Program-made: the position numbers and the translations under genes
In this document: one piece after another, positions 1 through 64,000 of the stretch
Layout of the letters: the number at the start of each line of letters is the position of its first letter
How positions within the stretch are numbered: position 1 is the first letter of the stretch
Notes under the pieces: model-generated
What the model saw: only the letters and a program-made list of their open reading frames with translations
What the model was told of the DNA's origin: nothing
The model's database searches: none
Source of the DNA: Cyclobacteriaceae bacterium
GTDB lineage: Bacteria; Bacteroidota; Bacteroidia; Cytophagales; Cyclobacteriaceae
Direction: 5' to 3'
Assembly: GCA_016787645.1 (NCBI GenBank)
Contig: JAEUUF010000016.1
Location: 101,956 to 165,955, forward strand
Length of the DNA: 64,000 nucleotides

Positions 1-475
1 TATCTATCCACCGCTTTTCCGGCGAGATGCGGATAGCAGGCGAAATAGAACGGAGCGCATCCATGGCGAGGTAATGGGTGGTGGCTTCCAGGTTTTCGAG
101 AAGACCGGCTTTGCCGAGAATCAATGCTCCAGTGCAGACGCTCAATACATTTTCTGCCACAGTGGCTCGCTGACGCACCCAGTCAAGCATTACCGCGTTA
201 TTCATTTCGCGACGACTGCCAAATGGGGTTCCATCCGGTTGATATCCTCCCCCGCCAGGCACGAGGAACATTGAACACGGTGGGCAGTTCTGAAACGTGT
301 AGGTAGGTGTAATCACCAGGTTGTTCCGCGCCGCAACCCGTTCGGTTTGAGCTACGGTGAACACCTCGTAGGGCTCACCCATCGAGCGCCGGCCAGTCAC
401 TGAAAATACCTCGAAAGGCCCCGCGAAATCAAGGACTTCAACCTCGTCAAACAGCACAATAGCGATCGATTTCAT
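1..475 (-). CDS. DJ-1/PfpI-like protein, partial (possibly GlxA-type regulator N-terminus)
   Basis: This gene reads leftward from an ATG at 475 and runs off the window, leaving 158 visible residues. The opening MKSIAIVLFDEVEVLDFAGP and the nucleophile-elbow motif VCTGA (Cys114) are typical of the DJ-1/PfpI class I glutamine amidotransferase-like fold. In many bacteria such a domain is either a stand-alone small-molecule-handling protein or the N-terminal half of a GlxA-type AraC regulator. The C-terminal part lies outside the window, so the two cannot be separated. It is divergent from the aldo/keto reductase at 544, with about 70 bases between their starts. Confidence 0.8.
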   Translation of the reverse strand, partial: MKSIAIVLFDEVEVLDFAGPFEVFSVTGRRSMGEPYEVFTVAQTERVAARNNLVITPTYTFQNCPPCSMFLVPGGGGYQPDGTPFGSRREMNNAVMLDWVRQRATVAENVLSVCTGALILGKAGLLENLEATTHYLAMDALRSISPAIRISPEKRWID

Positions 476-543
476 CAGCGACTGAAAACTTTTTCTCTTC
501 CTTTGTGATTATAAAGCTATTCAATTCATCCAATCACCGCATC

Positions 544-1563
544 ATGAACTATCACCTCTTTGGCCATTCCGGCCTCCGTGTCTCTGAACTCTCCCTGGGT
601 ACGATGGGTTTTGGCACCGAATGGAAGTGGGGTGCTGACCGGGAAGGCAGCCAAAAAATATTTGACCTGTACGCTCACGCGGGCGGCAATTTCATAGACA
701 CGGCGAACCGGTACACCGAGGGGACATCAGAAAAGTTCATAGGAGAATTTATCGCCGCAGACCGGGATCATTTCGTGGTAGCCACCAAGTATTCACTGCG
801 TGACCGGCCCGGCGATCTGAATTTCTCCGGCAATCACCGCAAGAACATGATGCGTAGCGTCCGCGAAAGCCTCAAGCGACTAAATACCGAATTTATCGAT
901 GTGCTGTGGGTCCACGCGTGGGACGGGTGGACACCAGCCGAAGAAATTATGCGTGGCCTTGATGACTTGATCAGTCGCGGGTGGGTGCACTATATCGGAG
1001 TCAGTGATACTCCGGCCTGGGTGGTGAGCCAGGCGAATACCCTCGCCGAGCTGCGCGGGTGGAATCGCTTTGCCGGTTTGCAAATCGAGTACAACCTTCT
1101 TCAGCGCACCGTGGAACCTGAACTCCTGCCGATGGCCAAAGCGTTCAACCTCACGGTTACTCCCTGGGCACCGCTGGCGGGTGGAGCGCTGACCGGAAAG
1201 TACCTGAAAGGCAACCGGGGCCGGCTGCCCGAAACCAGTTCAAGGTTGTCAGAACGAGCTATCCTGATTACCCGGAAGGTCGTGGAAATTGCCGAGCGAC
1301 TGGATGTCACCGGTTCGCAGGTAGCCATTAATTGGACCCGTCAGCACAAAGGGCAATCAATGATTCCAATCGTAGGGGCAACAAAAATCAGCCAGCTGGA
1401 AGACACCCTTGGGTGCCTTGCCTGGGAATTGCCCGCTGATGCCGTAAATGAACTGAATGAGATTTCCCGCATCGAGCTCCCCTTTCCACAAAAGTTTTTT
1501 GCCGAGCCTGGTGTACTCGACGTGCTGTATGGGGGTCAAAAAGAGAAGGTGAAACATCCCTGA
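544..1563 (+). CDS. Aldo/keto reductase
   Basis: A 339-residue NADP(H)-dependent oxidoreductase of the aldo/keto reductase superfamily, predicted to be cytosolic. The catalytic tetrad is visible as Asp52 and Tyr57 (FIDTANRY), Lys82 (VATKY) and His124 (LWVHAWD). The late segment IPIVGATK is the usual cofactor-binding region. The frame opens at a GTG at 505, but the family N-terminus (MNYHLFGHSGLRVSELSLG) begins at the ATG at 544, so that start is chosen. The substrate is not predictable. It precedes marR by 45 bases and could be part of the same stress-related neighbourhood, although marR has its own promoter. Confidence 0.9.
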   Translation: MNYHLFGHSGLRVSELSLGTMGFGTEWKWGADREGSQKIFDLYAHAGGNFIDTANRYTEGTSEKFIGEFIAADRDHFVVATKYSLRDRPGDLNFSGNHRKNMMRSVRESLKRLNTEFIDVLWVHAWDGWTPAEEIMRGLDDLISRGWVHYIGVSDTPAWVVSQANTLAELRGWNRFAGLQIEYNLLQRTVEPELLPMAKAFNLTVTPWAPLAGGALTGKYLKGNRGRLPETSSRLSERAILITRKVVEIAERLDVTGSQVAINWTRQHKGQSMIPIVGATKISQLEDTLGCLAWELPADAVNELNEISRIELPFPQKFFAEPGVLDVLYGGQKEKVKHP

Positions 1564-1573
1564 CCTAGGTATT

Positions 1574-1604
1574 GTTGTATAGACAATAATACCCGCTACT
1601 TTTG
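1574..1604 (+). promoter_or_regulatory. marR promoter with overlapping MarR-type operator
   Basis: A Bacteroidota-type promoter: TTG at 1575-1577, 19-base spacer, TACTTTTG at 1597-1604. The operator-like dyad GTTGTATAGACAAT (1574-1587) covers the upstream TTG. It matches the perfect palindrome at 11845-11858 at 12 of 14 positions. A second half-site GTTGTAT lies at 1604-1610, exactly 30 bases downstream of the first, over the start codon. The position suggests autorepression by the MarR protein encoded next. The start codon is only 4 bases after the downstream box, so the mRNA may be leaderless. Confidence 0.65.
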
Positions 1605-1608
1605 TTGT

Positions 1609-2088
1609 ATGGCCCTCGAAGACGAAATCCGGCAGGAGAAATTTGAAAGCGACTTTCACAAGACGGCTGTAAATATCCTGTTTACCAGCAGTTGGCTCTA
1701 CAACCTCAATGCCATGCGGCTCAAGCCACATGACATCACCCCCGAACAGTTCAATGTGTTAAGAATTTTGCGAGGCAGCCATCCTAAAGCACTCATGCTG
1801 GCTGACATTTCCTGCCGGATGATCGATAAAAGCAGCAATGCCACCCGCCTGGTGGAGAAGCTTCGCCAAAAGGGGATGGTTAGCCGGACGCAGTGTGAGA
1901 ATAACCGCCGCCAGGTAGACATCCACATCACGTCCAAAGGGCTCCGCACCCTGGAGTCGATCGATAAGGAATCGAAGAACTGGACAGGAACCCTCAAGAA
2001 TATTTCGAAGGAGGAAGCAAAGGAGCTTAATCGGATTCTCGACAAGCTCCGCGGCGGGAAACCGCAAAATGTAAAACGGGAAATGTAA
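1609..2088 (+). CDS. MarR family transcriptional regulator
   Basis: A 159-residue winged-helix regulator. The DNA-binding domain spans about residues 45-110, with a recognition-helix region (DISCRMIDKSSNATRLVEKL) followed by a beta wing (SRTQCENNRRQVDIHIT). MarR proteins act as dimers, usually as repressors released by phenolic ligands or by thiol oxidation. Two cysteines (in DISCRM and TQCEN) flank the recognition helix and could be redox sensors, but this is inference. An almost identical palindrome in front of this gene and in front of the pirin operon at 11.8 kb suggests both are its targets. The last codons lie in an AAATGTAAAA repeat. Confidence 0.9.
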   Translation: MALEDEIRQEKFESDFHKTAVNILFTSSWLYNLNAMRLKPHDITPEQFNVLRILRGSHPKALMLADISCRMIDKSSNATRLVEKLRQKGMVSRTQCENNRRQVDIHITSKGLRTLESIDKESKNWTGTLKNISKEEAKELNRILDKLRGGKPQNVKREM

Positions 2089-2099
2089 AATGTAAAAGT
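2065..2099 (+). repeat. AAATGTAAAA short repeats at the marR 3' end
   Basis: Three imperfect copies of AAATGTAAAA run from the last codons of marR into the short gap before the convergent gene. They encode the tail NVKREM and may be a low-complexity insertion or slippage product. No function is seen. Confidence 0.4.
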
Positions 2100-2107
2100 G
2101 GCGTTTG

Positions 2108-2617
2108 TCAGTGCTTGCGGGCCTTGTTGGCTCGAATCATCTCTGGAAATCCCTGGCCACTTCCTAAAGCAATTACTGCCATAGTAATGCGTTTTGTTTT
2201 TGTTTCTACAGTCTTGGCCTCTTCGATCCACTTGCTAAAGTAACGCTGGTGTGATCCCGACAACGTTCTAAAATGAGAAATGGCCCGGGCATCGTCTTTC
2301 AGGCATTTCATGAAGTCGGCGGAAGGCGGGATCGTGCGCTGATCTACCTCCAGGGAAACAGTGAGCGAATCGCCTTGTCCCTTCCCGATCGCTTTCCTCA
2401 TTTTGGCGTTGAGCGGAATAATGAAAGCGCCTTCGCCCATCGGTAGAAGCGCCACTCGCTGGATCGGGTGCTGGTCCAGGGTACCCTTAACCCGGTATCC
2501 GGTCTTCTTGCCGGGGTTTAGTTTCTGGGCCTGGGATGCACTGATCCGGATGTAGGTCCAACCCGTCTTTTCGCCCATTTTTCCAAAGCGCAGGATCTTG
2601 GTGGTGAATCGGACCAT
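2108..2617 (-). CDS. DUF1905/YdeI-type (OmpD-associated) protein
   Basis: A 169-residue protein whose N-terminal half (about residues 3-90, ending before DQRTIPPSADF) resembles DUF1905. Its C-terminal part (about 95-145, FMKCLKDDARAISHFRTL...YFSKWIEEAKTVETKTKRI) is the YdeI/OmpD-associated helical region. The frame opens at a TTG at 2623, but the ATG at 2617 is preferred. The biochemical function is unknown. The family is small, cytosolic and widespread in Bacteroidota. It lies 22 bases downstream of the FtsX-like permease on the same strand and could be its last cotranscribed gene. Confidence 0.75.
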   Translation of the reverse strand: MVRFTTKILRFGKMGEKTGWTYIRISASQAQKLNPGKKTGYRVKGTLDQHPIQRVALLPMGEGAFIIPLNAKMRKAIGKGQGDSLTVSLEVDQRTIPPSADFMKCLKDDARAISHFRTLSGSHQRYFSKWIEEAKTVETKTKRITMAVIALGSGQGFPEMIRANKARKH

Positions 2618-2639
2618 GACCAAAGATAAGGAGGCTCAA

Positions 2640-5228
2640 CTATTCGCTCCGGAGCGTCTGCGCAGGATTCTCTTTCACGACTCGTCTCATTTGCGAGCCT
2701 ATCGTCAGTGCCACCGTCAGGAACATAATGGAGATGGCGACGGCAAAGGGAAATACCCCGGCAGGTTGCGGATCAGGATAGATAGCGTGAATCAGCTGGC
2801 TCATCAGAAAAAATCCTGCTGGAGCACCAACCAAAAAGGCGATTGTCAGGATCCAGGCGTAGTCGCGGTTCATCAGGCGAAAGATTTGAAGCGTGTTCGC
2901 TCCGAAAACCTTCCGTACACTGAACTCCTTGAGGCGTCGGGTAATGTTGTAGGCCACGAGGCCAAACAACCCCAGGCACGCAAGGATGAGGGTAATGATC
3001 GCAACAGAAATGATGATGGTCATGTCGTTGCGGTTGTTGCGATTGAAGTTGTAAAAGACATCATTTTGTAAGATTCCCCGGTAGGGATCATCCGGGCCGA
3101 TCTCTTTCCACAGCGTACGCATATCGGACTCAATCTGGCCGGCGTTTTCTTCCCGGGCTTTGATGGCAAGGTATCGGTAGGCAGTCTCTGGAGCCAGGGT
3201 AAACAGCGCGGGCCGAAGGCCCATATAGAAGTCATCATGGTGGAAATCATGCACGACACCGATCACCGTCCGTTGCTTGCCATCATACATGAAGAACTGG
3301 TTGAGGCCGTCCACCCACCCCATGGCCTTCACAAAATTCTCGTTGACGACCACCGAAGCTACCGAATCGGAAGGCATGGTACGGTCAAAGAACCGCCCGG
3401 TCTTCAGCCGGAGATTCATGGTCTCCAGGTAGTCGTAGCCCACATCGAAGCGCAGCATCTCGAATTTGTTGCCAACGTGCTCCAATACCGTTCGTTCAGC
3501 GCTTGAGCCGATGTGATGTGCCGCGCCCGCATACTGAACAACATCCGTGCGGGTGGCTATTTTGTCGCGAAGTTTCAGGTATTGCTCCTGGTTATTCACC
3601 GGCACAACAACATTCTGATGGTGATCGTATCCCCAGTCTTTCCTGCGCATGTAAAGGCTGTTGTCAATGAAAAGAAAACAGCCGACGATCGTCATGAACG
3701 CGAGAATGAACTGCATGGTGAGCAGAATGCGGCTAAAAGCGCTGCGCTGCCCAAATTTCTCTTTGCCCTTCAGAATCTGCACCGGTTGAAAACCCGCGAC
3801 ATAGACTGCCGGGTACACCCCGGAAATCATGACGGTGAAGATAAGTATGCCCGTGAAGAAGGTCAGCATCATGGTCCCTGAAGAGAATGCGAATGGAATA
3901 GGATACCCCACCAGGGAGATAAGTCCCGGCATGAAAAGCAAGTAGGAAATAAGTAATCCAGCGATCACGGCAAACGCGCACATGAGGATGTTCTCCGCGA
4001 TGAACTGTTGCACGATTTCCGATTTGCGTCCGCCCACCACTTTGCGTATGCCGATCTCTTTCAGCCGGGTCGTAATAGTAGCCACGGAAATGTTGGTGTA
4101 ATTGAAGCAGGCCAAAAGCAGGAGCAGGAAGGCAATGACACACATGGTGTAAATTCCCTGGGGTTGACCCGGTCCCATCATATTGCTTTCAATTTCGCCG
4201 CTGCTCGTGTTAAGATCGTCTTGACTGTAGAAGCGGAATTCTTCGATGGGCCAGTCCGGCGAAGCTTCGTTCTGGAGTTTCTTGTATTTGGCCATCAGCG
4301 GTTGAAGCGATTCAATGGCCTGGCCCTCTTTCAGCATAACGAAGGTTGCGTCAGTCAGGTAATTCCAATCATAAACATCTTTGAGTTTCAAGCTTTGAAA
4401 CACGTCCATCGAAAGAACGATGTTGAAATGCAGTGTGTTGTTGGCCGGAAGGTTGGCAACGGCGCTCACCACGAATTCGCGGGTGGCGTTGTTGGGAAAT
4501 TTCATTGAGACGGTCTGGCCGACGGGATTGTGGTCGCCAAAGTACTTTTCCGCCACGGGTTGAGTGATCACGATGCTGTTGGGGGATTTCAGCGCATCAG
4601 AAGGCACACCGAATTGGTCAAATGAAAAGATTTCAAAAAAGGCAGGATCGGTATACCATAGCCGCTCGAAGAAGACGGTTTCACCGTAGCGCAATGCCCC
4701 GTTTCCCACTTCTATCCGTGTCATTTTCTCAATGCTGGAGGCATCTTCCTGGAGCATAGGCCCCAACAAAAGTGGCGTATCACTCAGGATAACGTGGGCG
4801 CTGTCACGATTGACGATGTTGGTCACTTCATAGATGCGGTCCCGGTTCAGGTGATAGTCATCGGTATGAAACCACTGGTCAGCGAATATGAAAATGGTGA
4901 TGGCCCCGGCAACACCAAGGGAAAGGCCCCCGATGTTAATCAGGGAGGTCAGGCCATTGCGGACCGCGTTGCGAAAGCCGATGAGGAGGTAATTGTAGAA
5001 CATAGTCAGCGAGTAATTCTGATAGCGATCGGATGCCATTCGAATATTCTTTAGCCGGAAGAACCGGAATACATTCCACACAAACTGAAGCCGCGCCAAC
5101 CGTAGGGATTGCCTCGCCTTCCGGTCGAAGAGCTCGTGCACATCGCCCTGGATTTCTTCCAGGCGGTCGGCCCGGCAGTACCATTCCAGGAAGCGATCCG
5201 CCCATCGGGGAGGCGCGTGTGTTTTCAT
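2640..5228 (-). CDS. FtsX/MacB-like ABC transporter permease with N-terminal prefix domain
   Basis: An 862-residue inner-membrane protein. Residues 1-75 form a soluble prefix (MKTHAPPRWADRFLEWYCRA...) found in Bacteroidota permeases of this type. Next come a membrane segment near 85-110, a MacB-like periplasmic domain (about 110-350), three FtsX helices (about 360-520), a second periplasmic domain (about 550-730) and three more FtsX helices (about 740-850). The conserved IGIRKVVGGRKSEI and FSVRKVFGAN cytosolic loops are present. No ATPase is adjacent, so the partner must be encoded elsewhere or ATP may not be used. The gene overlaps the PadR regulator by 4 bases, which indicates translational coupling. 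Confidence 0.88.
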   Translation of the reverse strand: MKTHAPPRWADRFLEWYCRADRLEEIQGDVHELFDRKARQSLRLARLQFVWNVFRFFRLKNIRMASDRYQNYSLTMFYNYLLIGFRNAVRNGLTSLINIGGLSLGVAGAITIFIFADQWFHTDDYHLNRDRIYEVTNIVNRDSAHVILSDTPLLLGPMLQEDASSIEKMTRIEVGNGALRYGETVFFERLWYTDPAFFEIFSFDQFGVPSDALKSPNSIVITQPVAEKYFGDHNPVGQTVSMKFPNNATREFVVSAVANLPANNTLHFNIVLSMDVFQSLKLKDVYDWNYLTDATFVMLKEGQAIESLQPLMAKYKKLQNEASPDWPIEEFRFYSQDDLNTSSGEIESNMMGPGQPQGIYTMCVIAFLLLLLACFNYTNISVATITTRLKEIGIRKVVGGRKSEIVQQFIAENILMCAFAVIAGLLISYLLFMPGLISLVGYPIPFAFSSGTMMLTFFTGILIFTVMISGVYPAVYVAGFQPVQILKGKEKFGQRSAFSRILLTMQFILAFMTIVGCFLFIDNSLYMRRKDWGYDHHQNVVVPVNNQEQYLKLRDKIATRTDVVQYAGAAHHIGSSAERTVLEHVGNKFEMLRFDVGYDYLETMNLRLKTGRFFDRTMPSDSVASVVVNENFVKAMGWVDGLNQFFMYDGKQRTVIGVVHDFHHDDFYMGLRPALFTLAPETAYRYLAIKAREENAGQIESDMRTLWKEIGPDDPYRGILQNDVFYNFNRNNRNDMTIIISVAIITLILACLGLFGLVAYNITRRLKEFSVRKVFGANTLQIFRLMNRDYAWILTIAFLVGAPAGFFLMSQLIHAIYPDPQPAGVFPFAVAISIMFLTVALTIGSQMRRVVKENPAQTLRSE

Positions 5229-5563
5229 GCCAATCGGAACTGCAAAGCCACCTTGGGTATCTGATTGAATAGTTGAGTTCTTAATTCATTTGCGTCTTCC
5301 AGCGCGCGTTTGCCTGCAGCGGTAAGTAGAAAAATGCGTTTTCTACGCCCGCCGCGTTCCTCGGTGGGTTCACTCATTCGGGACTTCAGCAATCCTTTGT
5401 CTTCCAGGCGGGTGAGTACCGAGTGGGCCGCGCTGATATTGAGACTCCTCCCGGTTTGTTTTTCGATTTCATCCATTACAGCCACTCCATAGGCGTTGGG
5501 GTGCAGGATGCCAACATGCAGCAGGACAAGTTCTTCCAGCTCACCAAGATAGGTTCCTTTCAT
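5225..5563 (-). CDS. PadR family transcriptional regulator
   Basis: A 112-residue winged-helix regulator of the PadR family. It shows the usual opening (MKGTYLGELEELVLLHVGIL) and a wing with SEPTEERGGRRKRIFLLTAAG, where Arg/Lys residues contact DNA. It sits directly upstream of, and overlaps, the FtsX-like permease. PadR-permease pairs of this kind are common in Bacteroidota and the regulator is expected to control the permease. Its own operator was not identified with confidence. The dyad at 5748-5765 is nearer to the divergent gene at 5775. Confidence 0.9.
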   Translation of the reverse strand: MKGTYLGELEELVLLHVGILHPNAYGVAVMDEIEKQTGRSLNISAAHSVLTRLEDKGLLKSRMSEPTEERGGRRKRIFLLTAAGKRALEDANELRTQLFNQIPKVALQFRLA

Positions 5564-5744
5564 ACGTGTAAATTTTCGGTTAGGTCAGGTAATAGTTCTG
5601 CAAACGTGAAAGAAATGGCTATGTTTCACTTTTGTGGAAGAAATTCACCCGGGAACACAGAGAAACCTCATGGAAGGCAGAATCAATTATTTTTCAGGCT
5701 CGACCGTCTGACCCAAATCAGTACAAATCCAACACACCATTCCT

Positions 5745-5765
5745 TATATTTGGTTTCTACCAAAT
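5745..5765 (+). promoter_or_regulatory. Promoter -7 box with overlapping dyad upstream of the Asp-box protein
   Basis: TATATTTG at 5745-5752 matches the Bacteroidota -7 consensus TAnnTTTG. It overlaps a perfect 7-base dyad, ATTTGGT (5748-5754), ttct, ACCAAAT (5759-5765), which ends 9 bases before the ATG at 5775. It could be an operator or a short RNA hairpin near the translation start. A convincing upstream TTG box was not found. Confidence 0.45.
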
Positions 5766-5774
5766 CCTGACCCA

Positions 5775-8700
5775 ATGAGAACTTCACCTGATTTTCGAAC
5801 GCTATTTACCATGGCCTTTCTTCTGCTCTTCGCCACGTCAGTGGCTCAGACGCTGAAGCCCGAAGAAATCGATCAACTTAAATTCCGCCACATTGGCCCG
5901 ATTGGAAACCGGGTAACCTGTGTTGCCGGCGTCCCCGGCAACGATATGGTTTATATCGTCGGTGCAGCCACCGGTGGTGTGTGGAAAACGGTTGATGGAG
6001 GATTGAGCTGGAAGGCCGTGTTTGACAAAGAGAATGTACATGCGATCGGCGCAGTGGCCATATCCATGTCCGACCCGCGGGTCGTATACGTTGGCACAGG
6101 CGAGAGTTCCATTCGCTCCAACATCTCCATCGGCAATGGAGTCTATAAATCAACCGACGGCGGCGAAACGTGGTCGCTGGTAGGCCTGGAGAATTCCGGC
6201 CGCGTGAGCCGGATCATCGTTCATCCTACCAACCCGGATATCGCCTGGGTGGGAGCGCTCGGTCATGCCTATGCCCCTCAAAAAGAACGCGGTCTCTACA
6301 AGACGACCGATGGGGGTAAGAGTTGGAAACAAGTGCTGTTTGTGGACGAGAATACCGGCGTATCGGACATGACCATAGACCTGACGAACCCGCGTATCCT
6401 GTTTGCCGGGTTGTGGCAGTTGTCATTGAAAACCTGGAACCGCACCAGCGGAGGCACAGGCAGCGGATTATATATGTCGAAAGACGGAGGAGACACCTGG
6501 ACACGCCTGAAGGGCGCCGGGCTGCCGGAAACACCGGTTGGTAAAATCTCGGTAAGCATGACGCCGGCTGCACCCGACCGTGTCTACGCCCTCATTGAAA
6601 CGGGCGACGGCCTGGAGAAAATTGGCGACAAAGGCGAAACCGGCGAACTGTGGAGATCCGACGACAAGGGAAAATCCTGGCGCATGATCAATGCCAACCG
6701 CAACCTCACCGGGCGGCAGGCTTATTATACCCGGGTCGCGGCATCTCCCGACCAGATCAATGACGTGTACTTCATCTCGTCCACGTTCTTTAGCAGCATT
6801 GATGGCGGGCGATCCATCGAGCCCATCATGGATTTTCTGAGCCAGCCGAACTGGGATCACCACGAGATGTGGATTGATCCAACCAATGGCAATCGCATGT
6901 CGGTCGCTGGTGACGGTGGTATCTCCATTTCCAAGAACCGCGGGAAGACATGGCAGCGCACAATCCTGCCCGTTGCTCAATTATATCACGTAACCGTTGA
7001 CAACGCCATTCCCTACAATGTGCTCACCAACCGCCAGGATGGACCTTCCATGCGTGGCCCCAGCCGGAGCAACACAGGCGGATTCTTCAACCTGGGAATT
7101 GCCACGGGCATGTGGCATGACGTAGGCGGCGGAGAAAGTGGTTTCGCCACACCCGATCCCAAGGATCCTAACATTGTTTATTCCAGTGCGTCTGGAACCG
7201 GGGCAGTTGGTGGAGTAGTGGTTCGATTCAATGAGAAGACACGCCAATATCGCCAGGTTGAAATATGGCCTGAATACACTGCCGGTCATCCGGCCAGCGA
7301 AGTGAAGTACCGCTTCCAGTGGACATTCCCGCTGCTCATCAGCCCGCATAACAACAATACTCTTTATGCGACCAGCCAGGTAGTTCATCGTACCACCAAT
7401 GGCGGGCAGACCTGGGAAGTAATCAGTCCGGATCTGACACTCAATGACAAAAACATGCAAAAGATGTCGGGCGGATTGACCCCCGACAACATTGGCGTTG
7501 AATATGCCAACGTGATCTATGCTTTTGAAGAGTCACCGGTGAAACAGGGATTATTCTGGGCCGGGACAAATGACGGACAAGTACAGGTAAGCCGGGATGG
7601 CGGAAAAAGCTGGTCTAATGAGACGAAAAGTATTCCGGAACTGCCGCCGCTGGGAACCGTGCGAAACATTGAGGCCTCGAAGTGGAGCGAAGGCAAAGCT
7701 TACATTACCGTGGATTTGCATGAAGTAGGCAACTTCCAGCCGTTCGTATATCGCACTACCGATTTTGGGAAGACCTGGAAGAAAATTGTGAAAGGAATTC
7801 AGCCTGGCAATCTCAACTACTGCCGAAATATCAAGGAAGATCCGATTCGCAAGGGTTTGCTTTATCTCGGTACAGAGAGCACACTTTACATTTCATTCGA
7901 TGATGGCGAGAACTGGTCGGTGTTCATGCCGAACCTTCCTCATACGCCCATGTACTGGCTCGAAGTGCAGGAACATTTCAACGACCTTGTTTTGGGAACT
8001 TACGGCCGCGGTGCGTGGATCCTCGATGACCTGACACCCCTGCAACAACTTCCGGCAAATCCTTCGGCAGTGAAAGCGGCCCTCTTCAACCCGAAGGATG
8101 CTTATCGGTTCCAGTATCGCACCTCGACTATGCAAATCTTCCCGGAACCATCCACGGGCGAAGATCCACCCTATGGAGCGTCCATTAACTTCTGGGTAAA
8201 TAATGACAAGGATAGCGTCAAGATTTTCATCACCGGTTCGGCCGGAGATACGGTGAAGACTTTCAAGATGAAAGGCAAGCCCGGCATCAATCGTGTTTGG
8301 TGGGACCTCCGCGGCAAAGAAGGAAAGAGCATCACGATGCGCACATTGCCCACGGCCGGTGAGTGGGTAGGGCTCGACAAGAACCGTACCCGGAATGCCT
8401 ACATCACCAACCCGATCCGCAACTTCCTGGTTCCCCCGGGCAAGTATGGAGTAAGCATGGTGGCAGGAGATCAGAAATTCACCAGCTCGCTCAATATTGT
8501 CAAAGACCCCAGCTCGGAGGGGTCGGTGGCTGACATTCAGGCCCAAACAGAAATGTTGACCAAGTTGCAAGCTGACTACAACACGATAGCAGATATGGTC
8601 AATCAGATTGAATGGGTAAGGCGCCAGGTGTATGATTTGCGCGATGTGCTCTCCTCGAAGGCGAAGTATAAGAACCTCGCGAAGTCGGCTGGAAAGCTGG

Positions 8701-9002
8701 ACAGCACCTTGCAAGCAGTTGAAGGCAAGTTGGTACAGTTGAAATACACCGGCACCGGTCAGGACGACGTCCGTTACCCGGACATGCTGGCCGGCAAGCT
8801 TGGCTACCTTTTCAATGCCGTGTCTACCGGTGATTTCCCTCCCACGGATTCACACAAAGAAGTGTATACCGTCCTGAAGGGTCGCCTCACGGAATCGCAG
8901 GCTGAATATGAAAAGGTGATGAGTACCGCGCTGGCGGATTTCCTGAAGCAACTGCAGGAGAACGATATTAAACCGATTGTGGCAGATTGGAAAAAGAAGT
9001 AG
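5775..9002 (+). CDS. Exported Asp-box (BNR/VPS10-like) beta-propeller protein
   Basis: A 1075-residue protein with a signal peptide (about residues 1-24, hydrophobic core MAFLLLFATSVA). At least eight Asp-box motifs recur: STDGGETW, TTDGGKSW, SKDGGDTW, SDDKGKSW, TTNGGQTW, SRDGGKSW, TTDFGKTW and SFDDGENW. Such motifs build sialidase- or sortilin-like propellers, probably two here, over residues 30-780. The C-terminal 290 residues contain a beta-rich segment and then helices (about 920-1070). Similar proteins are usually annotated as glycosyl hydrolase or sortilin-like, but no catalytic residues identify a reaction. It is monocistronic, with a strong terminator after it. Confidence 0.8.
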   Translation: MRTSPDFRTLFTMAFLLLFATSVAQTLKPEEIDQLKFRHIGPIGNRVTCVAGVPGNDMVYIVGAATGGVWKTVDGGLSWKAVFDKENVHAIGAVAISMSDPRVVYVGTGESSIRSNISIGNGVYKSTDGGETWSLVGLENSGRVSRIIVHPTNPDIAWVGALGHAYAPQKERGLYKTTDGGKSWKQVLFVDENTGVSDMTIDLTNPRILFAGLWQLSLKTWNRTSGGTGSGLYMSKDGGDTWTRLKGAGLPETPVGKISVSMTPAAPDRVYALIETGDGLEKIGDKGETGELWRSDDKGKSWRMINANRNLTGRQAYYTRVAASPDQINDVYFISSTFFSSIDGGRSIEPIMDFLSQPNWDHHEMWIDPTNGNRMSVAGDGGISISKNRGKTWQRTILPVAQLYHVTVDNAIPYNVLTNRQDGPSMRGPSRSNTGGFFNLGIATGMWHDVGGGESGFATPDPKDPNIVYSSASGTGAVGGVVVRFNEKTRQYRQVEIWPEYTAGHPASEVKYRFQWTFPLLISPHNNNTLYATSQVVHRTTNGGQTWEVISPDLTLNDKNMQKMSGGLTPDNIGVEYANVIYAFEESPVKQGLFWAGTNDGQVQVSRDGGKSWSNETKSIPELPPLGTVRNIEASKWSEGKAYITVDLHEVGNFQPFVYRTTDFGKTWKKIVKGIQPGNLNYCRNIKEDPIRKGLLYLGTESTLYISFDDGENWSVFMPNLPHTPMYWLEVQEHFNDLVLGTYGRGAWILDDLTPLQQLPANPSAVKAALFNPKDAYRFQYRTSTMQIFPEPSTGEDPPYGASINFWVNNDKDSVKIFITGSAGDTVKTFKMKGKPGINRVWWDLRGKEGKSITMRTLPTAGEWVGLDKNRTRNAYITNPIRNFLVPPGKYGVSMVAGDQKFTSSLNIVKDPSSEGSVADIQAQTEMLTKLQADYNTIADMVNQIEWVRRQVYDLRDVLSSKAKYKNLAKSAGKLDSTLQAVEGKLVQLKYTGTGQDDVRYPDMLAGKLGYLFNAVSTGDFPPTDSHKEVYTVLKGRLTESQAEYEKVMSTALADFLKQLQENDIKPIVADWKKK

Positions 9003-9016
9003 TGGTTGCTGCTTAA

Positions 9017-9058
9017 GAAATGACCCATGCGCCTGTAGTGCATGGGTCATTTCCTTTT
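9017..9058 (+). terminator. Rho-independent terminator (probably bidirectional)
   Basis: A perfect 14-base stem, GAAATGACCCATGC (9017-9030) with GCATGGGTCATTTC (9040-9053), has a 9-base loop and is followed by CTTTT. It lies 14 bases after the stop of the Asp-box gene and between convergent genes, so it can also stop transcription from the amylase unit. Confidence 0.9.
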
Positions 9059-9089
9059 AAAACGGATTATTGGGTGAGCTTCTTATGGG

Positions 9090-9677
9090 TCAATTACCCT
9101 CGATTCTTACGGATGGCATTTCTGCTTCGATCACCTGATTTAAGAATTTCATCCGGCGGTCCCCCAGGGCACTCAGAAATGGGGTAATCTCATCTTCATA
9201 GGCCCTATTCGAATAAGCAAAAATGAGTAAAGCTTTTCTGCCAGCTCCTGAATCGATTTGCCGGTATCGATAGATGTTAAATTCAACGATAGTCATGTGA
9301 TCGCCTTTGCTTGCACCGAGCAAGAAATCAACAATGAACTCTTTCTGGTCAGGACTCTCGGTGATCGAGTAGTTGCAAATGGGGTCAGTCTGCTTCCTTT
9401 GTGTGAGTTCTTTCACTTTTACTTTCACTGCATCTTCTACCGGAACTTCCGTGTCAAACAAATGAAGGGTAAGCATTTGATGGAAGGCCTCCACGGTCTC
9501 GCCGTCCGGCAGATATTCTTGAATGTAATATTTTTCATTGGGTTTGGCCGTCCATGCCAGTTTAAAATGGGTTTTGTCAAAAGTTAATGGTCCCTTCACA
9601 CCCAGTCGGTCGACAGGGCTTTCAATGCCCGTGAAGGAAAGCAGTAGTGCGACCGCCAGGAGGAGCGTCAGTTTCAT
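9090..9677 (-). CDS. Secreted protein of unknown function
   Basis: A 195-residue protein that I do not recognise. It begins with a clear signal peptide (MKLTLLLAVALLLSFTG). The mature part is predicted alpha/beta with an acidic, charged composition and a single Cys (DPICNYS). It overlaps the upstream GH13 amylase by 4 bases (ATGA), so the two are translationally coupled and probably act in the same extracytoplasmic process. No catalytic motif was seen. Confidence 0.75.
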   Translation of the reverse strand: MKLTLLLAVALLLSFTGIESPVDRLGVKGPLTFDKTHFKLAWTAKPNEKYYIQEYLPDGETVEAFHQMLTLHLFDTEVPVEDAVKVKVKELTQRKQTDPICNYSITESPDQKEFIVDFLLGASKGDHMTIVEFNIYRYRQIDSGAGRKALLIFAYSNRAYEDEITPFLSALGDRRMKFLNQVIEAEMPSVRIEGN

Positions 9678-11035
9678 TTTGCTTTGTCGGATTTAGAACG
9701 GCCTGCCACATACTCGTACACTGCATAACCCCACGGGCCTATGGACACTGGTTTTGTGGTGAGGGTTTCCTTGCGGGACTCAAAGACATTGTAAACCTGG
9801 CCCGTCAAGGACTTGTCAGTGATCGTAGTGGGCTGTTGCGATCCTGAAAAATTCAGGATGACCAGCACTTTGTTCTTTCCCTTTTCACGAATAAACGCGT
9901 AAACAGCCTTATCATCGCCTATACTGACTTTTCGGAATGACCCGTCAGAAGCCAACGCGCTGTTGCGTTCCCGGAGAGAAAGCAACGTTTTATAAAAGGG
10001 GGCTCGTTCAAACTTTTGAAAAACCATGGGGTCTTTGTCAAAGAACTTCAGGGGACGCAAGACCGGTTCTTCTTGTCCGTTGTAGATCAGTGGGACACTG
10101 TTCGCCATAGTTTGCGTGAAGACGGCGAAAGGAGCGTGCACGGAGCCGGGGAAAGTTCCGTAGTCGGCTTTGTTCCAGCTGTTCTCGTCATGATTGGAAG
10201 TAAAGTACATCTGGATAGTGCCCGATGGATAGAGTCGGTCTTGTTCAGCGTGGATGCTGTCGAGGCCGGTTGCAGTGCGTGTTCCTTTGGCCACTTTTTC
10301 CATCATTTTGAACATGTGCCAGGGATATACCGCGTCGAAACCACTCTGCGGAAGATAGGCGTTGTCTCCTTCGGCCAACATGAAGATGGATTTCATTTGC
10401 TTCAATTGTGGAATGGCCCGCTGCCAGAAGGAGCCGGGAACATTCCAGGCCACGTCGCATCGAAACCCATCAATGTCCGCCCGGGTGATCCAATATTTCA
10501 TAGCCGCAATCATGCTGTCTTGCATCACGGTGTTCTTGTAGTTCAATTGCCGGGTGTCGGCCCAGTCAACCGCAATGGCCGCTCTACCAAGACTGTCTTT
10601 TACAAAGAAATCCGGCTGCTGGGTTAACCAGCGATGATCGCCACCGGTATGGTTGGGCACCCAATCGATGATCACTTTCATTCCCCGATCATGGCTGGCC
10701 TTGACCAGTTTAATGAAATCGTCCATGGTTCCGAACTCAGGATTGAGAGCAGTGTAGTCAGATACGGCATAGTAACTTCCGAGGGAACCCTTACGATCCA
10801 CGTGGCTGATCGGGTTGATTGGCATGAACCAAAGTGTTTGTACACCCATATTCTTCAGCCGATCCAGGTGTTTGGCAAATGCATTTAACGTCCCTTCATC
10901 GGTGTACTGGCGGACATTGACTTCATAGATATTTCCTTGCAGAATCCATGGGGGATGTTGTTGGTTGGCCGCAACCTGGCCAAATCCCTGCCGAAGGACT
11001 AATTGAAGGAGGAGAAGAAGGATTACTCTTTTCAT
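9674..11035 (-). CDS. Exported GH13 alpha-amylase family enzyme
   Basis: A 453-residue glycoside hydrolase with a signal peptide (about 1-20). All four GH13 signature regions are visible: DWVPNH at 124-129, GFRCDVAW at 190-197 with nucleophile Asp194, AEGD with acid/base Glu222, and NHDEN at 281-285 with transition-state Asp283. A short C-terminal beta domain follows (about 365-445). It should act on alpha-glucans such as starch or maltodextrins in the periplasm or outside the cell. It is followed by an overlapping small secreted protein. No SusC/SusD pair is in view, so this is not a classic polysaccharide utilisation locus. Confidence 0.92.
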   Translation of the reverse strand: MKRVILLLLLQLVLRQGFGQVAANQQHPPWILQGNIYEVNVRQYTDEGTLNAFAKHLDRLKNMGVQTLWFMPINPISHVDRKGSLGSYYAVSDYTALNPEFGTMDDFIKLVKASHDRGMKVIIDWVPNHTGGDHRWLTQQPDFFVKDSLGRAAIAVDWADTRQLNYKNTVMQDSMIAAMKYWITRADIDGFRCDVAWNVPGSFWQRAIPQLKQMKSIFMLAEGDNAYLPQSGFDAVYPWHMFKMMEKVAKGTRTATGLDSIHAEQDRLYPSGTIQMYFTSNHDENSWNKADYGTFPGSVHAPFAVFTQTMANSVPLIYNGQEEPVLRPLKFFDKDPMVFQKFERAPFYKTLLSLRERNSALASDGSFRKVSIGDDKAVYAFIREKGKNKVLVILNFSGSQQPTTITDKSLTGQVYNVFESRKETLTTKPVSIGPWGYAVYEYVAGRSKSDKAK

Positions 11036-11124
11036 TCTGTTAAATTAATATTTATTAGCTATCGAATTGGCTAACCCTGTTGCCCATTTTAAACCTTCGT
11101 TTCGATCTAACCTAACTACCCTCC

Positions 11125-11799
11125 ATGAATACAACCAACCCCTTTCGCCTGACCGCCGCCACGGCCATTGGATTGCTCATCTCCCTCTTCGGGCTTGCCT
11201 TCTTTGCCATTTGGTACCGCGACTGGTATGGCATTAGTATCTCATCTGTGCTGGTGCGTGAAGGACTGATCTTTGTTCTCGTTGGAATTCTCTTGTTCAT
11301 TATACGCCTGGAAGGCCTTGGGCTGGAATCGGTCGGTCTGAAATTCAGTTCGATCGGAAAGTCGGTTGGCTTGGCCTTGCTGATTTGCTTAATTTCCATC
11401 GCAGGCGTCTTGCTATGCATAGTGCTCATGCAATACCTGGGATGGAAGGTGGGAGGGGAAGAGGCTGGCGCCTACAAGGATATCCCGGTGTGGGCTCTCT
11501 TTATCATGGTGCTTCGGGCGGGTATTGCCGAAGAGCTGTTTTATCGTGGTTATGCGATTGAGCGTATCAAAGCGCTTACCGGCAGCCAGTGGGTGGCGAT
11601 TGCGGTTCCCCTCCTGATATTTTCCATTGGCCATTTTCGGCAGGGACCAGGGGGTATACTCATTTCTTTTGTGGCCGGAGCGATTCTTACGGCCACCTAC
11701 CTCTGGAAAAAGGACCTGCTGGCCAACATGATTGCACACTTCCTCGTCGACTTCATTCCTAATGTTGCCTTGCCACTGCTGGGCGTGGACAATAGCTAG
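11125..11799 (+). CDS. CPBP family intramembrane metalloprotease
   Basis: A 224-residue integral membrane protein with about seven or eight helices. It carries the CPBP (Abi/Rce1-like) motifs: EELFYR with Glu136, Glu137 and Arg141; FSIGHF with His170; and HFLVD with His205 and Asp209. These residues form the metal site in Rce1-type glutamate proteases. The substrate is unknown. Family members process prenylated proteins, bacteriocins or regulators. It is divergent from the amylase gene and stands about 100 bases upstream of the pirin operon, which has its own promoter. Confidence 0.88.
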   Translation: MNTTNPFRLTAATAIGLLISLFGLAFFAIWYRDWYGISISSVLVREGLIFVLVGILLFIIRLEGLGLESVGLKFSSIGKSVGLALLICLISIAGVLLCIVLMQYLGWKVGGEEAGAYKDIPVWALFIMVLRAGIAEELFYRGYAIERIKALTGSQWVAIAVPLLIFSIGHFRQGPGGILISFVAGAILTATYLWKKDLLANMIAHFLVDFIPNVALPLLGVDNS

Positions 11800-11844
11800 T
11801 ACAGCGTGATTTTCCCCACCGCCCTGAACTTTTGGACTTGAATA

Positions 11845-11875
11845 GTTGTATATACAACAATGGTATATAACTTTA
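11845..11875 (+). promoter_or_regulatory. Pirin operon promoter with perfect MarR-type palindrome
   Basis: GTTGTATATACAAC (11845-11858) is a perfect 14-base palindrome. The TTG within it (11846-11848) lies 19 bases before TAACTTTA (11868-11875), which fits the Bacteroidota -33/-7 arrangement. The marR promoter at 1574-1604 has a near-identical palindrome in the same geometry. Binding there would block the promoter. I infer repression by the MarR protein at 1609-2088. Confidence 0.65.
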
Positions 11876-11898
11876 TGTAAAAAATAGCCCCCAGTGTC

Positions 11899-12621
11899 AT
11901 GAAAACCGTCATTCACAAAGCCGAAACCCGGGGTCACGCCAATCACGGCTGGCTTGATTCGTATCACACCTTCAGCTTCGCGGGATATTATGAGCCCTAC
12001 CGCGTCCACTTTGGGCTCCTGCGGGTGCTCAACGACGATGTCGTGAAAGGCGGGATGGGCTTTGGCCAGCACCCGCACGACAATATGGAGATTGTCTCGA
12101 TCCCGTTGCGGGGCGCTCTAGAGCATCGCGACAACACCGGAGGACACGCCATAATCAAATCCGGGGAAGTGCAGATCATGAGCGCGGGTTCGGGGATTGC
12201 CCACAGTGAAAAAAACGCATCCGCTTCGGAGGAAGTGAACTTCCTTCAGATCTGGGTATTTCCCAAGGAAAGAAATATTCAGCCACGGTATGAGCAGCGT
12301 GTATTCGCCAAGGCAGACCGCGTCAATAAACTTCAAACCGTAGTGTCACCAGGCAAAGAAAACGGTGCGCTCTGGATCAACCAGGACGCATGGTTCAGCC
12401 TGGCAGATATCTCTCAAGGAACAAGCCTTGAGTATACGTTGCGGAAGAAGGGGAGCGGTGTCTACGTGTTTGTGATCGAAGGCACCGTCACCATAGGCAC
12501 CCAGGCCCTCAACAAAAGAGATGGCCTTGGGATTTATGACACAGAAGGTTTTGTCATGGAAGCCAACCAGGATACTGAAGTGTTATTGATGGAAGTACCC
12601 ATGAACGGAATTGAACGATGA
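11899..12621 (+). CDS. Pirin family protein (first of two)
   Basis: A 240-residue bicupin. The N-terminal cupin holds the metal site of pirins: His58 and His60 (QHPHDNME), His102 and Glu104 (IAHSEKN). The N-terminus GHANHGWLDSYHTFSFAGYY is that of YhhW/pirin proteins. Some members have quercetin 2,3-dioxygenase activity. Others are redox-sensitive regulators. The natural substrate here is unknown. It is the first gene of a redox operon and overlaps the second pirin by 4 bases. It is preceded by the MarR-type palindrome. Confidence 0.92.
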   Translation: MKTVIHKAETRGHANHGWLDSYHTFSFAGYYEPYRVHFGLLRVLNDDVVKGGMGFGQHPHDNMEIVSIPLRGALEHRDNTGGHAIIKSGEVQIMSAGSGIAHSEKNASASEEVNFLQIWVFPKERNIQPRYEQRVFAKADRVNKLQTVVSPGKENGALWINQDAWFSLADISQGTSLEYTLRKKGSGVYVFVIEGTVTIGTQALNKRDGLGIYDTEGFVMEANQDTEVLLMEVPMNGIER

Positions 12622-13487
12622 AAAACAGAACGATATCCCGGCTGCTCTATGCACACCAGGTGGACATGGGCGGCCTTCCCGTTCGCCAACCTTTGCCTAC
12701 TCAGCAAGTTGGTCAGGTCGATCCCTTCCTGCTGTTGCACCACGCGGACATTAAGGTGCCATCCACGATAGAGCCAGATCATGCCGGAGTCGGGCCGCAC
12801 CCGCACCGTGGGTTTTCGCCGGTCACATTTATTTTCAAAGGAGGCGTGCACCATCGGGACAGCCGGGGCAATGACAGCACGATCTATGCCGGCGGCGCTC
12901 AATGGATGAATGCCGGTCGCGGTATTATTCACAGCGAACGGCCTACCCACGATATTCATGAAATCGGCGGACGGCAAGAAATCATCCAGTTGTGGATCAA
13001 CACGCCCGCCGAACGGAAAATGGATCAACCATCGTATTTCCCGCTGGAGGCCGATAAGGTGCCCGTCGTGAAATCAGCAGATAGACAGGTGGAGGCGAGA
13101 ATATTTTCGGGACAATTGTTAGGTGTGCAAGGCCCGATCCCGTCGCCTGCCGATGTGAATGCGGCCACCCTCGCGTTTGCCAAGGGTGGCAAAATCTCGG
13201 TACCTGTTCCAGCACATCATAATGCCCTGGTGTATCTGCTCGACGGAAAACTTACCGTGGAGGGATTTGGCATGGTAGAAGCTTTGCACCTGGTCCATTT
13301 CAACAATGATGGTGATGGATTGACCCTGGAAGCTTTAGAAGATACGCGTGCCCTGGTGCTAAGCGGCGCTCCACTTCATGAAGAAGTCGTATCGTACGGT
13401 CCTTTTGTGATGAATACCCAGACGCAGATCCTCGAAGCCATGCGCGATTACCGGGTCGGCAAAATGGGTGTACTGATTGAAGAGTAA
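12618..13487 (+). CDS. Pirin family protein (second of two)
   Basis: A 289-residue pirin of a subgroup distinct from its neighbour. It opens with RTISRLLYAHQVDMGGLPVRQPLP and has the metal residues His61 and His63 (GPHPHRG), His105 and Glu107 (IIHSERP). The C-terminal cupin (about 190-280) lacks an obvious metal site, as is usual. The ATG overlaps the stop of the first pirin, so the two are coupled. Two divergent pirins in a row suggest a heterodimer or two related substrates. This is inference. Confidence 0.9.
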   Translation: MKNRTISRLLYAHQVDMGGLPVRQPLPTQQVGQVDPFLLLHHADIKVPSTIEPDHAGVGPHPHRGFSPVTFIFKGGVHHRDSRGNDSTIYAGGAQWMNAGRGIIHSERPTHDIHEIGGRQEIIQLWINTPAERKMDQPSYFPLEADKVPVVKSADRQVEARIFSGQLLGVQGPIPSPADVNAATLAFAKGGKISVPVPAHHNALVYLLDGKLTVEGFGMVEALHLVHFNNDGDGLTLEALEDTRALVLSGAPLHEEVVSYGPFVMNTQTQILEAMRDYRVGKMGVLIEE

Positions 13488-13504
13488 ACTATAACCTATT
13501 GATC

Positions 13505-13903
13505 ATGGAAAACAATTCTGTTCGATTTACCCCCGTACTCAAAGCGGGAATTATTGCTGGCTTTTTTGGCGTTGGACTCAACAACCTGTGGAGCCTGTTG
13601 GCGGCGGCTTTCGGAGCAACCATTCCCCCGGCCTTTGCCATTGCGGTAACCTTGTCCTCCTTGTTACCGGTGATCGTGGCCTCATTGATCTATTTTGTTC
13701 TGGCCCGGTTTACCGCCAAGGGCACGCTTATCTTTACCGTATTGGGAACAGGCTTTTTGCTTTTCAGTTTCGTTCCCATCTTTTCTACAACGCAGCTACC
13801 GGATGGTACCGCCGTTGACGACACATTTCCATTGCTGGTGGCACCGATGCACGTTATTTCAGGCGCCCTGGCCCTGTATGGCATTCCGAAGTGGTCAAGG
13901 TGA
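13505..13903 (+). CDS. Small membrane protein (DUF6069-like)
   Basis: A 132-residue protein with four predicted transmembrane helices (about residues 12-35, 43-65, 70-92 and 108-128). A TTG at 13499 opens the frame but the ATG at 13505 is preferred. It resembles the DUF6069 group by length, helix spacing and its AGFFGVGLNNLW start, but I assign this only tentatively. It follows the second pirin by 17 bases and is probably cotranscribed. Confidence 0.7.
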   Translation: MENNSVRFTPVLKAGIIAGFFGVGLNNLWSLLAAAFGATIPPAFAIAVTLSSLLPVIVASLIYFVLARFTAKGTLIFTVLGTGFLLFSFVPIFSTTQLPDGTAVDDTFPLLVAPMHVISGALALYGIPKWSR

Positions 13904-13958
13904 ACCGTTTGGTCGAAGCGGTGTTATTACTCTAGAACGCTGAAAAACATTTTTAACT

Positions 13959-14540
13959 ATGATCGCCGAAATGCCTGATACCATTGAAATGCCTATCCTG
14001 GAGCCGATTGCTTCGCGCCGAAGCCGGAGGGCGTTTGCCCCGGAAACGGTGTCACAGGATCAAATTGATACCTTGTTTGAAGCGGCGCGGTGGGCCCCGT
14101 CAAGCGTGAATGAGCAACCGTGGCGATATGTCTATGCCACCAAAGGACAACTTTTGTGGGAGACGATCTTTGAAGCGCTGAATGACGGCAACAAAGTATG
14201 GGCAAAGGAAGCCCAACTGTTCATCGTAAGCATGGCCAAAAAAGCATTCAGCAGAAATGGGAGGCCAAATCCTACTGCCCTTTACGACCTGGGAGGTGCA
14301 AACGCTTTCCTCTCACTCCAGGCTGCCAGCATGGGGCTCAATGTTCACCAAATGGGCGGTTATGATCGCGATACACTTCGAATGAGCCTGAATATCCCGG
14401 AAGAACTGGAGCTCGGCGTAGTCATGGCTATTGGCTTCCCGGGTGACGCGGCGCTTTTGCCCGAACCCTTGCGTACCCGTGAACTTTCGCCCCGGGTGAG
14501 GATGACCCGGTCGGAATTTGTTATGAACCAACCCTTCTGA
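13959..14540 (+). CDS. Nitroreductase family protein
   Basis: A 193-residue flavoprotein of the nitroreductase fold. SRRSRRAF near residues 18-25 and APSSVNEQPWRY (about 47-58) are the FMN phosphate and isoalloxazine contacts. The C-terminal GFPGD/RTRELSPRV region is characteristic of a short nitroreductase subgroup. It should reduce quinones, nitroaromatics or a similar electrophile with NAD(P)H. It sits in the pirin operon, next to osmC with a one-base gap, consistent with detoxification of reactive aromatics. Confidence 0.88.
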   Translation: MIAEMPDTIEMPILEPIASRRSRRAFAPETVSQDQIDTLFEAARWAPSSVNEQPWRYVYATKGQLLWETIFEALNDGNKVWAKEAQLFIVSMAKKAFSRNGRPNPTALYDLGGANAFLSLQAASMGLNVHQMGGYDRDTLRMSLNIPEELELGVVMAIGFPGDAALLPEPLRTRELSPRVRMTRSEFVMNQPF

Positions 14541-14541
14541 A

Positions 14542-14952
14542 ATGGAATCCAAGGAAGTTCAAACCGCGATCGCTGTTATCGGCAAAGATCATTACCGGAC
14601 TACACTTCAATCGCGGACGCACACGCTGGTTGGAGATGAGCCACTTGAGATTGGAGGCAAGGACCTGGGTCCGCGCCCCGGTGATTTTGTTCGCATGGCG
14701 TTGGCGTCATGTACTGCGATTACCCTTCGGATGTATGCTGACCGAAAGCAATGGCCGGTCGACCAGATTGAAGTACGGGTATCGAACGGGCCCTTCCAAG
14801 AGAAGACAACCTATACCAGTGACATAGAAATTACGGGAAACCTCAGCGTAGAGCAGAAGGAACGGATGCTCCAGATTGCTAAATTGTGCCCGGTACATAA
14901 GACACTGACCAATCCGGTTGAGATTATCACTCACCTCTCACTGATCCAATGA
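14542..14952 (+). CDS. OsmC family peroxiredoxin-like protein (operon copy)
   Basis: A 136-residue OsmC/Ohr-fold protein. The two catalytic cysteines are visible as Cys57 (ALASCTAI) and Cys116 (KLCPVHKT). Such proteins reduce organic hydroperoxides using a dithiol. MarR-family regulators (OhrR) commonly control Ohr/OsmC genes, which fits the operator upstream of this operon. It overlaps the following iron-sulfur protein by 4 bases. A second OsmC protein of a different subgroup is at 54401. Confidence 0.92.
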   Translation: MESKEVQTAIAVIGKDHYRTTLQSRTHTLVGDEPLEIGGKDLGPRPGDFVRMALASCTAITLRMYADRKQWPVDQIEVRVSNGPFQEKTTYTSDIEITGNLSVEQKERMLQIAKLCPVHKTLTNPVEIITHLSLIQ

Positions 14953-15377
14953 AAGACATTGTCAAGAAATACTCCAACGGTGAAGTAACCATTGTCTGGA
15001 AACCTTCGCTTTGCATTCATTCCAGGAATTGCTTCACCGGTTTAGGTGAGGTCTTCCATCCCCAGGAACTGCCCTGGATCACCCCTCAGCGATCGACCAC
15101 AGATAAGATTATCGACCAAATCAAGAAGTGCCCTTCCGGGGCGCTCAGCTATGTAATGAACAATGAGGTTCCTTCTGCCGAGGAGCCCACCGGACAAAGC
15201 ACATTGGTAGAGCCTTCACCCAATGGGCCGCTGATGGTGCATGGCACGCTTGCTATTAAGAAGCCGGACGGCACAATTACCCGCAAGGAGAAGGTTACCG
15301 CATTTTGCCGCTGCGGGGGCTCGGCCAACAAGCCCTTTTGCGACGGCACCCATCGGAAGATCGGTTTCCAGGACTAG
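14949..15377 (+). CDS. Fused Fer4_19 (YjdI-like) and CDGSH iron-sulfur protein
   Basis: A 142-residue protein with two iron-sulfur domains. Residues 1-70 match the YjdI/Fer4_19 type, with Cys22, Cys28 and Cys61 (KKCPSGAL). Residues about 95-142 are a CDGSH domain with Cys120, Cys122, Cys131 and His135, the 3Cys-1His ligands of a redox-active [2Fe-2S] cluster. A linker rich in Pro/Glu joins them. It is the last gene of the pirin operon. Electron transfer to the nitroreductase or OsmC, or redox sensing, is possible but unproven. Confidence 0.9.
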   Translation: MKDIVKKYSNGEVTIVWKPSLCIHSRNCFTGLGEVFHPQELPWITPQRSTTDKIIDQIKKCPSGALSYVMNNEVPSAEEPTGQSTLVEPSPNGPLMVHGTLAIKKPDGTITRKEKVTAFCRCGGSANKPFCDGTHRKIGFQD

Positions 15378-15385
15378 TCGAATCA

Positions 15386-15421
15386 TTTTTTTGCACCCTG
15401 CGCGCTACATTTTTACATTTG
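15386..15421 (+). promoter_or_regulatory. tRNA-Val promoter
   Basis: A T-run ending in TTG at 15391-15393, a 20-base spacer and TACATTTG (15414-15421) form a textbook Bacteroidota housekeeping promoter. The predicted start of transcription is near 15428, giving a 5' leader of about 32 bases before the tRNA. Confidence 0.7.
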
Positions 15422-15459
15422 CCACCCCGGTGGCGTTCGGGTGGAGTTTGAGACATTAG

Positions 15460-15534
15460 GGGTATTTAGCTCAGCTGGTTTAGAGCACTACCTTGACAGG
15501 GTAGGGGTCACAGGTTCGAATCCTGTAATACCCA
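15460..15534 (+). tRNA. tRNA-Val (GAC)
   Basis: A complete cloverleaf: acceptor GGGTATT (15460-15466) pairs with AATACCC (15527-15533). The D arm has GCTC/GAGC, the anticodon stem CTACC/GGTAG encloses TTGACAG with anticodon GAC at 15495-15497, and the T arm is ACAGG-TTCGAAT-CCTGT. The discriminator base is A15534. CCA is not encoded (CAA follows), so it must be added by the CCA-adding enzyme. Confidence 0.97.
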
Positions 15535-15580
15535 CAAGTCCATGACGTTTGGTGGGCGGCAAGCACCCCTTCACTGTAGT

Positions 15581-15602
15581 GCCTCAGAAATTGAGCTGAG
15601 GC
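15581..15602. terminator. Possible shared terminator hairpin
   Basis: GCCTCAG (15581-15587) and CTGAGGC (15596-15602) form a 7-base stem with an 8-base loop between the tRNA and the convergent oxyR gene. There is no T-tract on either side, so this is a weak call. Confidence 0.35.
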
Positions 15603-15617
15603 CGTTGCTTCCTGGAT

Positions 15618-16559
15618 CTAGTTTTCCACTGCCATCACTCGCGTGTCTTGAACCTTCTTCACGGAATCAGGCAAATGCTTCTCGATTTCCTGCTTCAACA
15701 CTTCCAGTAGCCGGACCCGGTGAAAATTCACGGCTGTGACCAGGCTGATTTCCCGGACGGGCTTGGGCGGGGCAAATTCGCGAATCTTCTCTTTCTGTTT
15801 CCTGGTAAGATCAAGGGTAGCCAGGTGAGGGAGAATCGTGATGCCCTGGTGATGATCTACCAGGTTTTTCAATGTCTCCAGGCTCCCGGTTTCATAATGA
15901 AGGCGGTCGCTCTCAAAATCCTTCTTCTTGAGCTCACAAAGATCCAGGACCTGGTTCCTCAGGCAATGCCCCTCTTCCAGCAGCCAAAGTTTACTCAAGT
16001 CAATGTCTTTGGGTAGCACATAACGTTTCCTGGATGCCCGTTCATTCTCCGCCACATAGGCATGGAACTCTTCCTGGTAAATGGGATGTTCGACGAGCTT
16101 GGGATCATTCAATGGCGTGGCCAGCAAGGCGATATCCAGTTCATCCGTCTTCAGACCATGGATGATTTCGTCAGTGACCAATTCGCGAATGCTGATCTTC
16201 AAATGGGGATATTTTTCCGCAAAGGACTTGAGAAACAAAGGGAGCAGATAGGGTGCTACCGTGGGGATCACCGCCAGCCTGACCTCCCCGGATACCTCCT
16301 CCTTGAGCTGCCGGGCAAAATCCTTCAGGCGATTGACATCGGCGAGGATCTGCTTTGCCCGGTTGATTACTTCTTCCCCCTCCCGGGTGGGCGCGATTGG
16401 CTGACGCGAGCGATCAAAGATCCGGATGCCCAATTCGGTTTCGAGCTTCTGCACCATCATGCTCAGCGTGGGCTGTGTGACAAAACATTTTTCCGCGGCG
16501 CGCGCAAATTGCCGCTGGTGGTCCAGCGCAATGATGTACTCCAGTTGCTGCAGGTTCAT
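15618..16559 (-). CDS. oxyR: Hydrogen peroxide-inducible genes activator OxyR
   Basis: A 313-residue LysR-type regulator. The N-terminal helix-turn-helix spans about 1-60 (ALDHQRQFARAAEKCFVTQPTLS). The effector domain contains Cys199 and Cys208 (GHCLRNQVLDLC), at exactly the positions and spacing of the redox disulfide pair in E. coli OxyR. It should therefore sense hydrogen peroxide and activate antioxidant genes. Candidate targets in this window are not certain. The promoter region has a TATCTTTG box on the minus strand (16579-16586) inside an ATAG/CTAT-rich dyad, consistent with autoregulation. Confidence 0.94.
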   Translation of the reverse strand: MNLQQLEYIIALDHQRQFARAAEKCFVTQPTLSMMVQKLETELGIRIFDRSRQPIAPTREGEEVINRAKQILADVNRLKDFARQLKEEVSGEVRLAVIPTVAPYLLPLFLKSFAEKYPHLKISIRELVTDEIIHGLKTDELDIALLATPLNDPKLVEHPIYQEEFHAYVAENERASRKRYVLPKDIDLSKLWLLEEGHCLRNQVLDLCELKKKDFESDRLHYETGSLETLKNLVDHHQGITILPHLATLDLTRKQKEKIREFAPPKPVREISLVTAVNFHRVRLLEVLKQEIEKHLPDSVKKVQDTRVMAVEN

Positions 16560-16566
16560 GGTATCA

Positions 16567-16592
16567 ATAGTATCTATGCAAAGATAGACTAT
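16567..16592 (-). promoter_or_regulatory. oxyR promoter with ATAG/CTAT dyad
   Basis: On the minus strand TATCTTTG (16586 to 16579) fits the -7 consensus. It is embedded in a dyad whose outer arms are ATAGT (16567-16571) and ACTAT (16588-16592). ATAG/CTAT quartets occur at 16567, 16574, 16584 and 16589. OxyR sites are built from the same quartets, but the spacing here (7, 10, 5) does not match the classic 11-base periodicity, so this is only a candidate autoregulatory site. Confidence 0.4.
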
Positions 16593-16709
16593 ATCAGTTT
16601 GATTTATTAGTCAGGCAGGACGACCTTAGTTGCCCGGAACAGCGAGCGCAAGGAAGAAAAATTGCAGCGTTTGGCTGCTGTTTAGTGTGGTGTAAGGGAT
16701 TAGTGAAGG

Positions 16710-16740
16710 AAGGGGACGCAAGTCCCCTTTCATTTTTTTA
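16710..16740 (+). terminator. Rho-independent terminator facing the + strand
   Basis: AAGGGGAC (16710-16717), loop GCAA and GTCCCCTT (16722-16729) form an 8-base stem followed by TCATTTTTTTA on the + strand. Both flanking genes are on the minus strand, so no annotated + strand gene ends here. It may serve the minus-strand histidine kinase/regulator unit without a T-tract, or end an unannotated small + strand transcript. Confidence 0.55.
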
Positions 16741-17424
16741 TCCGGTCACAAACCGGTACCCGACGCCCTTGATGGTAACAATTTCAACAGCAGGATCTTC
16801 CCGTAAATAATCCCTGAGCTTCGTGATGTAGACATCCAGGTTTCGGGAATTGAAAAAAGAATCATCTCCCCACACCCGCATCAGGATATCTTTTCGTTGC
16901 ACAATGACATTCATATTCTCGGCAAGCACGGCCAGCAGCATGGCTTCGCGATGGGAAAGCTTTCGCACTGTGTCTCCCCGCTTCAACTCGTACCGATTTG
17001 GGTGAAATTCAAATTGACCAATGGTGATGTGCGATGCGCCAGCGACATCCGTCTTTTTGGAAAGCCGGAGGAGGTTGTTCACACGAACAATCAGCTCTTC
17101 CATGCTGAAGGGTTTGCGGAGGTAGTCGTTGCCCCCGGTCTCAAAGCCCTTCACAACATCCTCTGTCTGTGTTTTGGCGGTCACAAAAATGATGGGGACT
17201 TCCGGGTCGATGGATCGGATTTCCCGGGCAATGGTGTACCCGTCCTTGTTAGGGAGCATGATGTCCAGCACACAGATCTGGGGACGGCTCTGTCGAAATA
17301 CAGCTATGGCATCGTTGCCATCGTTTACCATATGAACGGCATAGTCCCGGCTTTCCAGGCTCTCCTTTACAATGCGCCCCAGGAAGGGCTCGTCTTCAAC
17401 GTAAAGAATCGTTATGCTCGCCAT
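16738..17424 (-). CDS. OmpR family response regulator
   Basis: A 228-residue two-component regulator. The receiver domain (1-120) has acidic residues at 10-12 (EDE), phosphoacceptor Asp54 (VLDIMLPNKDG), Thr in FVTAK and Lys in LRKPFS. A winged-helix DNA-binding domain of the OmpR/PhoB type follows (about 130-227, ending VTIKGVGYRFV). It follows the kinase gene with a one-base gap and is cotranscribed. TTAACC direct repeats at 18976-19012, spaced in whole helical turns, are the likely binding site in front of the divergent GLPGLI operon. Confidence 0.94.
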   Translation of the reverse strand: MASITILYVEDEPFLGRIVKESLESRDYAVHMVNDGNDAIAVFRQSRPQICVLDIMLPNKDGYTIAREIRSIDPEVPIIFVTAKTQTEDVVKGFETGGNDYLRKPFSMEELIVRVNNLLRLSKKTDVAGASHITIGQFEFHPNRYELKRGDTVRKLSHREAMLLAVLAENMNVIVQRKDILMRVWGDDSFFNSRNLDVYITKLRDYLREDPAVEIVTIKGVGYRFVTG

Positions 17425-17425
17425 G

Positions 17426-18919
17426 TCAGGACGGTTGCTTGGGTAGGATAATCGTGAAGGTGCTTCCCTGCCCCGGAACGCTCATCACCGAAATGGTTCC
17501 GCCGTGTTTTCTTACTACCTGGTCCACATAACTTAACCCGAGTCCGTATCCCTTAATGTTGTGGACATCACCTGAAGGCATGCGGAAGAACCGCTCGAAA
17601 ATCTTATCCTGGTATTCGGCCGGGATGCCCATGCCTTTGTCCGATACCGAAAGCTCCACCCTTGAAACCAGGTCCTTGATCGTCACTGCAATTTCAGGTT
17701 TCGAAGGGCTGTACTTCAGGGCGTTGTCAAGCAGGTTGTGTACCACATTGGTCAGGTGCAATGCACTTCCATGGACCGTGAAGTCGGACCCTTCCTTTTG
17801 TAGCGTGACCGTGGCGTTGGCTTTTTCCCAGACTAATTTCTGCGAACCCATTACCGCCGCAATCGCTTCCTCCAGGTCTACCGGCGCAAGATCAAATGAC
17901 ACCCCGTTCTCATCGAAAAGAGAAGTGGTTAATACTTTTTCAGTGAGCATCGAAAGCCGGGTCAATTCCAACTGCGCTATATCGAGGTATTCGGCGGTTA
18001 GTTTCGGATTATCAATGCCACGAAAATTCTTCAAAGCCTCGAGGGCGACGCTCACCGTCGCGATGGGCGTCTTCAGTTCATGCGTAATGTTACTGATGAA
18101 GTCGCTCTTGAGGGCCATCAACCGCTGTTGTGACCGGATGCTGCGGTACATGACGGCAAAGGAAAGAAAAGTGATCACGGTCAGAAAACATCCAAATAGA
18201 ATCTGGGGTGCAATTTCTTTCAGCAGAAGAGGCCTCACCCGGGTCATCACGGCAGAGTACCGCGACACCGGATCGACGCGCACCCACTCTGTTCTGAGTT
18301 CATTGCCCAGAAGGGGCCGATGATCATCCTGTCCTGACCGGTCACCAATCCAGATTCGGTTGATCGAACTACCTCCGTGATTCATGCGCGGAAATGGAGG
18401 CAAGCTGGTCACCCGCCGAATTTCAAAAGGCAAATCTTTACCATTTCTCCGCAGGGCTCTCGCAAAAGTTGATTTGACGCTGTCGAGGTTCAGTGAGTCA
18501 TTTCCGATACGTATAGTGAACCGGGAATTCTCCTTGAATTTCCCTTCACTGTATTGGGAAGCGATTGAGCGCAACAACAAACGGGTTGAATCTGGCGGCG
18601 CGTCGGATGAAACAAATACTTGTACCTGACCTTCCCTGCGCGGTGGAATGGAGTGACCCTTGGTACGGAGGGTGAAGGTGTCCAACTGTTGTGAAACAAG
18701 TATCCGTGAACTGTCCGGAGGGATGGCCTGGATGTTCTTCAAAAGGGCAGAATCACGGACGGCGAGTACAGCCTCGCGCAACAACCGGCTGGACTGCCCG
18801 CGGAAGTTATCATAGGCCTTTTCATAAGAGTTGCGAAGCCAGAATGCCTGCAAAGCCACCAGCAAGATCAAGCTGGTGCTCATCAGGGCGAGGGTAATGT
18901 AATTCCTGGGTGCCTTCAC
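17426..18919 (-). CDS. Sensor histidine kinase
   Basis: A 497-residue membrane kinase. Transmembrane helices lie near residues 8-28 and 235-260 and enclose a periplasmic sensor of about 200 residues with no recognised fold. The HisKA box SNITHELKTP holds the phosphoacceptor His. The N box (HNLLDNALKYS), G1 (DKGMGIP) and G2 (GYGLGLSYV) complete the ATPase domain. The start is the GTG at 18919 because no ATG precedes the membrane anchor in frame. Its neighbour on the divergent side encodes a GLPGLI and an outer-membrane barrel protein, so the signal may concern the envelope. Confidence 0.92.
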   Translation of the reverse strand: MKAPRNYITLALMSTSLILLVALQAFWLRNSYEKAYDNFRGQSSRLLREAVLAVRDSALLKNIQAIPPDSSRILVSQQLDTFTLRTKGHSIPPRREGQVQVFVSSDAPPDSTRLLLRSIASQYSEGKFKENSRFTIRIGNDSLNLDSVKSTFARALRRNGKDLPFEIRRVTSLPPFPRMNHGGSSINRIWIGDRSGQDDHRPLLGNELRTEWVRVDPVSRYSAVMTRVRPLLLKEIAPQILFGCFLTVITFLSFAVMYRSIRSQQRLMALKSDFISNITHELKTPIATVSVALEALKNFRGIDNPKLTAEYLDIAQLELTRLSMLTEKVLTTSLFDENGVSFDLAPVDLEEAIAAVMGSQKLVWEKANATVTLQKEGSDFTVHGSALHLTNVVHNLLDNALKYSPSKPEIAVTIKDLVSRVELSVSDKGMGIPAEYQDKIFERFFRMPSGDVHNIKGYGLGLSYVDQVVRKHGGTISVMSVPGQGSTFTIILPKQPS

Positions 18920-18975
18920 AATTTCCTTTCTGTCCTGGCAAAAGTAACGGCTTTGCTCTCTCCGGTGTTCACGGC

Positions 18976-19041
18976 TTAACCTTAATTAACCTTAGTTACA
19001 GAACTATTAACCGGCCCCGGTGCTCCTTAGCCGTAGATTTA
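18976..19041 (+). promoter_or_regulatory. Candidate response-regulator operator and promoter of the GLPGLI operon
   Basis: TTAACC occurs at 18976, 18986 and 19007. The first two belong to a perfect tandem of TTAACCTTA with a 10-base period, and the third is 21 bases further on. Direct repeats spaced one and two helical turns are typical of OmpR/PhoB-family sites. TAGATTTA (19034-19041) is a -7-like box 9 bases before the ATG at 19051. The site lies between the kinase gene and the divergent operon. Confidence 0.5.
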
Positions 19042-19050
19042 CACCAGAAC

Positions 19051-19836
19051 ATGCAACAAACCATGCTAACCTCGAAAATCATGAAAGGAATACTCGTTGT
19101 AATTGGCATCCTGGTCTCCATGGCAGCCGCCCAGGTTGTATTGGCCCAGGGCACGGATGGGGTGATCACCTATGAAGTGAAGGTTAATCTTCACCGTCGC
19201 ATTCCCCCCGGCCAGGAAGACCGCAAGGCCATGATCCCGGAATTCAGAACAACCAAGCAGCAATTGTTTTTCAATGTCAATGAGTCACTCTACAAACCGA
19301 TTATAGAAGACGAAGAGGAGGACATGGTGGCCGGTAGTGGCGGTGGCGGTGTGCGTATCCGCATGCAGCAACCTAATGATGAAGTCTACATCAACCCGGG
19401 TTCAAGCGCCGTGATCTCCAAGCGGGAATTCATGGGCAAAGATTACCTCATCCAGGATACACTCAAGATTTCTCCCTGGAAGCTGGGAACGGAAACCAAG
19501 GAAATCCAGGGCTACCCCTGCAAGATGGCTTGGTATGTTGATGAAAGACAGCCGGATCGTAAACTCGAAATTACGGCGTGGTACACGGACCAGTTGCGCC
19601 CCATGCTGGGTCCGGAGTTGTTCGGGTCTTTGCCCGGAACAGTGCTGGCCATCGATGTCAACAATGGCGAGCGGGTGATTGTTGCCCGACAAATCGAGAT
19701 GCGGGCCCTGAAGAAGAACGAAATGAAGATCCCTAACAGCGGACAAAAAGTGACACAGGCAGAGTTCCGCAAGATCGTAGATGAGACCATGAAGCAAATG
19801 GGTGGCGGGAATGGACGCATGATCATCCGCAATTAG
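19051..19836 (+). CDS. GLPGLI family protein
   Basis: A 261-residue exported protein of the GLPGLI family, which is confined to Bacteroidota. The hydrophobic segment GILVVIGILVSMAAAQVVLA is a signal peptide. DGVITYEVKVNLHRR and the later YPCKMAWYVDE...ITAWYTDQLRPMLGPELFGSLPGTVLAIDVNNGE carry the family pattern (the name comes from a GLPG-L-I motif, here SLPGTVLAI). In-frame ATGs at 19051, 19063 and 19081 are all possible. The first is chosen because it lies just behind the -7-like box. Function is unknown. It probably acts with the outer-membrane barrel gene 45 bases downstream. Confidence 0.85.
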   Translation: MQQTMLTSKIMKGILVVIGILVSMAAAQVVLAQGTDGVITYEVKVNLHRRIPPGQEDRKAMIPEFRTTKQQLFFNVNESLYKPIIEDEEEDMVAGSGGGGVRIRMQQPNDEVYINPGSSAVISKREFMGKDYLIQDTLKISPWKLGTETKEIQGYPCKMAWYVDERQPDRKLEITAWYTDQLRPMLGPELFGSLPGTVLAIDVNNGERVIVARQIEMRALKKNEMKIPNSGQKVTQAEFRKIVDETMKQMGGGNGRMIIRN

Positions 19837-19881
19837 ATAATCCTCCCCGGGCATATTAGTTGAATCGTTAACCCACTTGCG

Positions 19882-22689
19882 ATGACCAGGATACTCTTGT
19901 CTGTATTTTTTGCGCTGGCTGTGTTGTCCAGCTCCGCCCAGAAATTCACCTTGCGCGGTCAGGCTGTCGACACGGTGAGCAGCCCCATGCCCTCGGCTAC
20001 CGTGATGTTGCTACAGGCGAAAGACTCCGCCTTGGTGAGTTTTGCGGCCACCGACCGCCAAGGCAACTTCGAATTAAAGAACATCAATCGTGGGGAATAT
20101 CAATTGAAGATCACGTTCGTAGGCTATGCCTCAGCCATCAAGGAAATCAAGTCGTCTGATTTTGTAACACCGGTCATGGAACTTGGACTTTTGCGCCTGG
20201 AGCCTGTGTCAAAGGAACTGGACGCGCTGGTCATCAAGGGCGAGAAGGCACCCGTTACGGTAAAACGGGATACGATTGAATTCAATGCAGGCTCGTTCAA
20301 AACAAAGACGAATGCCAACGTAGAAGACCTGCTGAAGCGAATGCCGGGTATTGAAGTGGAAACAGACGGATCGATCAAGGCCCAGGGAGAGCAAGTGCAA
20401 CGCGTAATGGTGGATGGCCGCGAGTTCTTCGGCCGTGATCCCAAACTGGCCACCCGTAATCTCCCGGCCGACGCCGTGGACAAGGTCCAGGTGTTTGACA
20501 AGAAATCGGACCAGGCGGTATTCACGGGTATTGAAGACGGTCAGCGCGAGAAGACGATTAATCTTGAATTAAAGGAAGAGAAACGGAAAGGAGCTTTTGG
20601 AAACCTGATGGGTGGATTGGGAACAGAAGAACGCTTCCAGGCGAAAGGCAGTGTCAACAAATTCACGAAGGGGGAACAACTTTCGTTCCTGGGGATGGGC
20701 AACAATATCAATGAGCAGGGCTTCTCCATGGATGACTACATGAACTTCTCAGGGGGCTCCCAGCAGATGATGGGCGGGGGCGGCCGGATGACGATCCAAC
20801 TGGACGGCAACAACCAGAATGGCGTGCCACTCAATTTCGGCGGCCGGCAAAACGGAATTGTTACCAACTACGCGGGCGGGATCAACACCAACCAGGATTT
20901 TGGCACGAAGTCAAAAATGAACGCCAGTTATTTCTACAATAACCTGAACCAAAACATCAGCCAGGTCCTGAACCGAATCAACTACCTTCCCAACGGCAGC
21001 TATGATTTCAACCAGGCTAGCCGGCAGGTAAATCAAAATGATAATCACCGCGCCAACCTCACGCTCGACCAACAACTGGACTCGGCGAATTCATTCAAAT
21101 TCATGGCCAGCGCGACCCTTACCAACAGCGAGCAGTCGATTCAGAGCAAGAGCCAGACCATGAACGTCAGCGGCGGGTTGCAGAATGAAAGTATCAGGGA
21201 CAGCTACAGCAAAGGAAGTGGAACCAACCTGAATTCAAGCCTGCTGTTCCGTCACCGGTTCCCCAAAAAGGGACGGACGCTTTCTGCCACACTTACCCTG
21301 GGGTTGAGCCAAACTACTTCGAACGGTTCGCTCAGGTCGGACAATGATTTCTATTCGACCATTCCAACTGAGAAAATTATCGAACAGACCAACACCCAAA
21401 AGAATGAGAGTCAAACCTACGGAGCACAGTTTTCATACACAGAACCGCTGGGAAATCGAAAATACCTGGAGGCGAATTACTCGATTCGAACAAACCTGAA
21501 TGATGTGATCCGGGACGTATACAATGTGAATTCCGGTGTACCGATCTATAACGATACGCTGAGCAACCGGTACAAAAGCAATTATCTGTACAATCGCCCG
21601 GGGATCAACCTGCGCATGAATCGGCAGAAATTCAATGTGACCGTTGGCGCAAGCTACCAGCATACCCGTCTGAAGGGTGACCTGCTGCTGCGGGATACCA
21701 CGATCGACCGGACGTTTGAAAACATCCTGCCGCAAGCCCACTTCAACTACGATTTCACCAGCTTCAAACATTTCCGCCTGGATTATGAGACGGCTATGCA
21801 GGAACCGACTATTCAACAGTTGCAGCCGGTGATCGATAACAGTGATCCATTAAACCTGTCGTCTGGAAACCCCAACCTGAAGCCCGGGTTTAGTCACACG
21901 CTCCGGTTGAACTATACCCAGTTTGATCCGGCATCCAACATTGGCTTTTTCGCCTTCCTGACGTCAATGTACACCACAAACGCGATTACCTATTCGCAAT
22001 CAGTTGATCCGGAAACACTTGTAAGGCTCACTGTGCCCGTCAACGTGGCGGATAACATGCGCATCAACGGTAATTTCAATTTTGGATTCCCCATCCGCGC
22101 CATCAGCAGCCGGATCAGCCTGGGTCCGACTTTTACCTACAACCGCGGAATCACCCTCATCAACCTCAAGGAAAACCGCTCTGACCAGCGCACCTATGGG
22201 GGCACCATACGCTATGACTATACCTTCAAGGAAGTGCTTACCCTCGGGCTCAGTGCGAACCTTAGCCAGAACAAAACAGAATACAGTTTTAACACTGCGC
22301 AAAATCAACAATACCTGAATGAAACTTATTCTTCAGAACTGAACATCAATTTCCTGAAGAACTATGCTTTTAATACCACGTTTGATTTTTATCATTACCG
22401 AAGCCAGACGACCGGCTTTGACCAGACTATTCCGCTGTTGAACCTTTCGGTGTCACGGTTCTTGCTGAAAAACAATGTAGGCGAACTCAAGTTAGGTGTG
22501 GTCAATGCGCTGGACAAGAGTATGAGTGTGAGTCAATCGGCCACGAGCAACTACCTTCAACAGGAGACGATGAACAACCTGGGCCGGTATTATATGGTGA
22601 GCTTCACCTACGTCCTCAATAAGCAACTCAATCCCATGGGCGGAGGCCGCGGAGGACGGCGGGGCATGCGCATGATGATGAACAACTAG
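19882..22689 (+). CDS. Outer-membrane beta-barrel protein with carboxypeptidase-regulatory-like domain
   Basis: A 935-residue protein with a signal peptide (1-19), a CarboxypepD_reg-like beta-sandwich (about 20-105), a plug-like domain (about 120-230, starting DTIEFNAGSFKTKTNANVEDLLKRMPGIEV) and a large C-terminal barrel of the TonB-dependent-receptor-like type. The C-terminus is glycine/arginine/methionine rich (GGRGGRRGMRMMMNN), which is unusual for a barrel. It is paired with GLPGLI and probably controlled by the divergent two-component system. The substrate is unknown. Peptide or metal handling are only guesses. Confidence 0.87.
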   Translation: MTRILLSVFFALAVLSSSAQKFTLRGQAVDTVSSPMPSATVMLLQAKDSALVSFAATDRQGNFELKNINRGEYQLKITFVGYASAIKEIKSSDFVTPVMELGLLRLEPVSKELDALVIKGEKAPVTVKRDTIEFNAGSFKTKTNANVEDLLKRMPGIEVETDGSIKAQGEQVQRVMVDGREFFGRDPKLATRNLPADAVDKVQVFDKKSDQAVFTGIEDGQREKTINLELKEEKRKGAFGNLMGGLGTEERFQAKGSVNKFTKGEQLSFLGMGNNINEQGFSMDDYMNFSGGSQQMMGGGGRMTIQLDGNNQNGVPLNFGGRQNGIVTNYAGGINTNQDFGTKSKMNASYFYNNLNQNISQVLNRINYLPNGSYDFNQASRQVNQNDNHRANLTLDQQLDSANSFKFMASATLTNSEQSIQSKSQTMNVSGGLQNESIRDSYSKGSGTNLNSSLLFRHRFPKKGRTLSATLTLGLSQTTSNGSLRSDNDFYSTIPTEKIIEQTNTQKNESQTYGAQFSYTEPLGNRKYLEANYSIRTNLNDVIRDVYNVNSGVPIYNDTLSNRYKSNYLYNRPGINLRMNRQKFNVTVGASYQHTRLKGDLLLRDTTIDRTFENILPQAHFNYDFTSFKHFRLDYETAMQEPTIQQLQPVIDNSDPLNLSSGNPNLKPGFSHTLRLNYTQFDPASNIGFFAFLTSMYTTNAITYSQSVDPETLVRLTVPVNVADNMRINGNFNFGFPIRAISSRISLGPTFTYNRGITLINLKENRSDQRTYGGTIRYDYTFKEVLTLGLSANLSQNKTEYSFNTAQNQQYLNETYSSELNINFLKNYAFNTTFDFYHYRSQTTGFDQTIPLLNLSVSRFLLKNNVGELKLGVVNALDKSMSVSQSATSNYLQQETMNNLGRYYMVSFTYVLNKQLNPMGGGRGGRRGMRMMMNN

Positions 22690-22725
22690 CCTTCCAGAAA
22701 GCAAGGGAAGAAGGAGGCGGATGGT

Positions 22726-22733
22726 TACCTTTG
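22726..22733 (+). promoter_or_regulatory. -7 promoter box of the GDPD gene
   Basis: TACCTTTG fits TAnnTTTG. It ends 4 bases before the ATG at 22738, so the predicted transcript would start at or next to the start codon. No clear -33 TTG was seen. Confidence 0.4.
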
Positions 22734-22737
22734 AGGT

Positions 22738-23655
22738 ATGCATCGCTGCCTTCTTCTTTTTCTTTTGTTGGCAAGTTCACTTGTGACCATGGCTCAAAGC
22801 CAGGTGTACACACCCAAGTTTGATGTCCAGGGACACCGAGGCTGCCGTGGCCTCAGACCGGAAAACACCATTCCTGCCTTTCTCCTGGGGCTCGATTCCG
22901 GGGTTACTACCCTGGAGATGGATGTGGTGATTACCCGTGACCGGCAGGTAGTAGTCTCCCATGAACCCTGGATGTCAGGATCCATTTGTTTGGATCCGGG
23001 AGGAAACGAGATTGCGATCAAGGACTCCCTGAAGCATAATATTTTTTCGCTCTCTTACGACCAGGTTCGTAGCTACGATTGCGGTTCAAAGGGCAACGAA
23101 CGTTTCCCCGAGCAGTTGAAGATGTCAGCCTATAAGCCGCTCTTGAAAGATGTAATCGTCGCCGTCGAAAATCATATCAAGAACCATACGAAGTACGAGG
23201 TTGATTATAACATTGAAATAAAGAGTGATAAACATAGCGATAACAAGTTCCACCCCAAACCGGAAGAGTTTTCAAAGCTGGTTTACGACCTCGTGGATCA
23301 ATACCTCCCGATGGACCGCGTGGTCATACAATCGTTTGACTTTCGGGTGTTGAAGTACTGGCATAAGGAATATCCACAGATACGACTCGCCGCGTTGGTA
23401 GAAAACAAAAAAAACCTCCAGGAGAACCTGAATGAGCTGGGATTTACACCCTCGATCTATAGCCCCTACTATAAGTTGGTGAATGAAGAAATGGTGAAGG
23501 GTTGCCATCAAAAGAAGATACGGCTTATACCGTGGACCGTGAACGATGAGCGGGAAATGCTGGCGTTAAAAGGCCTGGGGGTGGATGGATTCATCACCGA
23601 TTATCCTGACCGGGCCGCCAAGTATGAAATGACGCTGAAGATTGAACGCAAATAG
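22738..23655 (+). CDS. Exported glycerophosphodiester phosphodiesterase family protein
   Basis: A 305-residue protein with a signal peptide (about 1-19, ending VTMAQ). The GDPD catalytic pattern is clear: GHRGCRGLRPENT with the first His/Arg/Glu, EMDVV with the metal acids, and SHEPW with the second His. The C-terminal VNDEREMLALKGLGVDGFITDYPD is the typical end of the TIM barrel. It should hydrolyse glycerophosphodiesters to glycerol-3-phosphate in the periplasm. An insertion of about 60 residues (100-160) separates the motifs. Confidence 0.92.
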   Translation: MHRCLLLFLLLASSLVTMAQSQVYTPKFDVQGHRGCRGLRPENTIPAFLLGLDSGVTTLEMDVVITRDRQVVVSHEPWMSGSICLDPGGNEIAIKDSLKHNIFSLSYDQVRSYDCGSKGNERFPEQLKMSAYKPLLKDVIVAVENHIKNHTKYEVDYNIEIKSDKHSDNKFHPKPEEFSKLVYDLVDQYLPMDRVVIQSFDFRVLKYWHKEYPQIRLAALVENKKNLQENLNELGFTPSIYSPYYKLVNEEMVKGCHQKKIRLIPWTVNDEREMLALKGLGVDGFITDYPDRAAKYEMTLKIERK

Positions 23656-23701
23656 ACCAAGGATAAAAGAGTTTGAAGATTCGGTGATGGCTGCTTTTCT
23701 C

Positions 23702-23709
23702 TATTTTTG
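23702..23709 (+). promoter_or_regulatory. -7 promoter box of the adenosine kinase gene
   Basis: TATTTTTG matches TAnnTTTG, 18 bases before the ATG at 23728. A TTTG lies at 23672-23675, but its 26-base spacing is longer than usual. Confidence 0.35.
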
Positions 23710-23727
23710 ACCCCTTAATCAATACGT

Positions 23728-24720
23728 ATGAAGTACGACGTTTATGGCATAGGCAATGCGATCGTGGATATTGTCACCGAAGTGGACATTGATTTCTTTC
23801 AACGCAACAATGTGGAGAAAGGAGTGATGACACTTGTTGATGAGAAGCGGCAGCTTGAGCTCATGAAGGCCATTGACATGCATCGCAGCAAGATGTCAGG
23901 CGGAGGGTCTGCCGGTAACACGGTAGTGGCGATCAACCAGTTGGGAGGAAGGTCGTATTATTCCTGCCTCGTTGCCCATGATGACCTTGGGCATTTCTTT
24001 CTCAAAGACCTCGACCGTAATGGTGTTCATACCAACCTGAAGTTCGAAGATTGCCCCCCGGGCCACACCGGCAGATGCCTGGTAATGACTTCACCCGACG
24101 CACAGCGAACCATGAATACGTTTCTTGGAGTGAGTTCCTTTCTTTCACCCAAACACCTGAATGAGGACGCTATCAAAAACTCAACGTATGTGTACCTGGA
24201 GGGCTACCTCGTATCAAGCCCGAAAGGACTGGAGGCTATGATCGAGGCGAAGAAGATCGCCGAGCAAAATAAAATCAATGTGGCCCTCACGTTCAGCGAC
24301 CCGAGCATGACCAAGTACTTCTCAAAACAAATGGAAGAGATTGTTGGCGCATCGGTTGATCTGCTGTTCTGCAACGAAGAAGAAGCCATGATCTTCACCG
24401 GCACCGACTTCATTTCGGATGCCCGTGAAAAACTCAGGACGGTAGCCAAGCGATTTGCCATCACGCTCGGCGCCAACGGTGCCCTCATCTTTGATGGCGA
24501 TACTTACATTGAAATCGAGCCCTATCGCGTTCGCGCCATTGACACCAACGGGGCCGGTGATATGTTTGCCGGCGCATTCATGTATGGCATTACCCATCAT
24601 CACAGTTATGCCGAGGCGGGAAAACTGGCGTCGCTGGCTTCTTCAAGGGTCGTACAGCAGTGGGGCCCGCGCATGCAGCCGGACGAAGTAAAGAAAGTAT
24701 TGGGAGACCTTGTACAGTAA
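23728..24720 (+). CDS. Adenosine kinase (PfkB family)
   Basis: A 330-residue ribokinase-fold sugar/nucleoside kinase. MKYDVYGIGNAIVDI and SGGGSAGNT (about 57-65) are the substrate-binding elements, and DTNGAGDMFAGAF (about 273-285) is the PfkB signature 2 with the catalytic Asp. Sequence style and length match the adenosine kinase-like branch common in Bacteroidota, which phosphorylates adenosine to AMP in purine salvage. Exact substrate preference cannot be proven from sequence. A small exported protein gene begins one base after its stop. Confidence 0.9.
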   Translation: MKYDVYGIGNAIVDIVTEVDIDFFQRNNVEKGVMTLVDEKRQLELMKAIDMHRSKMSGGGSAGNTVVAINQLGGRSYYSCLVAHDDLGHFFLKDLDRNGVHTNLKFEDCPPGHTGRCLVMTSPDAQRTMNTFLGVSSFLSPKHLNEDAIKNSTYVYLEGYLVSSPKGLEAMIEAKKIAEQNKINVALTFSDPSMTKYFSKQMEEIVGASVDLLFCNEEEAMIFTGTDFISDAREKLRTVAKRFAITLGANGALIFDGDTYIEIEPYRVRAIDTNGAGDMFAGAFMYGITHHHSYAEAGKLASLASSRVVQQWGPRMQPDEVKKVLGDLVQ

Positions 24721-24721
24721 G

Positions 24722-25156
24722 ATGAAGCTATCCCTCCTGGTATCGCTGGTGATTCTTTCCATATCCTGCCTGGCGCAGGAGAAGACGCCCCAGAAACTAA
24801 TCGCTGCATGGGAAAAATCCTGGAATACCTATGACCTGGATGAGGTTGGGCGGTTGTTTGTCAACGATTCTTCTGTGACTTATTTCTCTTCGGAACGAGC
24901 CGGATTGATTCATGGCATTGACTCCCTGCTGAAGCACCACCGGTCGTTCGGGTTTATCCCCGGGGGTAAGTCATCAGCCAATCGGCTATGGCTCACCGGG
25001 ACAAGGTACCTTCCTTCGGCCGTGACCGCCACCTGGCACTTCCAACGCCCAGATGGCCCTGAGCAACGTGGGCCGGTCACCTTTATTCTTAAGTCGGTTC
25101 CGGGTGGCAAACGCATCGCCCACGCCCATTTTTCGAATGACCCGAAAGGGCGGTAA
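24722..25156 (+). CDS. Exported SnoaL-like/DUF4440-type protein
   Basis: A 144-residue protein. An ATG at 24722, right after the adenosine kinase stop, gives a signal peptide (MKLSLLVSLVILSISCLAQ). A TTG-initiated longer form is less likely. The mature part has the NTF2-like cone-fold pattern: W..SWNTYDLDEVGRLFVNDSSVTYFSSER, then IHGIDSLLKHH, then WHFQRPDG. Such proteins bind small ligands or act as enzymes or accessory folds. The role here is unknown. Confidence 0.8.
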   Translation: MKLSLLVSLVILSISCLAQEKTPQKLIAAWEKSWNTYDLDEVGRLFVNDSSVTYFSSERAGLIHGIDSLLKHHRSFGFIPGGKSSANRLWLTGTRYLPSAVTATWHFQRPDGPEQRGPVTFILKSVPGGKRIAHAHFSNDPKGR

Positions 25157-25168
25157 CTTTAGGTATTC

Positions 25169-26407
25169 ATGATTGATTTCTCCTCGTTTACGCTTGACAA
25201 CGGACTGACCGTGCTGGTTCACGAAGATCATTCGGTGGACATTGCGGTGATGAACATTCTCTATGATGTAGGATCCCGTGACGAGCGGCCTGACAAGACC
25301 GGATTTGCGCACCTCTTTGAACACCTGATGTTCGGCGGATCCAAAAATATTCCCAATTACGACGAACCGCTCCAGCGAGTTGGTGGAGAAAACAATGCGT
25401 TCACCAATACCGATATCACGAATTATTACCTCACGTTGCCCGCTTCCAACCTGGAGACTGGCTTTTGGCTGGAGAGTGATCGCATGCTGAGTTTATCCTT
25501 CGACCCGGAAGTACTTAACGTTCAACGCAACGTGGTGGTCGAAGAATTCAGGCAGCGCTACCTTAACCAGCCTTACGGCGATGTCTGGCTTAAACTCCGT
25601 CCGCTGGCCTATACTGTGCATCCTTACCAGTGGGCTACAATCGGCAAGGAGATTTCACACATTGAAAATGCTTCATTGGAAGACGTCCGTGATTTTTTCT
25701 TCCGGTTCTACCTGCCCTCCAATGCCATCCTCGTGGTTGCCGGCAAGGTGACGAAGAATCAAGTAAAGTCACTGGCGGAAAAATGGTTTGGACCAATTCC
25801 CGGGGGTCAGCGGCCTAAACGCAATTTACCCCAGGAGCCAAAGCAGGCGGCTCGCCGCGAGCTTCGGGTGCAGGCAAAAGTTCCTGCACACGCCCTGTAC
25901 AAGTCCTTTCATATGCCTGGCCGCTTCAGTGAGGATTATTACGCAGCCGATTTGTTGACCGATGTGCTCGGACGCGGTGAGTCAAGCCGGCTGTATCGCC
26001 AACTGGTTAAGGAAAAGGAGATCTTCACTTCGATCTCGTCCTTCGGTATGGGTTCATTGGACCCCGGTTTGGTAGTGGTCAGCGGCCGGCTCCAGGAGGG
26101 GAGGTCATTTGAAGAGGCTGAGCGTGCGGTGGATGAAATCCTGGCGTCGGTTGTGGAGGAGGATATCAGCGACGAAGAACTGGAGAAGGTGAAGAACCAG
26201 GCCGAATCCACGCTTGAATTCGGCGAAGTCGAGGTGATGAATCGCGCGATGAACCTGGCTTTCTCCGCGCTTTCCGGTGATCCGAATCACGTTAACCAGG
26301 AGGCTTCACGCATCGCGGCGGTTACGAAAGTGGATATTCGCCGTATGGCCGGTGAAATTCTCCGTGAGGAAAATTCAAGCGTACTCTATTACGAGGCAAC
26401 ATCCTGA
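25169..26407 (+). CDS. M16 family zinc metallopeptidase
   Basis: A 412-residue pitrilysin-type peptidase. The inverted zinc motif HxxEH is at His48, Glu51 and His52 (AHLFEHLMFGG), with the distal Glu at about 125-126 (NVVVEEFRQR). The second, non-catalytic half is present (about 210-405), so this is a complete small M16 subunit, as in mitochondrial processing peptidase-like or PqqL-like proteins. There is no signal peptide, so it is probably cytosolic. A TAACTTTA box sits 7 bases before the ATG. It stands 6 bases upstream of ispF and may be cotranscribed. Confidence 0.92.
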   Translation: MIDFSSFTLDNGLTVLVHEDHSVDIAVMNILYDVGSRDERPDKTGFAHLFEHLMFGGSKNIPNYDEPLQRVGGENNAFTNTDITNYYLTLPASNLETGFWLESDRMLSLSFDPEVLNVQRNVVVEEFRQRYLNQPYGDVWLKLRPLAYTVHPYQWATIGKEISHIENASLEDVRDFFFRFYLPSNAILVVAGKVTKNQVKSLAEKWFGPIPGGQRPKRNLPQEPKQAARRELRVQAKVPAHALYKSFHMPGRFSEDYYAADLLTDVLGRGESSRLYRQLVKEKEIFTSISSFGMGSLDPGLVVVSGRLQEGRSFEEAERAVDEILASVVEEDISDEELEKVKNQAESTLEFGEVEVMNRAMNLAFSALSGDPNHVNQEASRIAAVTKVDIRRMAGEILREENSSVLYYEATS

Positions 26408-26413
26408 AATCCC

Positions 26414-26893
26414 ATGAAAATACGCGTAGGTTTCGGCTTTGATGTTCATCCGCTCGAGGAAGGGCGCGAGCTATGGCTGGGCGGAGTGAAACTCCAGGCG
26501 ATGAAAGGCGCCGTGGGCCATTCGGATGCCGATGTGCTCATCCACGCATTGTGCGATGCTATCCTCGGAGCGGCCAACCTCGGTGACATCGGAACTCACT
26601 TTTCGAATACGGACCCCCGGTGGGCCGGGATGGACAGCAAATATTTTCTGCAGGAAGTCACCCGGATGATCGCCGCAAAGGGCTGGAAGATTCAGAATGT
26701 TGATTGTACCGTCACGCTGGAGGCCCCCAAGGTGAAACCGCACATTCACGCCATGCAGCAAGCGTTGGCACCTTTGATGAATATCGCACCGGAGGATGTT
26801 TCCGTCAAGGCTACGACCAACGAAAAACTGGGGTACGTCGGCAGGATGGAGGGCCTCAATGCCTATGCTGTTGTTCTTATTTCCCGAAGCTGA
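26414..26893 (+). CDS. ispF: 2-C-methyl-D-erythritol 2,4-cyclodiphosphate synthase
   Basis: A 159-residue enzyme of the non-mevalonate isoprenoid pathway that converts CDP-ME 2-phosphate to MEcPP with release of CMP. The metal ligands Asp10 and His12 (GFGFDVHPL), His44 in the GHSDADVLIHALCDA segment, and the C-terminal KATTNEKLGYVGRMEG are all present. Length matches the family. Its stop shares one base with the start of mnmD, so the two are translationally coupled. Confidence 0.97.
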   Translation: MKIRVGFGFDVHPLEEGRELWLGGVKLQAMKGAVGHSDADVLIHALCDAILGAANLGDIGTHFSNTDPRWAGMDSKYFLQEVTRMIAAKGWKIQNVDCTVTLEAPKVKPHIHAMQQALAPLMNIAPEDVSVKATTNEKLGYVGRMEGLNAYAVVLISRS

Positions 26894-27564
26894 TGGAAAG
26901 TCTTCAGGTCATCACGACTGCCGACGGCTCACATTCACTCCTGAATACTACCCTTAACGAGACATATCATTCAGTCCATGGGGCTATTCGCGAGTCCTTG
27001 CATGTCTTTATTGATCATGGTTTGCGCGTTGCAGAACAGAAGCAGCCGGGCAAAAACATTCGTGTACTTGAATTGGGTTTTGGTACAGGCCTTAATGCAG
27101 TGCTAACCCTCATTGAAGCGAAGCGCCAGCACCTGACGGTTTACTACGAGACGTGGGAATTACATCCTGTGCCGGGAAGCCTCATAAGTCAGTTGAATTA
27201 TGGAAATGCCCTGGGTGATGAACAGGGATTCAAGGCGGTGCACGAGGCAGCTTGGGATAACGAAGTGGGCCTAATACCTTCCTTTACTCTATATAAGCGA
27301 CGGAAAGATTTGTTAAGGGATGAACTCGAGGGAAGCTTTGATGTGATTTACTACGACGCCTTTGCCCCCTCCAAGCAGCCTGAGATGTGGACGCAAGAAG
27401 TCCTTCGGAAAGTAACAAGTCATCTTTCGCCAGGGGGTATTTGGATAACCTACTGCGCCAAAGGCCAGGTGAAGCGTGATCTTGCATCCTTCGGCCTCAC
27501 TGTCGAAACTTTGCCCGGTCCTCCCGGTAAGAAGGAGATGATCCGCGCAACCCTTTCACATTAA
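26893..27564 (+). CDS. mnmD: MnmD-type tRNA (mnm5s2U34) methyltransferase
   Basis: A 223-residue SAM-dependent methyltransferase equivalent to the methyltransferase half of MnmC (DUF752). Motif I is VLELGFGTGLNAVL. FDVIYYDAFAPSKQPEMWT is the family signature. GGIWITYCAKGQVKRDL and LPGPPGKKEMIRA complete it. It makes the 5-methylaminomethyl group of U34 in tRNA wobble positions. The oxidase domain of fused MnmC is absent, as in many bacteria. A longer reading from 26704 would start inside ispF and is rejected. Confidence 0.9.
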   Translation: MESLQVITTADGSHSLLNTTLNETYHSVHGAIRESLHVFIDHGLRVAEQKQPGKNIRVLELGFGTGLNAVLTLIEAKRQHLTVYYETWELHPVPGSLISQLNYGNALGDEQGFKAVHEAAWDNEVGLIPSFTLYKRRKDLLRDELEGSFDVIYYDAFAPSKQPEMWTQEVLRKVTSHLSPGGIWITYCAKGQVKRDLASFGLTVETLPGPPGKKEMIRATLSH

Positions 27565-27644
27565 AATCTCTGCGTCTCCGCGTCTCTGCGGTTAATTATT
27601 TCTCTGACGATCCGAGTATCAGGGCTACGTAGCAAGTAACCTGG
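27565..27644. repeat. Intergenic CTCTGCG/CGTCTC-type repeat
   Basis: An 80-base gap between convergent genes. It contains CTCTGCGTCTCCGCGTCTCT, a short-period motif of a kind often dispersed in intergenic DNA. Nothing else is seen. Confidence 0.35.
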
Positions 27645-28217
27645 CTACCTGAACACAATTGTTCCCTCCGGCGTTATGCAGCTATCCAGCGCCATATCAT
27701 TTGCGCCTACATCTTCGATCTTATCAACCGGCACAAATAACGATATCCCGATTTTCTGGCAATCCGGGCGCACCAATTTTAACAGCCGGTCATAATATCC
27801 TTTGCCGTATCCCACCCGGTGACCGAACTTGTCAATAGTGACGAGGGGAACCAGGATCATGTCAATTTTTTCAGCTTCCGTGGGTACGCCATGCTTCGGT
27901 TCCGGGATTCCCCAGGCACTGGATTTTAACTGCTGCGGCCCTTCGTAAAAGAAGTTCTCCAGGGCATGGTCATGACTCACGCGTGGGATGGAGATGTGTA
28001 CATGAGGAAACTCCCGGCGCACGCGGTCTACGATCATCCAGGTATCCGCCTCCCTGGAATTTACCATGGGCAGATACGTGTGCAGTACATGGACAAATGA
28101 GAGATCAACGGAAGCGAAAAAATGGGAGTATAGCGCCATGTTGCGCTGGGCAAAGTCGCCTTCCGACAAGGCTTTGCGCTTTTCAAGAAACAGCCTTCGA
28201 AGTTCCTTTTTGGTCAT
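27645..28217 (-). CDS. 5-formyltetrahydrofolate cyclo-ligase
   Basis: A 190-residue enzyme that converts 5-formyl-THF to 5,10-methenyl-THF with ATP. The ATP-binding lead KKELRRLFLEKRKALS and the signature DKFGHRVGYGKGYYDRLL (about residues 130-150) are clear. It overlaps the 3' end of the bshC gene by 35 bases on the same strand, which implies cotranscription and translational coupling. Confidence 0.93.
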   Translation of the reverse strand: MTKKELRRLFLEKRKALSEGDFAQRNMALYSHFFASVDLSFVHVLHTYLPMVNSREADTWMIVDRVRREFPHVHISIPRVSHDHALENFFYEGPQQLKSSAWGIPEPKHGVPTEAEKIDMILVPLVTIDKFGHRVGYGKGYYDRLLKLVRPDCQKIGISLFVPVDKIEDVGANDMALDSCITPEGTIVFR

Positions 28218-29778
28218 CGTAGGTCATCACATGAAATTGAAAATCAAAAGGATCGAAGTGAGCGATCAATTGCCGGATAAATGAGGGATCGGTTTGAAAG
28301 AAATTAAGGAAGTTGTCGGTGCGCTCTTGTAGTCCTCCGTTCGGAAAAAGTGCGTCTTTGACAGCCTCGACTTGCCGTAAACCATCAGACTGCCTGCGTT
28401 TTTCAGCCCGCATCATCTTCTGCTCAATCGCATGGATCATCTTTTGCATCCGGGCGGCATGCGCAGCCGTCATTGGGCCAAGTGTCGGATCAATTTTGGC
28501 GCTGCGCGCCTGAACTTCAGCAAAGAGTACCTCCATCGACTTCGCCGTTTTTTCGAGGGAAAGGTCATGTTCAGAGTGTTGGGTGACCCAGTGCTTGAAC
28601 AGATCATTCTTCGTTTGAAAGAATGAATCCAGGCGCAGACGGGTATGGTTCATCTTTCGGGAAGTCGGCCCATCGATCACCAAACCGAAGTTGCGGGGCA
28701 GCAGGATCGGGAAGGGAACACGGAAATGTTCAAAGACACCTTTTAGCTCCAGCCAGTAGACCAATTCGGCGGGTCCGCCCACATAGGCCAGGTTGGGAAG
28801 GATGATTTCCTGGTAAACGGGCCTCAGGATCACATTCGGGCTGAATACTTCAGGAGTGGATTCCAGTTTTTGGAGTATTTCTTCCCGCGTGAACCGCAAG
28901 GGGGTATCTACGACGGTGAACCCTTCCGCCTGTTGTTCAATGCGACTGCGGAGTTGGGTGTCGAGATAAAAGAAATTTATTTCACGGGGATTAACCTGTG
29001 GATGGAAACCGAGCGCTTCGAGTTTCTGGTTGGTTTCACTGACGATTCGAAACGATGTATGGGCAAACAGATCATCCTGCATCACCGGTTTGAGCAGTTG
29101 CTTCAGCTCAAGGCGGTCAGCGTCTATAACAACGAGCCCCTCCGCACCAAACAACGCGTTAACATACTGCCGGACCGCATCAGCCAGCGTTGCACATTGG
29201 GTATAGGCATCCTTGAAGATTTTGATGTCTCCCGGGATTTCACTGAGAAGCTTCTTGAAATCCTTGGTGTGAAAACGCCCAACGCCTCCTTGCTGTTCTG
29301 TCTCCCAAGTGTACTTCTTGCCATAAAGCCGGAATGACTTGATCTCGTCATAGTCGTGATCTTCGGAAGCCATCCAGTATACGGGAACGAAATGATGCTT
29401 GGGATAGCGGGCTTTCAATTCACGACATGCCTTGATAACGGTGGCGATCTTGAAAACAAAGTAAAGTGGCCCCGTAAAAACAGATAGCTGGTGCCCGGTA
29501 GTTACTGTAAACGTATTTGCCTCACGGAGTGCGGTAATATTCTGTTCAACCGCCGGAGTTAACTTAATATCCTTGTATTGCTGCTGGAGTGATTCAACAA
29601 GGATAGCCCGGGTCGTGGCGGGAAAAGCGGAGGACTTTTCTTTGATCTGCTCACCAAAACTTTCCACGGATGGAAAGCGTCCGTAAAAAGGCGTTAGTTC
29701 AGGTTGCTGCTCAATGTACTTCAGAAAAAACTCGGAAAAAGCCTGCGCGCTTCGGAAGGGAATTTTCTGAAGATGCAT
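28183..29778 (-). CDS. bshC: Bacillithiol biosynthesis cysteine-adding enzyme BshC
   Basis: A 531-residue protein that adds cysteine to glucosamine-malate to complete bacillithiol. The family core is obvious: TVTTGHQLSVFTGPLYFVFKIATVIK, then VPVYWMASEDHDYDEIKSF, then PNLAYVGGPAELVYWLELKGVF. The TTG at 29787 is discarded in favour of the ATG at 29778. The organism therefore probably uses bacillithiol as its low-molecular-weight thiol, consistent with the OsmC, OxyR and CDGSH genes here. A TAAATTTG box on the minus strand (29829 to 29822) may be its promoter. Confidence 0.94.
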   Translation of the reverse strand: MHLQKIPFRSAQAFSEFFLKYIEQQPELTPFYGRFPSVESFGEQIKEKSSAFPATTRAILVESLQQQYKDIKLTPAVEQNITALREANTFTVTTGHQLSVFTGPLYFVFKIATVIKACRELKARYPKHHFVPVYWMASEDHDYDEIKSFRLYGKKYTWETEQQGGVGRFHTKDFKKLLSEIPGDIKIFKDAYTQCATLADAVRQYVNALFGAEGLVVIDADRLELKQLLKPVMQDDLFAHTSFRIVSETNQKLEALGFHPQVNPREINFFYLDTQLRSRIEQQAEGFTVVDTPLRFTREEILQKLESTPEVFSPNVILRPVYQEIILPNLAYVGGPAELVYWLELKGVFEHFRVPFPILLPRNFGLVIDGPTSRKMNHTRLRLDSFFQTKNDLFKHWVTQHSEHDLSLEKTAKSMEVLFAEVQARSAKIDPTLGPMTAAHAARMQKMIHAIEQKMMRAEKRRQSDGLRQVEAVKDALFPNGGLQERTDNFLNFFQTDPSFIRQLIAHFDPFDFQFHVMTYDDQKGTSKAVS

Positions 29779-29819
29779 GGTTAACAACAGGTTTGAGGCC
29801 GAAGCATAGCCCGAATAAC

Positions 29820-29851
29820 GGCAAATTTATGGTAAGGTTGGCGAATTTATG
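29820..29851 (-). repeat. Direct repeat of 12 bases upstream of bshC
   Basis: GGCAAATTTATG (29820-29831) and GGCGAATTTATG (29840-29851) are spaced 20 bases apart, about two helical turns. The copy nearer bshC includes the minus-strand -7-like TAAATTTG box. The other runs into the end of rimO. It is either a regulator site or coincidence. Confidence 0.35.
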
Positions 29852-31166
29852 ATCGGCCGGCCAACACTTCGCCCGAAAGGTCAAACTCGGAAGCGGCAGT
29901 GATGGTGACATCACAAAAGTCGCCCAGGCGGACATATTCACTGGAAGAGATGATCACTTCATTGTCTACTTCCGGGGAGTCAAATTCAGTACGACCGACA
30001 AACTGACCACCTTCTGTCCGGTCAACCAGCACTTTTAACGTCCGGCCTATCTTCGCCTGGTTCAACTCCTGGCTGATGCCCTGCTGAAGTTCCATGATGG
30101 CTTCCATTCGTTCTTCTTTGGTGGCCGAAGGAACATCATCTTTCATTGTATAAGAATGGGTGTTTTCTTCATGGGAGTAGGTAAACACACCCAGGCGATC
30201 GAATCGGGATCGCTCCACAAAGCCCATCATTTCCTCGAAGTCTTCTGCGGTCTCTCCAGGATGCCCTGCGATGAGGGTGGTACGAATAGCAATCCCGGGC
30301 ACTTTCTCGCGGATCGTTTGAAGCAGCTCTTCCGTTTTTTCACGAGTGATGCCCCGCCGCATGAGTTTTAGCATGCGCGTAGAACCATGCTGAAGTGGAA
30401 TGTCAAGGTACTTGCAAATCTTTGGCTGCTGCGCCATGACGTCAAGAGCATCCATGGGAAAGCCCGCGGGGAAAGCATAGTGAAGGCGTATCCATTCAAT
30501 ACCTTCCACCTCCGTCAAGCGGGTCAACAGTTCGGCCAGATTCCGTTTTTTGTATAGATCAAGCCCGTAATAAGTAGAGTCCTGGGCAATCAGTAACAAC
30601 TCCTTCGTACCCTGGCGGGCCAGGTTGGAAGCTTCTTTAACCAGCTCCTCGATCGGTCGTGACACATGTCCTCCGCGCATCAGGGGTATGGCGCAGAAGG
30701 AGCAAGGACGGTCACACCCTTCTGAAATTTTCAAGTAAGCATAATGCCCCGGGTTAGTGAGTATCCGCTCGCCCACAAGCTCTTGCTTGTAGTCGGCATT
30801 GAACTGTTTCAGCAGTCGGGATAAATCACGCGTACCGAACCACGCATCCACCTGGGGTATTTCCTTTTTCAGGTCATCCTTATAACGTTGTGAGAGGCAG
30901 CCGGTGACATATACTTTTTCCACCAAGCCTTCTTCCTTGGCGTCAACGTAGCGGAGAATGGTATCGATGGATTCCTGTTTGGCATTATCAATGAACCCGC
31001 AGGTATTGATCACCACCACGCGGCTGTCGTCGGATGCGGATTCATGTACCGCCTCGATGCCGTTGCCCCGGAGTTGGGTAAGCAGCACCTCAGAGTCAAC
31101 CTGGTTCTTGGAGCAGCCCAGCGTGACGATGTTGACTTTCGTTCGTTTGTTACCTCGGGTACGCAC
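29847..31166 (-). CDS. rimO: Ribosomal protein S12 methylthiotransferase RimO
   Basis: A 439-residue radical SAM enzyme that methylthiolates Asp89 of ribosomal protein S12. It has the UPF0004 domain (VNIVTLGCSKNQVDSE, cluster cysteines also in INTCGF and VTGCLSQR), the radical SAM motif CDRPCSFCAIP, and a C-terminal TRAM domain (about 370-437). The GTG at 31166 is used because no in-frame ATG precedes the conserved start. It is divergent from the lipoprotein gene at 31237. Confidence 0.95.
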   Translation of the reverse strand: MRTRGNKRTKVNIVTLGCSKNQVDSEVLLTQLRGNGIEAVHESASDDSRVVVINTCGFIDNAKQESIDTILRYVDAKEEGLVEKVYVTGCLSQRYKDDLKKEIPQVDAWFGTRDLSRLLKQFNADYKQELVGERILTNPGHYAYLKISEGCDRPCSFCAIPLMRGGHVSRPIEELVKEASNLARQGTKELLLIAQDSTYYGLDLYKKRNLAELLTRLTEVEGIEWIRLHYAFPAGFPMDALDVMAQQPKICKYLDIPLQHGSTRMLKLMRRGITREKTEELLQTIREKVPGIAIRTTLIAGHPGETAEDFEEMMGFVERSRFDRLGVFTYSHEENTHSYTMKDDVPSATKEERMEAIMELQQGISQELNQAKIGRTLKVLVDRTEGGQFVGRTEFDSPEVDNEVIISSSEYVRLGDFCDVTITAASEFDLSGEVLAGRS

Positions 31167-31236
31167 AGATTCGCGATAAGGGATGCAAAAATACGCAGTT
31201 TGAGGTGTGAACGGCTATATTTGAAGATTAATTCCC

Positions 31237-31677
31237 ATGGTACGCTTTTTTCCGCTGGGCTTTCTGATTCTTCTTTTTTCATCGTGCCTCAATGAGCCCG
31301 ACTGTATCGTAACCTCGTCTAATAAGGTAAACATCGCGTTTCTGAAACTGACTTCAGATTCCACCAGGGCAGTGGAACTGGATTCCATCCTGGTGATGGG
31401 AACGGATTCGGTTTTTAACATGGGTGACAGTGTAACCTCGGTTTCGCTGCCTGTAAATCCTGGCGTTATACAGACTACTTTCAAGTTCTACTACGAATCG
31501 CGCATGGATACGCTAACCTTGTCTTATGTGCGTGTCACACGGGTCATTAGCCCTGCCTGTGGAGCGTTCAACCAGATTCAGAATCTTGCCGTTGTGTCAT
31601 CCTCTTTTTTTAGCACCAAAGTTTTAGTTCCTCAATTATCCACTAGCAGCACCACGAATGTTACGATTAAGCTATAG
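31237..31677 (+). CDS. Lipoprotein, DUF6452-like
   Basis: A 146-residue protein with a lipoprotein signal (LLFSSC, Cys17 as the lipidated residue). It should sit in the periplasm or outer membrane. A beta-rich mature part with Cys23 and one further Cys (SPACGAFNQ) is seen. DUF6452 proteins are Bacteroidota-specific and typically precede a DUF6048 gene, as here. I rely on this context for the name. A TATATTTG box lies at 31216-31223. It overlaps the next gene by 20 bases. Confidence 0.75.
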   Translation: MVRFFPLGFLILLFSSCLNEPDCIVTSSNKVNIAFLKLTSDSTRAVELDSILVMGTDSVFNMGDSVTSVSLPVNPGVIQTTFKFYYESRMDTLTLSYVRVTRVISPACGAFNQIQNLAVVSSSFFSTKVLVPQLSTSSTTNVTIKL

Positions 31678-32395
31678 CCTGTTGTTGCTGTTGTGGGCAG
31701 GGGCTGTCCTGGGACAGACGCCGGATCCTGTGGAGGAAGAAGTGGACTCGGCAGAACTGCGCGTGGAGGTAAAAAAACCGGACAGCCTCAAAGAGAAAAT
31801 TCGTTTTCGATCCCTTCGTTTCGGAACTGACCTGCTGGCCCTGATCCTGACCAACTCTGATCGTTTTGACGGCTGGGAAGTAAACGCGGATGCCGATTTT
31901 GGAAGGTTCTACCTGGCCGGTGATTACGGGTATGCTGCACGCGATGAGAAACTCGCCACGGGAGGCGATTATCATGTGAATGGAAATTATTGGCGCGTGG
32001 GCCTGGATGTCAACCTGCTCAAGAAGGACCCGGACCGCAACATGCTGTTCTTCGGATTGCGGTATGCACGGGCATCCTATAATGAAGTAGTCAATTACAC
32101 ATCCACAGATACCTATTTTGGCCCCCTTCAGTACCAGGTGAGTAATCCAGCGGCCAGTGGGTCATGGGGAGAATTGGTGGCGGGATTACGGGTGAAAGTA
32201 TGGAAGGAATTCTGGATGGGATTCACCTCCCGCATGAAGATCGCTTTGGCCGTCCGCGGGACAGGTGACATGTACTCCTATTATGTTCCGGGGTTTGGCG
32301 TGATTGGAGAGGGTATCACCTGGGGATTCAACTACCAGGTTTTTTGGCGGATTCCATTCGAACGAAAGAAGAAGCCGCTTCCTTCCTTGCCTTGA
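31658..32395 (+). CDS. Outer-membrane-associated protein, DUF6048-like
   Basis: A 245-residue exported protein with a signal peptide (1-19, ending GAVLGQ). The mature part alternates aromatic residues in a beta-barrel-like pattern (WEVNADADFGRFYLAGDYGYAARD..., FFGLRYARASYNEV, ...GITWGFNYQVFWRIPF). It is probably an outer-membrane barrel working with the preceding lipoprotein, whose gene overlaps it. The molecular function is unknown. Confidence 0.75.
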   Translation: MLRLSYSLLLLLWAGAVLGQTPDPVEEEVDSAELRVEVKKPDSLKEKIRFRSLRFGTDLLALILTNSDRFDGWEVNADADFGRFYLAGDYGYAARDEKLATGGDYHVNGNYWRVGLDVNLLKKDPDRNMLFFGLRYARASYNEVVNYTSTDTYFGPLQYQVSNPAASGSWGELVAGLRVKVWKEFWMGFTSRMKIALAVRGTGDMYSYYVPGFGVIGEGITWGFNYQVFWRIPFERKKKPLPSLP

Positions 32396-32398
32396 TGG

Positions 32399-33358
32399 CT
32401 ATACCTTCCTGAACAAGGAGTCGACAAATTCTTCCTTGTTGAAGACCTGGAGATCTTCGACACGCTCTCCGACGCCGATATACTTCACGGGAATCTTGAA
32501 CTCATCGGAGATGCCAATCACCACGCCGCCTTTGGCCGTTCCGTCTAGTTTGGTAATCGCCAGGGCGCTGACTTCGGTAGCCTTGGTAAACTCTCGTGCC
32601 TGGATGACGGCATTTTGACCGGTACTACCGTCCAGTACGAGCAATACTTCGTGAGGGGCCGCCGGGATGACTTTCTGCATGACTCTCCGGATTTTCGAAA
32701 GTTCAGCCATGAGGTTCACCTTGGTATGCAGCCTTCCCGCCGTATCTACAATTACTATGTCGGCACCCGATCTAACGCCCTCCTCGACGGCTTCAAAGGC
32801 CACTGCCGACGGGTCCGTGTTCATGCCCTTGGCAACGACGGGAACGCCTACACGCTGCCCCCACAATTTCAGTTGATCTACGGCCGCGGCACGAAACGTG
32901 TCCGCCGCGCCCAATACGACTTGTTTTCCCTGGCTCTTAAATTGACTGGCCAGTTTGCCTATAGTTGTCGTTTTCCCAACCCCATTGACGCCTACCACGA
33001 GAATGACATAGGGTTTCACATTCGCCGGCGTCTCGAATCGTTCTGTCTCCGTGCTTCGGCTTTCAGAGAGCAGCTTGGCTACTTCTTCTTTAAGGATCTT
33101 GTTCAGTTCCTGGGTCCCGAGGTATTTGTCGCGCGAAACGCGTTCTTCAATGCGAGCGATGATTTTCACCGTCGTTTCAACACCCACATCCGAACTGATC
33201 AGCGCTTCTTCCAGGCTGTCAAGCACATCAGCGTCCACAGTTGATTTACCGACGAGCGCCTTGGTGATCTTGCCGAAAAAGCCTTCGTTGGTCTTCGCCA
33301 GACCTTTGTCCAGCGACTCCTTCTTATCCTTGGAAAACAGACCTCCGAAGATCGACAT
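32399..33358 (-). CDS. ftsY: Signal recognition particle receptor FtsY
   Basis: A 319-residue SRP GTPase that docks ribosome-SRP complexes at the membrane. The NG domain is complete: G1 VGVNGVGKTTTIGKLA, G3 DTAGRLHTK, G4 TKLDGTAKGG, and the closing GVGERVEDLQVF. The acidic A domain is very short, as in other Bacteroidota. The ATG at 33358 (MSIFGGLFSKDKK) is preferred over an upstream reading that crosses the terminator. Confidence 0.97.
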   Translation of the reverse strand: MSIFGGLFSKDKKESLDKGLAKTNEGFFGKITKALVGKSTVDADVLDSLEEALISSDVGVETTVKIIARIEERVSRDKYLGTQELNKILKEEVAKLLSESRSTETERFETPANVKPYVILVVGVNGVGKTTTIGKLASQFKSQGKQVVLGAADTFRAAAVDQLKLWGQRVGVPVVAKGMNTDPSAVAFEAVEEGVRSGADIVIVDTAGRLHTKVNLMAELSKIRRVMQKVIPAAPHEVLLVLDGSTGQNAVIQAREFTKATEVSALAITKLDGTAKGGVVIGISDEFKIPVKYIGVGERVEDLQVFNKEEFVDSLFRKV

Positions 33359-33375
33359 GGGATTGCGCGTTGGTA

Positions 33376-33418
33376 GTAACAAAAAAGTCCCTCCCGCGGG
33401 AATCGGGATCGGGACTTT
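33376..33418 (-). terminator. Terminator between the rpm cluster and ftsY
   Basis: AAAGTCCC (33384-33391) pairs with GGGACTTT (33411-33418). On the minus strand the stem is followed by a run of T. It should end transcription of rpmB-rpmG-DUF4295 or attenuate read-through into ftsY. Confidence 0.75.
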
Positions 33419-33438
33419 ACAAAAGGTAAAAAGAGCCT

Positions 33439-33597
33439 TTAGGCCTTCTTGGCCAAAGTTTCTTTAACGAGGTCCATGGGGACGATCTCTTCGCGGAAGG
33501 TGTAAGCGCCGGTCTTTTCAGACTTCACGGCACGGATCACTTTTGCGTAGTTCTTTCCATCGGCCTTCTTCAGCGATGCAACAACTTTCTTTGCCAT
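33439..33597 (-). CDS. DUF4295 small basic protein
   Basis: A 52-residue protein (MAKKVVASLKKADGKNY...). It is a Bacteroidota-specific family always found next to rpmG and ftsY. Small size, high Lys content and its place in the ribosomal-protein operon suggest a role in the ribosome, but the function is not established. It stands 2 bases after rpmG. Confidence 0.9.
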   Translation of the reverse strand: MAKKVVASLKKADGKNYAKVIRAVKSEKTGAYTFREEIVPMDLVKETLAKKA

Positions 33598-33599
33598 GG

Positions 33600-33782
33600 T
33601 TACTTAATTTCTTTGTGAACAGTATACTTCTTCAACACCGGGTTGTACTTCTTGAGCTCGATACGCTCGGTCGTGTTCTTCCGGTTCTTCGTGGTGATGT
33701 AACGGCTCATGCCGGGCATGCCAGAGGTCTTATGCTCTGTGCACTCTAAAATCACCTGGATGCGGTTGCCTTTCTTTGCCAT
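33600..33782 (-). CDS. rpmG: 50S ribosomal protein L33
   Basis: A 60-residue large-subunit protein with the typical opening [17 protein letters not shown] and ending [14 protein letters not shown]. It contains a single Cys, so it is the zinc-free form of L33. It is cotranscribed with rpmB upstream (12-base gap) and DUF4295 downstream. Confidence 0.97.
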
Positions 33783-33794
33783 GTCTTGTTCCGT

Positions 33795-34031
33795 TTATGC
33801 CTGTTGCTTCTTGGCGTGCGCTTCTTTCAGCACGGCTGTGATGCCCTTGGCGTTGATGGTTTTGATCGCGTTGGTGCTTACTTTCAAAGTAATCCACTTG
33901 CCTTCCTCAGGAACGTAGAAGCGCTTTGTCTGCAGGTTCGGGTAGAACCGGCGCTTGGACTTGTTGTTCGCATGGGAAACCTTGTTTCCTACGTGCGGAC
34001 GCTTACCTGTGATTTCGCAAACCCTTGCCAT
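33795..34031 (-). CDS. rpmB: 50S ribosomal protein L28
   Basis: A 78-residue large-subunit protein. MARVCEITGKRPHVGNKVSH is the family start, so the ATG at 34031 is chosen over a longer open frame from 34151. It has one Cys rather than a zinc site. It is the first gene of the cluster. The 120 bases upstream, up to the T9SS gene, contain its presumed promoter, which I could not define. Confidence 0.97.
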   Translation of the reverse strand: MARVCEITGKRPHVGNKVSHANNKSKRRFYPNLQTKRFYVPEEGKWITLKVSTNAIKTINAKGITAVLKEAHAKKQQA

Positions 34032-34151
34032 AACTCGTTGGTTTTTAAAGCTTTTCCTGAAAAGGACTGCAAATATCGACAAAACACCCCCAATTATCCA
34101 AGGTACCCCCCAAATATTGACCCGGAGGCTGAAACACGGCGGGAAATGCAA

Positions 34152-36365
34152 TTACTGGATGATGAACCTCACGGTGGTGGTCATACCCCCGGCCGTAAAG
34201 CGGGCGATGTATAACCCGGAAGCAATGCCCTGTATGGGAAAATTGACCAATTGACCCCCGGGGATAACCTGGGATTGGCCCAGGCGGGTACCGAGCACGG
34301 TGAATATTTCCATCGTTACACTACGGTCTGACCGGATGATCAGCGGATCTCCTGCTGCGACCGGATTGGGGGAAATAGTCACCCGGGGCTCATTGGAAAG
34401 CGGCACCGTATTGTCGGCATGAAGCAGGTGCAACCCACCCTGCTGGTTACCCACCACCAACGAGGGCCTGTTGACGCCCAAAAGGTTACCAATCGCCGGA
34501 CGTGTGTTTCCACCCAGGTTCCTGACCAGGTACTGTTGGCTGAATTCCTCAAATACAAGTAGAAGATTGGTTTCTGGTAAAGGCGAGGGTCCGGTCGAAC
34601 GAAAATCGCTGAATATTGACAACAGTCCCAGTTGGTCACCCACGATCAGATCTTCCCGGCCATCATCATCGAGATCGCCAAGGGCGGCAGCTAAATTTTG
34701 CCGCGAAGTACCACTAGCCAATCCCAGGTAAGAATCGCTCGACAATGAAAAGCTGTACGCGCTGCCACTACCCGTGTTCCGGTAGTAATACAGCGCACCG
34801 GTTGAAGTTCCTACCAACACATCCAACCGGCCATCGAGATCAATATCCGCTAGTGTGGCATTCTCGTTGGCGCCAATGGGTATATTAAAGTAGAGAAGGT
34901 TTTGACCATCAAAATTGATCGAACCCTTCACGGATAGAATATACCACAGCCGGGTGATGCCGCCGGCAGCCGCAGTGAAGGCCATATCCTGGTAACCATT
35001 TTTGTCGATGTCAATGAACTGCGGCCGAATATTGTAGAGCGATGTGAAAGTCAGACCCGCAAAATTGTCGGTTACCCAACGGAACCGGGGTGCTTTTGGG
35101 GTGCCGATGTTCTGATAATACGTGAGTGCTCCCCTGAAATCGTGTGGGTTGATGAAAGTGCCCACAAAGAGATCCAGGTCCCCGTCCTGATCAATGTCGG
35201 CCAGGGCAGGAGCCGAGAGATCACCCACTTCGATCATCTCGTCCTGCAGAAAATTATTTTGTTCCAGCACAAAAGCAGGCGCGGAATTAGTTCCGGTGTT
35301 CTTGTAACGCCAAAGAGAGGAGCCCAGGTCATTGTAAATATTGTCGCGCGTGTTGAGGTTGAGTCCGATCAGCAAGTCCTTTTGACCGTCGTGGTCTACA
35401 TCTTCCAGGTACGGCGCTGGATAGTTGGGCATTGACACGGCATCTCCCAGGGGAAATGGGGCGAGGTTGTTCATGACCGGAGTTTCCGTTGTGCCGAGGT
35501 TTTCCATCCGGTAAATGGTGAGGCAGGATTCTTCGGTGAAGAGAAGGTCTTTGTCCAAATCGCCGTCCACATCGAGGCTGAGCATGGCTTTGCCCCCGGT
35601 ATGATTGGTTCGCCCGCCGATATCGGCACAGGTCTGTCCCTCGAATGCCACCTTTCCACAACTGCATTCAATAAACCCTCCCCAGTTGGAGGTTTGTCTT
35701 TCCAGGTCGAGCGAGTCGCAGGTACCGTACCGTTCCATACTGAGGTTGCGGTGATACTCCGCAGTGCTGGGACTCACAAACCGCATGTTCAGTACGTCCA
35801 GGTCACCGTCACCATCCATGTCAGTGAAATCCGGCAGATCATTGGTTCCGGGGAGCAGGTTGATCTTGGTGGTGAAGCCTTTGGTCAATAGCACCTCACT
35901 GTACAGGCCGGTGAATGAATTGAAAAACCGGAGTTTCTTCCACGCAAACGGTTTGCCGGCTTCCGTGATTTGTTGAAACACCAGGATTCCGATCTGCCCA
36001 AAAGTGAAGAGGTCTTTCTTACCGTCGCAATTGAAGTCGCGCAACAAGACAAACGTATTGAGCCCTTCCGGGAATAGCGGTTCGTACTGCGGTGCGTAGC
36101 GATATTCTGTGCTACTCCACAGGAAGGTCCGGACCTGGGCGGTCATCTTGTCAAAAACAACCAAATCCTCCGATCCGTCATTGTCAAGGTCCATCATGCT
36201 GACCTGCGGACTGTTCAGTCCTCCCGCCCAGGGGTTGCGCAAGTCGGTGCCATTCACTTCAACCGGGATGTCCTGGCTGATGCGGTAGGTAAATTGAGCG
36301 CAGAGCGGGAAAGGCAGCAGCAGGAGGAAGAGGAGTCGCAAACCAATTAATTTATATCCTGTCAA
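34152..36365 (-). CDS. Secreted FG-GAP/VCBS repeat protein with T9SS type A sorting domain
   Basis: A 737-residue exported protein. After a signal peptide come repeated calcium-binding-like FG-GAP segments with D-x-D-x-DG (MDLDNDGSEDLVVFD, TDMDGDGDLDVLN, LSLDVDGDLDKDLL, ADIDQDGDLDLFVG, FIDIDKNGYQDMAF, ADIDLDGRLDVLVG, GDLDDDGREDLIVG), predicting a beta-propeller. The C-terminal about 75 residues (ISPNPVAAGD...SGLYIARF) are a T9SS type A sorting domain, so it should cross the outer membrane via the Por system. The start codon is uncertain. No in-frame ATG precedes the signal peptide, and TTG at 36365 is used. Confidence 0.88.
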   Translation of the reverse strand: MTGYKLIGLRLLFLLLLPFPLCAQFTYRISQDIPVEVNGTDLRNPWAGGLNSPQVSMMDLDNDGSEDLVVFDKMTAQVRTFLWSSTEYRYAPQYEPLFPEGLNTFVLLRDFNCDGKKDLFTFGQIGILVFQQITEAGKPFAWKKLRFFNSFTGLYSEVLLTKGFTTKINLLPGTNDLPDFTDMDGDGDLDVLNMRFVSPSTAEYHRNLSMERYGTCDSLDLERQTSNWGGFIECSCGKVAFEGQTCADIGGRTNHTGGKAMLSLDVDGDLDKDLLFTEESCLTIYRMENLGTTETPVMNNLAPFPLGDAVSMPNYPAPYLEDVDHDGQKDLLIGLNLNTRDNIYNDLGSSLWRYKNTGTNSAPAFVLEQNNFLQDEMIEVGDLSAPALADIDQDGDLDLFVGTFINPHDFRGALTYYQNIGTPKAPRFRWVTDNFAGLTFTSLYNIRPQFIDIDKNGYQDMAFTAAAGGITRLWYILSVKGSINFDGQNLLYFNIPIGANENATLADIDLDGRLDVLVGTSTGALYYYRNTGSGSAYSFSLSSDSYLGLASGTSRQNLAAALGDLDDDGREDLIVGDQLGLLSIFSDFRSTGPSPLPETNLLLVFEEFSQQYLVRNLGGNTRPAIGNLLGVNRPSLVVGNQQGGLHLLHADNTVPLSNEPRVTISPNPVAAGDPLIIRSDRSVTMEIFTVLGTRLGQSQVIPGGQLVNFPIQGIASGLYIARFTAGGMTTTVRFIIQ

Positions 36366-36409
36366 CGCCGGAAGTTCCTGGACTGTTATCTTGCCTGTCG
36401 GAATGTTGT

Positions 36410-37693
36410 ATGCAGATCGAGGAATTGTATCAAAAGTATTTAGAATCAGGTAAAGTATCCACCGACTCCCGTCAGATCACGCCCGGTTCGGTATTTTTTG
36501 CGCTCAAAGGTCCCACCTTCAATGGCAACCAGTTCGCGGATGAAGCGCTGGCCAAAGGAGCCAGCTATGTAGTGCTGGATGAGGCGAAGTATGCCAGGGA
36601 TTCGAGGTGCCTGTTGGTCGAAGACGCGCTTCGCGCCTTACAGGACCTGGCCCGGCATCACCGTGCTCAATTGACGATTCCGGTTGTTGGTCTTACGGGT
36701 TCAAACGGCAAGACCACCAGCAAGGAACTGGTCAATGCGGTACTGGGGACCAGGTTCAAGACTTTTGCCACGCCTGGCAACCTGAACAATCACATTGGAG
36801 TGCCCGTCACCATCCTCTCGATCGACAAGACCATTGAGATCGCCGTGATCGAGATGGGCGCCAACCATCTTGGCGAGATTGCGCTGCTGAGTTCGATTGC
36901 CAATCCGACACACGGCTTTATCACCAACATTGGCAAGGCACACATTGGCACCTTCGGAGGTTTTGAAAATATCATTCGTGGGAAGTCGGAATTGTATCAG
37001 CACCTGATTGAGAAGAACGGTACGGTATTCATCAATTCCCAAAACCCGATTCTTTTCAATATGGCCAAGCGGTTCAGGAAACCGTTGTTCTACCCGGCCA
37101 AAGGAGACTATTACCATTGCGAACTCGTGGAAGGTGGGCACTTCCTGGCGTTGACGGCAGAAAACGGTGAACGGATTCAAACCCAGATCACCGGCAGTTA
37201 CAATTTTGAGAACGTAGCGGTAGCCCTGACCATTGGTAAGTTCTTTGGCGTTGATCCGGTTAAAGCCAATGCCGCCGTGGCTTCCTATGTGCCCGGCAAC
37301 ATGCGATCGCAAGTCATTAAGAAAGGCACCAACACAATTATCCTGGATGCCTATAATGCCAACCCGACGTCCATGGAAGCCGCCATTGACAATCTTTCCC
37401 GAATGCCAGGAAAAAACAAGGTGGCCATCCTGGGAGACATGTATGAATTGGAAGCGGAGGCAGAGGCGGAACACATCCGCATGGGCGCGGTGCTCCGTGA
37501 AAAGGGAATTTCAACGGCCTACCTCTGCGGTCCGCTCATGTCGGCCGCGAAGAAGTCATTTCCATCAGGCAAATTCTTTGAGTCGAAGGAGGCACTGGTA
37601 GCTGAGTTAAAAGCCCATCCCATTTCCGGCGCCACCATCCTGGTCAAGGCATCACGGGGGATGGCCATGGAAAAGATCGTGGAGTTTCTCTGA
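36410..37693 (+). CDS. murF: UDP-N-acetylmuramoyl-tripeptide--D-alanyl-D-alanine ligase MurF
   Basis: A 427-residue cytosolic Mur ligase that adds D-Ala-D-Ala to UDP-MurNAc-tripeptide, the last cytoplasmic step of peptidoglycan precursor synthesis. The P-loop VGLTGSNGKTTSKE (about 102-115), the GNLNNHIGVP segment, EMGANHLGEI and the C-terminal LDAYNANPTSMEAAI are hallmarks. It is not in a dcw cluster here, as is usual for stand-alone murF in Bacteroidota. Confidence 0.96.
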   Translation: MQIEELYQKYLESGKVSTDSRQITPGSVFFALKGPTFNGNQFADEALAKGASYVVLDEAKYARDSRCLLVEDALRALQDLARHHRAQLTIPVVGLTGSNGKTTSKELVNAVLGTRFKTFATPGNLNNHIGVPVTILSIDKTIEIAVIEMGANHLGEIALLSSIANPTHGFITNIGKAHIGTFGGFENIIRGKSELYQHLIEKNGTVFINSQNPILFNMAKRFRKPLFYPAKGDYYHCELVEGGHFLALTAENGERIQTQITGSYNFENVAVALTIGKFFGVDPVKANAAVASYVPGNMRSQVIKKGTNTIILDAYNANPTSMEAAIDNLSRMPGKNKVAILGDMYELEAEAEAEHIRMGAVLREKGISTAYLCGPLMSAAKKSFPSGKFFESKEALVAELKAHPISGATILVKASRGMAMEKIVEFL

Positions 37694-37776
37694 AGGAAAC
37701 ATTTTTCATCCTCGGTCATTAACCCTGTGGGTCGCCCACCGTTTTAAGAATATTTCCAATTTCCATAACTTCATCC

Positions 37777-38436
37777 ATGGACTTTCCGCAAATCCTCAAG
37801 TTTCTGGCCGCACTCAAAAAGCACAACGATCGTGTGTGGTTTGAGAAAAATAAAGACCAGTATCTCCAGGCCAAGGAGAATTTCGAGTTGTTCATTGAGC
37901 AGTTCCTCAATGAGCTGATCCAGTTCAATCCCTCGCTCGCGGGATTGAATCCGAAGAAATTGCCGTTCCGCATTTATCGCGATGTCCGGTTCAGCAAGGA
38001 CAAGAGTCCTTATAAAGTGAATATGGGAGCGGGTATTTCACCCGGGGGCAAGATGATGCAGGAGCCTGGGTATTACCTGCACATTGAGCCAGGTGGATGT
38101 TTCCTGGCGGGAGGTATGTATATGCCCGATCCTTCCAATTTGTCGAAGATCCGGCAGGAGATCGACTACAATGGCGACAAACTGGAGAAGATTCTCAAGG
38201 ATAAGACGTTCAAAAAGTGGTTCTCCGGGTTCGATGATTTTGATAAAATGAAGACAGCGCCCAAGGGCTATGCCAAAGACCATCCCCGGCTCGACTGGCT
38301 ACGGCACCGATCCTACATTGTCAGCCACAAGTTCACCGACGCGGAAGTAAAGGACAAAAAGTTTCTGAAGAAGCTCGTGGAAGCGAGCAAGGCGATGAAG
38401 CCGCTCAATGAATTTTTGAGGGAGGCGATGGAGTGA
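37777..38436 (+). CDS. DUF2461 domain protein
   Basis: A 219-residue cytosolic protein. The DUF2461 pattern is clear: FLAALKKHNDRVWFEKNKDQY, then LPFRIYRDVRFSKDKSPYKVNMGA, then YYLHIEPGGCFLAGGMYMPDPSNLSKIRQEID. The family is widespread in bacteria and of unknown biochemical role. The gene is convergent with the LytR-type regulator, with a 6-base gap. Confidence 0.9.
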   Translation: MDFPQILKFLAALKKHNDRVWFEKNKDQYLQAKENFELFIEQFLNELIQFNPSLAGLNPKKLPFRIYRDVRFSKDKSPYKVNMGAGISPGGKMMQEPGYYLHIEPGGCFLAGGMYMPDPSNLSKIRQEIDYNGDKLEKILKDKTFKKWFSGFDDFDKMKTAPKGYAKDHPRLDWLRHRSYIVSHKFTDAEVKDKKFLKKLVEASKAMKPLNEFLREAME

Positions 38437-38442
38437 TGAGGA

Positions 38443-39177
38443 TCAAATCCCCAGCACCCCCCTCAGCTTCGCAAACCCCGCTTCACTCAACGGAACTCTC
38501 ACCCCGCTTTTCAAAAGCGCCACATGACTGTCCTTGGTCAACGGCTCAATGCGGGTTAGTTCTTGCAGGTTGAGGAGATACGACCGATGCACCCGAATGA
38601 ACTGCGCAGGATCCAAAACCTTCTCGTAATGCGCCATGGTCTTCTTCTTGAGGAAGAAACCGTCTTTGGTGTGAACCTTCACATAATCATCAAATGCCTC
38701 GATGTAGAAGACGGTCTGGACAGGAAGGATTACCAGGTTACTTCCTTTCTTCACCACAATGCGCGTGCGTTCCTCAGGCTGTGAAATGGAGTTCAGCAGT
38801 TCAGCAGTGTGCTCGTTTTGTTTCTGCCCCTGCGATTTCCATTTTGCGATCGCCTTGTCAAACCGGTCTTTGCTGAAGGGTTTCAACAAGTAATCAATCG
38901 CGTGACGTTCAAAGGCCTGCATGGCGTATTCGTCGAAGGCGGTGGTAAAGATGACACCAGGAGGAGATTCCAATAGCTCCAGCATCTCAAACCCGTTGAT
39001 TTTGGGCATTTGAATGTCCAGGAAGATCAGGTCAGGCTTATGTTGTGCAATGGCCTTCACGCCTTCAAAACCGTCGCCGCATTCGGCTATTACCTCAAAC
39101 GTCGGATGGGACTGCAAATATTCCCGCACAAGCGTTCGCGCCAGGGGCTCGTCGTCGATGAGAATGGTCCGTGTCAT
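38443..39177 (-). CDS. LytTR-type response regulator
   Basis: A 244-residue two-component regulator: receiver domain with Asp8/Asp9 and phosphoacceptor Asp54 (IFLDIQMPKING), and a LytTR DNA-binding domain (about 140-243: VFYIEAFDDYVKVHTKDGFFLKKKTM, IRVHRSYLLNL). It overlaps the kinase gene by 4 bases. Targets are unknown. The two small genes upstream in the same unit are candidates for its pathway. Confidence 0.94.
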   Translation of the reverse strand: MTRTILIDDEPLARTLVREYLQSHPTFEVIAECGDGFEGVKAIAQHKPDLIFLDIQMPKINGFEMLELLESPPGVIFTTAFDEYAMQAFERHAIDYLLKPFSKDRFDKAIAKWKSQGQKQNEHTAELLNSISQPEERTRIVVKKGSNLVILPVQTVFYIEAFDDYVKVHTKDGFFLKKKTMAHYEKVLDPAQFIRVHRSYLLNLQELTRIEPLTKDSHVALLKSGVRVPLSEAGFAKLRGVLGI

Positions 39178-40256
39178 GCGGCAGACTGAGGTATACGTAA
39201 TACAGTGGTGAAAATACCGGAGTTCCGGGAAGTCTTCAGCAGGTCATTCCGGCTGAACAACAGATCGAGTCGACGTTGTACTCCCGAAAGTCCGAACCCG
39301 GTTCCTGTCCGGGTGGAAGTGGCCTCATCAAAAGGATTGGTCACCTCAATTTCAAGCATGGGGCCATCGGTACGGGCAGAAATGACGATCGTGATCTCCC
39401 CGGTAGTGTCGTAAAGGCCAAACTTGATCGCATTTTCGACGACAGGTTGCAAGAGCAAGGACGGGATCTTTTTTTGCTGTGCAGCTTCGTCGATCTTGAT
39501 TTCAGTCTTCAGCCGATGACCGAAACGGACTTTTTCGATATCCAGGTATAATTGCAGATGGGTGAGTTCCTCTTCCAGGGTGACCAATACTTTATCATCC
39601 TTCCGTATGGTTCCCCGCAGGAAATCGGAGAGTTGCTGAACCATTTTTCGGGCCTGTTCGGGCTGGGTCATCACCAGGGCGCTGATGGAATTGAGGCTGT
39701 TGAATAGAAAATGCGGTTGCAATTGCTGGCGCAGCGTGGTGAGTTCCGCCTCGCGCGCAAGCTTGACCGCTTCATTGCGACGCTCTTCACTTTCTTGTTT
39801 TTCTTTTACATACACCCAGGCCCAGGTAAGCACGGCCACCAGCATGATCATCAGCCAGCCAAATGCCGCCCGGATGATTACGGAGTTTTCAAAGGAGGCC
39901 CGATAAGCATCTTCTTCGATGATGCGGTACAGAGTTTCCCGCTGGAGGTACATGCAGATGTAGGTCAGGGCAATGCTCCAGATAATAATGTAAAGTGCAT
40001 TCTTCCCACTGGGTCGATACGAATGCATCGAGGTATTGATCACATAACCGGCCATGGCAAATATGCCCTGGGTAACTATAGCGTCCGTAATCGCCGTATT
40101 AAGATCAAAACCGTTTCGAACGAGCAGGTAAACCTGGTCGGCCCCCCAGAAAACCCACCAGGCCAGGTAAACGAGTATGATCTTGAAAAAAGAAAGCTGG
40201 GGAGTCGCCATGCCGAAGTGAAAATTAACCAATTTGATGGTACCCTCCGAGTTCAT
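39174..40256 (-). CDS. LytS/YehU-type sensor histidine kinase
   Basis: A 360-residue membrane kinase with four predicted transmembrane helices in the first 145 residues. The His_kinase domain pattern is clear: LRQQLQPHFLFNSLNSISALV with the phosphoacceptor His, then the ATPase part with PSLLLQPVVENAIKFGL and GTGFGLSGVQRRL. There is no extracytoplasmic sensor domain, so signals are probably sensed in or near the membrane. It overlaps both neighbours (regulator by 4 bases, DUF4288 gene by 1). Confidence 0.93.
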   Translation of the reverse strand: MNSEGTIKLVNFHFGMATPQLSFFKIILVYLAWWVFWGADQVYLLVRNGFDLNTAITDAIVTQGIFAMAGYVINTSMHSYRPSGKNALYIIIWSIALTYICMYLQRETLYRIIEEDAYRASFENSVIIRAAFGWLMIMLVAVLTWAWVYVKEKQESEERRNEAVKLAREAELTTLRQQLQPHFLFNSLNSISALVMTQPEQARKMVQQLSDFLRGTIRKDDKVLVTLEEELTHLQLYLDIEKVRFGHRLKTEIKIDEAAQQKKIPSLLLQPVVENAIKFGLYDTTGEITIVISARTDGPMLEIEVTNPFDEATSTRTGTGFGLSGVQRRLDLLFSRNDLLKTSRNSGIFTTVLRIPQSAA

Positions 40257-40576
40257 CAGCGAGCCAATTCGGCAGCTTTGAGATGCACCAGGTTGATGTA
40301 AGATCGCACCTCCGGTGTTTCGTGAATCCGGGAGTATAGTTCAGCGCCATCACACAACTGTTGCAAGGGAAAGAGTTCCGCAATGTTCACAAATTCCCAG
40401 GAAGCATCACCATCCTGCGACGGGTCCTCTTCACCAATTCCAATTAGGCGTGCTTTGCGAAATGCTTCTTCAAATGTCGTGGCGTGGATAAGCCGGAGGT
40501 GCTCGTCGAATTGACCCAGGGCACCCGGTTGAGCCGTCGTAATCCGGAAAACTATCTTGGCGATGTAATAGTTCAT
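40256..40576 (-). CDS. DUF4288 domain protein
   Basis: A 106-residue cytosolic protein (MNYYIAKIVFRITTAQPGALGQFDEHLRLIHATTFEEAF...) of the small DUF4288 type. Its gene overlaps the kinase gene by one base, so it is made with the two-component system and may be a modulator or simply a fellow traveller. Function is not known. Confidence 0.75.
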   Translation of the reverse strand: MNYYIAKIVFRITTAQPGALGQFDEHLRLIHATTFEEAFRKARLIGIGEEDPSQDGDASWEFVNIAELFPLQQLCDGAELYSRIHETPEVRSYINLVHLKAAELAR

Positions 40577-40599
40577 AGCCGGGTTGCTTTACGGTTTGA

Positions 40600-41325
40600 T
40601 CAAAAACTCTTGATGTCCACGCCGCCGAAGATACACGTTCCCTTCAGCACCAGGGTCTTGCTGGAATCAGTCCCTTCTTTTGCCTGAGGCCGCTTGTCAT
40701 CAATGCCTCCGAAGATGCAGACGATCTCTGACTTGATGTTCCAATGTGCCGGGGCGATCAATTTGACTCCTCCGAAGGCGGTTGAACTCTGCAACACCAC
40801 GGTCCCTTGGAAGTCGGCCTGGGTCAGGTTAATATCGTTTCCGCCGAAGATGGTACTGATCTCCCCACCTTTGAAATTCTTGGAGATGACATTGGTCTTG
40901 CTGCCGCCAAAAACGGCAGTGGTATTGATCACATCTTCCGCGGACACGGTCGAATCCCACGTCCACTCTTTGTGCCGTGGCTTGAAAATCATGTACAAGC
41001 CTATTGCGATGATGACGCAGGGCCAGAAGTAGCGACTGATGTCCAGATCGAAATATCCAAAAATATCGTCGGCCAAAAAGACGGCGCCAACCAGGAAGAC
41101 GGCTATCCAGCCCCCGAGCCTGAAGCTGTTGCGGGCACCAATATATAGGCCTACTACGATCAATATCATTGGCCAACTGAAAAGCCAATACGGTAAGTCA
41201 TAATCAGCCCGTCGCGCAAGAATGGCCAAACCGACCATGAGGATGACAATACCGCCAATTACGCGGCCTGAGTTACTGCTCATCCGGGTGTCATGGCCCG
41301 AATTATTCGTGTTGTTTGTTTCCAT
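40600..41325 (-). CDS. LiaF-like membrane protein with polar C-terminal beta domain
   Basis: A 241-residue protein with four predicted helices (about 25-130: GGIVILMVGLAILA, WLFSWPMILIVVGLYIG, LGGWIAVFLVGAVFLA, FWPCVIIAIGLYMIF). A beta-repeat domain follows with recurrent FGG (AVFGGSK, TIFGGND, TAFGGVK, CIFGGID, CIFGGVD), as in LiaF/DUF5668 proteins that inhibit envelope-stress kinases. The ATG at 41325 is chosen over TTG at 41343. Its place beside a LytS/LytR pair makes a regulatory role plausible. Confidence 0.85.
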   Translation of the reverse strand: METNNTNNSGHDTRMSSNSGRVIGGIVILMVGLAILARRADYDLPYWLFSWPMILIVVGLYIGARNSFRLGGWIAVFLVGAVFLADDIFGYFDLDISRYFWPCVIIAIGLYMIFKPRHKEWTWDSTVSAEDVINTTAVFGGSKTNVISKNFKGGEISTIFGGNDINLTQADFQGTVVLQSSTAFGGVKLIAPAHWNIKSEIVCIFGGIDDKRPQAKEGTDSSKTLVLKGTCIFGGVDIKSF

Positions 41326-41442
41326 ATGCAATTGTTTACTCAAAGAAACGCCCTTTCAAGCCTTCCGAACAGGGCAGATAGGCAGGAAAGGGCGGGGCGT
41401 CGGCGAATGCCGGGGAGACGTCGGTGAAGCCTTAGGCGGTGG

Positions 41443-41871
41443 TCACAAATTCATCAGGATGATCGCTGCAATCACCAGGTTCAGGAGATGGTAACTGGTA
41501 TTGATGGCAAAGAGTTTCCAGGAATGCTGTTCCCAGGCCACACGCGATAAATCACCGGGAAGGAAAAATCCCAGCCAGGTAAATCCCGCCGCATTAGCTA
41601 TGCTTTCTACCATGCCCATTTTGTCTATACCCGGGACGAAGCTCCAGGCGGCGTTGTTGCTGGCAAAAACAAATGCCATGAAAAAATTTCCGACCAGCAT
41701 GAAAGCCAGGCCCTTGATCATGGCACTGGCCGGTGGTTTGACCGTCATGTCAAATTTCATTTCCGTGGCCCACGCCTTTCCGAAAAGGAGCGTGTACCAA
41801 ATAAATCCAAAAACAAAGGTGGCTACGACGGTCACCAAAATGGCCGTCATGCTGATGGGCATTTCTTCCAT
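41443..41871 (-). CDS. DUF1761 membrane protein
   Basis: A 142-residue protein with four predicted transmembrane helices (about 8-28, 48-70, 87-105 and 122-141). The pattern FGFIWYTLLFGKAW near the start and WKLFAINTSYHLLNLVIAAIIL at the end match DUF1761. Function unknown. The 117-base gap upstream of it (toward 41325) contains no feature I recognise. Confidence 0.8.
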   Translation of the reverse strand: MEEMPISMTAILVTVVATFVFGFIWYTLLFGKAWATEMKFDMTVKPPASAMIKGLAFMLVGNFFMAFVFASNNAAWSFVPGIDKMGMVESIANAAGFTWLGFFLPGDLSRVAWEQHSWKLFAINTSYHLLNLVIAAIILMNL

Positions 41872-41923
41872 GGGTTAGAGGGGTTTGGTTGGAGAATCAA
41901 GATAGGAAAATCCTGTCGGCTCC

Positions 41924-42361
41924 TTAAGCACTTCGTGATTTCCGATACTTGACAAACCTCCTGGAATCTTCCGTATACCCTAGGTTGAGGTAGAATTGGT
42001 GGGCTCGTATGCGCCGGGCATTGCTGGTCACTTCAATTTTTGCGCACCCTTTTGAACCAAGCCATTCTTCCCCGGCATGCAGGAGTTGACGACCGACACC
42101 TTTTGACCGAAATCCATCCTCGACACAAAAAGCAGAAATCCTACCCATCTTCTCTTTCCAGTGCATGAGGTGGAAGCAATGAAGAGCAATAAAGGCGATC
42201 ACATGTCCTTCAATTTCTCCGATCAGCACCTGGTAGTCCGGTTCGGTATGATGGCCCAGGTTTCGCAGGGTATCTTCCAGGGAAATATCAGCGTATCCCA
42301 GCTGCTCCAGCAGCCGCTGAATGGCCGCCCCGTCGTTCGCTGTCGCTGCCCGAATAATCAT
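41924..42361 (-). CDS. GNAT family N-acetyltransferase
   Basis: A 145-residue acetyltransferase. The acetyl-CoA binding loop is FRSKGVGRQLL (the Q/RxxGxG/A motif), preceded by the beta4 strand IALHCFHLMHWKEKMGRISAFCVEDGF and followed by ARRIRAHQFYLNLGYTE. Substrate is unknown. The gene is divergent from glyS, with 165 bases between. Confidence 0.88.
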   Translation of the reverse strand: MIIRAATANDGAAIQRLLEQLGYADISLEDTLRNLGHHTEPDYQVLIGEIEGHVIAFIALHCFHLMHWKEKMGRISAFCVEDGFRSKGVGRQLLHAGEEWLGSKGCAKIEVTSNARRIRAHQFYLNLGYTEDSRRFVKYRKSRSA

Positions 42362-42469
42362 AAGGTGAATTTACACGGTCCGACAACCTAAATCCTACAG
42401 GTACTGAATAAGGTATTTCTACCGTCGTTCGCTTCTCAATCGAAGACTCCGAAGACGGCCACTTCCGCA

Positions 42470-42508
42470 CTCTAAATCCTACAAATCCTAAAAATCCTGC
42501 CAATCCTA
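42470..42508 (+). repeat. AAATCCT tandem short repeat upstream of glyS
   Basis: Imperfect tandem units of 8-9 bases built on AATCCT (TAAATCCTAC, AAATCCTAA, AAATCCTGCC, AATCCTA). An additional AAATCCTAC lies near 42390-42399. They are directly upstream of the glyS promoter box and could tune its expression or be neutral. Confidence 0.5.
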
Positions 42509-42511
42509 TTC

Positions 42512-42519
42512 TACCTTTG
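42512..42519 (+). promoter_or_regulatory. glyS -7 promoter box
   Basis: TACCTTTG matches the TAnnTTTG consensus and lies 7 bases before the ATG at 42527. The upstream -33 region is occupied by the AAATCCT repeats and has no TTG. Confidence 0.4.
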
Positions 42520-42526
42520 CCCCCCT

Positions 42527-44071
42527 ATGGCACAACAAGACGATAACCTGCTCAAGAACGTAGTTTCCCACGCCAAAGAATATGGCTTTATTTTCCCCTC
42601 CAGCGAAATCTATGATGGCCTCGGTGCTGTGTATGACTATGGCCAAAACGGCGTCGAGTTAAAGAATAACCTGAAGGAATACTGGTGGCGATTCATGACC
42701 CAACTCCATGATAACATCGTGGGTATTGACTCGGCCATTTTCATGCACCCCACCATCTGGAAAGCCAGCGGTCACGTGGATGCCTTCAACGACCCAATGG
42801 TCGACAACAAGGATTCCAAGAAACGCTACCGGGCCGATGTGCTGATCGAGGATGCGGTCGAGAAAATGAAAGACAAGATCGAGAAGGAAGCGGAGAAAGC
42901 AGCGAAGCGGTTCGGGGAGTCATTCAACCGTGAAATGTTCCTGTCGACCAATCCCCGGGTCATGGAATACGCCAAGAAGATCGACGAGACTAACGAACGA
43001 CTGAAGAATGCCATGGCCAACAGCGATATGGTGGCCATGAAGCAGCTGATGACTGACCTGGAAGTGGCAGACCCGATCTCGGGCACACGCAACTGGACCG
43101 ATGTCCGGCAGTTCAACCTGATGTTCTCCACAGAAATGGGCTCCGTGGCAGAAGATGCCAACAAAATTTACCTGCGCCCGGAAACTGCCCAGGGCATCTT
43201 TGTCAACTTCCTCAACGTGCAGAAGACCGGTCGTATGAAGATCCCGTTTGGCATAGCGCAAATCGGAAAGGCCTTCCGCAATGAAATCGTTGCCCGGCAG
43301 TTCATTTTCCGCATGCGGGAGTTCGAACAGATGGAGATGCAATTCTTTGTTAAGCCTGGCGAGGAAATGACGTGGTACGAGTTCTGGAAAGAAAAGCGAA
43401 TGAAGTGGCACCATGCGATGGGATTGGGAACTGCAAACTATCGCTTTCACGACCACGTCAACCTGGCGCACTACGCCAACGCAGCCTGCGATATCCAGTT
43501 CAATTTCCCGATGGGGTTCAAAGAACTGGAAGGCATCCACTCACGCACCGACTTCGATCTCAAGAGCCACGAAAAATATTCGGGGAAGAAACTTCAGTAT
43601 TTTGATACCGAGTCCAATCAGAGTTACATCCCCTACGTGGTGGAAACTTCGATTGGACTGGATCGCCTCTTCCTGGCCACCCTTTCAAATTCATACAAGG
43701 AGGAAAAGCTGGAAGATGGGAGCGAACGTGTGGTGTTGAATCTACCCCCGGCGCTGGCTCCGCACAAGGTCGCCGTGCTGCCGCTGGTGAAAAAAGATGG
43801 GTTGCCCGAAAAGGCAGAGGCCATTCTGCACGACCTGAAGTTCGAGTTTTCTTCCTACTACGAGGACAAAGACACCATCGGTAAACGCTATCGCCGCATG
43901 GATGCGATTGGCACACCCTACTGCGTGACGGTAGACCATCAGACCCTCCAGGATGATACGGTAACCCTCCGCGACCGCGACACCATGAAGCAGGACCGGG
44001 TGCGGATCGCCGACTTGCGCAGCAATCTCTCGGGCAAATGCTCACTGGTGAGCCTGCTGAAGAAGATTTAG
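42527..44071 (+). CDS. glyS: Glycyl-tRNA synthetase, eukaryote/archaea-like single-subunit type
   Basis: A 514-residue class II synthetase. Motif 1 lies in the N-terminal third, motif 2 is FRNEIVARQFIFRMREFEQMEMQFF (about 245-270), and motif 3 is ETSIGLDRLFLATL. YDYGQNGVELKNNLKEYWW and the C-terminal anticodon-binding domain (about 400-513) are typical of the alpha2 type rather than the bacterial alpha2beta2 enzyme. It charges tRNA-Gly. It is present in Bacteroidota and other groups. I assign the symbol by family usage. Confidence 0.95.
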   Translation: MAQQDDNLLKNVVSHAKEYGFIFPSSEIYDGLGAVYDYGQNGVELKNNLKEYWWRFMTQLHDNIVGIDSAIFMHPTIWKASGHVDAFNDPMVDNKDSKKRYRADVLIEDAVEKMKDKIEKEAEKAAKRFGESFNREMFLSTNPRVMEYAKKIDETNERLKNAMANSDMVAMKQLMTDLEVADPISGTRNWTDVRQFNLMFSTEMGSVAEDANKIYLRPETAQGIFVNFLNVQKTGRMKIPFGIAQIGKAFRNEIVARQFIFRMREFEQMEMQFFVKPGEEMTWYEFWKEKRMKWHHAMGLGTANYRFHDHVNLAHYANAACDIQFNFPMGFKELEGIHSRTDFDLKSHEKYSGKKLQYFDTESNQSYIPYVVETSIGLDRLFLATLSNSYKEEKLEDGSERVVLNLPPALAPHKVAVLPLVKKDGLPEKAEAILHDLKFEFSSYYEDKDTIGKRYRRMDAIGTPYCVTVDHQTLQDDTVTLRDRDTMKQDRVRIADLRSNLSGKCSLVSLLKKI

Positions 44072-44089
44072 CCGAAAATCGGCAGGTGG

Positions 44090-44121
44090 TTGACTTTCGA
44101 TAATACCAAGCAGTATCTTTA
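44090..44121 (+). promoter_or_regulatory. Promoter of the TPP riboswitch transcript
   Basis: TTG at 44090-44092, a 21-base spacer and TATCTTTA at 44114-44121 fit the Bacteroidota consensus. The transcript should begin just ahead of, or within, the first bases of the riboswitch. Confidence 0.6.
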
Positions 44122-44122
44122 C

Positions 44123-44201
44123 GCCACTAGGGGTGCCTTAACAAAACGGGCTGAGATCATACCCACTGAACCTGATGCCGGTAATGCGGCCGTAGGGAGG
44201 C
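44123..44201 (+). promoter_or_regulatory. TPP riboswitch (THI element)
   Basis: The conserved thi box is complete: GGGGTGCC near 44130-44137, GGGCTGAGA at 44148-44156, ACCC at 44161-44164, CTGAACCTGATGCCGGTAAT at 44166-44185, and CGTAGGGA at 44191-44198. GCC (44123-44125) and GGC (44199-44201) close P1. It should bind thiamine pyrophosphate and lower expression of the TonB-dependent receptor that follows. Confidence 0.96.
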
Positions 44202-44237
44202 AAATTCAGTACTAACATTTCTGCAACACATCCCCTG

Positions 44238-44266
44238 GGCGTTGCTGAAGCAACATAGAAAACGCC
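44238..44266 (+). promoter_or_regulatory. Possible riboswitch expression platform: two exclusive hairpins at the start codon
   Basis: GGCGTT (44238-44243) can pair with AACGCC (44261-44266), which abuts the ATG at 44267. The same bases can instead form GTTGC (44241-44245) with GCAAC (44250-44254). The two cannot form together, so TPP binding could shift the balance and hide or free the start codon. This is inference from pairing only. Confidence 0.4.
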
Positions 44267-46618
44267 ATGCGTGTACTCCTATGGTTATTGCTGATGCTGG
44301 GGACAACCGTCTATGCACAACAAACCGTCACTGGAAAAATTGTAGAAGCATCAACCGGTAGACCATTGCCGGGTGCGACCGTCCAGGTTGATGGTGACAA
44401 GCAGTCTGCCGTGGCGGATGAGTTGGGCATGTTCCGGTTGGAGCGGGTACCCGAAGGAAATCATTCTCTGCTGATCCGGTTTCTTGGATATGGTGATCGC
44501 ATAGAAACCATTCTCGTTCCGCTCAGCGAACCATTGACCATCTCCCTCGATGAGACATCCACCGTGACGGAGGAAGTTATTGTCCAGGCGACAAGGGCCA
44601 ATGAATCAACGCCGACCACCTTCATAAATATCAACCGGCAGCAACTCCAGAAGCAGAATTTTGGACAAGACTTACCTGTATTATTGAATTGGACGCCATC
44701 CGTTGTAACCACTTCTGATGCGGGCGCAGGAATAGGGTACACCGGAATCCGAATCCGTGGCAGTGACGCCACGCGCGTCAACGTGACCATCAATGGCATT
44801 CCCTATAATGACAGCGAATCACAATCCACTTTTTGGGTGGATATACCAGATATAGCTTCATCGACCCAAAGTGTGCAGATCCAGCGGGGCGTGGGCACGT
44901 CCACCAATGGAGCAGGGGCCTTTGGAGCCAGCATTAATCTTCAAACTACTTCATTAAACAGCGACGCCTATGCTGACCTGATAGCGGCCGGAGGATCTTT
45001 CAATACGCAACGCTACACGCTACGTGCTGGATCTGGCCTTCTGTGCAAGCACTGGTCATTCGATGTGAAAGCTTCGCGCATCACGTCAGATGGTTACGTG
45101 GAGCGCGCCAGTTCCGACCTGAATTCTTATTACTTCAGCGCTGGCTATCATGGCAAGAAAACGATGGTGAAAACGGTGGTGTTCGGCGGTACAGAAAAAA
45201 CTTACCAGTCCTGGTATGGCGTCGATGAGGCAACGCTGCAGACGAACCGCCGTATGAATTATGCGGGCGCGCTGTATGACGTCAATGGTAATATCACGGG
45301 TTATTACGGGAACCAGGTTGATAATTACCGTCAGGACCATTACCAGTTGCATGGCTCTCATCAGTTCAATGACCAGTGGAGCGTCACCGCTGCGTTGCAC
45401 TATACCTACGGGAGAGGGTATTATGAAGAATACCAGCAATCCAGACCGTTTGTCAGTGTGGGACAACCGGATTTTGTAACCCCCGACACGACCATTGCCT
45501 CGACCGATATGGTTGTTCGCAAATGGCTGGATAACAAATTTTATGGCGCCACGTTTGGCCTGCAATACCAGGGAGAAAAGTCAACGTTGCTGCTGGGAGG
45601 TGCCATCCACCAATACAGCCCTGCACGGCACTATGGGCAGGTAATTTGGTCGATTGTTACTCCTGCGTTGACACCCTACACCTATTATGATGGACAATCT
45701 GAGAAAGGAGATCGAAATATTTTCCTCAAGTGGACCTATAAACTCAATGAACGCCTCCAGTCATTTGTCGATGTGCAGTACCGTGGCGTAAACTACACCA
45801 CCAAGGGTACCCGCGACGACCAAAGTAGTTATGCGGTGGATGATCGGTTTGACTTCTTCAATCCCAAAGCTGGCCTCAGCTATCAATTGTCGCGGGAGAA
45901 TTTTCTCTATGCATCGTATGCCGTAGCGAACCGTGAGCCTAATCGCTCCGACTACCTTGAAGGAACTACCAAGCCACGACCTGAACACCTGAATAACCTT
46001 GAGCTCGGTCTCCGCCGTAATTCGAACCGTTACGCGTTTGATGTCAATTATTTTCTTATGCAGTACACAGACCAATTGGTCCAGACTGGCGCCATTGACA
46101 ATGCAGGTTATCCCATAAGGGCCAACGTCGGCAACAGCTACCGCACGGGTGTGGAGATCTCTGGCATCTTCCGGTTCTCTGACCGATGGAGTTGGAATGC
46201 AAATGCAACCTGGAGTGTGAACCAAAACAAGGACTTCATCGTGTTTGAAAATAATACGCCAGTGCCAAAGAATACTAAAATCATTCTTTCGCCTACGATG
46301 ATCGCCGGTAGTCAGCTCAGCTGGAGACCGTGGGCTGGTGTGGAGGCAGCCTGGCTTTCAAAGTATGTAGGCTCACAGTACCTCGACAATACGGAAAGTT
46401 CTTCTGTCAAACTGAGCGACTATTGGATCAATGACCTGCGGCTGAGTTACGAGACCTCTCCAAAAGGATTCAAATCAATCTCCTGGAGTGTACTTGTTAA
46501 CAACGTGCTCGATGTCAGGTATTCCTCCAATGGGTACAGTTATGGCGGTGTGCCCTACTATTTTCCGCAAGCCGGACGGAACTTCATGGCAATGATGACG
46601 GTCAAGTTTGGCCGTTAA
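44267..46618 (+). CDS. TonB-dependent receptor, predicted thiamine or precursor uptake
   Basis: A 783-residue outer-membrane transporter with a signal peptide (1-17), a carboxypeptidase-like regulatory beta-sandwich (about 20-100), a plug domain (about 115-225, LPVLLNWTPSVVTTSDAGAG...RIRGSDATRVNVTINGIPYND) and a barrel ending in ...NFMAMMTVKFGR. The TPP riboswitch in front ties it to thiamine supply, so it probably imports thiamine or a precursor. No thiamine-synthesis gene or inner-membrane carrier is adjacent. The 3' end overlaps convergent prmC by 4 bases. Confidence 0.92.
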   Translation: MRVLLWLLLMLGTTVYAQQTVTGKIVEASTGRPLPGATVQVDGDKQSAVADELGMFRLERVPEGNHSLLIRFLGYGDRIETILVPLSEPLTISLDETSTVTEEVIVQATRANESTPTTFININRQQLQKQNFGQDLPVLLNWTPSVVTTSDAGAGIGYTGIRIRGSDATRVNVTINGIPYNDSESQSTFWVDIPDIASSTQSVQIQRGVGTSTNGAGAFGASINLQTTSLNSDAYADLIAAGGSFNTQRYTLRAGSGLLCKHWSFDVKASRITSDGYVERASSDLNSYYFSAGYHGKKTMVKTVVFGGTEKTYQSWYGVDEATLQTNRRMNYAGALYDVNGNITGYYGNQVDNYRQDHYQLHGSHQFNDQWSVTAALHYTYGRGYYEEYQQSRPFVSVGQPDFVTPDTTIASTDMVVRKWLDNKFYGATFGLQYQGEKSTLLLGGAIHQYSPARHYGQVIWSIVTPALTPYTYYDGQSEKGDRNIFLKWTYKLNERLQSFVDVQYRGVNYTTKGTRDDQSSYAVDDRFDFFNPKAGLSYQLSRENFLYASYAVANREPNRSDYLEGTTKPRPEHLNNLELGLRRNSNRYAFDVNYFLMQYTDQLVQTGAIDNAGYPIRANVGNSYRTGVEISGIFRFSDRWSWNANATWSVNQNKDFIVFENNTPVPKNTKIILSPTMIAGSQLSWRPWAGVEAAWLSKYVGSQYLDNTESSSVKLSDYWINDLRLSYETSPKGFKSISWSVLVNNVLDVRYSSNGYSYGGVPYYFPQAGRNFMAMMTVKFGR

Positions 46619-47454
46619 GGTCGACGGCCGGTAACGAATCGATTTTTACCATCGAGGTCCTTGTTCAATGCAACCTCCGTAAATCCGGCACGCATTAAAC
46701 ATTCAGCAGTTTCAGGCCCGAGGGCCTCATTGAGTTCCAGGAAGAGCAATCCACCAGGTTTCAGACTGCTAGCTGCTTTTTGCGCGATGGTTCGGTGAAA
46801 CACCAGCGGGTCACTGTCAGGCACAAATAGCGCCCCCGGAGGTTCATATGCGGTAACATTCTTGCTCATGGATAACCGTTCAGCCTCAAGAATGTAAGGC
46901 GGGTTGCTGACTACAATATCTAATGGTTGAAATGAAAATGGTTCATGAAGTATGTCATGCTTGAGAAAGGTCACCCTCGCTCCAAGCCTTGCAGCGTTTT
47001 GAGTAGCTGTGTTTAAAACAGCAATATCGATATCCGTTGCGAGGACCTGACTGTTGGGAAGCTCAAGTGCCAGGCTGATAGCAATGCAGCCGCTGCCCGT
47101 CCCGATATCAATCACTTTGCCGCTGAATGATTTTCCGACGGTTTGAATAACCTGGTGAACCATCAATTCGGTTTCAGGTCGTGGTATGAGCACCGCCGGG
47201 CTCACGGAAAAACGTCGACCATAAAAATCCATGTGCCCCAGGATGTACTGAAGCGGTTCATGACGATTGATTCTTTGCAAATCGCTGTCAAACGCAGCTT
47301 CGTCTTTCTCAGTATTTAACCCTGACTGGATCGTTGCGAAGGAACAACCCAACCGGTCTTCCAATAACCATCGTACAATGGCTCTTTTCTCACCCTCGCT
47401 GACGGGAAGGGTTATCGCATTTATCAGGCGGTCGAAAAGTTGATCGCTGCGCAT
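46615..47454 (-). CDS. prmC: Release factor N5-glutamine methyltransferase PrmC
   Basis: A 279-residue SAM-dependent enzyme that methylates the GGQ glutamine of peptide chain release factors. It has the helical N-terminal domain, PLQYILGHMDFYGRRF, motif I DIGTGSGCIAISLAL, and the catalytic NPPY motif (VVSNPPYIL). The ATG at 47454 is chosen over a TTG at 47475. It is divergent from ribD, and their 5' ends lie within about 80 bases. Confidence 0.95.
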   Translation of the reverse strand: MRSDQLFDRLINAITLPVSEGEKRAIVRWLLEDRLGCSFATIQSGLNTEKDEAAFDSDLQRINRHEPLQYILGHMDFYGRRFSVSPAVLIPRPETELMVHQVIQTVGKSFSGKVIDIGTGSGCIAISLALELPNSQVLATDIDIAVLNTATQNAARLGARVTFLKHDILHEPFSFQPLDIVVSNPPYILEAERLSMSKNVTAYEPPGALFVPDSDPLVFHRTIAQKAASSLKPGGLLFLELNEALGPETAECLMRAGFTEVALNKDLDGKNRFVTGRRP

Positions 47455-47533
47455 GGGTTGGCGCAAGTGTAACAATCATTTTGGTAATTCTGCTCATTTG
47501 CTTTGGTTTTTGCATTTGCCCATCTTTCGCGCC

Positions 47534-48574
47534 GTGGAGCAGGACGTACTTTTCATGCAACGGGCAATGGAGCTGGCACGGCTCGGATTGGGGAGCGTAA
47601 GCCCCAACCCGCTCGTGGGCTGCGTGGTGGTGACGGATAATCGCATCATCGGCGAGGGTTGGCATCGTAAGTTCGGAGGACCTCATGCCGAGGTGAACGC
47701 TCTTCATCAAGTCACCGATTCATCGTTACTCACCAAATCCACCGTCTATGTCAACCTGGAGCCGTGTTCGCATGTAGGTAAGACGCCTCCCTGCGCTGAT
47801 TTGATCATCCGAAAAGGCGTGCAACGCGTAGTGATTGCCAACCTGGATACCAACCCACTCGTGGCCGGAAAGGGCATTGAGAAGATTCGGGCGGCCGGGA
47901 TAGAAGTAACCCTTGGAGTATTGGAGAAGGAGGGTCGGGCTTTAAACAAACGATTCTTCGCCCGAATGGAGCAAGGAGTTCCTTATATCATTCTCAAATG
48001 GGCGGAAAGTGCCGACGGTTATATGGGCCATCATGATTCAGGACCCGTATGGATTAGCACCGAACTTAGCCGGCAACTGGTGCATCGGTGGCGCGCAGAA
48101 GAAGACGCTGTGTTGGTAGGCACCCGAACAGCTGCCATCGATAACCCCCGTTTGAATGTGCGGGATTGGGCAGGGCGAAACCCGGTCCGGGTTGTCATCG
48201 ACACGGCCTTGCAACTTTCTGCGTCACTCCATCTGTTCGATCAGTCACAGCCAACGCTGTGTTATAATTTACAACGCCAGGAGGAGCGCCAGAATCTCAC
48301 TTTTGTAAAATTAGAAGCCGATGAATTTCTTCACGCACTGCTCGCTGATCTTTCAAAGCGTAACGTTGGATCAGTCATCGTGGAAGGAGGCGCCGAAACC
48401 CTGGCCACCTTCATCACTTCAGGCTGGTGGCATGAGGCCCGGATATTCAAATCAACCATGGAATTGCGCCAGGGCATAGCGGCGCCGCTACTGCGCGGAT
48501 TATTGGTGGATGAAATGGATTTATCGGGAGACCGATTGTCCATTTATAAGAATCCCTCTTCTAGAATCGAATAA
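47534..48574 (+). CDS. ribD: Riboflavin biosynthesis deaminase/reductase RibD
   Basis: A 346-residue bifunctional enzyme for steps 2 and 3 of riboflavin synthesis. The deaminase domain has the zinc motif HAEVNAL and PCSHVGKTPPCAD. The reductase domain (about 145-340) holds LKWAESADGYMG, DAVLVGTRTAAIDNPRLNVR and the VIVEGGAETLATF end. The GTG at 47534 (reading (V)EQDVLFMQRAMELA) matches the usual N-terminus. An upstream ATG at 47453 would add 27 unrelated residues. Confidence 0.9.
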   Translation: MEQDVLFMQRAMELARLGLGSVSPNPLVGCVVVTDNRIIGEGWHRKFGGPHAEVNALHQVTDSSLLTKSTVYVNLEPCSHVGKTPPCADLIIRKGVQRVVIANLDTNPLVAGKGIEKIRAAGIEVTLGVLEKEGRALNKRFFARMEQGVPYIILKWAESADGYMGHHDSGPVWISTELSRQLVHRWRAEEDAVLVGTRTAAIDNPRLNVRDWAGRNPVRVVIDTALQLSASLHLFDQSQPTLCYNLQRQEERQNLTFVKLEADEFLHALLADLSKRNVGSVIVEGGAETLATFITSGWWHEARIFKSTMELRQGIAAPLLRGLLVDEMDLSGDRLSIYKNPSSRIE

Positions 48575-49031
48575 CCAGGCGGACATGCGTAGCCCCAATG
48601 TAAAGTCGGGGTTGTGGTCGAAGTGAACTGCGTCGCTCATTGAAAAGATCAATGGCATGTTGGGCCTTATGACGGTAACTGATGCCGAGTGGAATGGAGC
48701 CTGCGATCATGGCGGCACCTCCTGCCGCGAGTCCCCACTCGGGGCTGCCACCAAGAGCAGCCGTAGTAATCGGTACGATGACGAGGCCTGCCCCAACAAA
48801 TCCCAGAATGCCAGACCATGTACTGTGGCTCCGCGCTTTCTTGAACTCCTTGTACGCAGTGGGATGATCAAAAAGGATTTGGCTTACCTGCTTTGGGGTG
48901 ACCTGGTAAACGGCCGTATCCTTCTCATATTCAAAGTGAGCCCCGCCAAAGGAAGGATACATAACCAGTCGTTCCTGGCCGTAAACGCACACGCTCACAA
49001 TCACTAAAGCAAAAACGAAAACAACCCGCAT
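48561..49031 (-). CDS. Exported/membrane hypothetical protein
   Basis: A 156-residue protein with a signal peptide (1-18, ending CVYGQ) and a glycine/alanine-rich hydrophobic hairpin (about 75-115: ILGFVGAGLVIVPITTAALGG and WGLAAGGAAMIAGSIPLGISY) that could be a pair of transmembrane helices. A conserved-looking basic C-terminus ends LYIGATHVRLVIRF. I do not recognise the family. It overlaps convergent ribD by 14 bases. Confidence 0.7.
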   Translation of the reverse strand: MRVVFVFALVIVSVCVYGQERLVMYPSFGGAHFEYEKDTAVYQVTPKQVSQILFDHPTAYKEFKKARSHSTWSGILGFVGAGLVIVPITTAALGGSPEWGLAAGGAAMIAGSIPLGISYRHKAQHAIDLFNERRSSLRPQPRLYIGATHVRLVIRF

Positions 49032-49034
49032 TCC

Positions 49035-49736
49035 TTACCCAAGCCGTTTTGCCACTTCGTCCCAGTTCACTACCGACCACCAGTTTGCAACATAGTCAGC
49101 ACGTTTGTTCTGATACTTGAGATAATAGGCGTGTTCCCAAACATCAAGCGCAAGGAGTGGGGTACCCTTGAGATCACCAATATCCATCAGCGGATTGTCC
49201 TGGTTGGGAGTAGAGCCAATCTTAAGCTTCCCCTGGTCATTGACCAACCAGGCCCAACCAGAACCGAAACGACCCATCGCGGCAGAAGTAAACTGCTCCT
49301 TGAATTTGTCAATACTTCCAAACGCCTGGTTAATCGCCTCTGCAATTTTGCCACTGGGTGCGGTACTTCCAGGTTTCATTACTTGCCAGAAGAAATTGTG
49401 GTTCCAGGCGCCACCTCCATTGTTGCGCGCCTTGTCGGAAAGTTTTGACGCGTTGGCAAAGAATTCTTGCTCAGTACCAAAGGTGATGGACTTGGCGGCA
49501 ATCTCATCGTTTACATTCTTGATGTACGCCGCATGATGTCGCGTGTAGTGTATTTCCATGGTCATGGCATCAATGGAAGGTTCCAACGCTGCGAAGGGAT
49601 AGGGGAGCGGAACCTGGCTGAAGCTAACGGCCAAGGGACCAGCCACCGCTGAAAATGATTCGGACAAAAGCACTGCGCCGAGGGCAGCCGCGGCGGTGGC
49701 CTGGGCTGAATCCTTGACAAATTTTCTTCGGTTCAT
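49035..49736 (-). CDS. Superoxide dismutase (Mn/Fe) with Tat signal
   Basis: A 233-residue iron/manganese SOD. Metal ligands are His63, His113 (AWNHNFFW), Asp198 and His202 (LDVWEHAYYLK). GGGAWNH and Gln179 (NQDNPL) suggest Mn preference. The N-terminus NRRKFVKDSAQATAAAALGAVLL is a twin-arginine signal, so it is folded in the cytosol and exported, unlike most SODs. The ATG at 49736 begins the Tat motif. TTG at 49766 is rejected. It lies 3 bases from the hypothetical gene at 48561-49031 on the same strand. Confidence 0.93.
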   Translation of the reverse strand: MNRRKFVKDSAQATAAAALGAVLLSESFSAVAGPLAVSFSQVPLPYPFAALEPSIDAMTMEIHYTRHHAAYIKNVNDEIAAKSITFGTEQEFFANASKLSDKARNNGGGAWNHNFFWQVMKPGSTAPSGKIAEAINQAFGSIDKFKEQFTSAAMGRFGSGWAWLVNDQGKLKIGSTPNQDNPLMDIGDLKGTPLLALDVWEHAYYLKYQNKRADYVANWWSVVNWDEVAKRLG

Positions 49737-49849
49737 CTTGATGGGGTTAATGTTCCAACGCCTCAATGCAAAATCCGGGCCGCCCCGAATCGTAGTACGG
49801 GAAAGTTACCCAAAAAATACATAGATTTAATCTACCATAATCTGGCTCA

Positions 49850-50821
49850 ATGGAAGATAGACTTTACGAGGAGATCCCCTCCCTTGACCTGGCTGATTTC
49901 ACCGCCGGTGATCCCGCACGAAAAGCAAAATTTGTTGAGGATTTGGGTGCCGCTTACAATACCATTGGTTTCGTCGCTGTTCGCAACCACTACCTCAAAG
50001 ACGAACTAGCGAAGAAATTATATGATGTAATCAAACGTTTCTTTGCCTTGCCCGGGGAAACCAAAGGGAAATATGAGATTCCCGGTCTTTCCGGCCAGCG
50101 CGGATACATTGGCAAGGGCAAGGAACACGCCCGGGGGCGGAACACCGGTGATCTCAAGGAATTCTATCATGTGGGACAGGAAGTGACCGGCGATGACCCG
50201 ATCAAGTCTGAATATCCGGATAATGTCTGGCCCGCTGAGCTTCCGGAATTTCGAGACATCAGCCTTGAAGTATACCGACAGTTGGAAAAGACCGGCGTCG
50301 AAATGCTTCGGGCGATCGCCTTGTATTTGGGCCTCCCCGAAAACTACTTTGATTCCAAGGTAAAACATGGCAACAGCATCCTTCGTCCCATTCACTATTA
50401 CCCGATTGAGAACCCAGATGCGGTTCCCGCCGATGCGGTACGTGCCGCCGAACATGGAGACATCAACCTGATCACACTCCTGATGGGCGCCAGTGCAGAC
50501 GGACTCCAGGTTTTGCGAAGGGATGGAAAGTGGATTCCCATTACGGCGTTGCCGGAACAACTTGTGGTCAATGTTGGCGACATGCTGGAGCGCCTCACCA
50601 ACAAGAAACTCAAGTCCACCATTCACCGGGTAGTCAATCCACCGAGACACTTGATGAATACGCCGCGCTATTCCATCCCGTTCTTCATGCATCCGCGGAG
50701 TGAGATGAGCCTGGCGGCACTCAAGGGTTGTGTGGATAGCTCGCATCCAAAATTGTGGGACGACATTACGGCCGGTGAATTTCTGAATCAGCGGCTGAAG
50801 GAAATCGGCCTGAAAAAATAG
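49850..50821 (+). CDS. Isopenicillin N synthase-like 2-oxoglutarate/Fe(II) dioxygenase
   Basis: A 323-residue non-haem iron oxygenase. The facial triad is His202-x-Asp204 (EHGDINLITLL) and His259 (STIHRVVNP), with Arg273 (RYSIPFF) binding 2-oxoglutarate. The N-terminal IPSLDLADF...GFVAVRNHYL is the DIOX_N domain. It is not a penicillin synthase by context. The substrate is unknown. A TAGATTTA box is at 49822-49829. The chrA gene begins 6 bases after its stop, so the two are likely one operon. Confidence 0.9.
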   Translation: MEDRLYEEIPSLDLADFTAGDPARKAKFVEDLGAAYNTIGFVAVRNHYLKDELAKKLYDVIKRFFALPGETKGKYEIPGLSGQRGYIGKGKEHARGRNTGDLKEFYHVGQEVTGDDPIKSEYPDNVWPAELPEFRDISLEVYRQLEKTGVEMLRAIALYLGLPENYFDSKVKHGNSILRPIHYYPIENPDAVPADAVRAAEHGDINLITLLMGASADGLQVLRRDGKWIPITALPEQLVVNVGDMLERLTNKKLKSTIHRVVNPPRHLMNTPRYSIPFFMHPRSEMSLAALKGCVDSSHPKLWDDITAGEFLNQRLKEIGLKK

Positions 50822-50827
50822 CGCCCG

Positions 50828-52006
50828 GTGTACCAACGGGTGCGATATCTGGAATTTCTTAAGGACGTGGCCATGCTATCGGTCACCACCTTTGGCGGCC
50901 CCCAGGCGCACATCGCCCACTTCATGCGGGTACTTGTGGAGAATAGACGCTATCTATCCGAGGAGGACCTCCTGGAAATAAACGCTTTATGCCAGGTGCT
51001 TCCTGGTCCTACCTCCACGCAAACTTTGTGTGCAATTGGATTTCGAATCGGTGGCCCTAACCTGGCGTATCTCACTTTGCTGATCTGGATGCTGCCAGCG
51101 GTAATACTGATGACACTGGCCGCTGTACTGATTACGACATTCCAGGGGAATCTCTCTTTTAACTTTACCCGTTTTGTACCCGCGATGGCGGTAGGCTTTG
51201 TGAGCTATGCGGCCTACACCATGACTGTTAAGTCTGTCACCACCCGAACCGGTGTTCTTCTCATGGTACTCGCTGGAGTCAGTTCCTATTTTATCCGGTC
51301 TCCGTTCTTTTATCCGGCTGCGCTAATTGTCGCCGGCCTGGTTACCTCAATGAAATATAAGGCGCACCCGAAGGAAGACAAGATTCCCATGCAGGTGCGA
51401 TGGGAGAACTTCGTGCTTTGGGCGGGTGTGCTTATTGCTGCGGCCACGCTCGGTCACTTCACGGACTACCTTCCCATTCGATTGTTCGAGAACTTCTACC
51501 GCAACGGAAGCTTGATCTTTGGGGGTGGCCAAGTACTGACACCCTTGCTGTACACGGAGTTTGTGGAACTGAAGCAGTACCTCGATGCCCGGCAATTCCT
51601 TTCCGGGTATGCCATTGCCCAATCTTTGCCAGGTCCGGTATTTTCCTTCAGCGCCTACATTGGAGCACTATCGATGCACAAGGCTGGGGCACCTATTGGC
51701 ATACAGTGCCTCGGTGCCTTCATGTCAGCCGCTGGAATCTTTCTGCCGGGGACCTTCCTGATCTTTTTTTTGATTCGCTTCTGGGACAGCTTGAAGAAGT
51801 ACCGGGTAGTGCGGGCATCCCTGGAAGGTATCACCGCTGCGAGTGCTGGACTGGTGGCTGCCGCAGCTGTCTTTCTCTTCCAGCCATTGGACAATGCTTT
51901 TGCCACGTATGCCTTCACTGTGGGCACGTTTATTCTGCTGGCCTTCACCCGAATTCCATCTGCTTTGGTGATTGTGCTTGGCCTGCTGCTTGGCCTGATT
52001 GTTTAG
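50828..52006 (+). CDS. chrA: Chromate ion transporter family protein
   Basis: A 392-residue membrane protein with two homologous CHR domains. The first has TTFGGPQAHIAHF and LPGPTSTQTL, the second LIFGGGQVLTPLLYTEFV and QSLPGPVFSFSAYIG, and about ten or eleven helices are predicted. Characterised relatives export chromate with a proton or anion gradient. Many homologues have unknown substrates. The start is the GTG at 50828. It follows the dioxygenase gene by 6 bases, an unusual partner. Confidence 0.9.
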   Translation: MYQRVRYLEFLKDVAMLSVTTFGGPQAHIAHFMRVLVENRRYLSEEDLLEINALCQVLPGPTSTQTLCAIGFRIGGPNLAYLTLLIWMLPAVILMTLAAVLITTFQGNLSFNFTRFVPAMAVGFVSYAAYTMTVKSVTTRTGVLLMVLAGVSSYFIRSPFFYPAALIVAGLVTSMKYKAHPKEDKIPMQVRWENFVLWAGVLIAAATLGHFTDYLPIRLFENFYRNGSLIFGGGQVLTPLLYTEFVELKQYLDARQFLSGYAIAQSLPGPVFSFSAYIGALSMHKAGAPIGIQCLGAFMSAAGIFLPGTFLIFFLIRFWDSLKKYRVVRASLEGITAASAGLVAAAAVFLFQPLDNAFATYAFTVGTFILLAFTRIPSALVIVLGLLLGLIV

Positions 52007-52009
52007 AGT

Positions 52010-52678
52010 CTATCGTAATTTAAAAAAGATAGGTAGGGTGCAGCGCTGACGCACCGGTTGACCACGCTGTTTTCCCGGATGCCAGGCGGGAGCCGATTGA
52101 ATCACCTTCACCGCCAACTCATCACACCCGCCACCGATTCCTTTCACGACATGTACATCAGTGAGCGCTCCATTCCTCTCGACAATAAACTCAACAAATA
52201 CCTTTCCTTCGATACCCAGGTGCCGCGCCATGACTGGATACTTACCTTTAAGTTGAGTAGCTACATAGGCATAAAATGCACCGTGACCACCTACCGGAGA
52301 TGCCGGTTGCTCTACCAGAGTAAAAGGAGTATCCGGCAACACTTCTGGTTCTGGCGGCGTTAACGTGGGCAACTCAGTCGGGAATTCAATGCCTTGATCA
52401 AACGGATTGGTCAGGTCGGGTTCAGGTTCGTCGGGCGGTACTTCGACGATGACTACGGGCCGTGAAGCAGGAATAGGGGGAATGGGATTGGTGACAGGCA
52501 CGGTCAGGATTTCTGTCGTAGATACTACGTCAGCACCTCGCAAATCGATCATGGGATCATCTTCGAAATTCCATTCGATCATGGCAATGCTCATGGCCAG
52601 TGAAAAGATAAAGCCAAGGCTTAGAAAGAGACTGGACAACCGTGTCACGTCCTTTCCGGGTGCTTTTTTTGCTTCCAT
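52010..52678 (-). CDS. TonB-like energy transducer (paralogue 1)
   Basis: A 222-residue protein with one N-terminal transmembrane helix (about 14-35), a proline-rich linker (VPVTNPIPPIPASRPVVIVEVPPDEPEPDL) and a C-terminal TonB domain (about 135-222: YPVMARHLGIEGKVFVEFIVERNGALTDVHVVKGIGGGCDELAVKVIQSAPAW.PGKQRGQPV). It should transmit proton-motive energy to outer-membrane receptors. It is closely related to the next TonB gene, with which it shares the C-terminal domain. No ExbB/ExbD is in view. Confidence 0.92.
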   Translation of the reverse strand: MEAKKAPGKDVTRLSSLFLSLGFIFSLAMSIAMIEWNFEDDPMIDLRGADVVSTTEILTVPVTNPIPPIPASRPVVIVEVPPDEPEPDLTNPFDQGIEFPTELPTLTPPEPEVLPDTPFTLVEQPASPVGGHGAFYAYVATQLKGKYPVMARHLGIEGKVFVEFIVERNGALTDVHVVKGIGGGCDELAVKVIQSAPAWHPGKQRGQPVRQRCTLPIFFKLR

Positions 52679-52768
52679 AGGTTGAAGGGTTTGTTGTTAT
52701 AATTCCTAACCTGAGGATTCGTCACAAGCACCGATTCCATAAAGCGTGATGAAAAATAAAGGCACAAA

Positions 52769-52800
52769 AAAAACCCTGCCGGGTGATCGACAGGGTTTTT
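52769..52800 (-). terminator. Terminator after tonB paralogue 2
   Basis: AAAAACCCTG (52769-52778) and CAGGGTTTTT (52791-52800) form a 10-base stem with a 12-base loop. On the minus strand a T-run follows. It ends transcription from the 53493 gene, 19 bases after its stop. Confidence 0.9.
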
Positions 52801-52818
52801 GGAAACTTTCTTGACAGA

Positions 52819-53493
52819 TTATCCCAGCTTGAAAATGATGGGGAGGGTGTAGCGCTGTTTCACAGGCTTACCGCGCTGCTTACCTGGATTCCAGGGAGGT
52901 GCGGACTGCACGATTCGAACGGCTTCTTCATCGCAGCCGGCACCAATTCCTTTGATCGCGCGCACTTCGGTGAGGGTACCATCCTTTGCAATCACGAACT
53001 CCACAAACACGCGGCCTTCAATGCCCATCCGACGAGCCTGTGGGGGATACTTAATCTTATCACTTACATATTTGTAAAATGCGGCCATACCACCTTTGGG
53101 TGCCGCTGATTCTTCTACGATAGTGAAAATCTGGTCAGTCTCCTCTTCGGGTTCAGCTGCCGCCACAACAATCTCTTCGATCTTGGTTTGGTCAGTGACT
53201 TCCACGTCGAGGTTAACTTTAATGTCTTCTTTGATTTCTTCTTCATCAGGAACTTCAACCACCTGGGGCTGCTGCACCTGGGGAGGGGGTGGAGGGGGCT
53301 GCTCGGTAGGAGGAACCTCCATGGTTTCATCAAAAGTGTTGATGTTCTTGCCCTGCAGGTCGGCGATGCGATCGTCAAACTGCTTCCACTCAAAGGCCAT
53401 CACCACCAAGGCCATTGTTACAATCAGACCGATGCTAAGGTAGAATCCTGATTTCTTGTTCAGGTCTGCCTGGTCCGTCTTCTTATCTTCCAT
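52819..53493 (-). CDS. TonB-like energy transducer (paralogue 2)
   Basis: A 224-residue TonB homologue: transmembrane helix near 17-36 (SIGLIVTMALVVMAFEW), proline run PTEQPPPPPPQVQQPQVVEVP (about 62-82), an acidic segment (DEEEIKEDIKVNLDVEV) and the C-terminal TonB domain with YPPQARRMGIEGRVFVEF and PPWNPGKQRGKPVKQRYTLPI. It ends with its own terminator, so the two paralogues are separately regulated, despite tandem arrangement. Confidence 0.93.
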   Translation of the reverse strand: MEDKKTDQADLNKKSGFYLSIGLIVTMALVVMAFEWKQFDDRIADLQGKNINTFDETMEVPPTEQPPPPPPQVQQPQVVEVPDEEEIKEDIKVNLDVEVTDQTKIEEIVVAAAEPEEETDQIFTIVEESAAPKGGMAAFYKYVSDKIKYPPQARRMGIEGRVFVEFVIAKDGTLTEVRAIKGIGAGCDEEAVRIVQSAPPWNPGKQRGKPVKQRYTLPIIFKLG

Positions 53494-53586
53494 AGATTTC
53501 GGTTTTTTAGGATTTCAAATATAGCAACAGAATCCAGTTCAAAGCAGTTCGTCACAGAAACAGCAAAAAAACACTGAAAAAGGCGA

Positions 53587-54336
53587 TTATTTTCTGCTTC
53601 CGTAGAACAGCGTGAAGTAAACAGTGGGGAAAACGGCCTTGTTTTCGGCCGTAGGCATAAGAATGATCTTGTTAAAATAGGTGTCCAAAAGGAACCCTAC
53701 TTCAAAGCCGGTCACAGAACTCTTTACCGTCCCAAACTCAAAACTCAGCCCCAATTTAAGGTTGACCCCCAGTTGAAGGGAAGATTCCCCAAGCCCTTCG
53801 AACAGGTTGCCCGTGCCCAGTATGTTTTCGAATCGATGCTCGGGGTTGTTAGGGTCATATTGTTCATGCACCGTAACAAAGAAACTGTTGTCGACCATGC
53901 GCTCGATGTAGTAGGGAGCTACTATTCCAATGCTGGGCCCGATCGCGCCCACAGCTTTAATTTCGACGCCCTGTTGCGGTGCTTTGTCAAACAGTATATA
54001 ATCTCTGCCGTATTGGAGCCTGAAGGAATACAGGTAATTGCTCTTTCCGAAAATGAAGTAATTACCTGTGGCGCGGGCACTTTGACGAACTTCCTGCGAA
54101 TGCTTAACATTCATGACTTCCAGCCCGAAAGTCTCAAATAAACGGTCGGTCATCTTCCTCGATTTCTTGAAGACAAATCCACCAATCAGTCCTCCGGAAG
54201 AATTCTTGTTAATGCCCCAAATAAATTCAGAATTGTATTCATACGAGTCTTGCGTTTGGCCCTGAGCCAAGCCAGTTCCCAGCAGCACCAGGGCAGCAAC
54301 CGATAAGAGCAATCGTGGAATCCTGAAAAGAAGCAT
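53587..54336 (-). CDS. Predicted outer-membrane protein of unknown function
   Basis: A 249-residue exported protein with a signal peptide (about 1-26, ending GTGLAQGQ). The mature part has alternating beta strands (NSEFIWGINKNSSGGLIGGFVF, SFRLQYGRDYILFD, IGIVAPYYIERM, LGVNLKLGLSFEFG, YFTLFYGSRK) and a terminal aromatic region as in barrels. I do not recognise a named family. It stands alone between tonB and osmC. Confidence 0.7.
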   Translation of the reverse strand: MLLFRIPRLLLSVAALVLLGTGLAQGQTQDSYEYNSEFIWGINKNSSGGLIGGFVFKKSRKMTDRLFETFGLEVMNVKHSQEVRQSARATGNYFIFGKSNYLYSFRLQYGRDYILFDKAPQQGVEIKAVGAIGPSIGIVAPYYIERMVDNSFFVTVHEQYDPNNPEHRFENILGTGNLFEGLGESSLQLGVNLKLGLSFEFGTVKSSVTGFEVGFLLDTYFNKIILMPTAENKAVFPTVYFTLFYGSRK

Positions 54337-54400
54337 TTCTGGCTACTTTCGTCCTAAATTTAGCCGTTAGACCAAGAACGCAAAATTAACTTATTTCCAT

Positions 54401-54808
54401 ATGGTATCCATGAGTGGAACTTACCTGGGCGGGCTGCGAACCGAAGACACACATCATCGTTCGGGAAACAAGATTATTACCGATGCTCCTCCCGATAATA
54501 ACGGGAGAGGCGAGGCATTTAGCCCGACCGACCTGGTCTGCGCCGCGCTCAGTAGTTGTATGATGACGCTCATGGGAATTCTTGCGGAACGGGAAAAAAT
54601 TGATCTCAAAGGCATGACTTCTGAGATTACTAAAATCATGACATCCAACCCTCGACGAATCGCCGAAATTCAAATCACCTTTTCCCTCCCCACGCTTAAT
54701 GCCAGTCCGGAGCAAAGGAAGAAGCTGGAACATGCCGCACGCACCTGCCCGGTCGCCATGAGCCTGTCTGCAGAGATTAAGCAAACGGTGTTATTTGATT
54801 TCGGATAG
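54401..54808 (+). CDS. OsmC family protein (second copy)
   Basis: A 135-residue OsmC/Ohr-fold protein. The catalytic cysteines are Cys53 (ALSSCMMTL) and Cys116 (ARTCPVAMSL). The N-terminus (MVSMSGTYLGGLRTEDTHHRSGNKIITDAP) differs from the pirin-operon copy and matches the YhfA-like OsmC branch. It should reduce organic hydroperoxides or act as a related thiol peroxidase. It is convergent with the repeat protein, with a 6-base gap. Confidence 0.9.
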   Translation: MVSMSGTYLGGLRTEDTHHRSGNKIITDAPPDNNGRGEAFSPTDLVCAALSSCMMTLMGILAEREKIDLKGMTSEITKIMTSNPRRIAEIQITFSLPTLNASPEQRKKLEHAARTCPVAMSLSAEIKQTVLFDFG

Positions 54809-54814
54809 TCTGCG

Positions 54815-57640
54815 CTAGTAAGCCCAAAGGCCTTTCTCGCGCTTGTCATACTGAAGCTTCTTGGGCTTGTCTTTCACGCTGGAAGGTTGACCGCCATTTT
54901 TGTGAAACATTTTTTCCCAGAAAACTTTTACGTTGGTCAGGAAGCTTCGTTCGGCCTTCACATTGTCTTCTTCACTATGTGCAAACTTGGCGTCAGGGTG
55001 AAGTCCACCTCCACTATACTTTCTCATTCTGACGTTGCCCTGGTAGTCGCGAATCCTGGCTTCGGCCTTGCCCGGGGCAATGGTCTTCATTGCATCACGT
55101 GAACTCGAAGGGTTGTGTTTATAATTCCAGTATAACTTCATGTTGCGTGAGTATTCGCTGGCTTTCACAGAAGCATGGGTCGGCGCAATCCCGGGCAAGG
55201 CATCCCGGTTGGCTTTTTCTTTCCGTGAATAGTTGGCTTGCTTGACCCTCACCTGGAGACCCGAAGGAGCTCCGGCATTATCAGGTGGAGATTTGGAGAG
55301 GGCACTTTCATTGTTGTTCCATAAAACCCCGCTCACACTTCCTCCACCCTTCAACGGACGCTTTGCCTTGGTCTTTCCTGAAAAATCAACGCCACCCATC
55401 GACTTTGGAAGATTCTTGGCCAACGCTGATTCCTCGTTGTTCCAGAGTTTGCCGCTCACGGTACCACCACCCTTCAGTGGCTTTTTGGCTTTCGTGCGCC
55501 CAGAGAAATCGGCCCCACCCGTTGTTAACGGCGCGGCCTTGCCCAGCGGAGATTCTTCGTTATTCCACAGAATGCCACTCACTGAACCACCGCCCTTCAA
55601 CGGCCTTTTGGCCTTGTTCCAACCGGAGAAATCCGCGCCTCCAGAGGTTAGCGGAGCAGTCTTGCCAAGTGGTGATTCGTCGTTGTTCCATAATCCGCTG
55701 ATACTGCCTCCCCCTTTCGGCGCCCTCTTGGAGCGGATGTTTCCAGCATAACCGGGCCCCTCACGATTAAACCCAATCATGCTTGAACGCTTAACATTTC
55801 CAGAATAACCTGCTCCCTGGGTCGAGAACCCTCGGTCCCCGCGTTTCATAAATCCAGAATAACGAACACCGGCTTCGCTGAACTGCTTGATAGGACCAAC
55901 ATGCTCTATATTTCCTGAATACCCCGCATACTCCATGTTGAATCCACGGCCTCGTTTTATGTTTCCGGAATAGTTTGCGCCATTGCGGGAGAAACCCGCG
56001 CCGCGCTTCATGTTGCCGGAGTAGCCTGCGCCGGCCCGTGAGAATCCTGTTGTCTGACCTCGCCGAATGTTACCTGAATATCCCGCACCGGCACGCGAGA
56101 ATCCGGTGCCCTGGCCGCGACGAAGGTTGCCGGAATATCCGGCGCCACCTTTCGACATTCCCGGTTGTTGGCCTCTCTTGAGAAAGCCTGAATAGCCTAA
56201 TCCTTTTCCACTGAATTCACTCAGAGAACCCCGGGGTACATCACCTGAATATCCTATATAATCGCCTGAAAAGCCGCGACCCCGCTGGCGGATGTTGCCC
56301 GAGTATCCTGCTCCCGATTTTGAAAATCCGCCGCCGCGGCGCATGGTACCTGAATACCCGGCGTGAGCCCTTGAGAATCCCCTGCCACCCTTGATGTTTC
56401 CGGAATACCCGATGCCCGCTTCGCCGAAATTCTTGGTAGAACCAGTCCTTGGAATATTTCCCTGGTAACGGGCTTCACGGGTATCCGGTATGCGGTCCTT
56501 GGGCTTTACCCCGCGAAAGCGTTTGTCAAAGATTTTGGACAACCACAATGCTCCAATTCCAGGTTCGGTAACGCGCAAGTGACCCTGGGTGCGATCCTGT
56601 GCTTTTCGTGGATTGCGAACAGGCCATCCGGCGACATCACCTTTCCAGCCTCGGCCACTCCTGGTAGCCGTCGGATATCCACCAGCAGATCGGGATGCCC
56701 GGTCACCGGAAGGTTTTCTGCCAAAAAATTGGAGGCTGTCACGCCCAACAAGACCTGCAGTAGGCGATTTATAATTGCGGGTTCGTAGCGGCCCTCCGGT
56801 CAGATCGGTGGTTACACCTTGCTCCTTCTTTTGATACTTGCCCCAGTAAACGTTTTTCCGCCCGCGCTGTACATAGGACTTGCTTCGGGAAGATGGAAAG
56901 AATCCAGGTTGCCCCCCGCCGGTGGCCGGTGGTCGTGTGTATCGCTTTACACGGGATACTTCCGAGCGATTGGAGTAAACTTTGGCACGAGCCTTCGGTC
57001 GACGAGCATAGGAAGACACGTAGGGTCCACGCTGAGAGTAAGTGTTTTTAATGGTACCTGTTGCACTTTGGTTGCGCACTGGCTCATGCTGGAGGCCACC
57101 TTTCCACGCACGCTCTTTCGACTGCGGCCGCCGTGTTACAAACTTCTTCCCTTTGATTGTTCGCTTATAAACCGGGGGTTTCTCCTTGGGTTTCCGTTGC
57201 GCATACCGGACATAAGGTCCCTTTTGAGGATAAACATTGGTTCTCGCGGCATCCGCACCCGAAGGTTTCATGCGCCTCATGGGATAACCCGACACATCAC
57301 CTTTCCACGCCCTGCTTTTTGATTCACGGGGTGCTCGCGTGAATACACGCCCGCGAGGAGCAGCTGACCGCTCCTCACCACGCGCCGGTCGCCGGGAGGA
57401 TGTGGAGGGTCGTGGAAAATTGGCATTGGCACGGTTGGCCGATGATTTTCCTTTTGTACGCAACCTGCGTCCTGCAATATCTTTTGTTCTGCCGCGCTCT
57501 TTACGCTTGATGGATTTCCCTTTGGTTTCTCTCACCTGTCGCTGGTTGCCAACCGGACGATCGCCCTTGGTATTCTGTGAAAAAGCAGGTGCAGCCAGGA
57601 ACAGAAATCCCACAAGAAAGACGAGCGCTTTCACGGACAT
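54815..57640 (-). CDS. Exported basic repeat protein with YSGN and WNN repeats
   Basis: A 941-residue protein with a signal peptide (MSVKALVFLVGFLFLAAPAFSQ) from the ATG at 57640 (MSVKAL). It is very rich in Arg, Lys, Gly and Ser. The N-terminal third has tryptophan-containing units such as RAWKGDVSGYPMRR and RGWKGDVAGWPVRN. About residues 403-636 hold 13 imperfect units of 16-20 residues built on GxGYSGNxRRGxGFSR. About residues 646-789 hold 4 units of about 41 residues with LWNNxESxLxK, GGxDFSG and PLKGGG. The C-terminus (KKLQYDKREKGLWAY) is polar. I know no family. It may be a secreted scaffold or nucleic-acid or polysaccharide binding protein. Confidence 0.8.
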   Translation of the reverse strand: MSVKALVFLVGFLFLAAPAFSQNTKGDRPVGNQRQVRETKGKSIKRKERGRTKDIAGRRLRTKGKSSANRANANFPRPSTSSRRPARGEERSAAPRGRVFTRAPRESKSRAWKGDVSGYPMRRMKPSGADAARTNVYPQKGPYVRYAQRKPKEKPPVYKRTIKGKKFVTRRPQSKERAWKGGLQHEPVRNQSATGTIKNTYSQRGPYVSSYARRPKARAKVYSNRSEVSRVKRYTRPPATGGGQPGFFPSSRSKSYVQRGRKNVYWGKYQKKEQGVTTDLTGGPLRTRNYKSPTAGLVGRDSLQFFGRKPSGDRASRSAGGYPTATRSGRGWKGDVAGWPVRNPRKAQDRTQGHLRVTEPGIGALWLSKIFDKRFRGVKPKDRIPDTREARYQGNIPRTGSTKNFGEAGIGYSGNIKGGRGFSRAHAGYSGTMRRGGGFSKSGAGYSGNIRQRGRGFSGDYIGYSGDVPRGSLSEFSGKGLGYSGFLKRGQQPGMSKGGAGYSGNLRRGQGTGFSRAGAGYSGNIRRGQTTGFSRAGAGYSGNMKRGAGFSRNGANYSGNIKRGRGFNMEYAGYSGNIEHVGPIKQFSEAGVRYSGFMKRGDRGFSTQGAGYSGNVKRSSMIGFNREGPGYAGNIRSKRAPKGGGSISGLWNNDESPLGKTAPLTSGGADFSGWNKAKRPLKGGGSVSGILWNNEESPLGKAAPLTTGGADFSGRTKAKKPLKGGGTVSGKLWNNEESALAKNLPKSMGGVDFSGKTKAKRPLKGGGSVSGVLWNNNESALSKSPPDNAGAPSGLQVRVKQANYSRKEKANRDALPGIAPTHASVKASEYSRNMKLYWNYKHNPSSSRDAMKTIAPGKAEARIRDYQGNVRMRKYSGGGLHPDAKFAHSEEDNVKAERSFLTNVKVFWEKMFHKNGGQPSSVKDKPKKLQYDKREKGLWAY
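55275..55703 (-). repeat. WNN coding repeats (4 units of about 41 residues)
   Basis: Four tandem units, each with LWNNxES, then GGADFSG-like, then KAKRPLKGGGSVSG-like. DNA similarity between units is high, consistent with recent tandem duplication. Confidence 0.8.
55733..56432 (-). repeat. YSGN coding repeats (13 units of 16-20 residues)
   Basis: Thirteen units carry YSGN or a close variant (YSGT, YSGD, YSGF, YAGN). Each has a preceding small/Gly residue pair and a following basic RRG-type segment. Spacing is 16-20 residues, which suggests a regular beta or coil structure. Confidence 0.85.
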
Positions 57641-57748
57641 CAAGTTCAAACCTGCCGTATGGGTGATCGATGGCTTCAGAAGAGGCAATAAAACAGGCTA
57701 AGATACATAAAACAGTGGATTTCAGCCGTCTATGCGCAGCTGACCGCC

Positions 57749-59728
57749 CTAGTAACCCACGAGTGTTTCAATGGCCTTTTTCAACCGACCTTTTGGCAGG
57801 AAATTGTTCTCAAGTGTCGGGGCAAAGGGAATAGGAGTGTCCAGGCTGGCCACACGCAGCACGGGAGCATCCAGGTATTCAAACAAGTGTTCATTGATCC
57901 AGGCACTGAGTTCGCCACCGATTCCACCCGTCAGTGTGTCTTCATGAAGGATCAACACACGGTTGGTTTTTTTAACTGTCTCCGACACTGCCTCCTGATC
58001 CCAGGGAAGCAAGGTTCTGAGATCAAGCACATCGACCGCGATGTCGGGCATTCCATCGAGGACCTCGTGCGCCCAGTGAACGCCCATTCCGTAGGTAATG
58101 ATACTAAGTTGGGACCCCTCCCGGGTCAACTTTGCCTTGCCAATCTCCACGTGGTAATAATCATCCGGAACCTCGCCCTTGACTGAACGGTAGAGCAGCT
58201 TATGTTCGAAGTAGAGATAAGGATTTGGGTCATCGATCGCCGCGCAAAGCAATCCTTTTGCGTCATACGGATTGGAAGGATACACGATCTTCAATCCCGG
58301 GGTGTGGAAGAACCACGCTTCATTGCTTTGTGAATGAAATGGACCCGCAGCGGTTCCTGCACCCGTCGGCATGCGTACCACTACATCTGCGGCCTGGCCC
58401 CATCGCCAATGTGTTTTTGCCAGGTTGTTTACGATCTGGTTGAAGCCTTCTGTCACGAAGTCTGCAAATTGCATTTCCACCATGGCTTTCATGCCCTTGA
58501 TGGATAATCCGAGCCCGGTTCCCACGATGGCGGATTCACAAAGTGGAGTGTTTCGTACCCGCTCTTTCCCAAACGCAGCGACAAAGCCTTCCGTAATCTT
58601 GAAGACACCTCCATATTCGGCTATATCCTGCCCCATCAGCACAAGATTTTCATGACGCTCCATGCTTTGGCGCAACCCGTCGCTGATCGCGTCAATGAAT
58701 CGCTTTTCCGAGCGCTTGGACGAAGCGGGCTGAATCAACGAAGGGGTATAGGGTGCATAAAGGTCCTTCAGCTCCACGTCGGTGTCTGCGACAGGATGAG
58801 TTTCGCGAAAAGCCACCCCCAGCCCCGCTTCAATCTCCTGCTTGATTTTTTTTCTTAATCCATCGACCGTCTTTTGATCGATCACCTTTTCCTTGAGGAG
58901 ATAATCCTCATAATTCTGAACAGGGTCTTTTTTGGCCCATTCTTCCATCAGTTTCTTGGGAACGTATTTCGTTCCGGATGCTTCTTCGTGTCCCCTCATG
59001 CGAAAAGTAAGGCATTCAAGGAGAACAGGCCGTGGCTTCTTGCGCAGCTTTTCCGCAAGGGTTTTCACGGAGTCAAACACTTCAAGAATGTTGTTCCCAT
59101 CCAACTGAATTCCTTCGATGCCGTACCCTAGCGCCTTATCAATAAATTGTTTGCAGCGAAATTGTTCCTGGCTCGGAGTCGATAGTCCATAGCCGTTGTT
59201 TTCGACCACAAAGATTACCGGGAGATCCCAGACAGCAGCCACGTTTATCGCCTCATGGAAGTCGCCCTCACTGGTACCGCCATCGCCATTAAACACCACG
59301 GTTACTTTTGGTTCTTTCCGCAGTTTGGTAGCCAACGCAATTCCATCGGCCACACCATTTTGTGGACCAAGGTGTGAAATCATTCCGACGATGTGATGCT
59401 CATTGGTGCCGAAATGAAATGACCGGTCACGCCCTTTGGTGTACCCCATGGGAGTCCCCTGCCACTGGGCAAATAGGCGGTCGAAAGGAAGTTGGCGTCC
59501 CGTGAATACTCCGAGATTGCGGTGCATTGGCAAAATGTATTCATCGGCTTCGAGCGCCTGCGTAATCCCTACGGCAATGGCCTCCTGTCCAATGCCACTA
59601 AACCACTTGCTGATCTTGTTCTGTCGCAGCAGGATCAGCATTTTTTCCTCGATCATCCTCGGCCGAAGCAACCCCTCGTACAACTGCACGAGGGTTTCAT
59701 CGGTGTATTTCTTTCGATTGAATTTCAT
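57749..59728 (-). CDS. Fused alpha/beta E1 component of a 2-oxoacid dehydrogenase complex
   Basis: A 659-residue thiamine-diphosphate enzyme. Residues 1-330 are the E1 alpha part with the TPP motif GDGGTSEGDFHEAINVAA (148-165) ending in NN (177-178). Residues 335-655 are the E1 beta part (GQDIAEYGGVFKITEGFVAAFGKERVRNTPLCESAIVG, LRTLLPWDQEAV). This fusion is common in Bacteroidota and may use branched-chain 2-oxoacids or pyruvate. A TATTTTTG box (minus strand 59752-59745) lies 16 bases before the ATG. The E2/E3 genes are not adjacent. Confidence 0.93.
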   Translation of the reverse strand: MKFNRKKYTDETLVQLYEGLLRPRMIEEKMLILLRQNKISKWFSGIGQEAIAVGITQALEADEYILPMHRNLGVFTGRQLPFDRLFAQWQGTPMGYTKGRDRSFHFGTNEHHIVGMISHLGPQNGVADGIALATKLRKEPKVTVVFNGDGGTSEGDFHEAINVAAVWDLPVIFVVENNGYGLSTPSQEQFRCKQFIDKALGYGIEGIQLDGNNILEVFDSVKTLAEKLRKKPRPVLLECLTFRMRGHEEASGTKYVPKKLMEEWAKKDPVQNYEDYLLKEKVIDQKTVDGLRKKIKQEIEAGLGVAFRETHPVADTDVELKDLYAPYTPSLIQPASSKRSEKRFIDAISDGLRQSMERHENLVLMGQDIAEYGGVFKITEGFVAAFGKERVRNTPLCESAIVGTGLGLSIKGMKAMVEMQFADFVTEGFNQIVNNLAKTHWRWGQAADVVVRMPTGAGTAAGPFHSQSNEAWFFHTPGLKIVYPSNPYDAKGLLCAAIDDPNPYLYFEHKLLYRSVKGEVPDDYYHVEIGKAKLTREGSQLSIITYGMGVHWAHEVLDGMPDIAVDVLDLRTLLPWDQEAVSETVKKTNRVLILHEDTLTGGIGGELSAWINEHLFEYLDAPVLRVASLDTPIPFAPTLENNFLPKGRLKKAIETLVGY

Positions 59729-59783
59729 GGGGACTGATAAGCCTCAAAAATACGGCGGATAAGTGAATTATGGAGGAGATCCT

Positions 59784-60188
59784 CTAAACCGGAAAGCGGT
59801 CCTTCCATTCGGGCCGCGGGATCATGCACTGGTCATCCCGGCCAAAGATCCGGTAACGATGTCGCGCAATCCAGCGGTAAACGGCATCGCGAAGAAACGC
59901 AGGGACAAGAATAAACAGGTACGTCAATGCCCACAAACCGCCCAGGTGACGGGCAATGCGGAGGGCGGCAGTGGATTCCGTGAAGACCCGATCTCCTTCC
60001 GTCAACACAACGGTAGAAACTGCAGATTCCGTCAGCTTGAAATGTTGAAGCCGTTGCGCTGCAAGTGGCGATTGTAGCGGAACAAATTGAAATAATCCTT
60101 TTTGATCCCGATGAAGAATGAATCGGACAAAACCATTGCAGAGGTGACAGACTCCGTCGAAATAGACCGTGAAACGCGGCTCAGGCAC
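59784..60188 (-). CDS. DCC family thiol-disulfide oxidoreductase-like protein
   Basis: A 134-residue protein with the DCC motif YFDGVCHLCNGFV (Asp-Gly-x-Cys-x-x-Cys) near residue 10 and a thioredoxin-like fold. A GTG start at 60188 overlaps the stop of DUF2480 by 8 bases and gives the expected short N-terminus. A longer reading to 60311 would run inside DUF2480. Function is unknown. It may act as a disulfide reductase-like protein. Confidence 0.85.
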   Translation of the reverse strand: MPEPRFTVYFDGVCHLCNGFVRFILHRDQKGLFQFVPLQSPLAAQRLQHFKLTESAVSTVVLTEGDRVFTESTAALRIARHLGGLWALTYLFILVPAFLRDAVYRWIARHRYRIFGRDDQCMIPRPEWKDRFPV

Positions 60189-60699
60189 CCGACTTGGGAC
60201 GTTTGAACAACGGGACAGTGCTGCAGGGCTCACCGTACATAATACTGGCTGCGACAGCGCGCAGTCGCATGGCCGCCTCAACGTAAACTGACTCGGGAAC
60301 GTGAACATCACTGCATCCTTTCACGACAACTTTTGCATCTCGATACTGGTTCCAGTCGATAGTGTTGAGGGCTTCAAGATAAATAAGCGTCAGCGCTGCT
60401 TCACGATTTCCGTAAACGGAGCGTTTCGCATAAGGCTGAAGGGCAATGGCAACCAACATGTAGGCCCACGTGGGAAGGATGGCATCCGATGAGCAATGCA
60501 CGGCAACCACTTTGTCCTTGTAGTGGTTCCAGTCATGAGTACGGATAAATTCCCTTAGGTCTTTTTCGCGAAGCATCAATCCTTCCACGAGAAGGTCTTT
60601 CAGGTCGATTTCTGAAATCCCGATGGTCGGAAAATGATCCTCGAGATTCAGAGTGACCAGCCCGCTGCCGGCAACGCGATTGACAATGGCTTCTTCCAT
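60181..60699 (-). CDS. DUF2480 protein
   Basis: A 172-residue protein of DUF2480, confined mainly to Bacteroidota. It has the family opening VNRVAGSGLVTLNLEDHFP and the later segments WNHYKDKVVAVHCSSDAILPTWAYML and KVVVKGCSDVHVPESVYVEAA. Two Cys-Ser-(Asp/Ser) clusters are conserved-looking. Function is unknown. It is in the tsaB unit, 23 bases downstream of tsaB, and overlaps the DCC gene. Confidence 0.88.
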   Translation of the reverse strand: MEEAIVNRVAGSGLVTLNLEDHFPTIGISEIDLKDLLVEGLMLREKDLREFIRTHDWNHYKDKVVAVHCSSDAILPTWAYMLVAIALQPYAKRSVYGNREAALTLIYLEALNTIDWNQYRDAKVVVKGCSDVHVPESVYVEAAMRLRAVAASIMYGEPCSTVPLFKRPKSGA

Positions 60700-60722
60700 G
60701 ATGAATAACTATACAACCACAC

Positions 60723-61397
60723 TCAGGCTTTTTTAGTTTTGATGGCAAATTCTTTCAGGTACGCAGGCTCAAAGTTGCGCACATCAGCGAACTCTCCAGC
60801 CCCTAATTTACGAAATGCCAGTAGCCCCATAGAAGCAGCCCGGGGGTACAAGCCGCTCATGAATGTGGCATTGGGATGGCGGATAACCGCTTCACATTTG
60901 GTTGCTCCGTTACCGAAAAAATCAATTCGATGCGACTCGAGTATCGTGCCAAAACTCTGTTCATCAACAATCACCGGACGCGTGGCTTCAACCACTTCCA
61001 GCGTTTCTGTGAGCAAACAGGTATATACTTCCATTCGACGCGCATCGATCATGGGGCACAACCACCGCCCGTCTCCCTTCGGACTGACTGCGCTGGCCAG
61101 CACATGGAGTGAATCCAGCGTGATCAACGGAAGGTCAAGTGCAAAACAGATACCCTTTGCGGTAGAGACACCAATCCGTAACCCCGTATACGAACCGGGA
61201 CCCGAGGAGACGGCCACAGCGCTCAATTGATTACGCAGCAATCCGGTGGATTGAAAAAGACCTTCGATCATCGGGGTGAGCAAGGCGGCGGCGGCCTGTG
61301 GCTCATGAACTTCACGCTCAATGATCAATTCCCCATCTTCATGCAAGGCTACCGAGCAGACTGAGGTTGAAGACTCCAGGCTAAGCACCAAGGACAT
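60723..61397 (-). CDS. tsaB: tRNA threonylcarbamoyladenosine biosynthesis protein TsaB
   Basis: A 224-residue ASKHA-fold protein that pairs with TsaD and TsaE in making t6A37 of tRNAs reading ANN codons. The N-terminal LVLSLESSTSVCSVALHEDGEL and the segment AVSSGPGSYTGLRIGVSTAKGICFALDLPLI are diagnostic. Its start shares one base with the stop of the S41 peptidase gene, so the two are coupled. Confidence 0.95.
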   Translation of the reverse strand: MSLVLSLESSTSVCSVALHEDGELIIEREVHEPQAAAALLTPMIEGLFQSTGLLRNQLSAVAVSSGPGSYTGLRIGVSTAKGICFALDLPLITLDSLHVLASAVSPKGDGRWLCPMIDARRMEVYTCLLTETLEVVEATRPVIVDEQSFGTILESHRIDFFGNGATKCEAVIRHPNATFMSGLYPRAASMGLLAFRKLGAGEFADVRNFEPAYLKEFAIKTKKA

Positions 61398-63031
61398 CAG
61401 TGGGGCAATAGAAGTTTCTGATAGGCCGCCTCATCGGCCAATAGCCGTATTGCTTCGAGAAGTTCCTTATCGTGATCAAGGTAAGCTTCCACACGACCGC
61501 GGTGCAGTGCGGCATGAAAGCCGATTTCTTCCTCAAGCATCGGTTGAATTTCATCCCGGAAACGTGTCATGTAGCCGGCATGATTGGCTGCGATTTTTGA
61601 TCGCATGGACTCAAGCGTGGACTGAACATCGCCGGATTTCGGCACGCCAGATGCTTCACTGACTAGTTCCTGAATTTGTTTCTCCAAATCAGTCGCATAA
61701 ACAAACTTTCTGTCTTTCAGCCAGCTTTCAAATTGCCCGTACTCTTTGTCGCTCAAGGAGAAGTTGACAAATGAGGAAAGCTCCGGATGTTCAAAACAAT
61801 ACCGATTGGCATATTCGAAGATCAATCCGGATTGCACCAACTGGATCAGTGCTGAGCCGTACGGATGACGTTGTACAACCATATCCGGGTCAAGCCCGCC
61901 GCCATCATAAACCGTGCGCCCGCGACTGGTCTTGAAAGCCTGTTTAACGGAATCAGCAAATTTCTTGACAGAGCCGTCTTTTTGACGATGGCTATAATCA
62001 AGTGCCTGAATGCATCGTCCACTGGGGATGTAATAACGTGCGGTGGTAATCTTTACCTGAGCCTGGTAGGCCAGTTGCCGGGTGGTTTGTACGAGGCCTT
62101 TGCCAAACGTCTTTTGCCCGATCAATACAGCGCGGTCATAATCCTGGAGTGCGCCGGCAACAATTTCTGAAGCGGACGCGCTGCTCCCATCAACCAGGAC
62201 GACTAAGGGCACTTCGAGATCGAGGGGATTGTTCAGTGTCTTGTAGGTCTTGTTCCATTCACTCACTTTACCCCGGGTGGATACTACTTCCCTTCCCTTG
62301 GGAACAAACAAGTTGACTATGTTGATTGCTTCATACAGTAGACCACCGGGATTTTCACGAAGATCCAGGATTAACCGTAAGGCACCTTGTTGACGAAGTG
62401 AAACCACGGCGGCCTCAACCTCCTTGGCCGCGCCGGGCGTAAACTCGTCCATTTTGATGTAGCCCGTTTGCCGGTCTACCATCCCGTGATACGTCACGTT
62501 GTTGATTTTGATTTGTTCTCTTTTCAATTTGAAGGAGAACTCCTTGCCTTGCCGGTTGATCACCAGGGAAACATCCGATTGAGGATTGCCCTTCAACAAG
62601 GCACTTATTTCCCGGGTGTTTTTACCGAGTACATTCTTTCCATCGACGGAAATGATTTCGTCCCCAACCTTGATCCCGGCCCGATGGGCTGGAAAATTTT
62701 CGTAAGGATGGGTAACGACGTTCTTCTTGTTGATGGTGCTAATGAGTGCGCCAATGCCGGCGTATTGACCGGTCGTTTGAATGGTAAAGGACTCCAACTC
62801 TTCCTCCGGAATGAATTCCGTATAAGGATCGAGTGTTTCCAGCATTCCGTCAATGCCCGTTTTAATCAGCGGCTTTGGGTCGACCTCGTCAACATAATAG
62901 GCGTTGACCTCGCGGAACAGGGTGGTGAAAATGTCGAGGTTCTTGGCAATTTCGAAATAGGGCTCAGCCGGCGGGGTGAAGGCCAGGAACGCAAAACAGG
63001 CCAGCACGGCCAGGCTAATCTTTAGTTTCAT
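61397..63031 (-). CDS. S41 family C-terminal processing peptidase (CTP/Prc-like)
   Basis: A 544-residue exported serine peptidase. After a signal peptide come a helical cap, a PDZ domain (about 85-165, TGQYAGIGALISTINKKNVV and HRAGIKVGDEIISVDG) and the tail-specific protease domain with catalytic Ser in VDGSSASASEIVAGAL and Lys in TFGKGLVQT. A long C-terminal helical region (about 400-544) is an extension seen in Bacteroidota members. It should trim C-termini of periplasmic proteins. It overlaps rnpA by 17 bases. Confidence 0.94.
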   Translation of the reverse strand: MKLKISLAVLACFAFLAFTPPAEPYFEIAKNLDIFTTLFREVNAYYVDEVDPKPLIKTGIDGMLETLDPYTEFIPEEELESFTIQTTGQYAGIGALISTINKKNVVTHPYENFPAHRAGIKVGDEIISVDGKNVLGKNTREISALLKGNPQSDVSLVINRQGKEFSFKLKREQIKINNVTYHGMVDRQTGYIKMDEFTPGAAKEVEAAVVSLRQQGALRLILDLRENPGGLLYEAINIVNLFVPKGREVVSTRGKVSEWNKTYKTLNNPLDLEVPLVVLVDGSSASASEIVAGALQDYDRAVLIGQKTFGKGLVQTTRQLAYQAQVKITTARYYIPSGRCIQALDYSHRQKDGSVKKFADSVKQAFKTSRGRTVYDGGGLDPDMVVQRHPYGSALIQLVQSGLIFEYANRYCFEHPELSSFVNFSLSDKEYGQFESWLKDRKFVYATDLEKQIQELVSEASGVPKSGDVQSTLESMRSKIAANHAGYMTRFRDEIQPMLEEEIGFHAALHRGRVEAYLDHDKELLEAIRLLADEAAYQKLLLPH

Positions 63032-63389
63032 GTCGGTTCAGTCGTCGCAAGGAGGATTGAATGGCCTGGTGGATAGTCGCTGAGGGGAGAATTTCCTTGG
63101 CTATGTAAATATACGCGAGGGCGAAGTTAGTGGGTTTCGATAGGAGTGTTTTGTTGAGGCGGTAGCCCTCCCGAATACGTCGTTTGAGGGTATTCCGATC
63201 GGTAGCCTTGCGGAAAGTACGACTGGGCACCGTGATGAGTACCTCGGACCTGGGACCGGCATTGGCCGGTCGGGGCACAAAAATTACTTTCAGGGGAAAT
63301 GAGGAAAAAGACGCGCCTTTCTGGAAGAGATCTTCGATCGTCTTCTTCCCTCGGAGCCGTTCTTCTTTCGGAAATCGAAAGTTTCCCAT
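63015..63389 (-). CDS. rnpA: Ribonuclease P protein component
   Basis: A 124-residue basic protein that, with the RNase P RNA, matures tRNA 5' ends. The family centre is APRSEVLITVPSRTFRKATDRNTLKRRIREGYR with the RNR-like RxxxKRRIRE motif. The start at 63389 lies 4 bases after a TATCTTTG box (minus strand 63401-63394), so it may be transcribed from its own promoter without a leader, besides read-through from rpmH. Confidence 0.95.
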   Translation of the reverse strand: MGNFRFPKEERLRGKKTIEDLFQKGASFSSFPLKVIFVPRPANAGPRSEVLITVPSRTFRKATDRNTLKRRIREGYRLNKTLLSKPTNFALAYIYIAKEILPSATIHQAIQSSLRRLNRHETKD

Positions 63390-63424
63390 GGCGCAAAGAT
63401 AGCCTTCCGCCGGGGGACAGGGTG

Positions 63425-63586
63425 TTATTTGTGCTTGAAGGTCTTTTCGTCAGAGACCGTCAGTTTTTTGCGGCCCTTCTTCCTGCGGGAAGCCAGCACT
63501 CTGCGGCCGTTGGCCGTAGCCATCCTTTCACGGAATCCGTGCTTGTTCTTTCTCTTTCGGCGGGAAGGTTGGTAGGTGCGTTTCAT
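63425..63586 (-). CDS. rpmH: 50S ribosomal protein L34
   Basis: A 53-residue large-subunit protein: [20 protein letters not shown] is the family start, so the ATG at 63586 is chosen. The C-terminus is about 9 residues longer than in E. coli ([13 protein letters not shown]), typical of Bacteroidota. The rnpA gene follows by 35 bases. No dnaA, gidA or yidC is nearby within this window. Confidence 0.97.
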
Positions 63587-63606
63587 GGTCGCGAAAATTA
63601 GGGCTG

Positions 63607-63638
63607 CAAAGATGGCTACGATTTTTTGATTTACAAAA
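63607..63638 (-). promoter_or_regulatory. rpmH promoter
   Basis: On the minus strand, TTTTG (63638-63634), a 19-base spacer and CATCTTTG (63614-63607) fit the Bacteroidota consensus with one mismatch. The predicted transcript starts about 14 bases before the rpmH ATG. Confidence 0.65.
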
Positions 63639-63692
63639 GTGATCGGAGAGGGGGTCGGGCCCTTGGGGGTGAAAGGAATATTAGAGGCAAAT

Positions 63693-63724
63693 TTTGAGGA
63701 ATTGGCCACGCCTGTTATCTTTGC
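63693..63724 (+). promoter_or_regulatory. Strong promoter of the right-edge structured transcript
   Basis: TTTTG at 63693-63697, a 19-base spacer and TATCTTTG at 63717-63724 form a full-consensus Bacteroidota promoter facing right. It is divergent from the rpmH promoter. The expected transcription start is near 63731. Confidence 0.75.
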
Positions 63725-63730
63725 ACTCCC

Positions 63731-64000
63731 TTTTCGGGTGGTTTAGCCTTGGTCCAGTCGGGACAGGCTCCCAAAGAGGTGGTTTTAAGTCAGTTGACTT
63801 CGGTACCCAGGTTGGCAAGGTGATTCGGGAGTATCCCGAGAGACCCGTGCGACCAAGGTAAACGTTCTTTGAATAGATGGAATTGATAGCGGACCCGTTC
63901 TTACTCGATAGAGGGTAAGGGCGAGTTGATTCTTAAAATAGGAAGGTTAGACTGAAGCGAGAGCGGGGGTTTAGCCGGACAATAAGGAAAGATGAGGCCA
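63731..64000 (+). ncRNA. Structured transcript, probably the leader of an rRNA operon (start only)
   Basis: No open frame explains this stretch. CCTTGGTC (63748-63755) pairs with GACCAAGG (63851-63858). Inside are hairpins AAGTC-AGTT-GACTT (63787-63800) and TCGGGA-GTA-TCCCGA (63825-63839). GTTCTTTGA (63864-63872) resembles the boxA-like element of Bacteroidota rRNA leaders. The 16S 5' end (GAGTTTGATCCTGG-type) is not reached before 64000. A stand-alone small RNA remains possible. Confidence 0.5.

Follow-up and report, generated by a model that had tools for sequence, protein, structure and literature searches.

Matching palindromes in the promoters of a marR gene and a pirin operon point to a common MarR-type repressor in a Cyclobacteriaceae bacterium

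The window, that is the whole stretch of 64,000 nucleotides analysed from contig JAEUUF010000016.1 of a Cyclobacteriaceae bacterium, carries a marR gene and, further downstream, an operon with two pirin genes. The marR gene (1609..2088, + strand) encodes a protein of 159 amino acids, which matches the MarR winged-helix profile PF01047 with 41.3 bits, above the curated cut-off of 24.6. The MarR fold is recovered in its AlphaFold2 model (pLDDT 90.1), with a recognition helix at residues 78-87 and a wing made of strands 91-95 and 103-107. Most of the 50 Foldseek matches listed carry MarR family in their titles or the name of a known member. The only cysteines of the protein are Cys69 and Cys96.

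The pirin operon is of a stress type and is built by six genes, all on the + strand. The first, pir1 (11899..12621), encodes a pirin with a quercetinase-type C-terminal cupin and overlaps by 4 bp with pir2 (12618..13487), a second pirin gene. They are followed by genes for a small membrane-type protein (13499..13903), a nitroreductase-family protein (13959..14540), an OsmC-like protein (14542..14952) and, overlapping osmC by 4 bp, a Fer4_19 and CDGSH iron-sulfur protein (14949..15377). Pfam thus agrees with the gene list of the first-pass annotation for both pirins, the nitroreductase, OsmC and Fer4_19-CDGSH, while the membrane-type protein is DUF6069-like only below the cut-off (20.7 bits against 27.2).

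The promoter regions of marR and pir1 share an unusual element. A perfect palindrome had been claimed at 11845-11858, together with a copy at 1574-1587 agreeing at 12 of 14 positions; direct reading of the letters, GTTGTATATACAAC and GTTGTATAGACAAT respectively, bears out both. The common unit is longer than first noted: the 20-mers at 1571-1590 (ATTGTTGTATAGACAATAAT) and 11842-11861 (ATAGTTGTATATACAACAAT), both on the + strand, are identical at 17 of 20 positions and contain 8 and 9 of 10 symmetric pairs, respectively. These predicted operators, O1 and O2, overlap the -33 regions of the marR and pirin operon promoters and have counterparts upstream of marR orthologues (O1) and pir1 orthologues (O2). 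A possible third half-site is located at 11861..11864 (+); it reads TGGT here, and in relatives TTGT stands there in 19 of the 22 second-site promoters.

The geometry of the two promoters is also the same, as originally described. Downstream of the palindrome's TTG (1575-1577 and 11846-11848), a spacer of exactly 19 nt leads to TACTTTTG (1597..1604, +) and TAACTTTA (11868..11875, +), read directly as the -7 boxes of marR and of the pirin operon. With these boxes (the latter ending in A), the spacer of 19 and the upstream TTG, both have the -33/-7 form of Bacteroidota housekeeping promoters, whose consensus in the excerpted text of PMC6847099 is a TAnnTTTG box with an upstream TTTG-like element, the -33 element being weak. 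A sigma-70 scan was discarded as addressing the wrong promoter type. The -7 box of marR ends 4 nt before the ATG, and a leaderless mRNA is therefore predicted, using the start-point spacing given in the same excerpt. A role of the palindrome at the RNA level was rejected, because both predicted start points are downstream of it.

In the window alone, the palindrome is only mildly in excess, with four matches at up to 3 mismatches against 1.13 expected and equally high counts in 2 of 100 shuffles. Across 12 genomes, bare TTGTANNTACAA shows no excess over the reversed control pattern and was rejected as evidence in itself. The weight of the case therefore rests on the geometry and on the relatives, and a genome-wide search and a comparison across related genomes had both been proposed as checks. 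The 4.02-Mb genome contains exactly two matches to the strict pattern (TTGT-N4-ACAA, 9-11 nt, TAnnTTTA/G), namely the pair itself, and none to the reversed pattern. The exact 14-mer occurs once, and 11 places are found with up to 2 mismatches, compared to 3 for the reversed pattern. Eight of the other nine places fall inside reading frames of at least 100 codons and one (L002) lies 25 bp upstream of a 228-aa frame; in none of the nine does a TAnnTTYR box follow the TTG at 17-21 nt. Judged by the strict pattern, this MarR would have no other target in this genome; sites that are weaker or positioned otherwise may exist.

The comparison covered 80 named loci, the best 80 of 250 relatives in the Bacteroidota, which are not independent of one another and of which at least 11 are the same records as genomes of the other set (G). 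A marR orthologue with the palindrome within 100 bp is present in 64 of these 80 loci, and no such site is found in the remaining 16. A pirin gene follows downstream on the same strand in 41 of the 80, preceded by a second palindrome within 300 bp in 27; among the 14 pirin loci lacking one within this distance, six have a site before an intervening gene and eight do not. The 92 sites so found carry a TAnnTTYR box at 19 nt in 64 cases, at 18 nt in eight and at 22 nt in one, with none at 16-22 nt in 19. The flanking AT at both ends, which was not used in picking the sites, is conserved as well (89-95% and 98-100%). In a subgroup (e.g., L143, L147 and L156), the palindrome is placed 13 nt before the ATG and is therefore retained despite a changed promoter position.

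The same operon is found in four other genera (G065, G024, G033 and G084). Before pir1, three of them have GTTGTATATACAAC exactly and one has it with 1 mismatch; their sites upstream of marR are related, mostly weaker. In a comparison of 29 loci, the pirin-side site is closer to the consensus than the marR site in 18, equal in 10 and worse in 1, taking the best second site where a locus has several. Two further genomes (G015 and G093) possess this MarR with diverged sites before marR and without a pir1 match. The recurrence of the marked promoter pair in related genomes therefore looks like real regulation rather than chance.

Presence of the site also follows presence of the regulator. This MarR (E ≤ 1e-48) occurs in 23 of 196 genomes. 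From 106 genomes with a match, 50 pirin genes were taken, namely the 30 best and 20 chosen ones (from G136 and from 19 genomes in which this MarR is missing), so that the two groups are not random draws. Within the family, a full TTGT-N4-ACAA precedes 18 of the 19 pirin genes of genomes with this MarR versus 2 of the 31 of genomes lacking it (Fisher p 1.9e-10, a nominal value for related genomes that were not randomly drawn). Shuffles of the same upstream region match the 18 sites in 0-2 of 200 cases. The one genome with this MarR and no full palindrome before pir1 is G136. Within a single genus (g33), three genomes have both MarR and site (G033, G164, G184) and two have neither (G104, G140).

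A palindromic operator at its own and at a target promoter, as seen here at the sequence level, is in keeping with the MarR family. Recognition-helix residues 79-85 are unchanged in 78 or 79 of the 80 named orthologues. A survey of residue 79 in 159 distinct proteins from 177 loci assigned a TTGT-type site to 73 of 89 Thr79 proteins and an ATGT-type site to none; the Ser79 proteins (n = 70) divide into 28 with ATGT-type, two with TTGT-type and 40 with neither, the ATGT-N4-ACAT figures being raw counts. Residue 79 is thus a candidate determinant of DNA specificity. Thr79 as a proven specificity residue was rejected: in a tree of 157 proteins (length ≥ 130) all TTGT-type rows except L333 form one clade, columns 64, 68 and 99 change together with residue 79, and L398, inside the TTGT clade, has Ser79. 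The operator could be classified for 103 regulators, which form a natural data set on DNA reading by MarR proteins.

The first-pass annotation had suggested a redox or electrophile trigger from two cysteines near the recognition helix. This suggestion remains plausible for Cys96, located in the wing and conserved as cysteine in 76 of 80 orthologues. It fails for a conserved pair, since position 69 is cysteine in only 30 of 80. Within this MarR clade Cys96 is absent from L124, L151, L170 and L317, yet L124 and L151 still have TTGT-N4-ACAA.

The central proposal made for this locus, that marR and the pirin operon are controlled together, has strong support from the footprinting, from the finding that site and regulator occur together and from a pair of sites that is unique genome-wide. 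With a probability of about 0.85, the MarR encoded at 1609-2088 represses its own gene and the six-gene pirin operon through the 20-bp palindrome; binding, repression and signal are what we infer from the sequence. The operator would be ATnrTTGTAnnTACAAynAT, and a dimer at 1571-1590 and 11842-11861 would cover the -33 element together with a large part of the spacer. It would thereby exclude the housekeeping RNA polymerase at both promoters, so that MarR would repress both the marR mRNA, predicted to be leaderless, and the operon. The operon site is the better palindrome, so a tighter hold would be expected there than at marR. A signal altering MarR would presumably release both promoters together; the most plausible one would be an oxidant or electrophile that acts on Cys96, or alternatively a small aromatic ligand, to which other MarR proteins respond.

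A promoter element or a chance similarity was considered as an alternative reading of the palindrome, as it includes the -33 TTG, its excess in the window is mild and bare copies are not enriched. Equal conservation of both arms in the site tables does not count here, because it is built in by picking sites with TTGT-N4-ACAA. Chance was rejected on the two-match genome result (control 0) and the footprint in relatives, while a promoter element would not be expected to track MarR presence, to conserve the AT outside the picking pattern or to be kept nearer the start codon; this explanation is very improbable. Even less credit is given to another DNA-binding protein, above all a GntR/UTRA regulator using ACTTGTATATACAAGT-like sites. 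GntR/UTRA-type genes in other genera of this family are directly preceded by a TTGTATATACAAGT-like palindrome with a -7 box (12 matches by reading, three of which were checked and confirmed as GntR plus UTRA by Pfam). However, GntR is excluded as the common regulator because four genomes with the sites (G065, G152, G173, G164) lack any match to PF00392 at E 0.001; the genome of the window has one, in a 489-aa frame, and the flanks differ (GTTGT..ACAAC versus mostly CTTGT..ACAAGT).

The real regulator could also be a second MarR paralogue (G000:C15:599631, 42% identical), which belongs to the same family, or the OxyR-like protein with Cys199 and Cys208 whose gene adjoins the pirin operon. But the paralogue's own promoter is without TTGT-N4-ACAA, its tree group includes the MarR of G104, whose pirin promoter has no site, and OxyR has no match in the stretches around the operon of four relatives, which makes both quite unlikely. 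Activation of the pirin operon instead of repression is a little easier to envisage, as some MarR proteins act as activators, although it too is unlikely: overlap of the site with the -33 region, seen at each of the two promoters, speaks for occlusion.

Pirins, CDGSH proteins and OsmC-like proteins are common in bacteria, but their role in physiology is unclear. A repressor that, in this genome and by the strict pattern, serves only the pirin operon and itself would offer a direct handle on bacterial pirins, since whatever induces this dedicated MarR should show what the operon is there to handle. A wider reading is tentative and on balance doubtful: a widespread Bacteroidota electrophile/quinone stress regulon with a Cys96 wing sensor and a leaderless mRNA may control pirin together with nitroreductase, FMN reductase, YceI, OsmC and CDGSH. 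Essentially a single switch of its operator, between ATGT-N4-ACAT and TTGT-N4-ACAA, might have gone along with a change in the DNA-reading surface (candidate Ser79 versus Thr79), the pirin promoters changing alongside.

Among the matches listed in the open-licence literature, no MarR-pirin regulon and no such operator appears in the titles and the beginnings of abstracts. In Bacteroides fragilis, another Bacteroidota member with two pirins, pir1/pir2 mRNA increases with oxygen and when iron is low; the excerpted text of PMC11304471 names no MarR regulator for them. The nearest solved sequence is the Planctomyces limnophilus MarR 3u2r (80.2 bits by profile, positions 11-146 of 149), listed merely as regulatory protein MarR, without function or operator. 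HpaR, MprA/EmrR, SlyA, E. coli MarR and OhrR belong to the same superfamily, but their NCBIfam models give this MarR 44.8, 40, 31.7, 27 and 19.1 bits, far below the curated cut-offs of 121.2, 157, 120, 240 and 200, respectively. OhrR-type one-cysteine peroxide sensors have their reactive cysteine near the N-terminus, which does not fit cysteines at 69 and 96 only. MhqR of Bacillus and Staphylococcus is a quinone-responsive MarR repressor with a small regulon of nitroreductase- and dioxygenase-like stress genes. It shares the MarR fold, and S. aureus MhqR (9qdr, 21% identity to this MarR) is among the Foldseek matches listed; to our knowledge, it has a different operator and no pirin, OsmC or CDGSH operon. 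The system at this locus would thus represent a new regulon of a familiar type, that of an autoregulated MarR repressor, here tied to bacterial pirins.

The palindrome that the first-pass annotation placed before the first pirin gene, pir1 (11899–12621, plus strand), reads directly as GTTGTATATACAAC at 11845–11858. Its counterpart before marR (1609–2088, plus strand), at 1574–1587, is indeed identical at 12 of 14 bases, and the likeness reaches 20 bp (17/20 between 1571–1590 and 11842–11861). The proposed common geometry is likewise present in both promoters: TTG, a 19-nt spacer and then a -7 box (TACTTTTG and TAACTTTA). The genome-wide search suggested with it (TTGT-N4-ACAA, 9–11 nt, TAnnTTTA/G) gave two matches in 4.02 Mb, both of them the window sites, and the reversed control gave none over the same genome. 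The exact 14-mer exists as a single copy. Nine other genomic places match it with at most two mismatches, eight of them within reading frames that are 100 codons or longer; one of the nine (L002) lies 25 bp upstream of a 228-aa frame. None of these nine has a -7 box 17–21 nt after the TTG. The operator covers the -33 element, and the simplest reading is that MarR would repress by occluding the promoter.

Upstream of marR lies an aldo/keto reductase gene (505–1563). The pirin operon has the gene order previously described (pir1, pir2, a DUF6069-like protein, nitroreductase, OsmC and Fer4_19-CDGSH) and is probably a single transcript, as the successive gaps are only -4, 11, 55, 1 and -4 bp. Converging on it is an OxyR-like gene (15618–16559; Cys199 and Cys208); the sequence surveyed on either side of the operon in four relatives contains no counterpart of it.

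Comparison across the family, also proposed earlier, revealed that the palindrome recurs before pir1 and marR in relatives. Four other genera (genomes G065, G024, G033 and G084) possess the operon together with a MarR orthologue, and there GTTGTATATACAAC precedes pir1, with one mismatch in G033, and a -7 box follows 18–19 nt away. The marR sites of these genomes are related to the pir1 site and mostly weaker; marR and the operon are separated by 21 kb in G065 and 26 kb in G033. In G015 and G093, a nitroreductase gene is directly 3' of marR, the site has diverged, and pir1 has no match at E 1e-60. G017, from the window's own genus, has a site before marR and no pir1 match. In five more distant homologues (G003, G066, G027, G086 and G083), marR adjoins pir1, and the two probably share one transcript in most of them; pir1 of G066 has its own TTGTACGTACAA.

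Presence of the site follows presence of this MarR, which was scored in 23 of 196 family genomes (E up to 1e-48). Pir1 was matched in 106 of the 196 (E 1e-60), and 50 pir1 upstream regions were examined. A full TTGT-N4-ACAA lies within 350 bp of pir1 in 18 of 19 genomes with this MarR vs 2 of 31 without it. These two, G150 and G063, belong to one genus and carry TTGTTTAAACAA; the exception among the 19, G136 (the same record as locus L126), has a degenerate counterpart, TTGTTTATACTA. Genus g33 shows both states, MarR with site and neither. Within 200 bp, ATGT-N4-ACAT occurs in 20/31 pirin promoters of the MarR-less genomes vs 0/19 of the others (raw manual count, without shuffled control); pirin in the former is therefore possibly under a related MarR with a different operator. 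The outer operator base tracks Thr79 (TTGT-N4-ACAA) vs Ser79 (ATGT-N4-ACAT) in the MarR recognition helix. This residue is a candidate cause of the switch, unproven because there is essentially one switch on the tree.

Scanning all 196 genomes with the pattern gave 80 matches vs 46 in the reversed control (manual count). Eight precede pir1 and eight marR, the latter comprising six identified among the pattern matches plus G084 and G163 by position. Another 12 precede genes reading as GntR type, and the three checked have GntR and UTRA domains (Pfam). GntR as the common regulator was ruled out, as PF00392 finds nothing in G065, G152, G173 or G164. The GntR-type genes with palindrome and -7 box (loci L195, L196, L224, L227, L230, L232, L248, L249, L251 and L258–L260) belong to other genera of the family, and their TTGT-N4-ACAA is often TTGTATATACAAGT; judging from sequence, they are likely a second, unrelated autoregulation. 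TTGT-N4-ACAA with a -7 box also precedes a putative lipoyl-domain acyltransferase in three genomes of one genus (L218–L220) and a putative ribosomal protein L21 in two of a single genus (L225, L226), both named by reading; these sites may reflect chance or other regulators. The other pattern matches are assorted, in line with the control level.

Named-genome contigs were scanned with nine orthologues, and the best 80 of 250 relatives were kept. Cyclobacteriaceae, Chryseolinea and related MAGs make up most of them; some carry the label Chitinophagales or Sphingobacteriales, and at least 11 duplicate records of the family genomes. MarR has TTGT-N4-ACAA (at least 9/12 consensus matches) within 100 bp in 64/80 loci. 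Pirin lies downstream on the same strand in 41, with a second site within 300 bp in 27; six of the remaining 14 have a site before an intervening gene, and eight have no second site at either position. Elsewhere, 28 further sites occur in the 1.30 Mb examined, including those six. Between marR and pirin, these loci have as little as 75 bp and as much as >8 kb; the arrangement thus drifts, and the window's 10 kb is one of its states. A subgroup (L155, L157, L161, L165 and L166) has before marR a palindrome that is longer and more widely spaced, approximately AAAAAGTTGTC-N5-GACAACTTTTT, with pir1 no more than about 95 bp downstream of marR. The marR orthologue frame of L166 (10001–10447) contains an in-frame stop.

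At 29 loci, the target site, taken as the best where there were several, was compared with the marR site: it is closer to the consensus in 18, equal in 10 and worse in one, as expected if the target were held more tightly than the repressor gene. Next to the -7 box, at offset 15, TTGT is found in 19 of 22 distinct second-site promoters (within L093–L169, chosen for a -7 box at 19-nt spacing) vs 17 of 55 marR promoters; its window counterpart is degenerate, TGGT. This TTGT may serve as an additional half-site, or it may belong to the promoter itself, PMC6847099 mentioning an AT-rich motif at -18.

The window's -7 box and marR ATG lie within 1597–1611. Among the named loci (L092–L171), a TAnnTTYR box ends 3–5 nt before the ATG in 42/80 and 3–7 nt before it in 48/80. 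As transcription starts 4–5 nt after the -7 box in Flavobacterium johnsoniae (PMC6847099), the A of the ATG is predicted at or next to +1, and a conserved leaderless marR mRNA is predicted. In this phylum, few mRNAs are leaderless or have very short leaders (5.5% in F. psychrophilum, PMC9723704), and leaders under 10 nt account for about 3.7% in B. thetaiotaomicron (PMC7366714).

Of the two cysteines proposed as a redox or electrophile trigger, Cys96, modelled just after the first wing strand, is common (76/80 named orthologues, with one further sequence truncated by a stop; 146/159 distinct proteins of the wider set), whereas Cys69, on the helix that precedes the recognition helix, is not (30/80). 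Thr79-clade members lacking Cys96 are L124, L151, L170 and L317. A putative thiol switch at Cys96 is plausible. In relatives that carry these sites, YceI and an NADPH-dependent FMN reductase join the set (L144, L120), and yceI of L144 has a third site some 50 bp upstream. Combined with nitroreductase and pirin, they would point to stress from quinones or electrophiles.

By title or abstract start, none of the matches listed among open-licence papers describes a MarR–pirin regulon, and the MarR protein reaches no cut-off of the NCBIfam equivalogs. Its profile, AlphaFold2 model and Foldseek matches place it in the MarR family.
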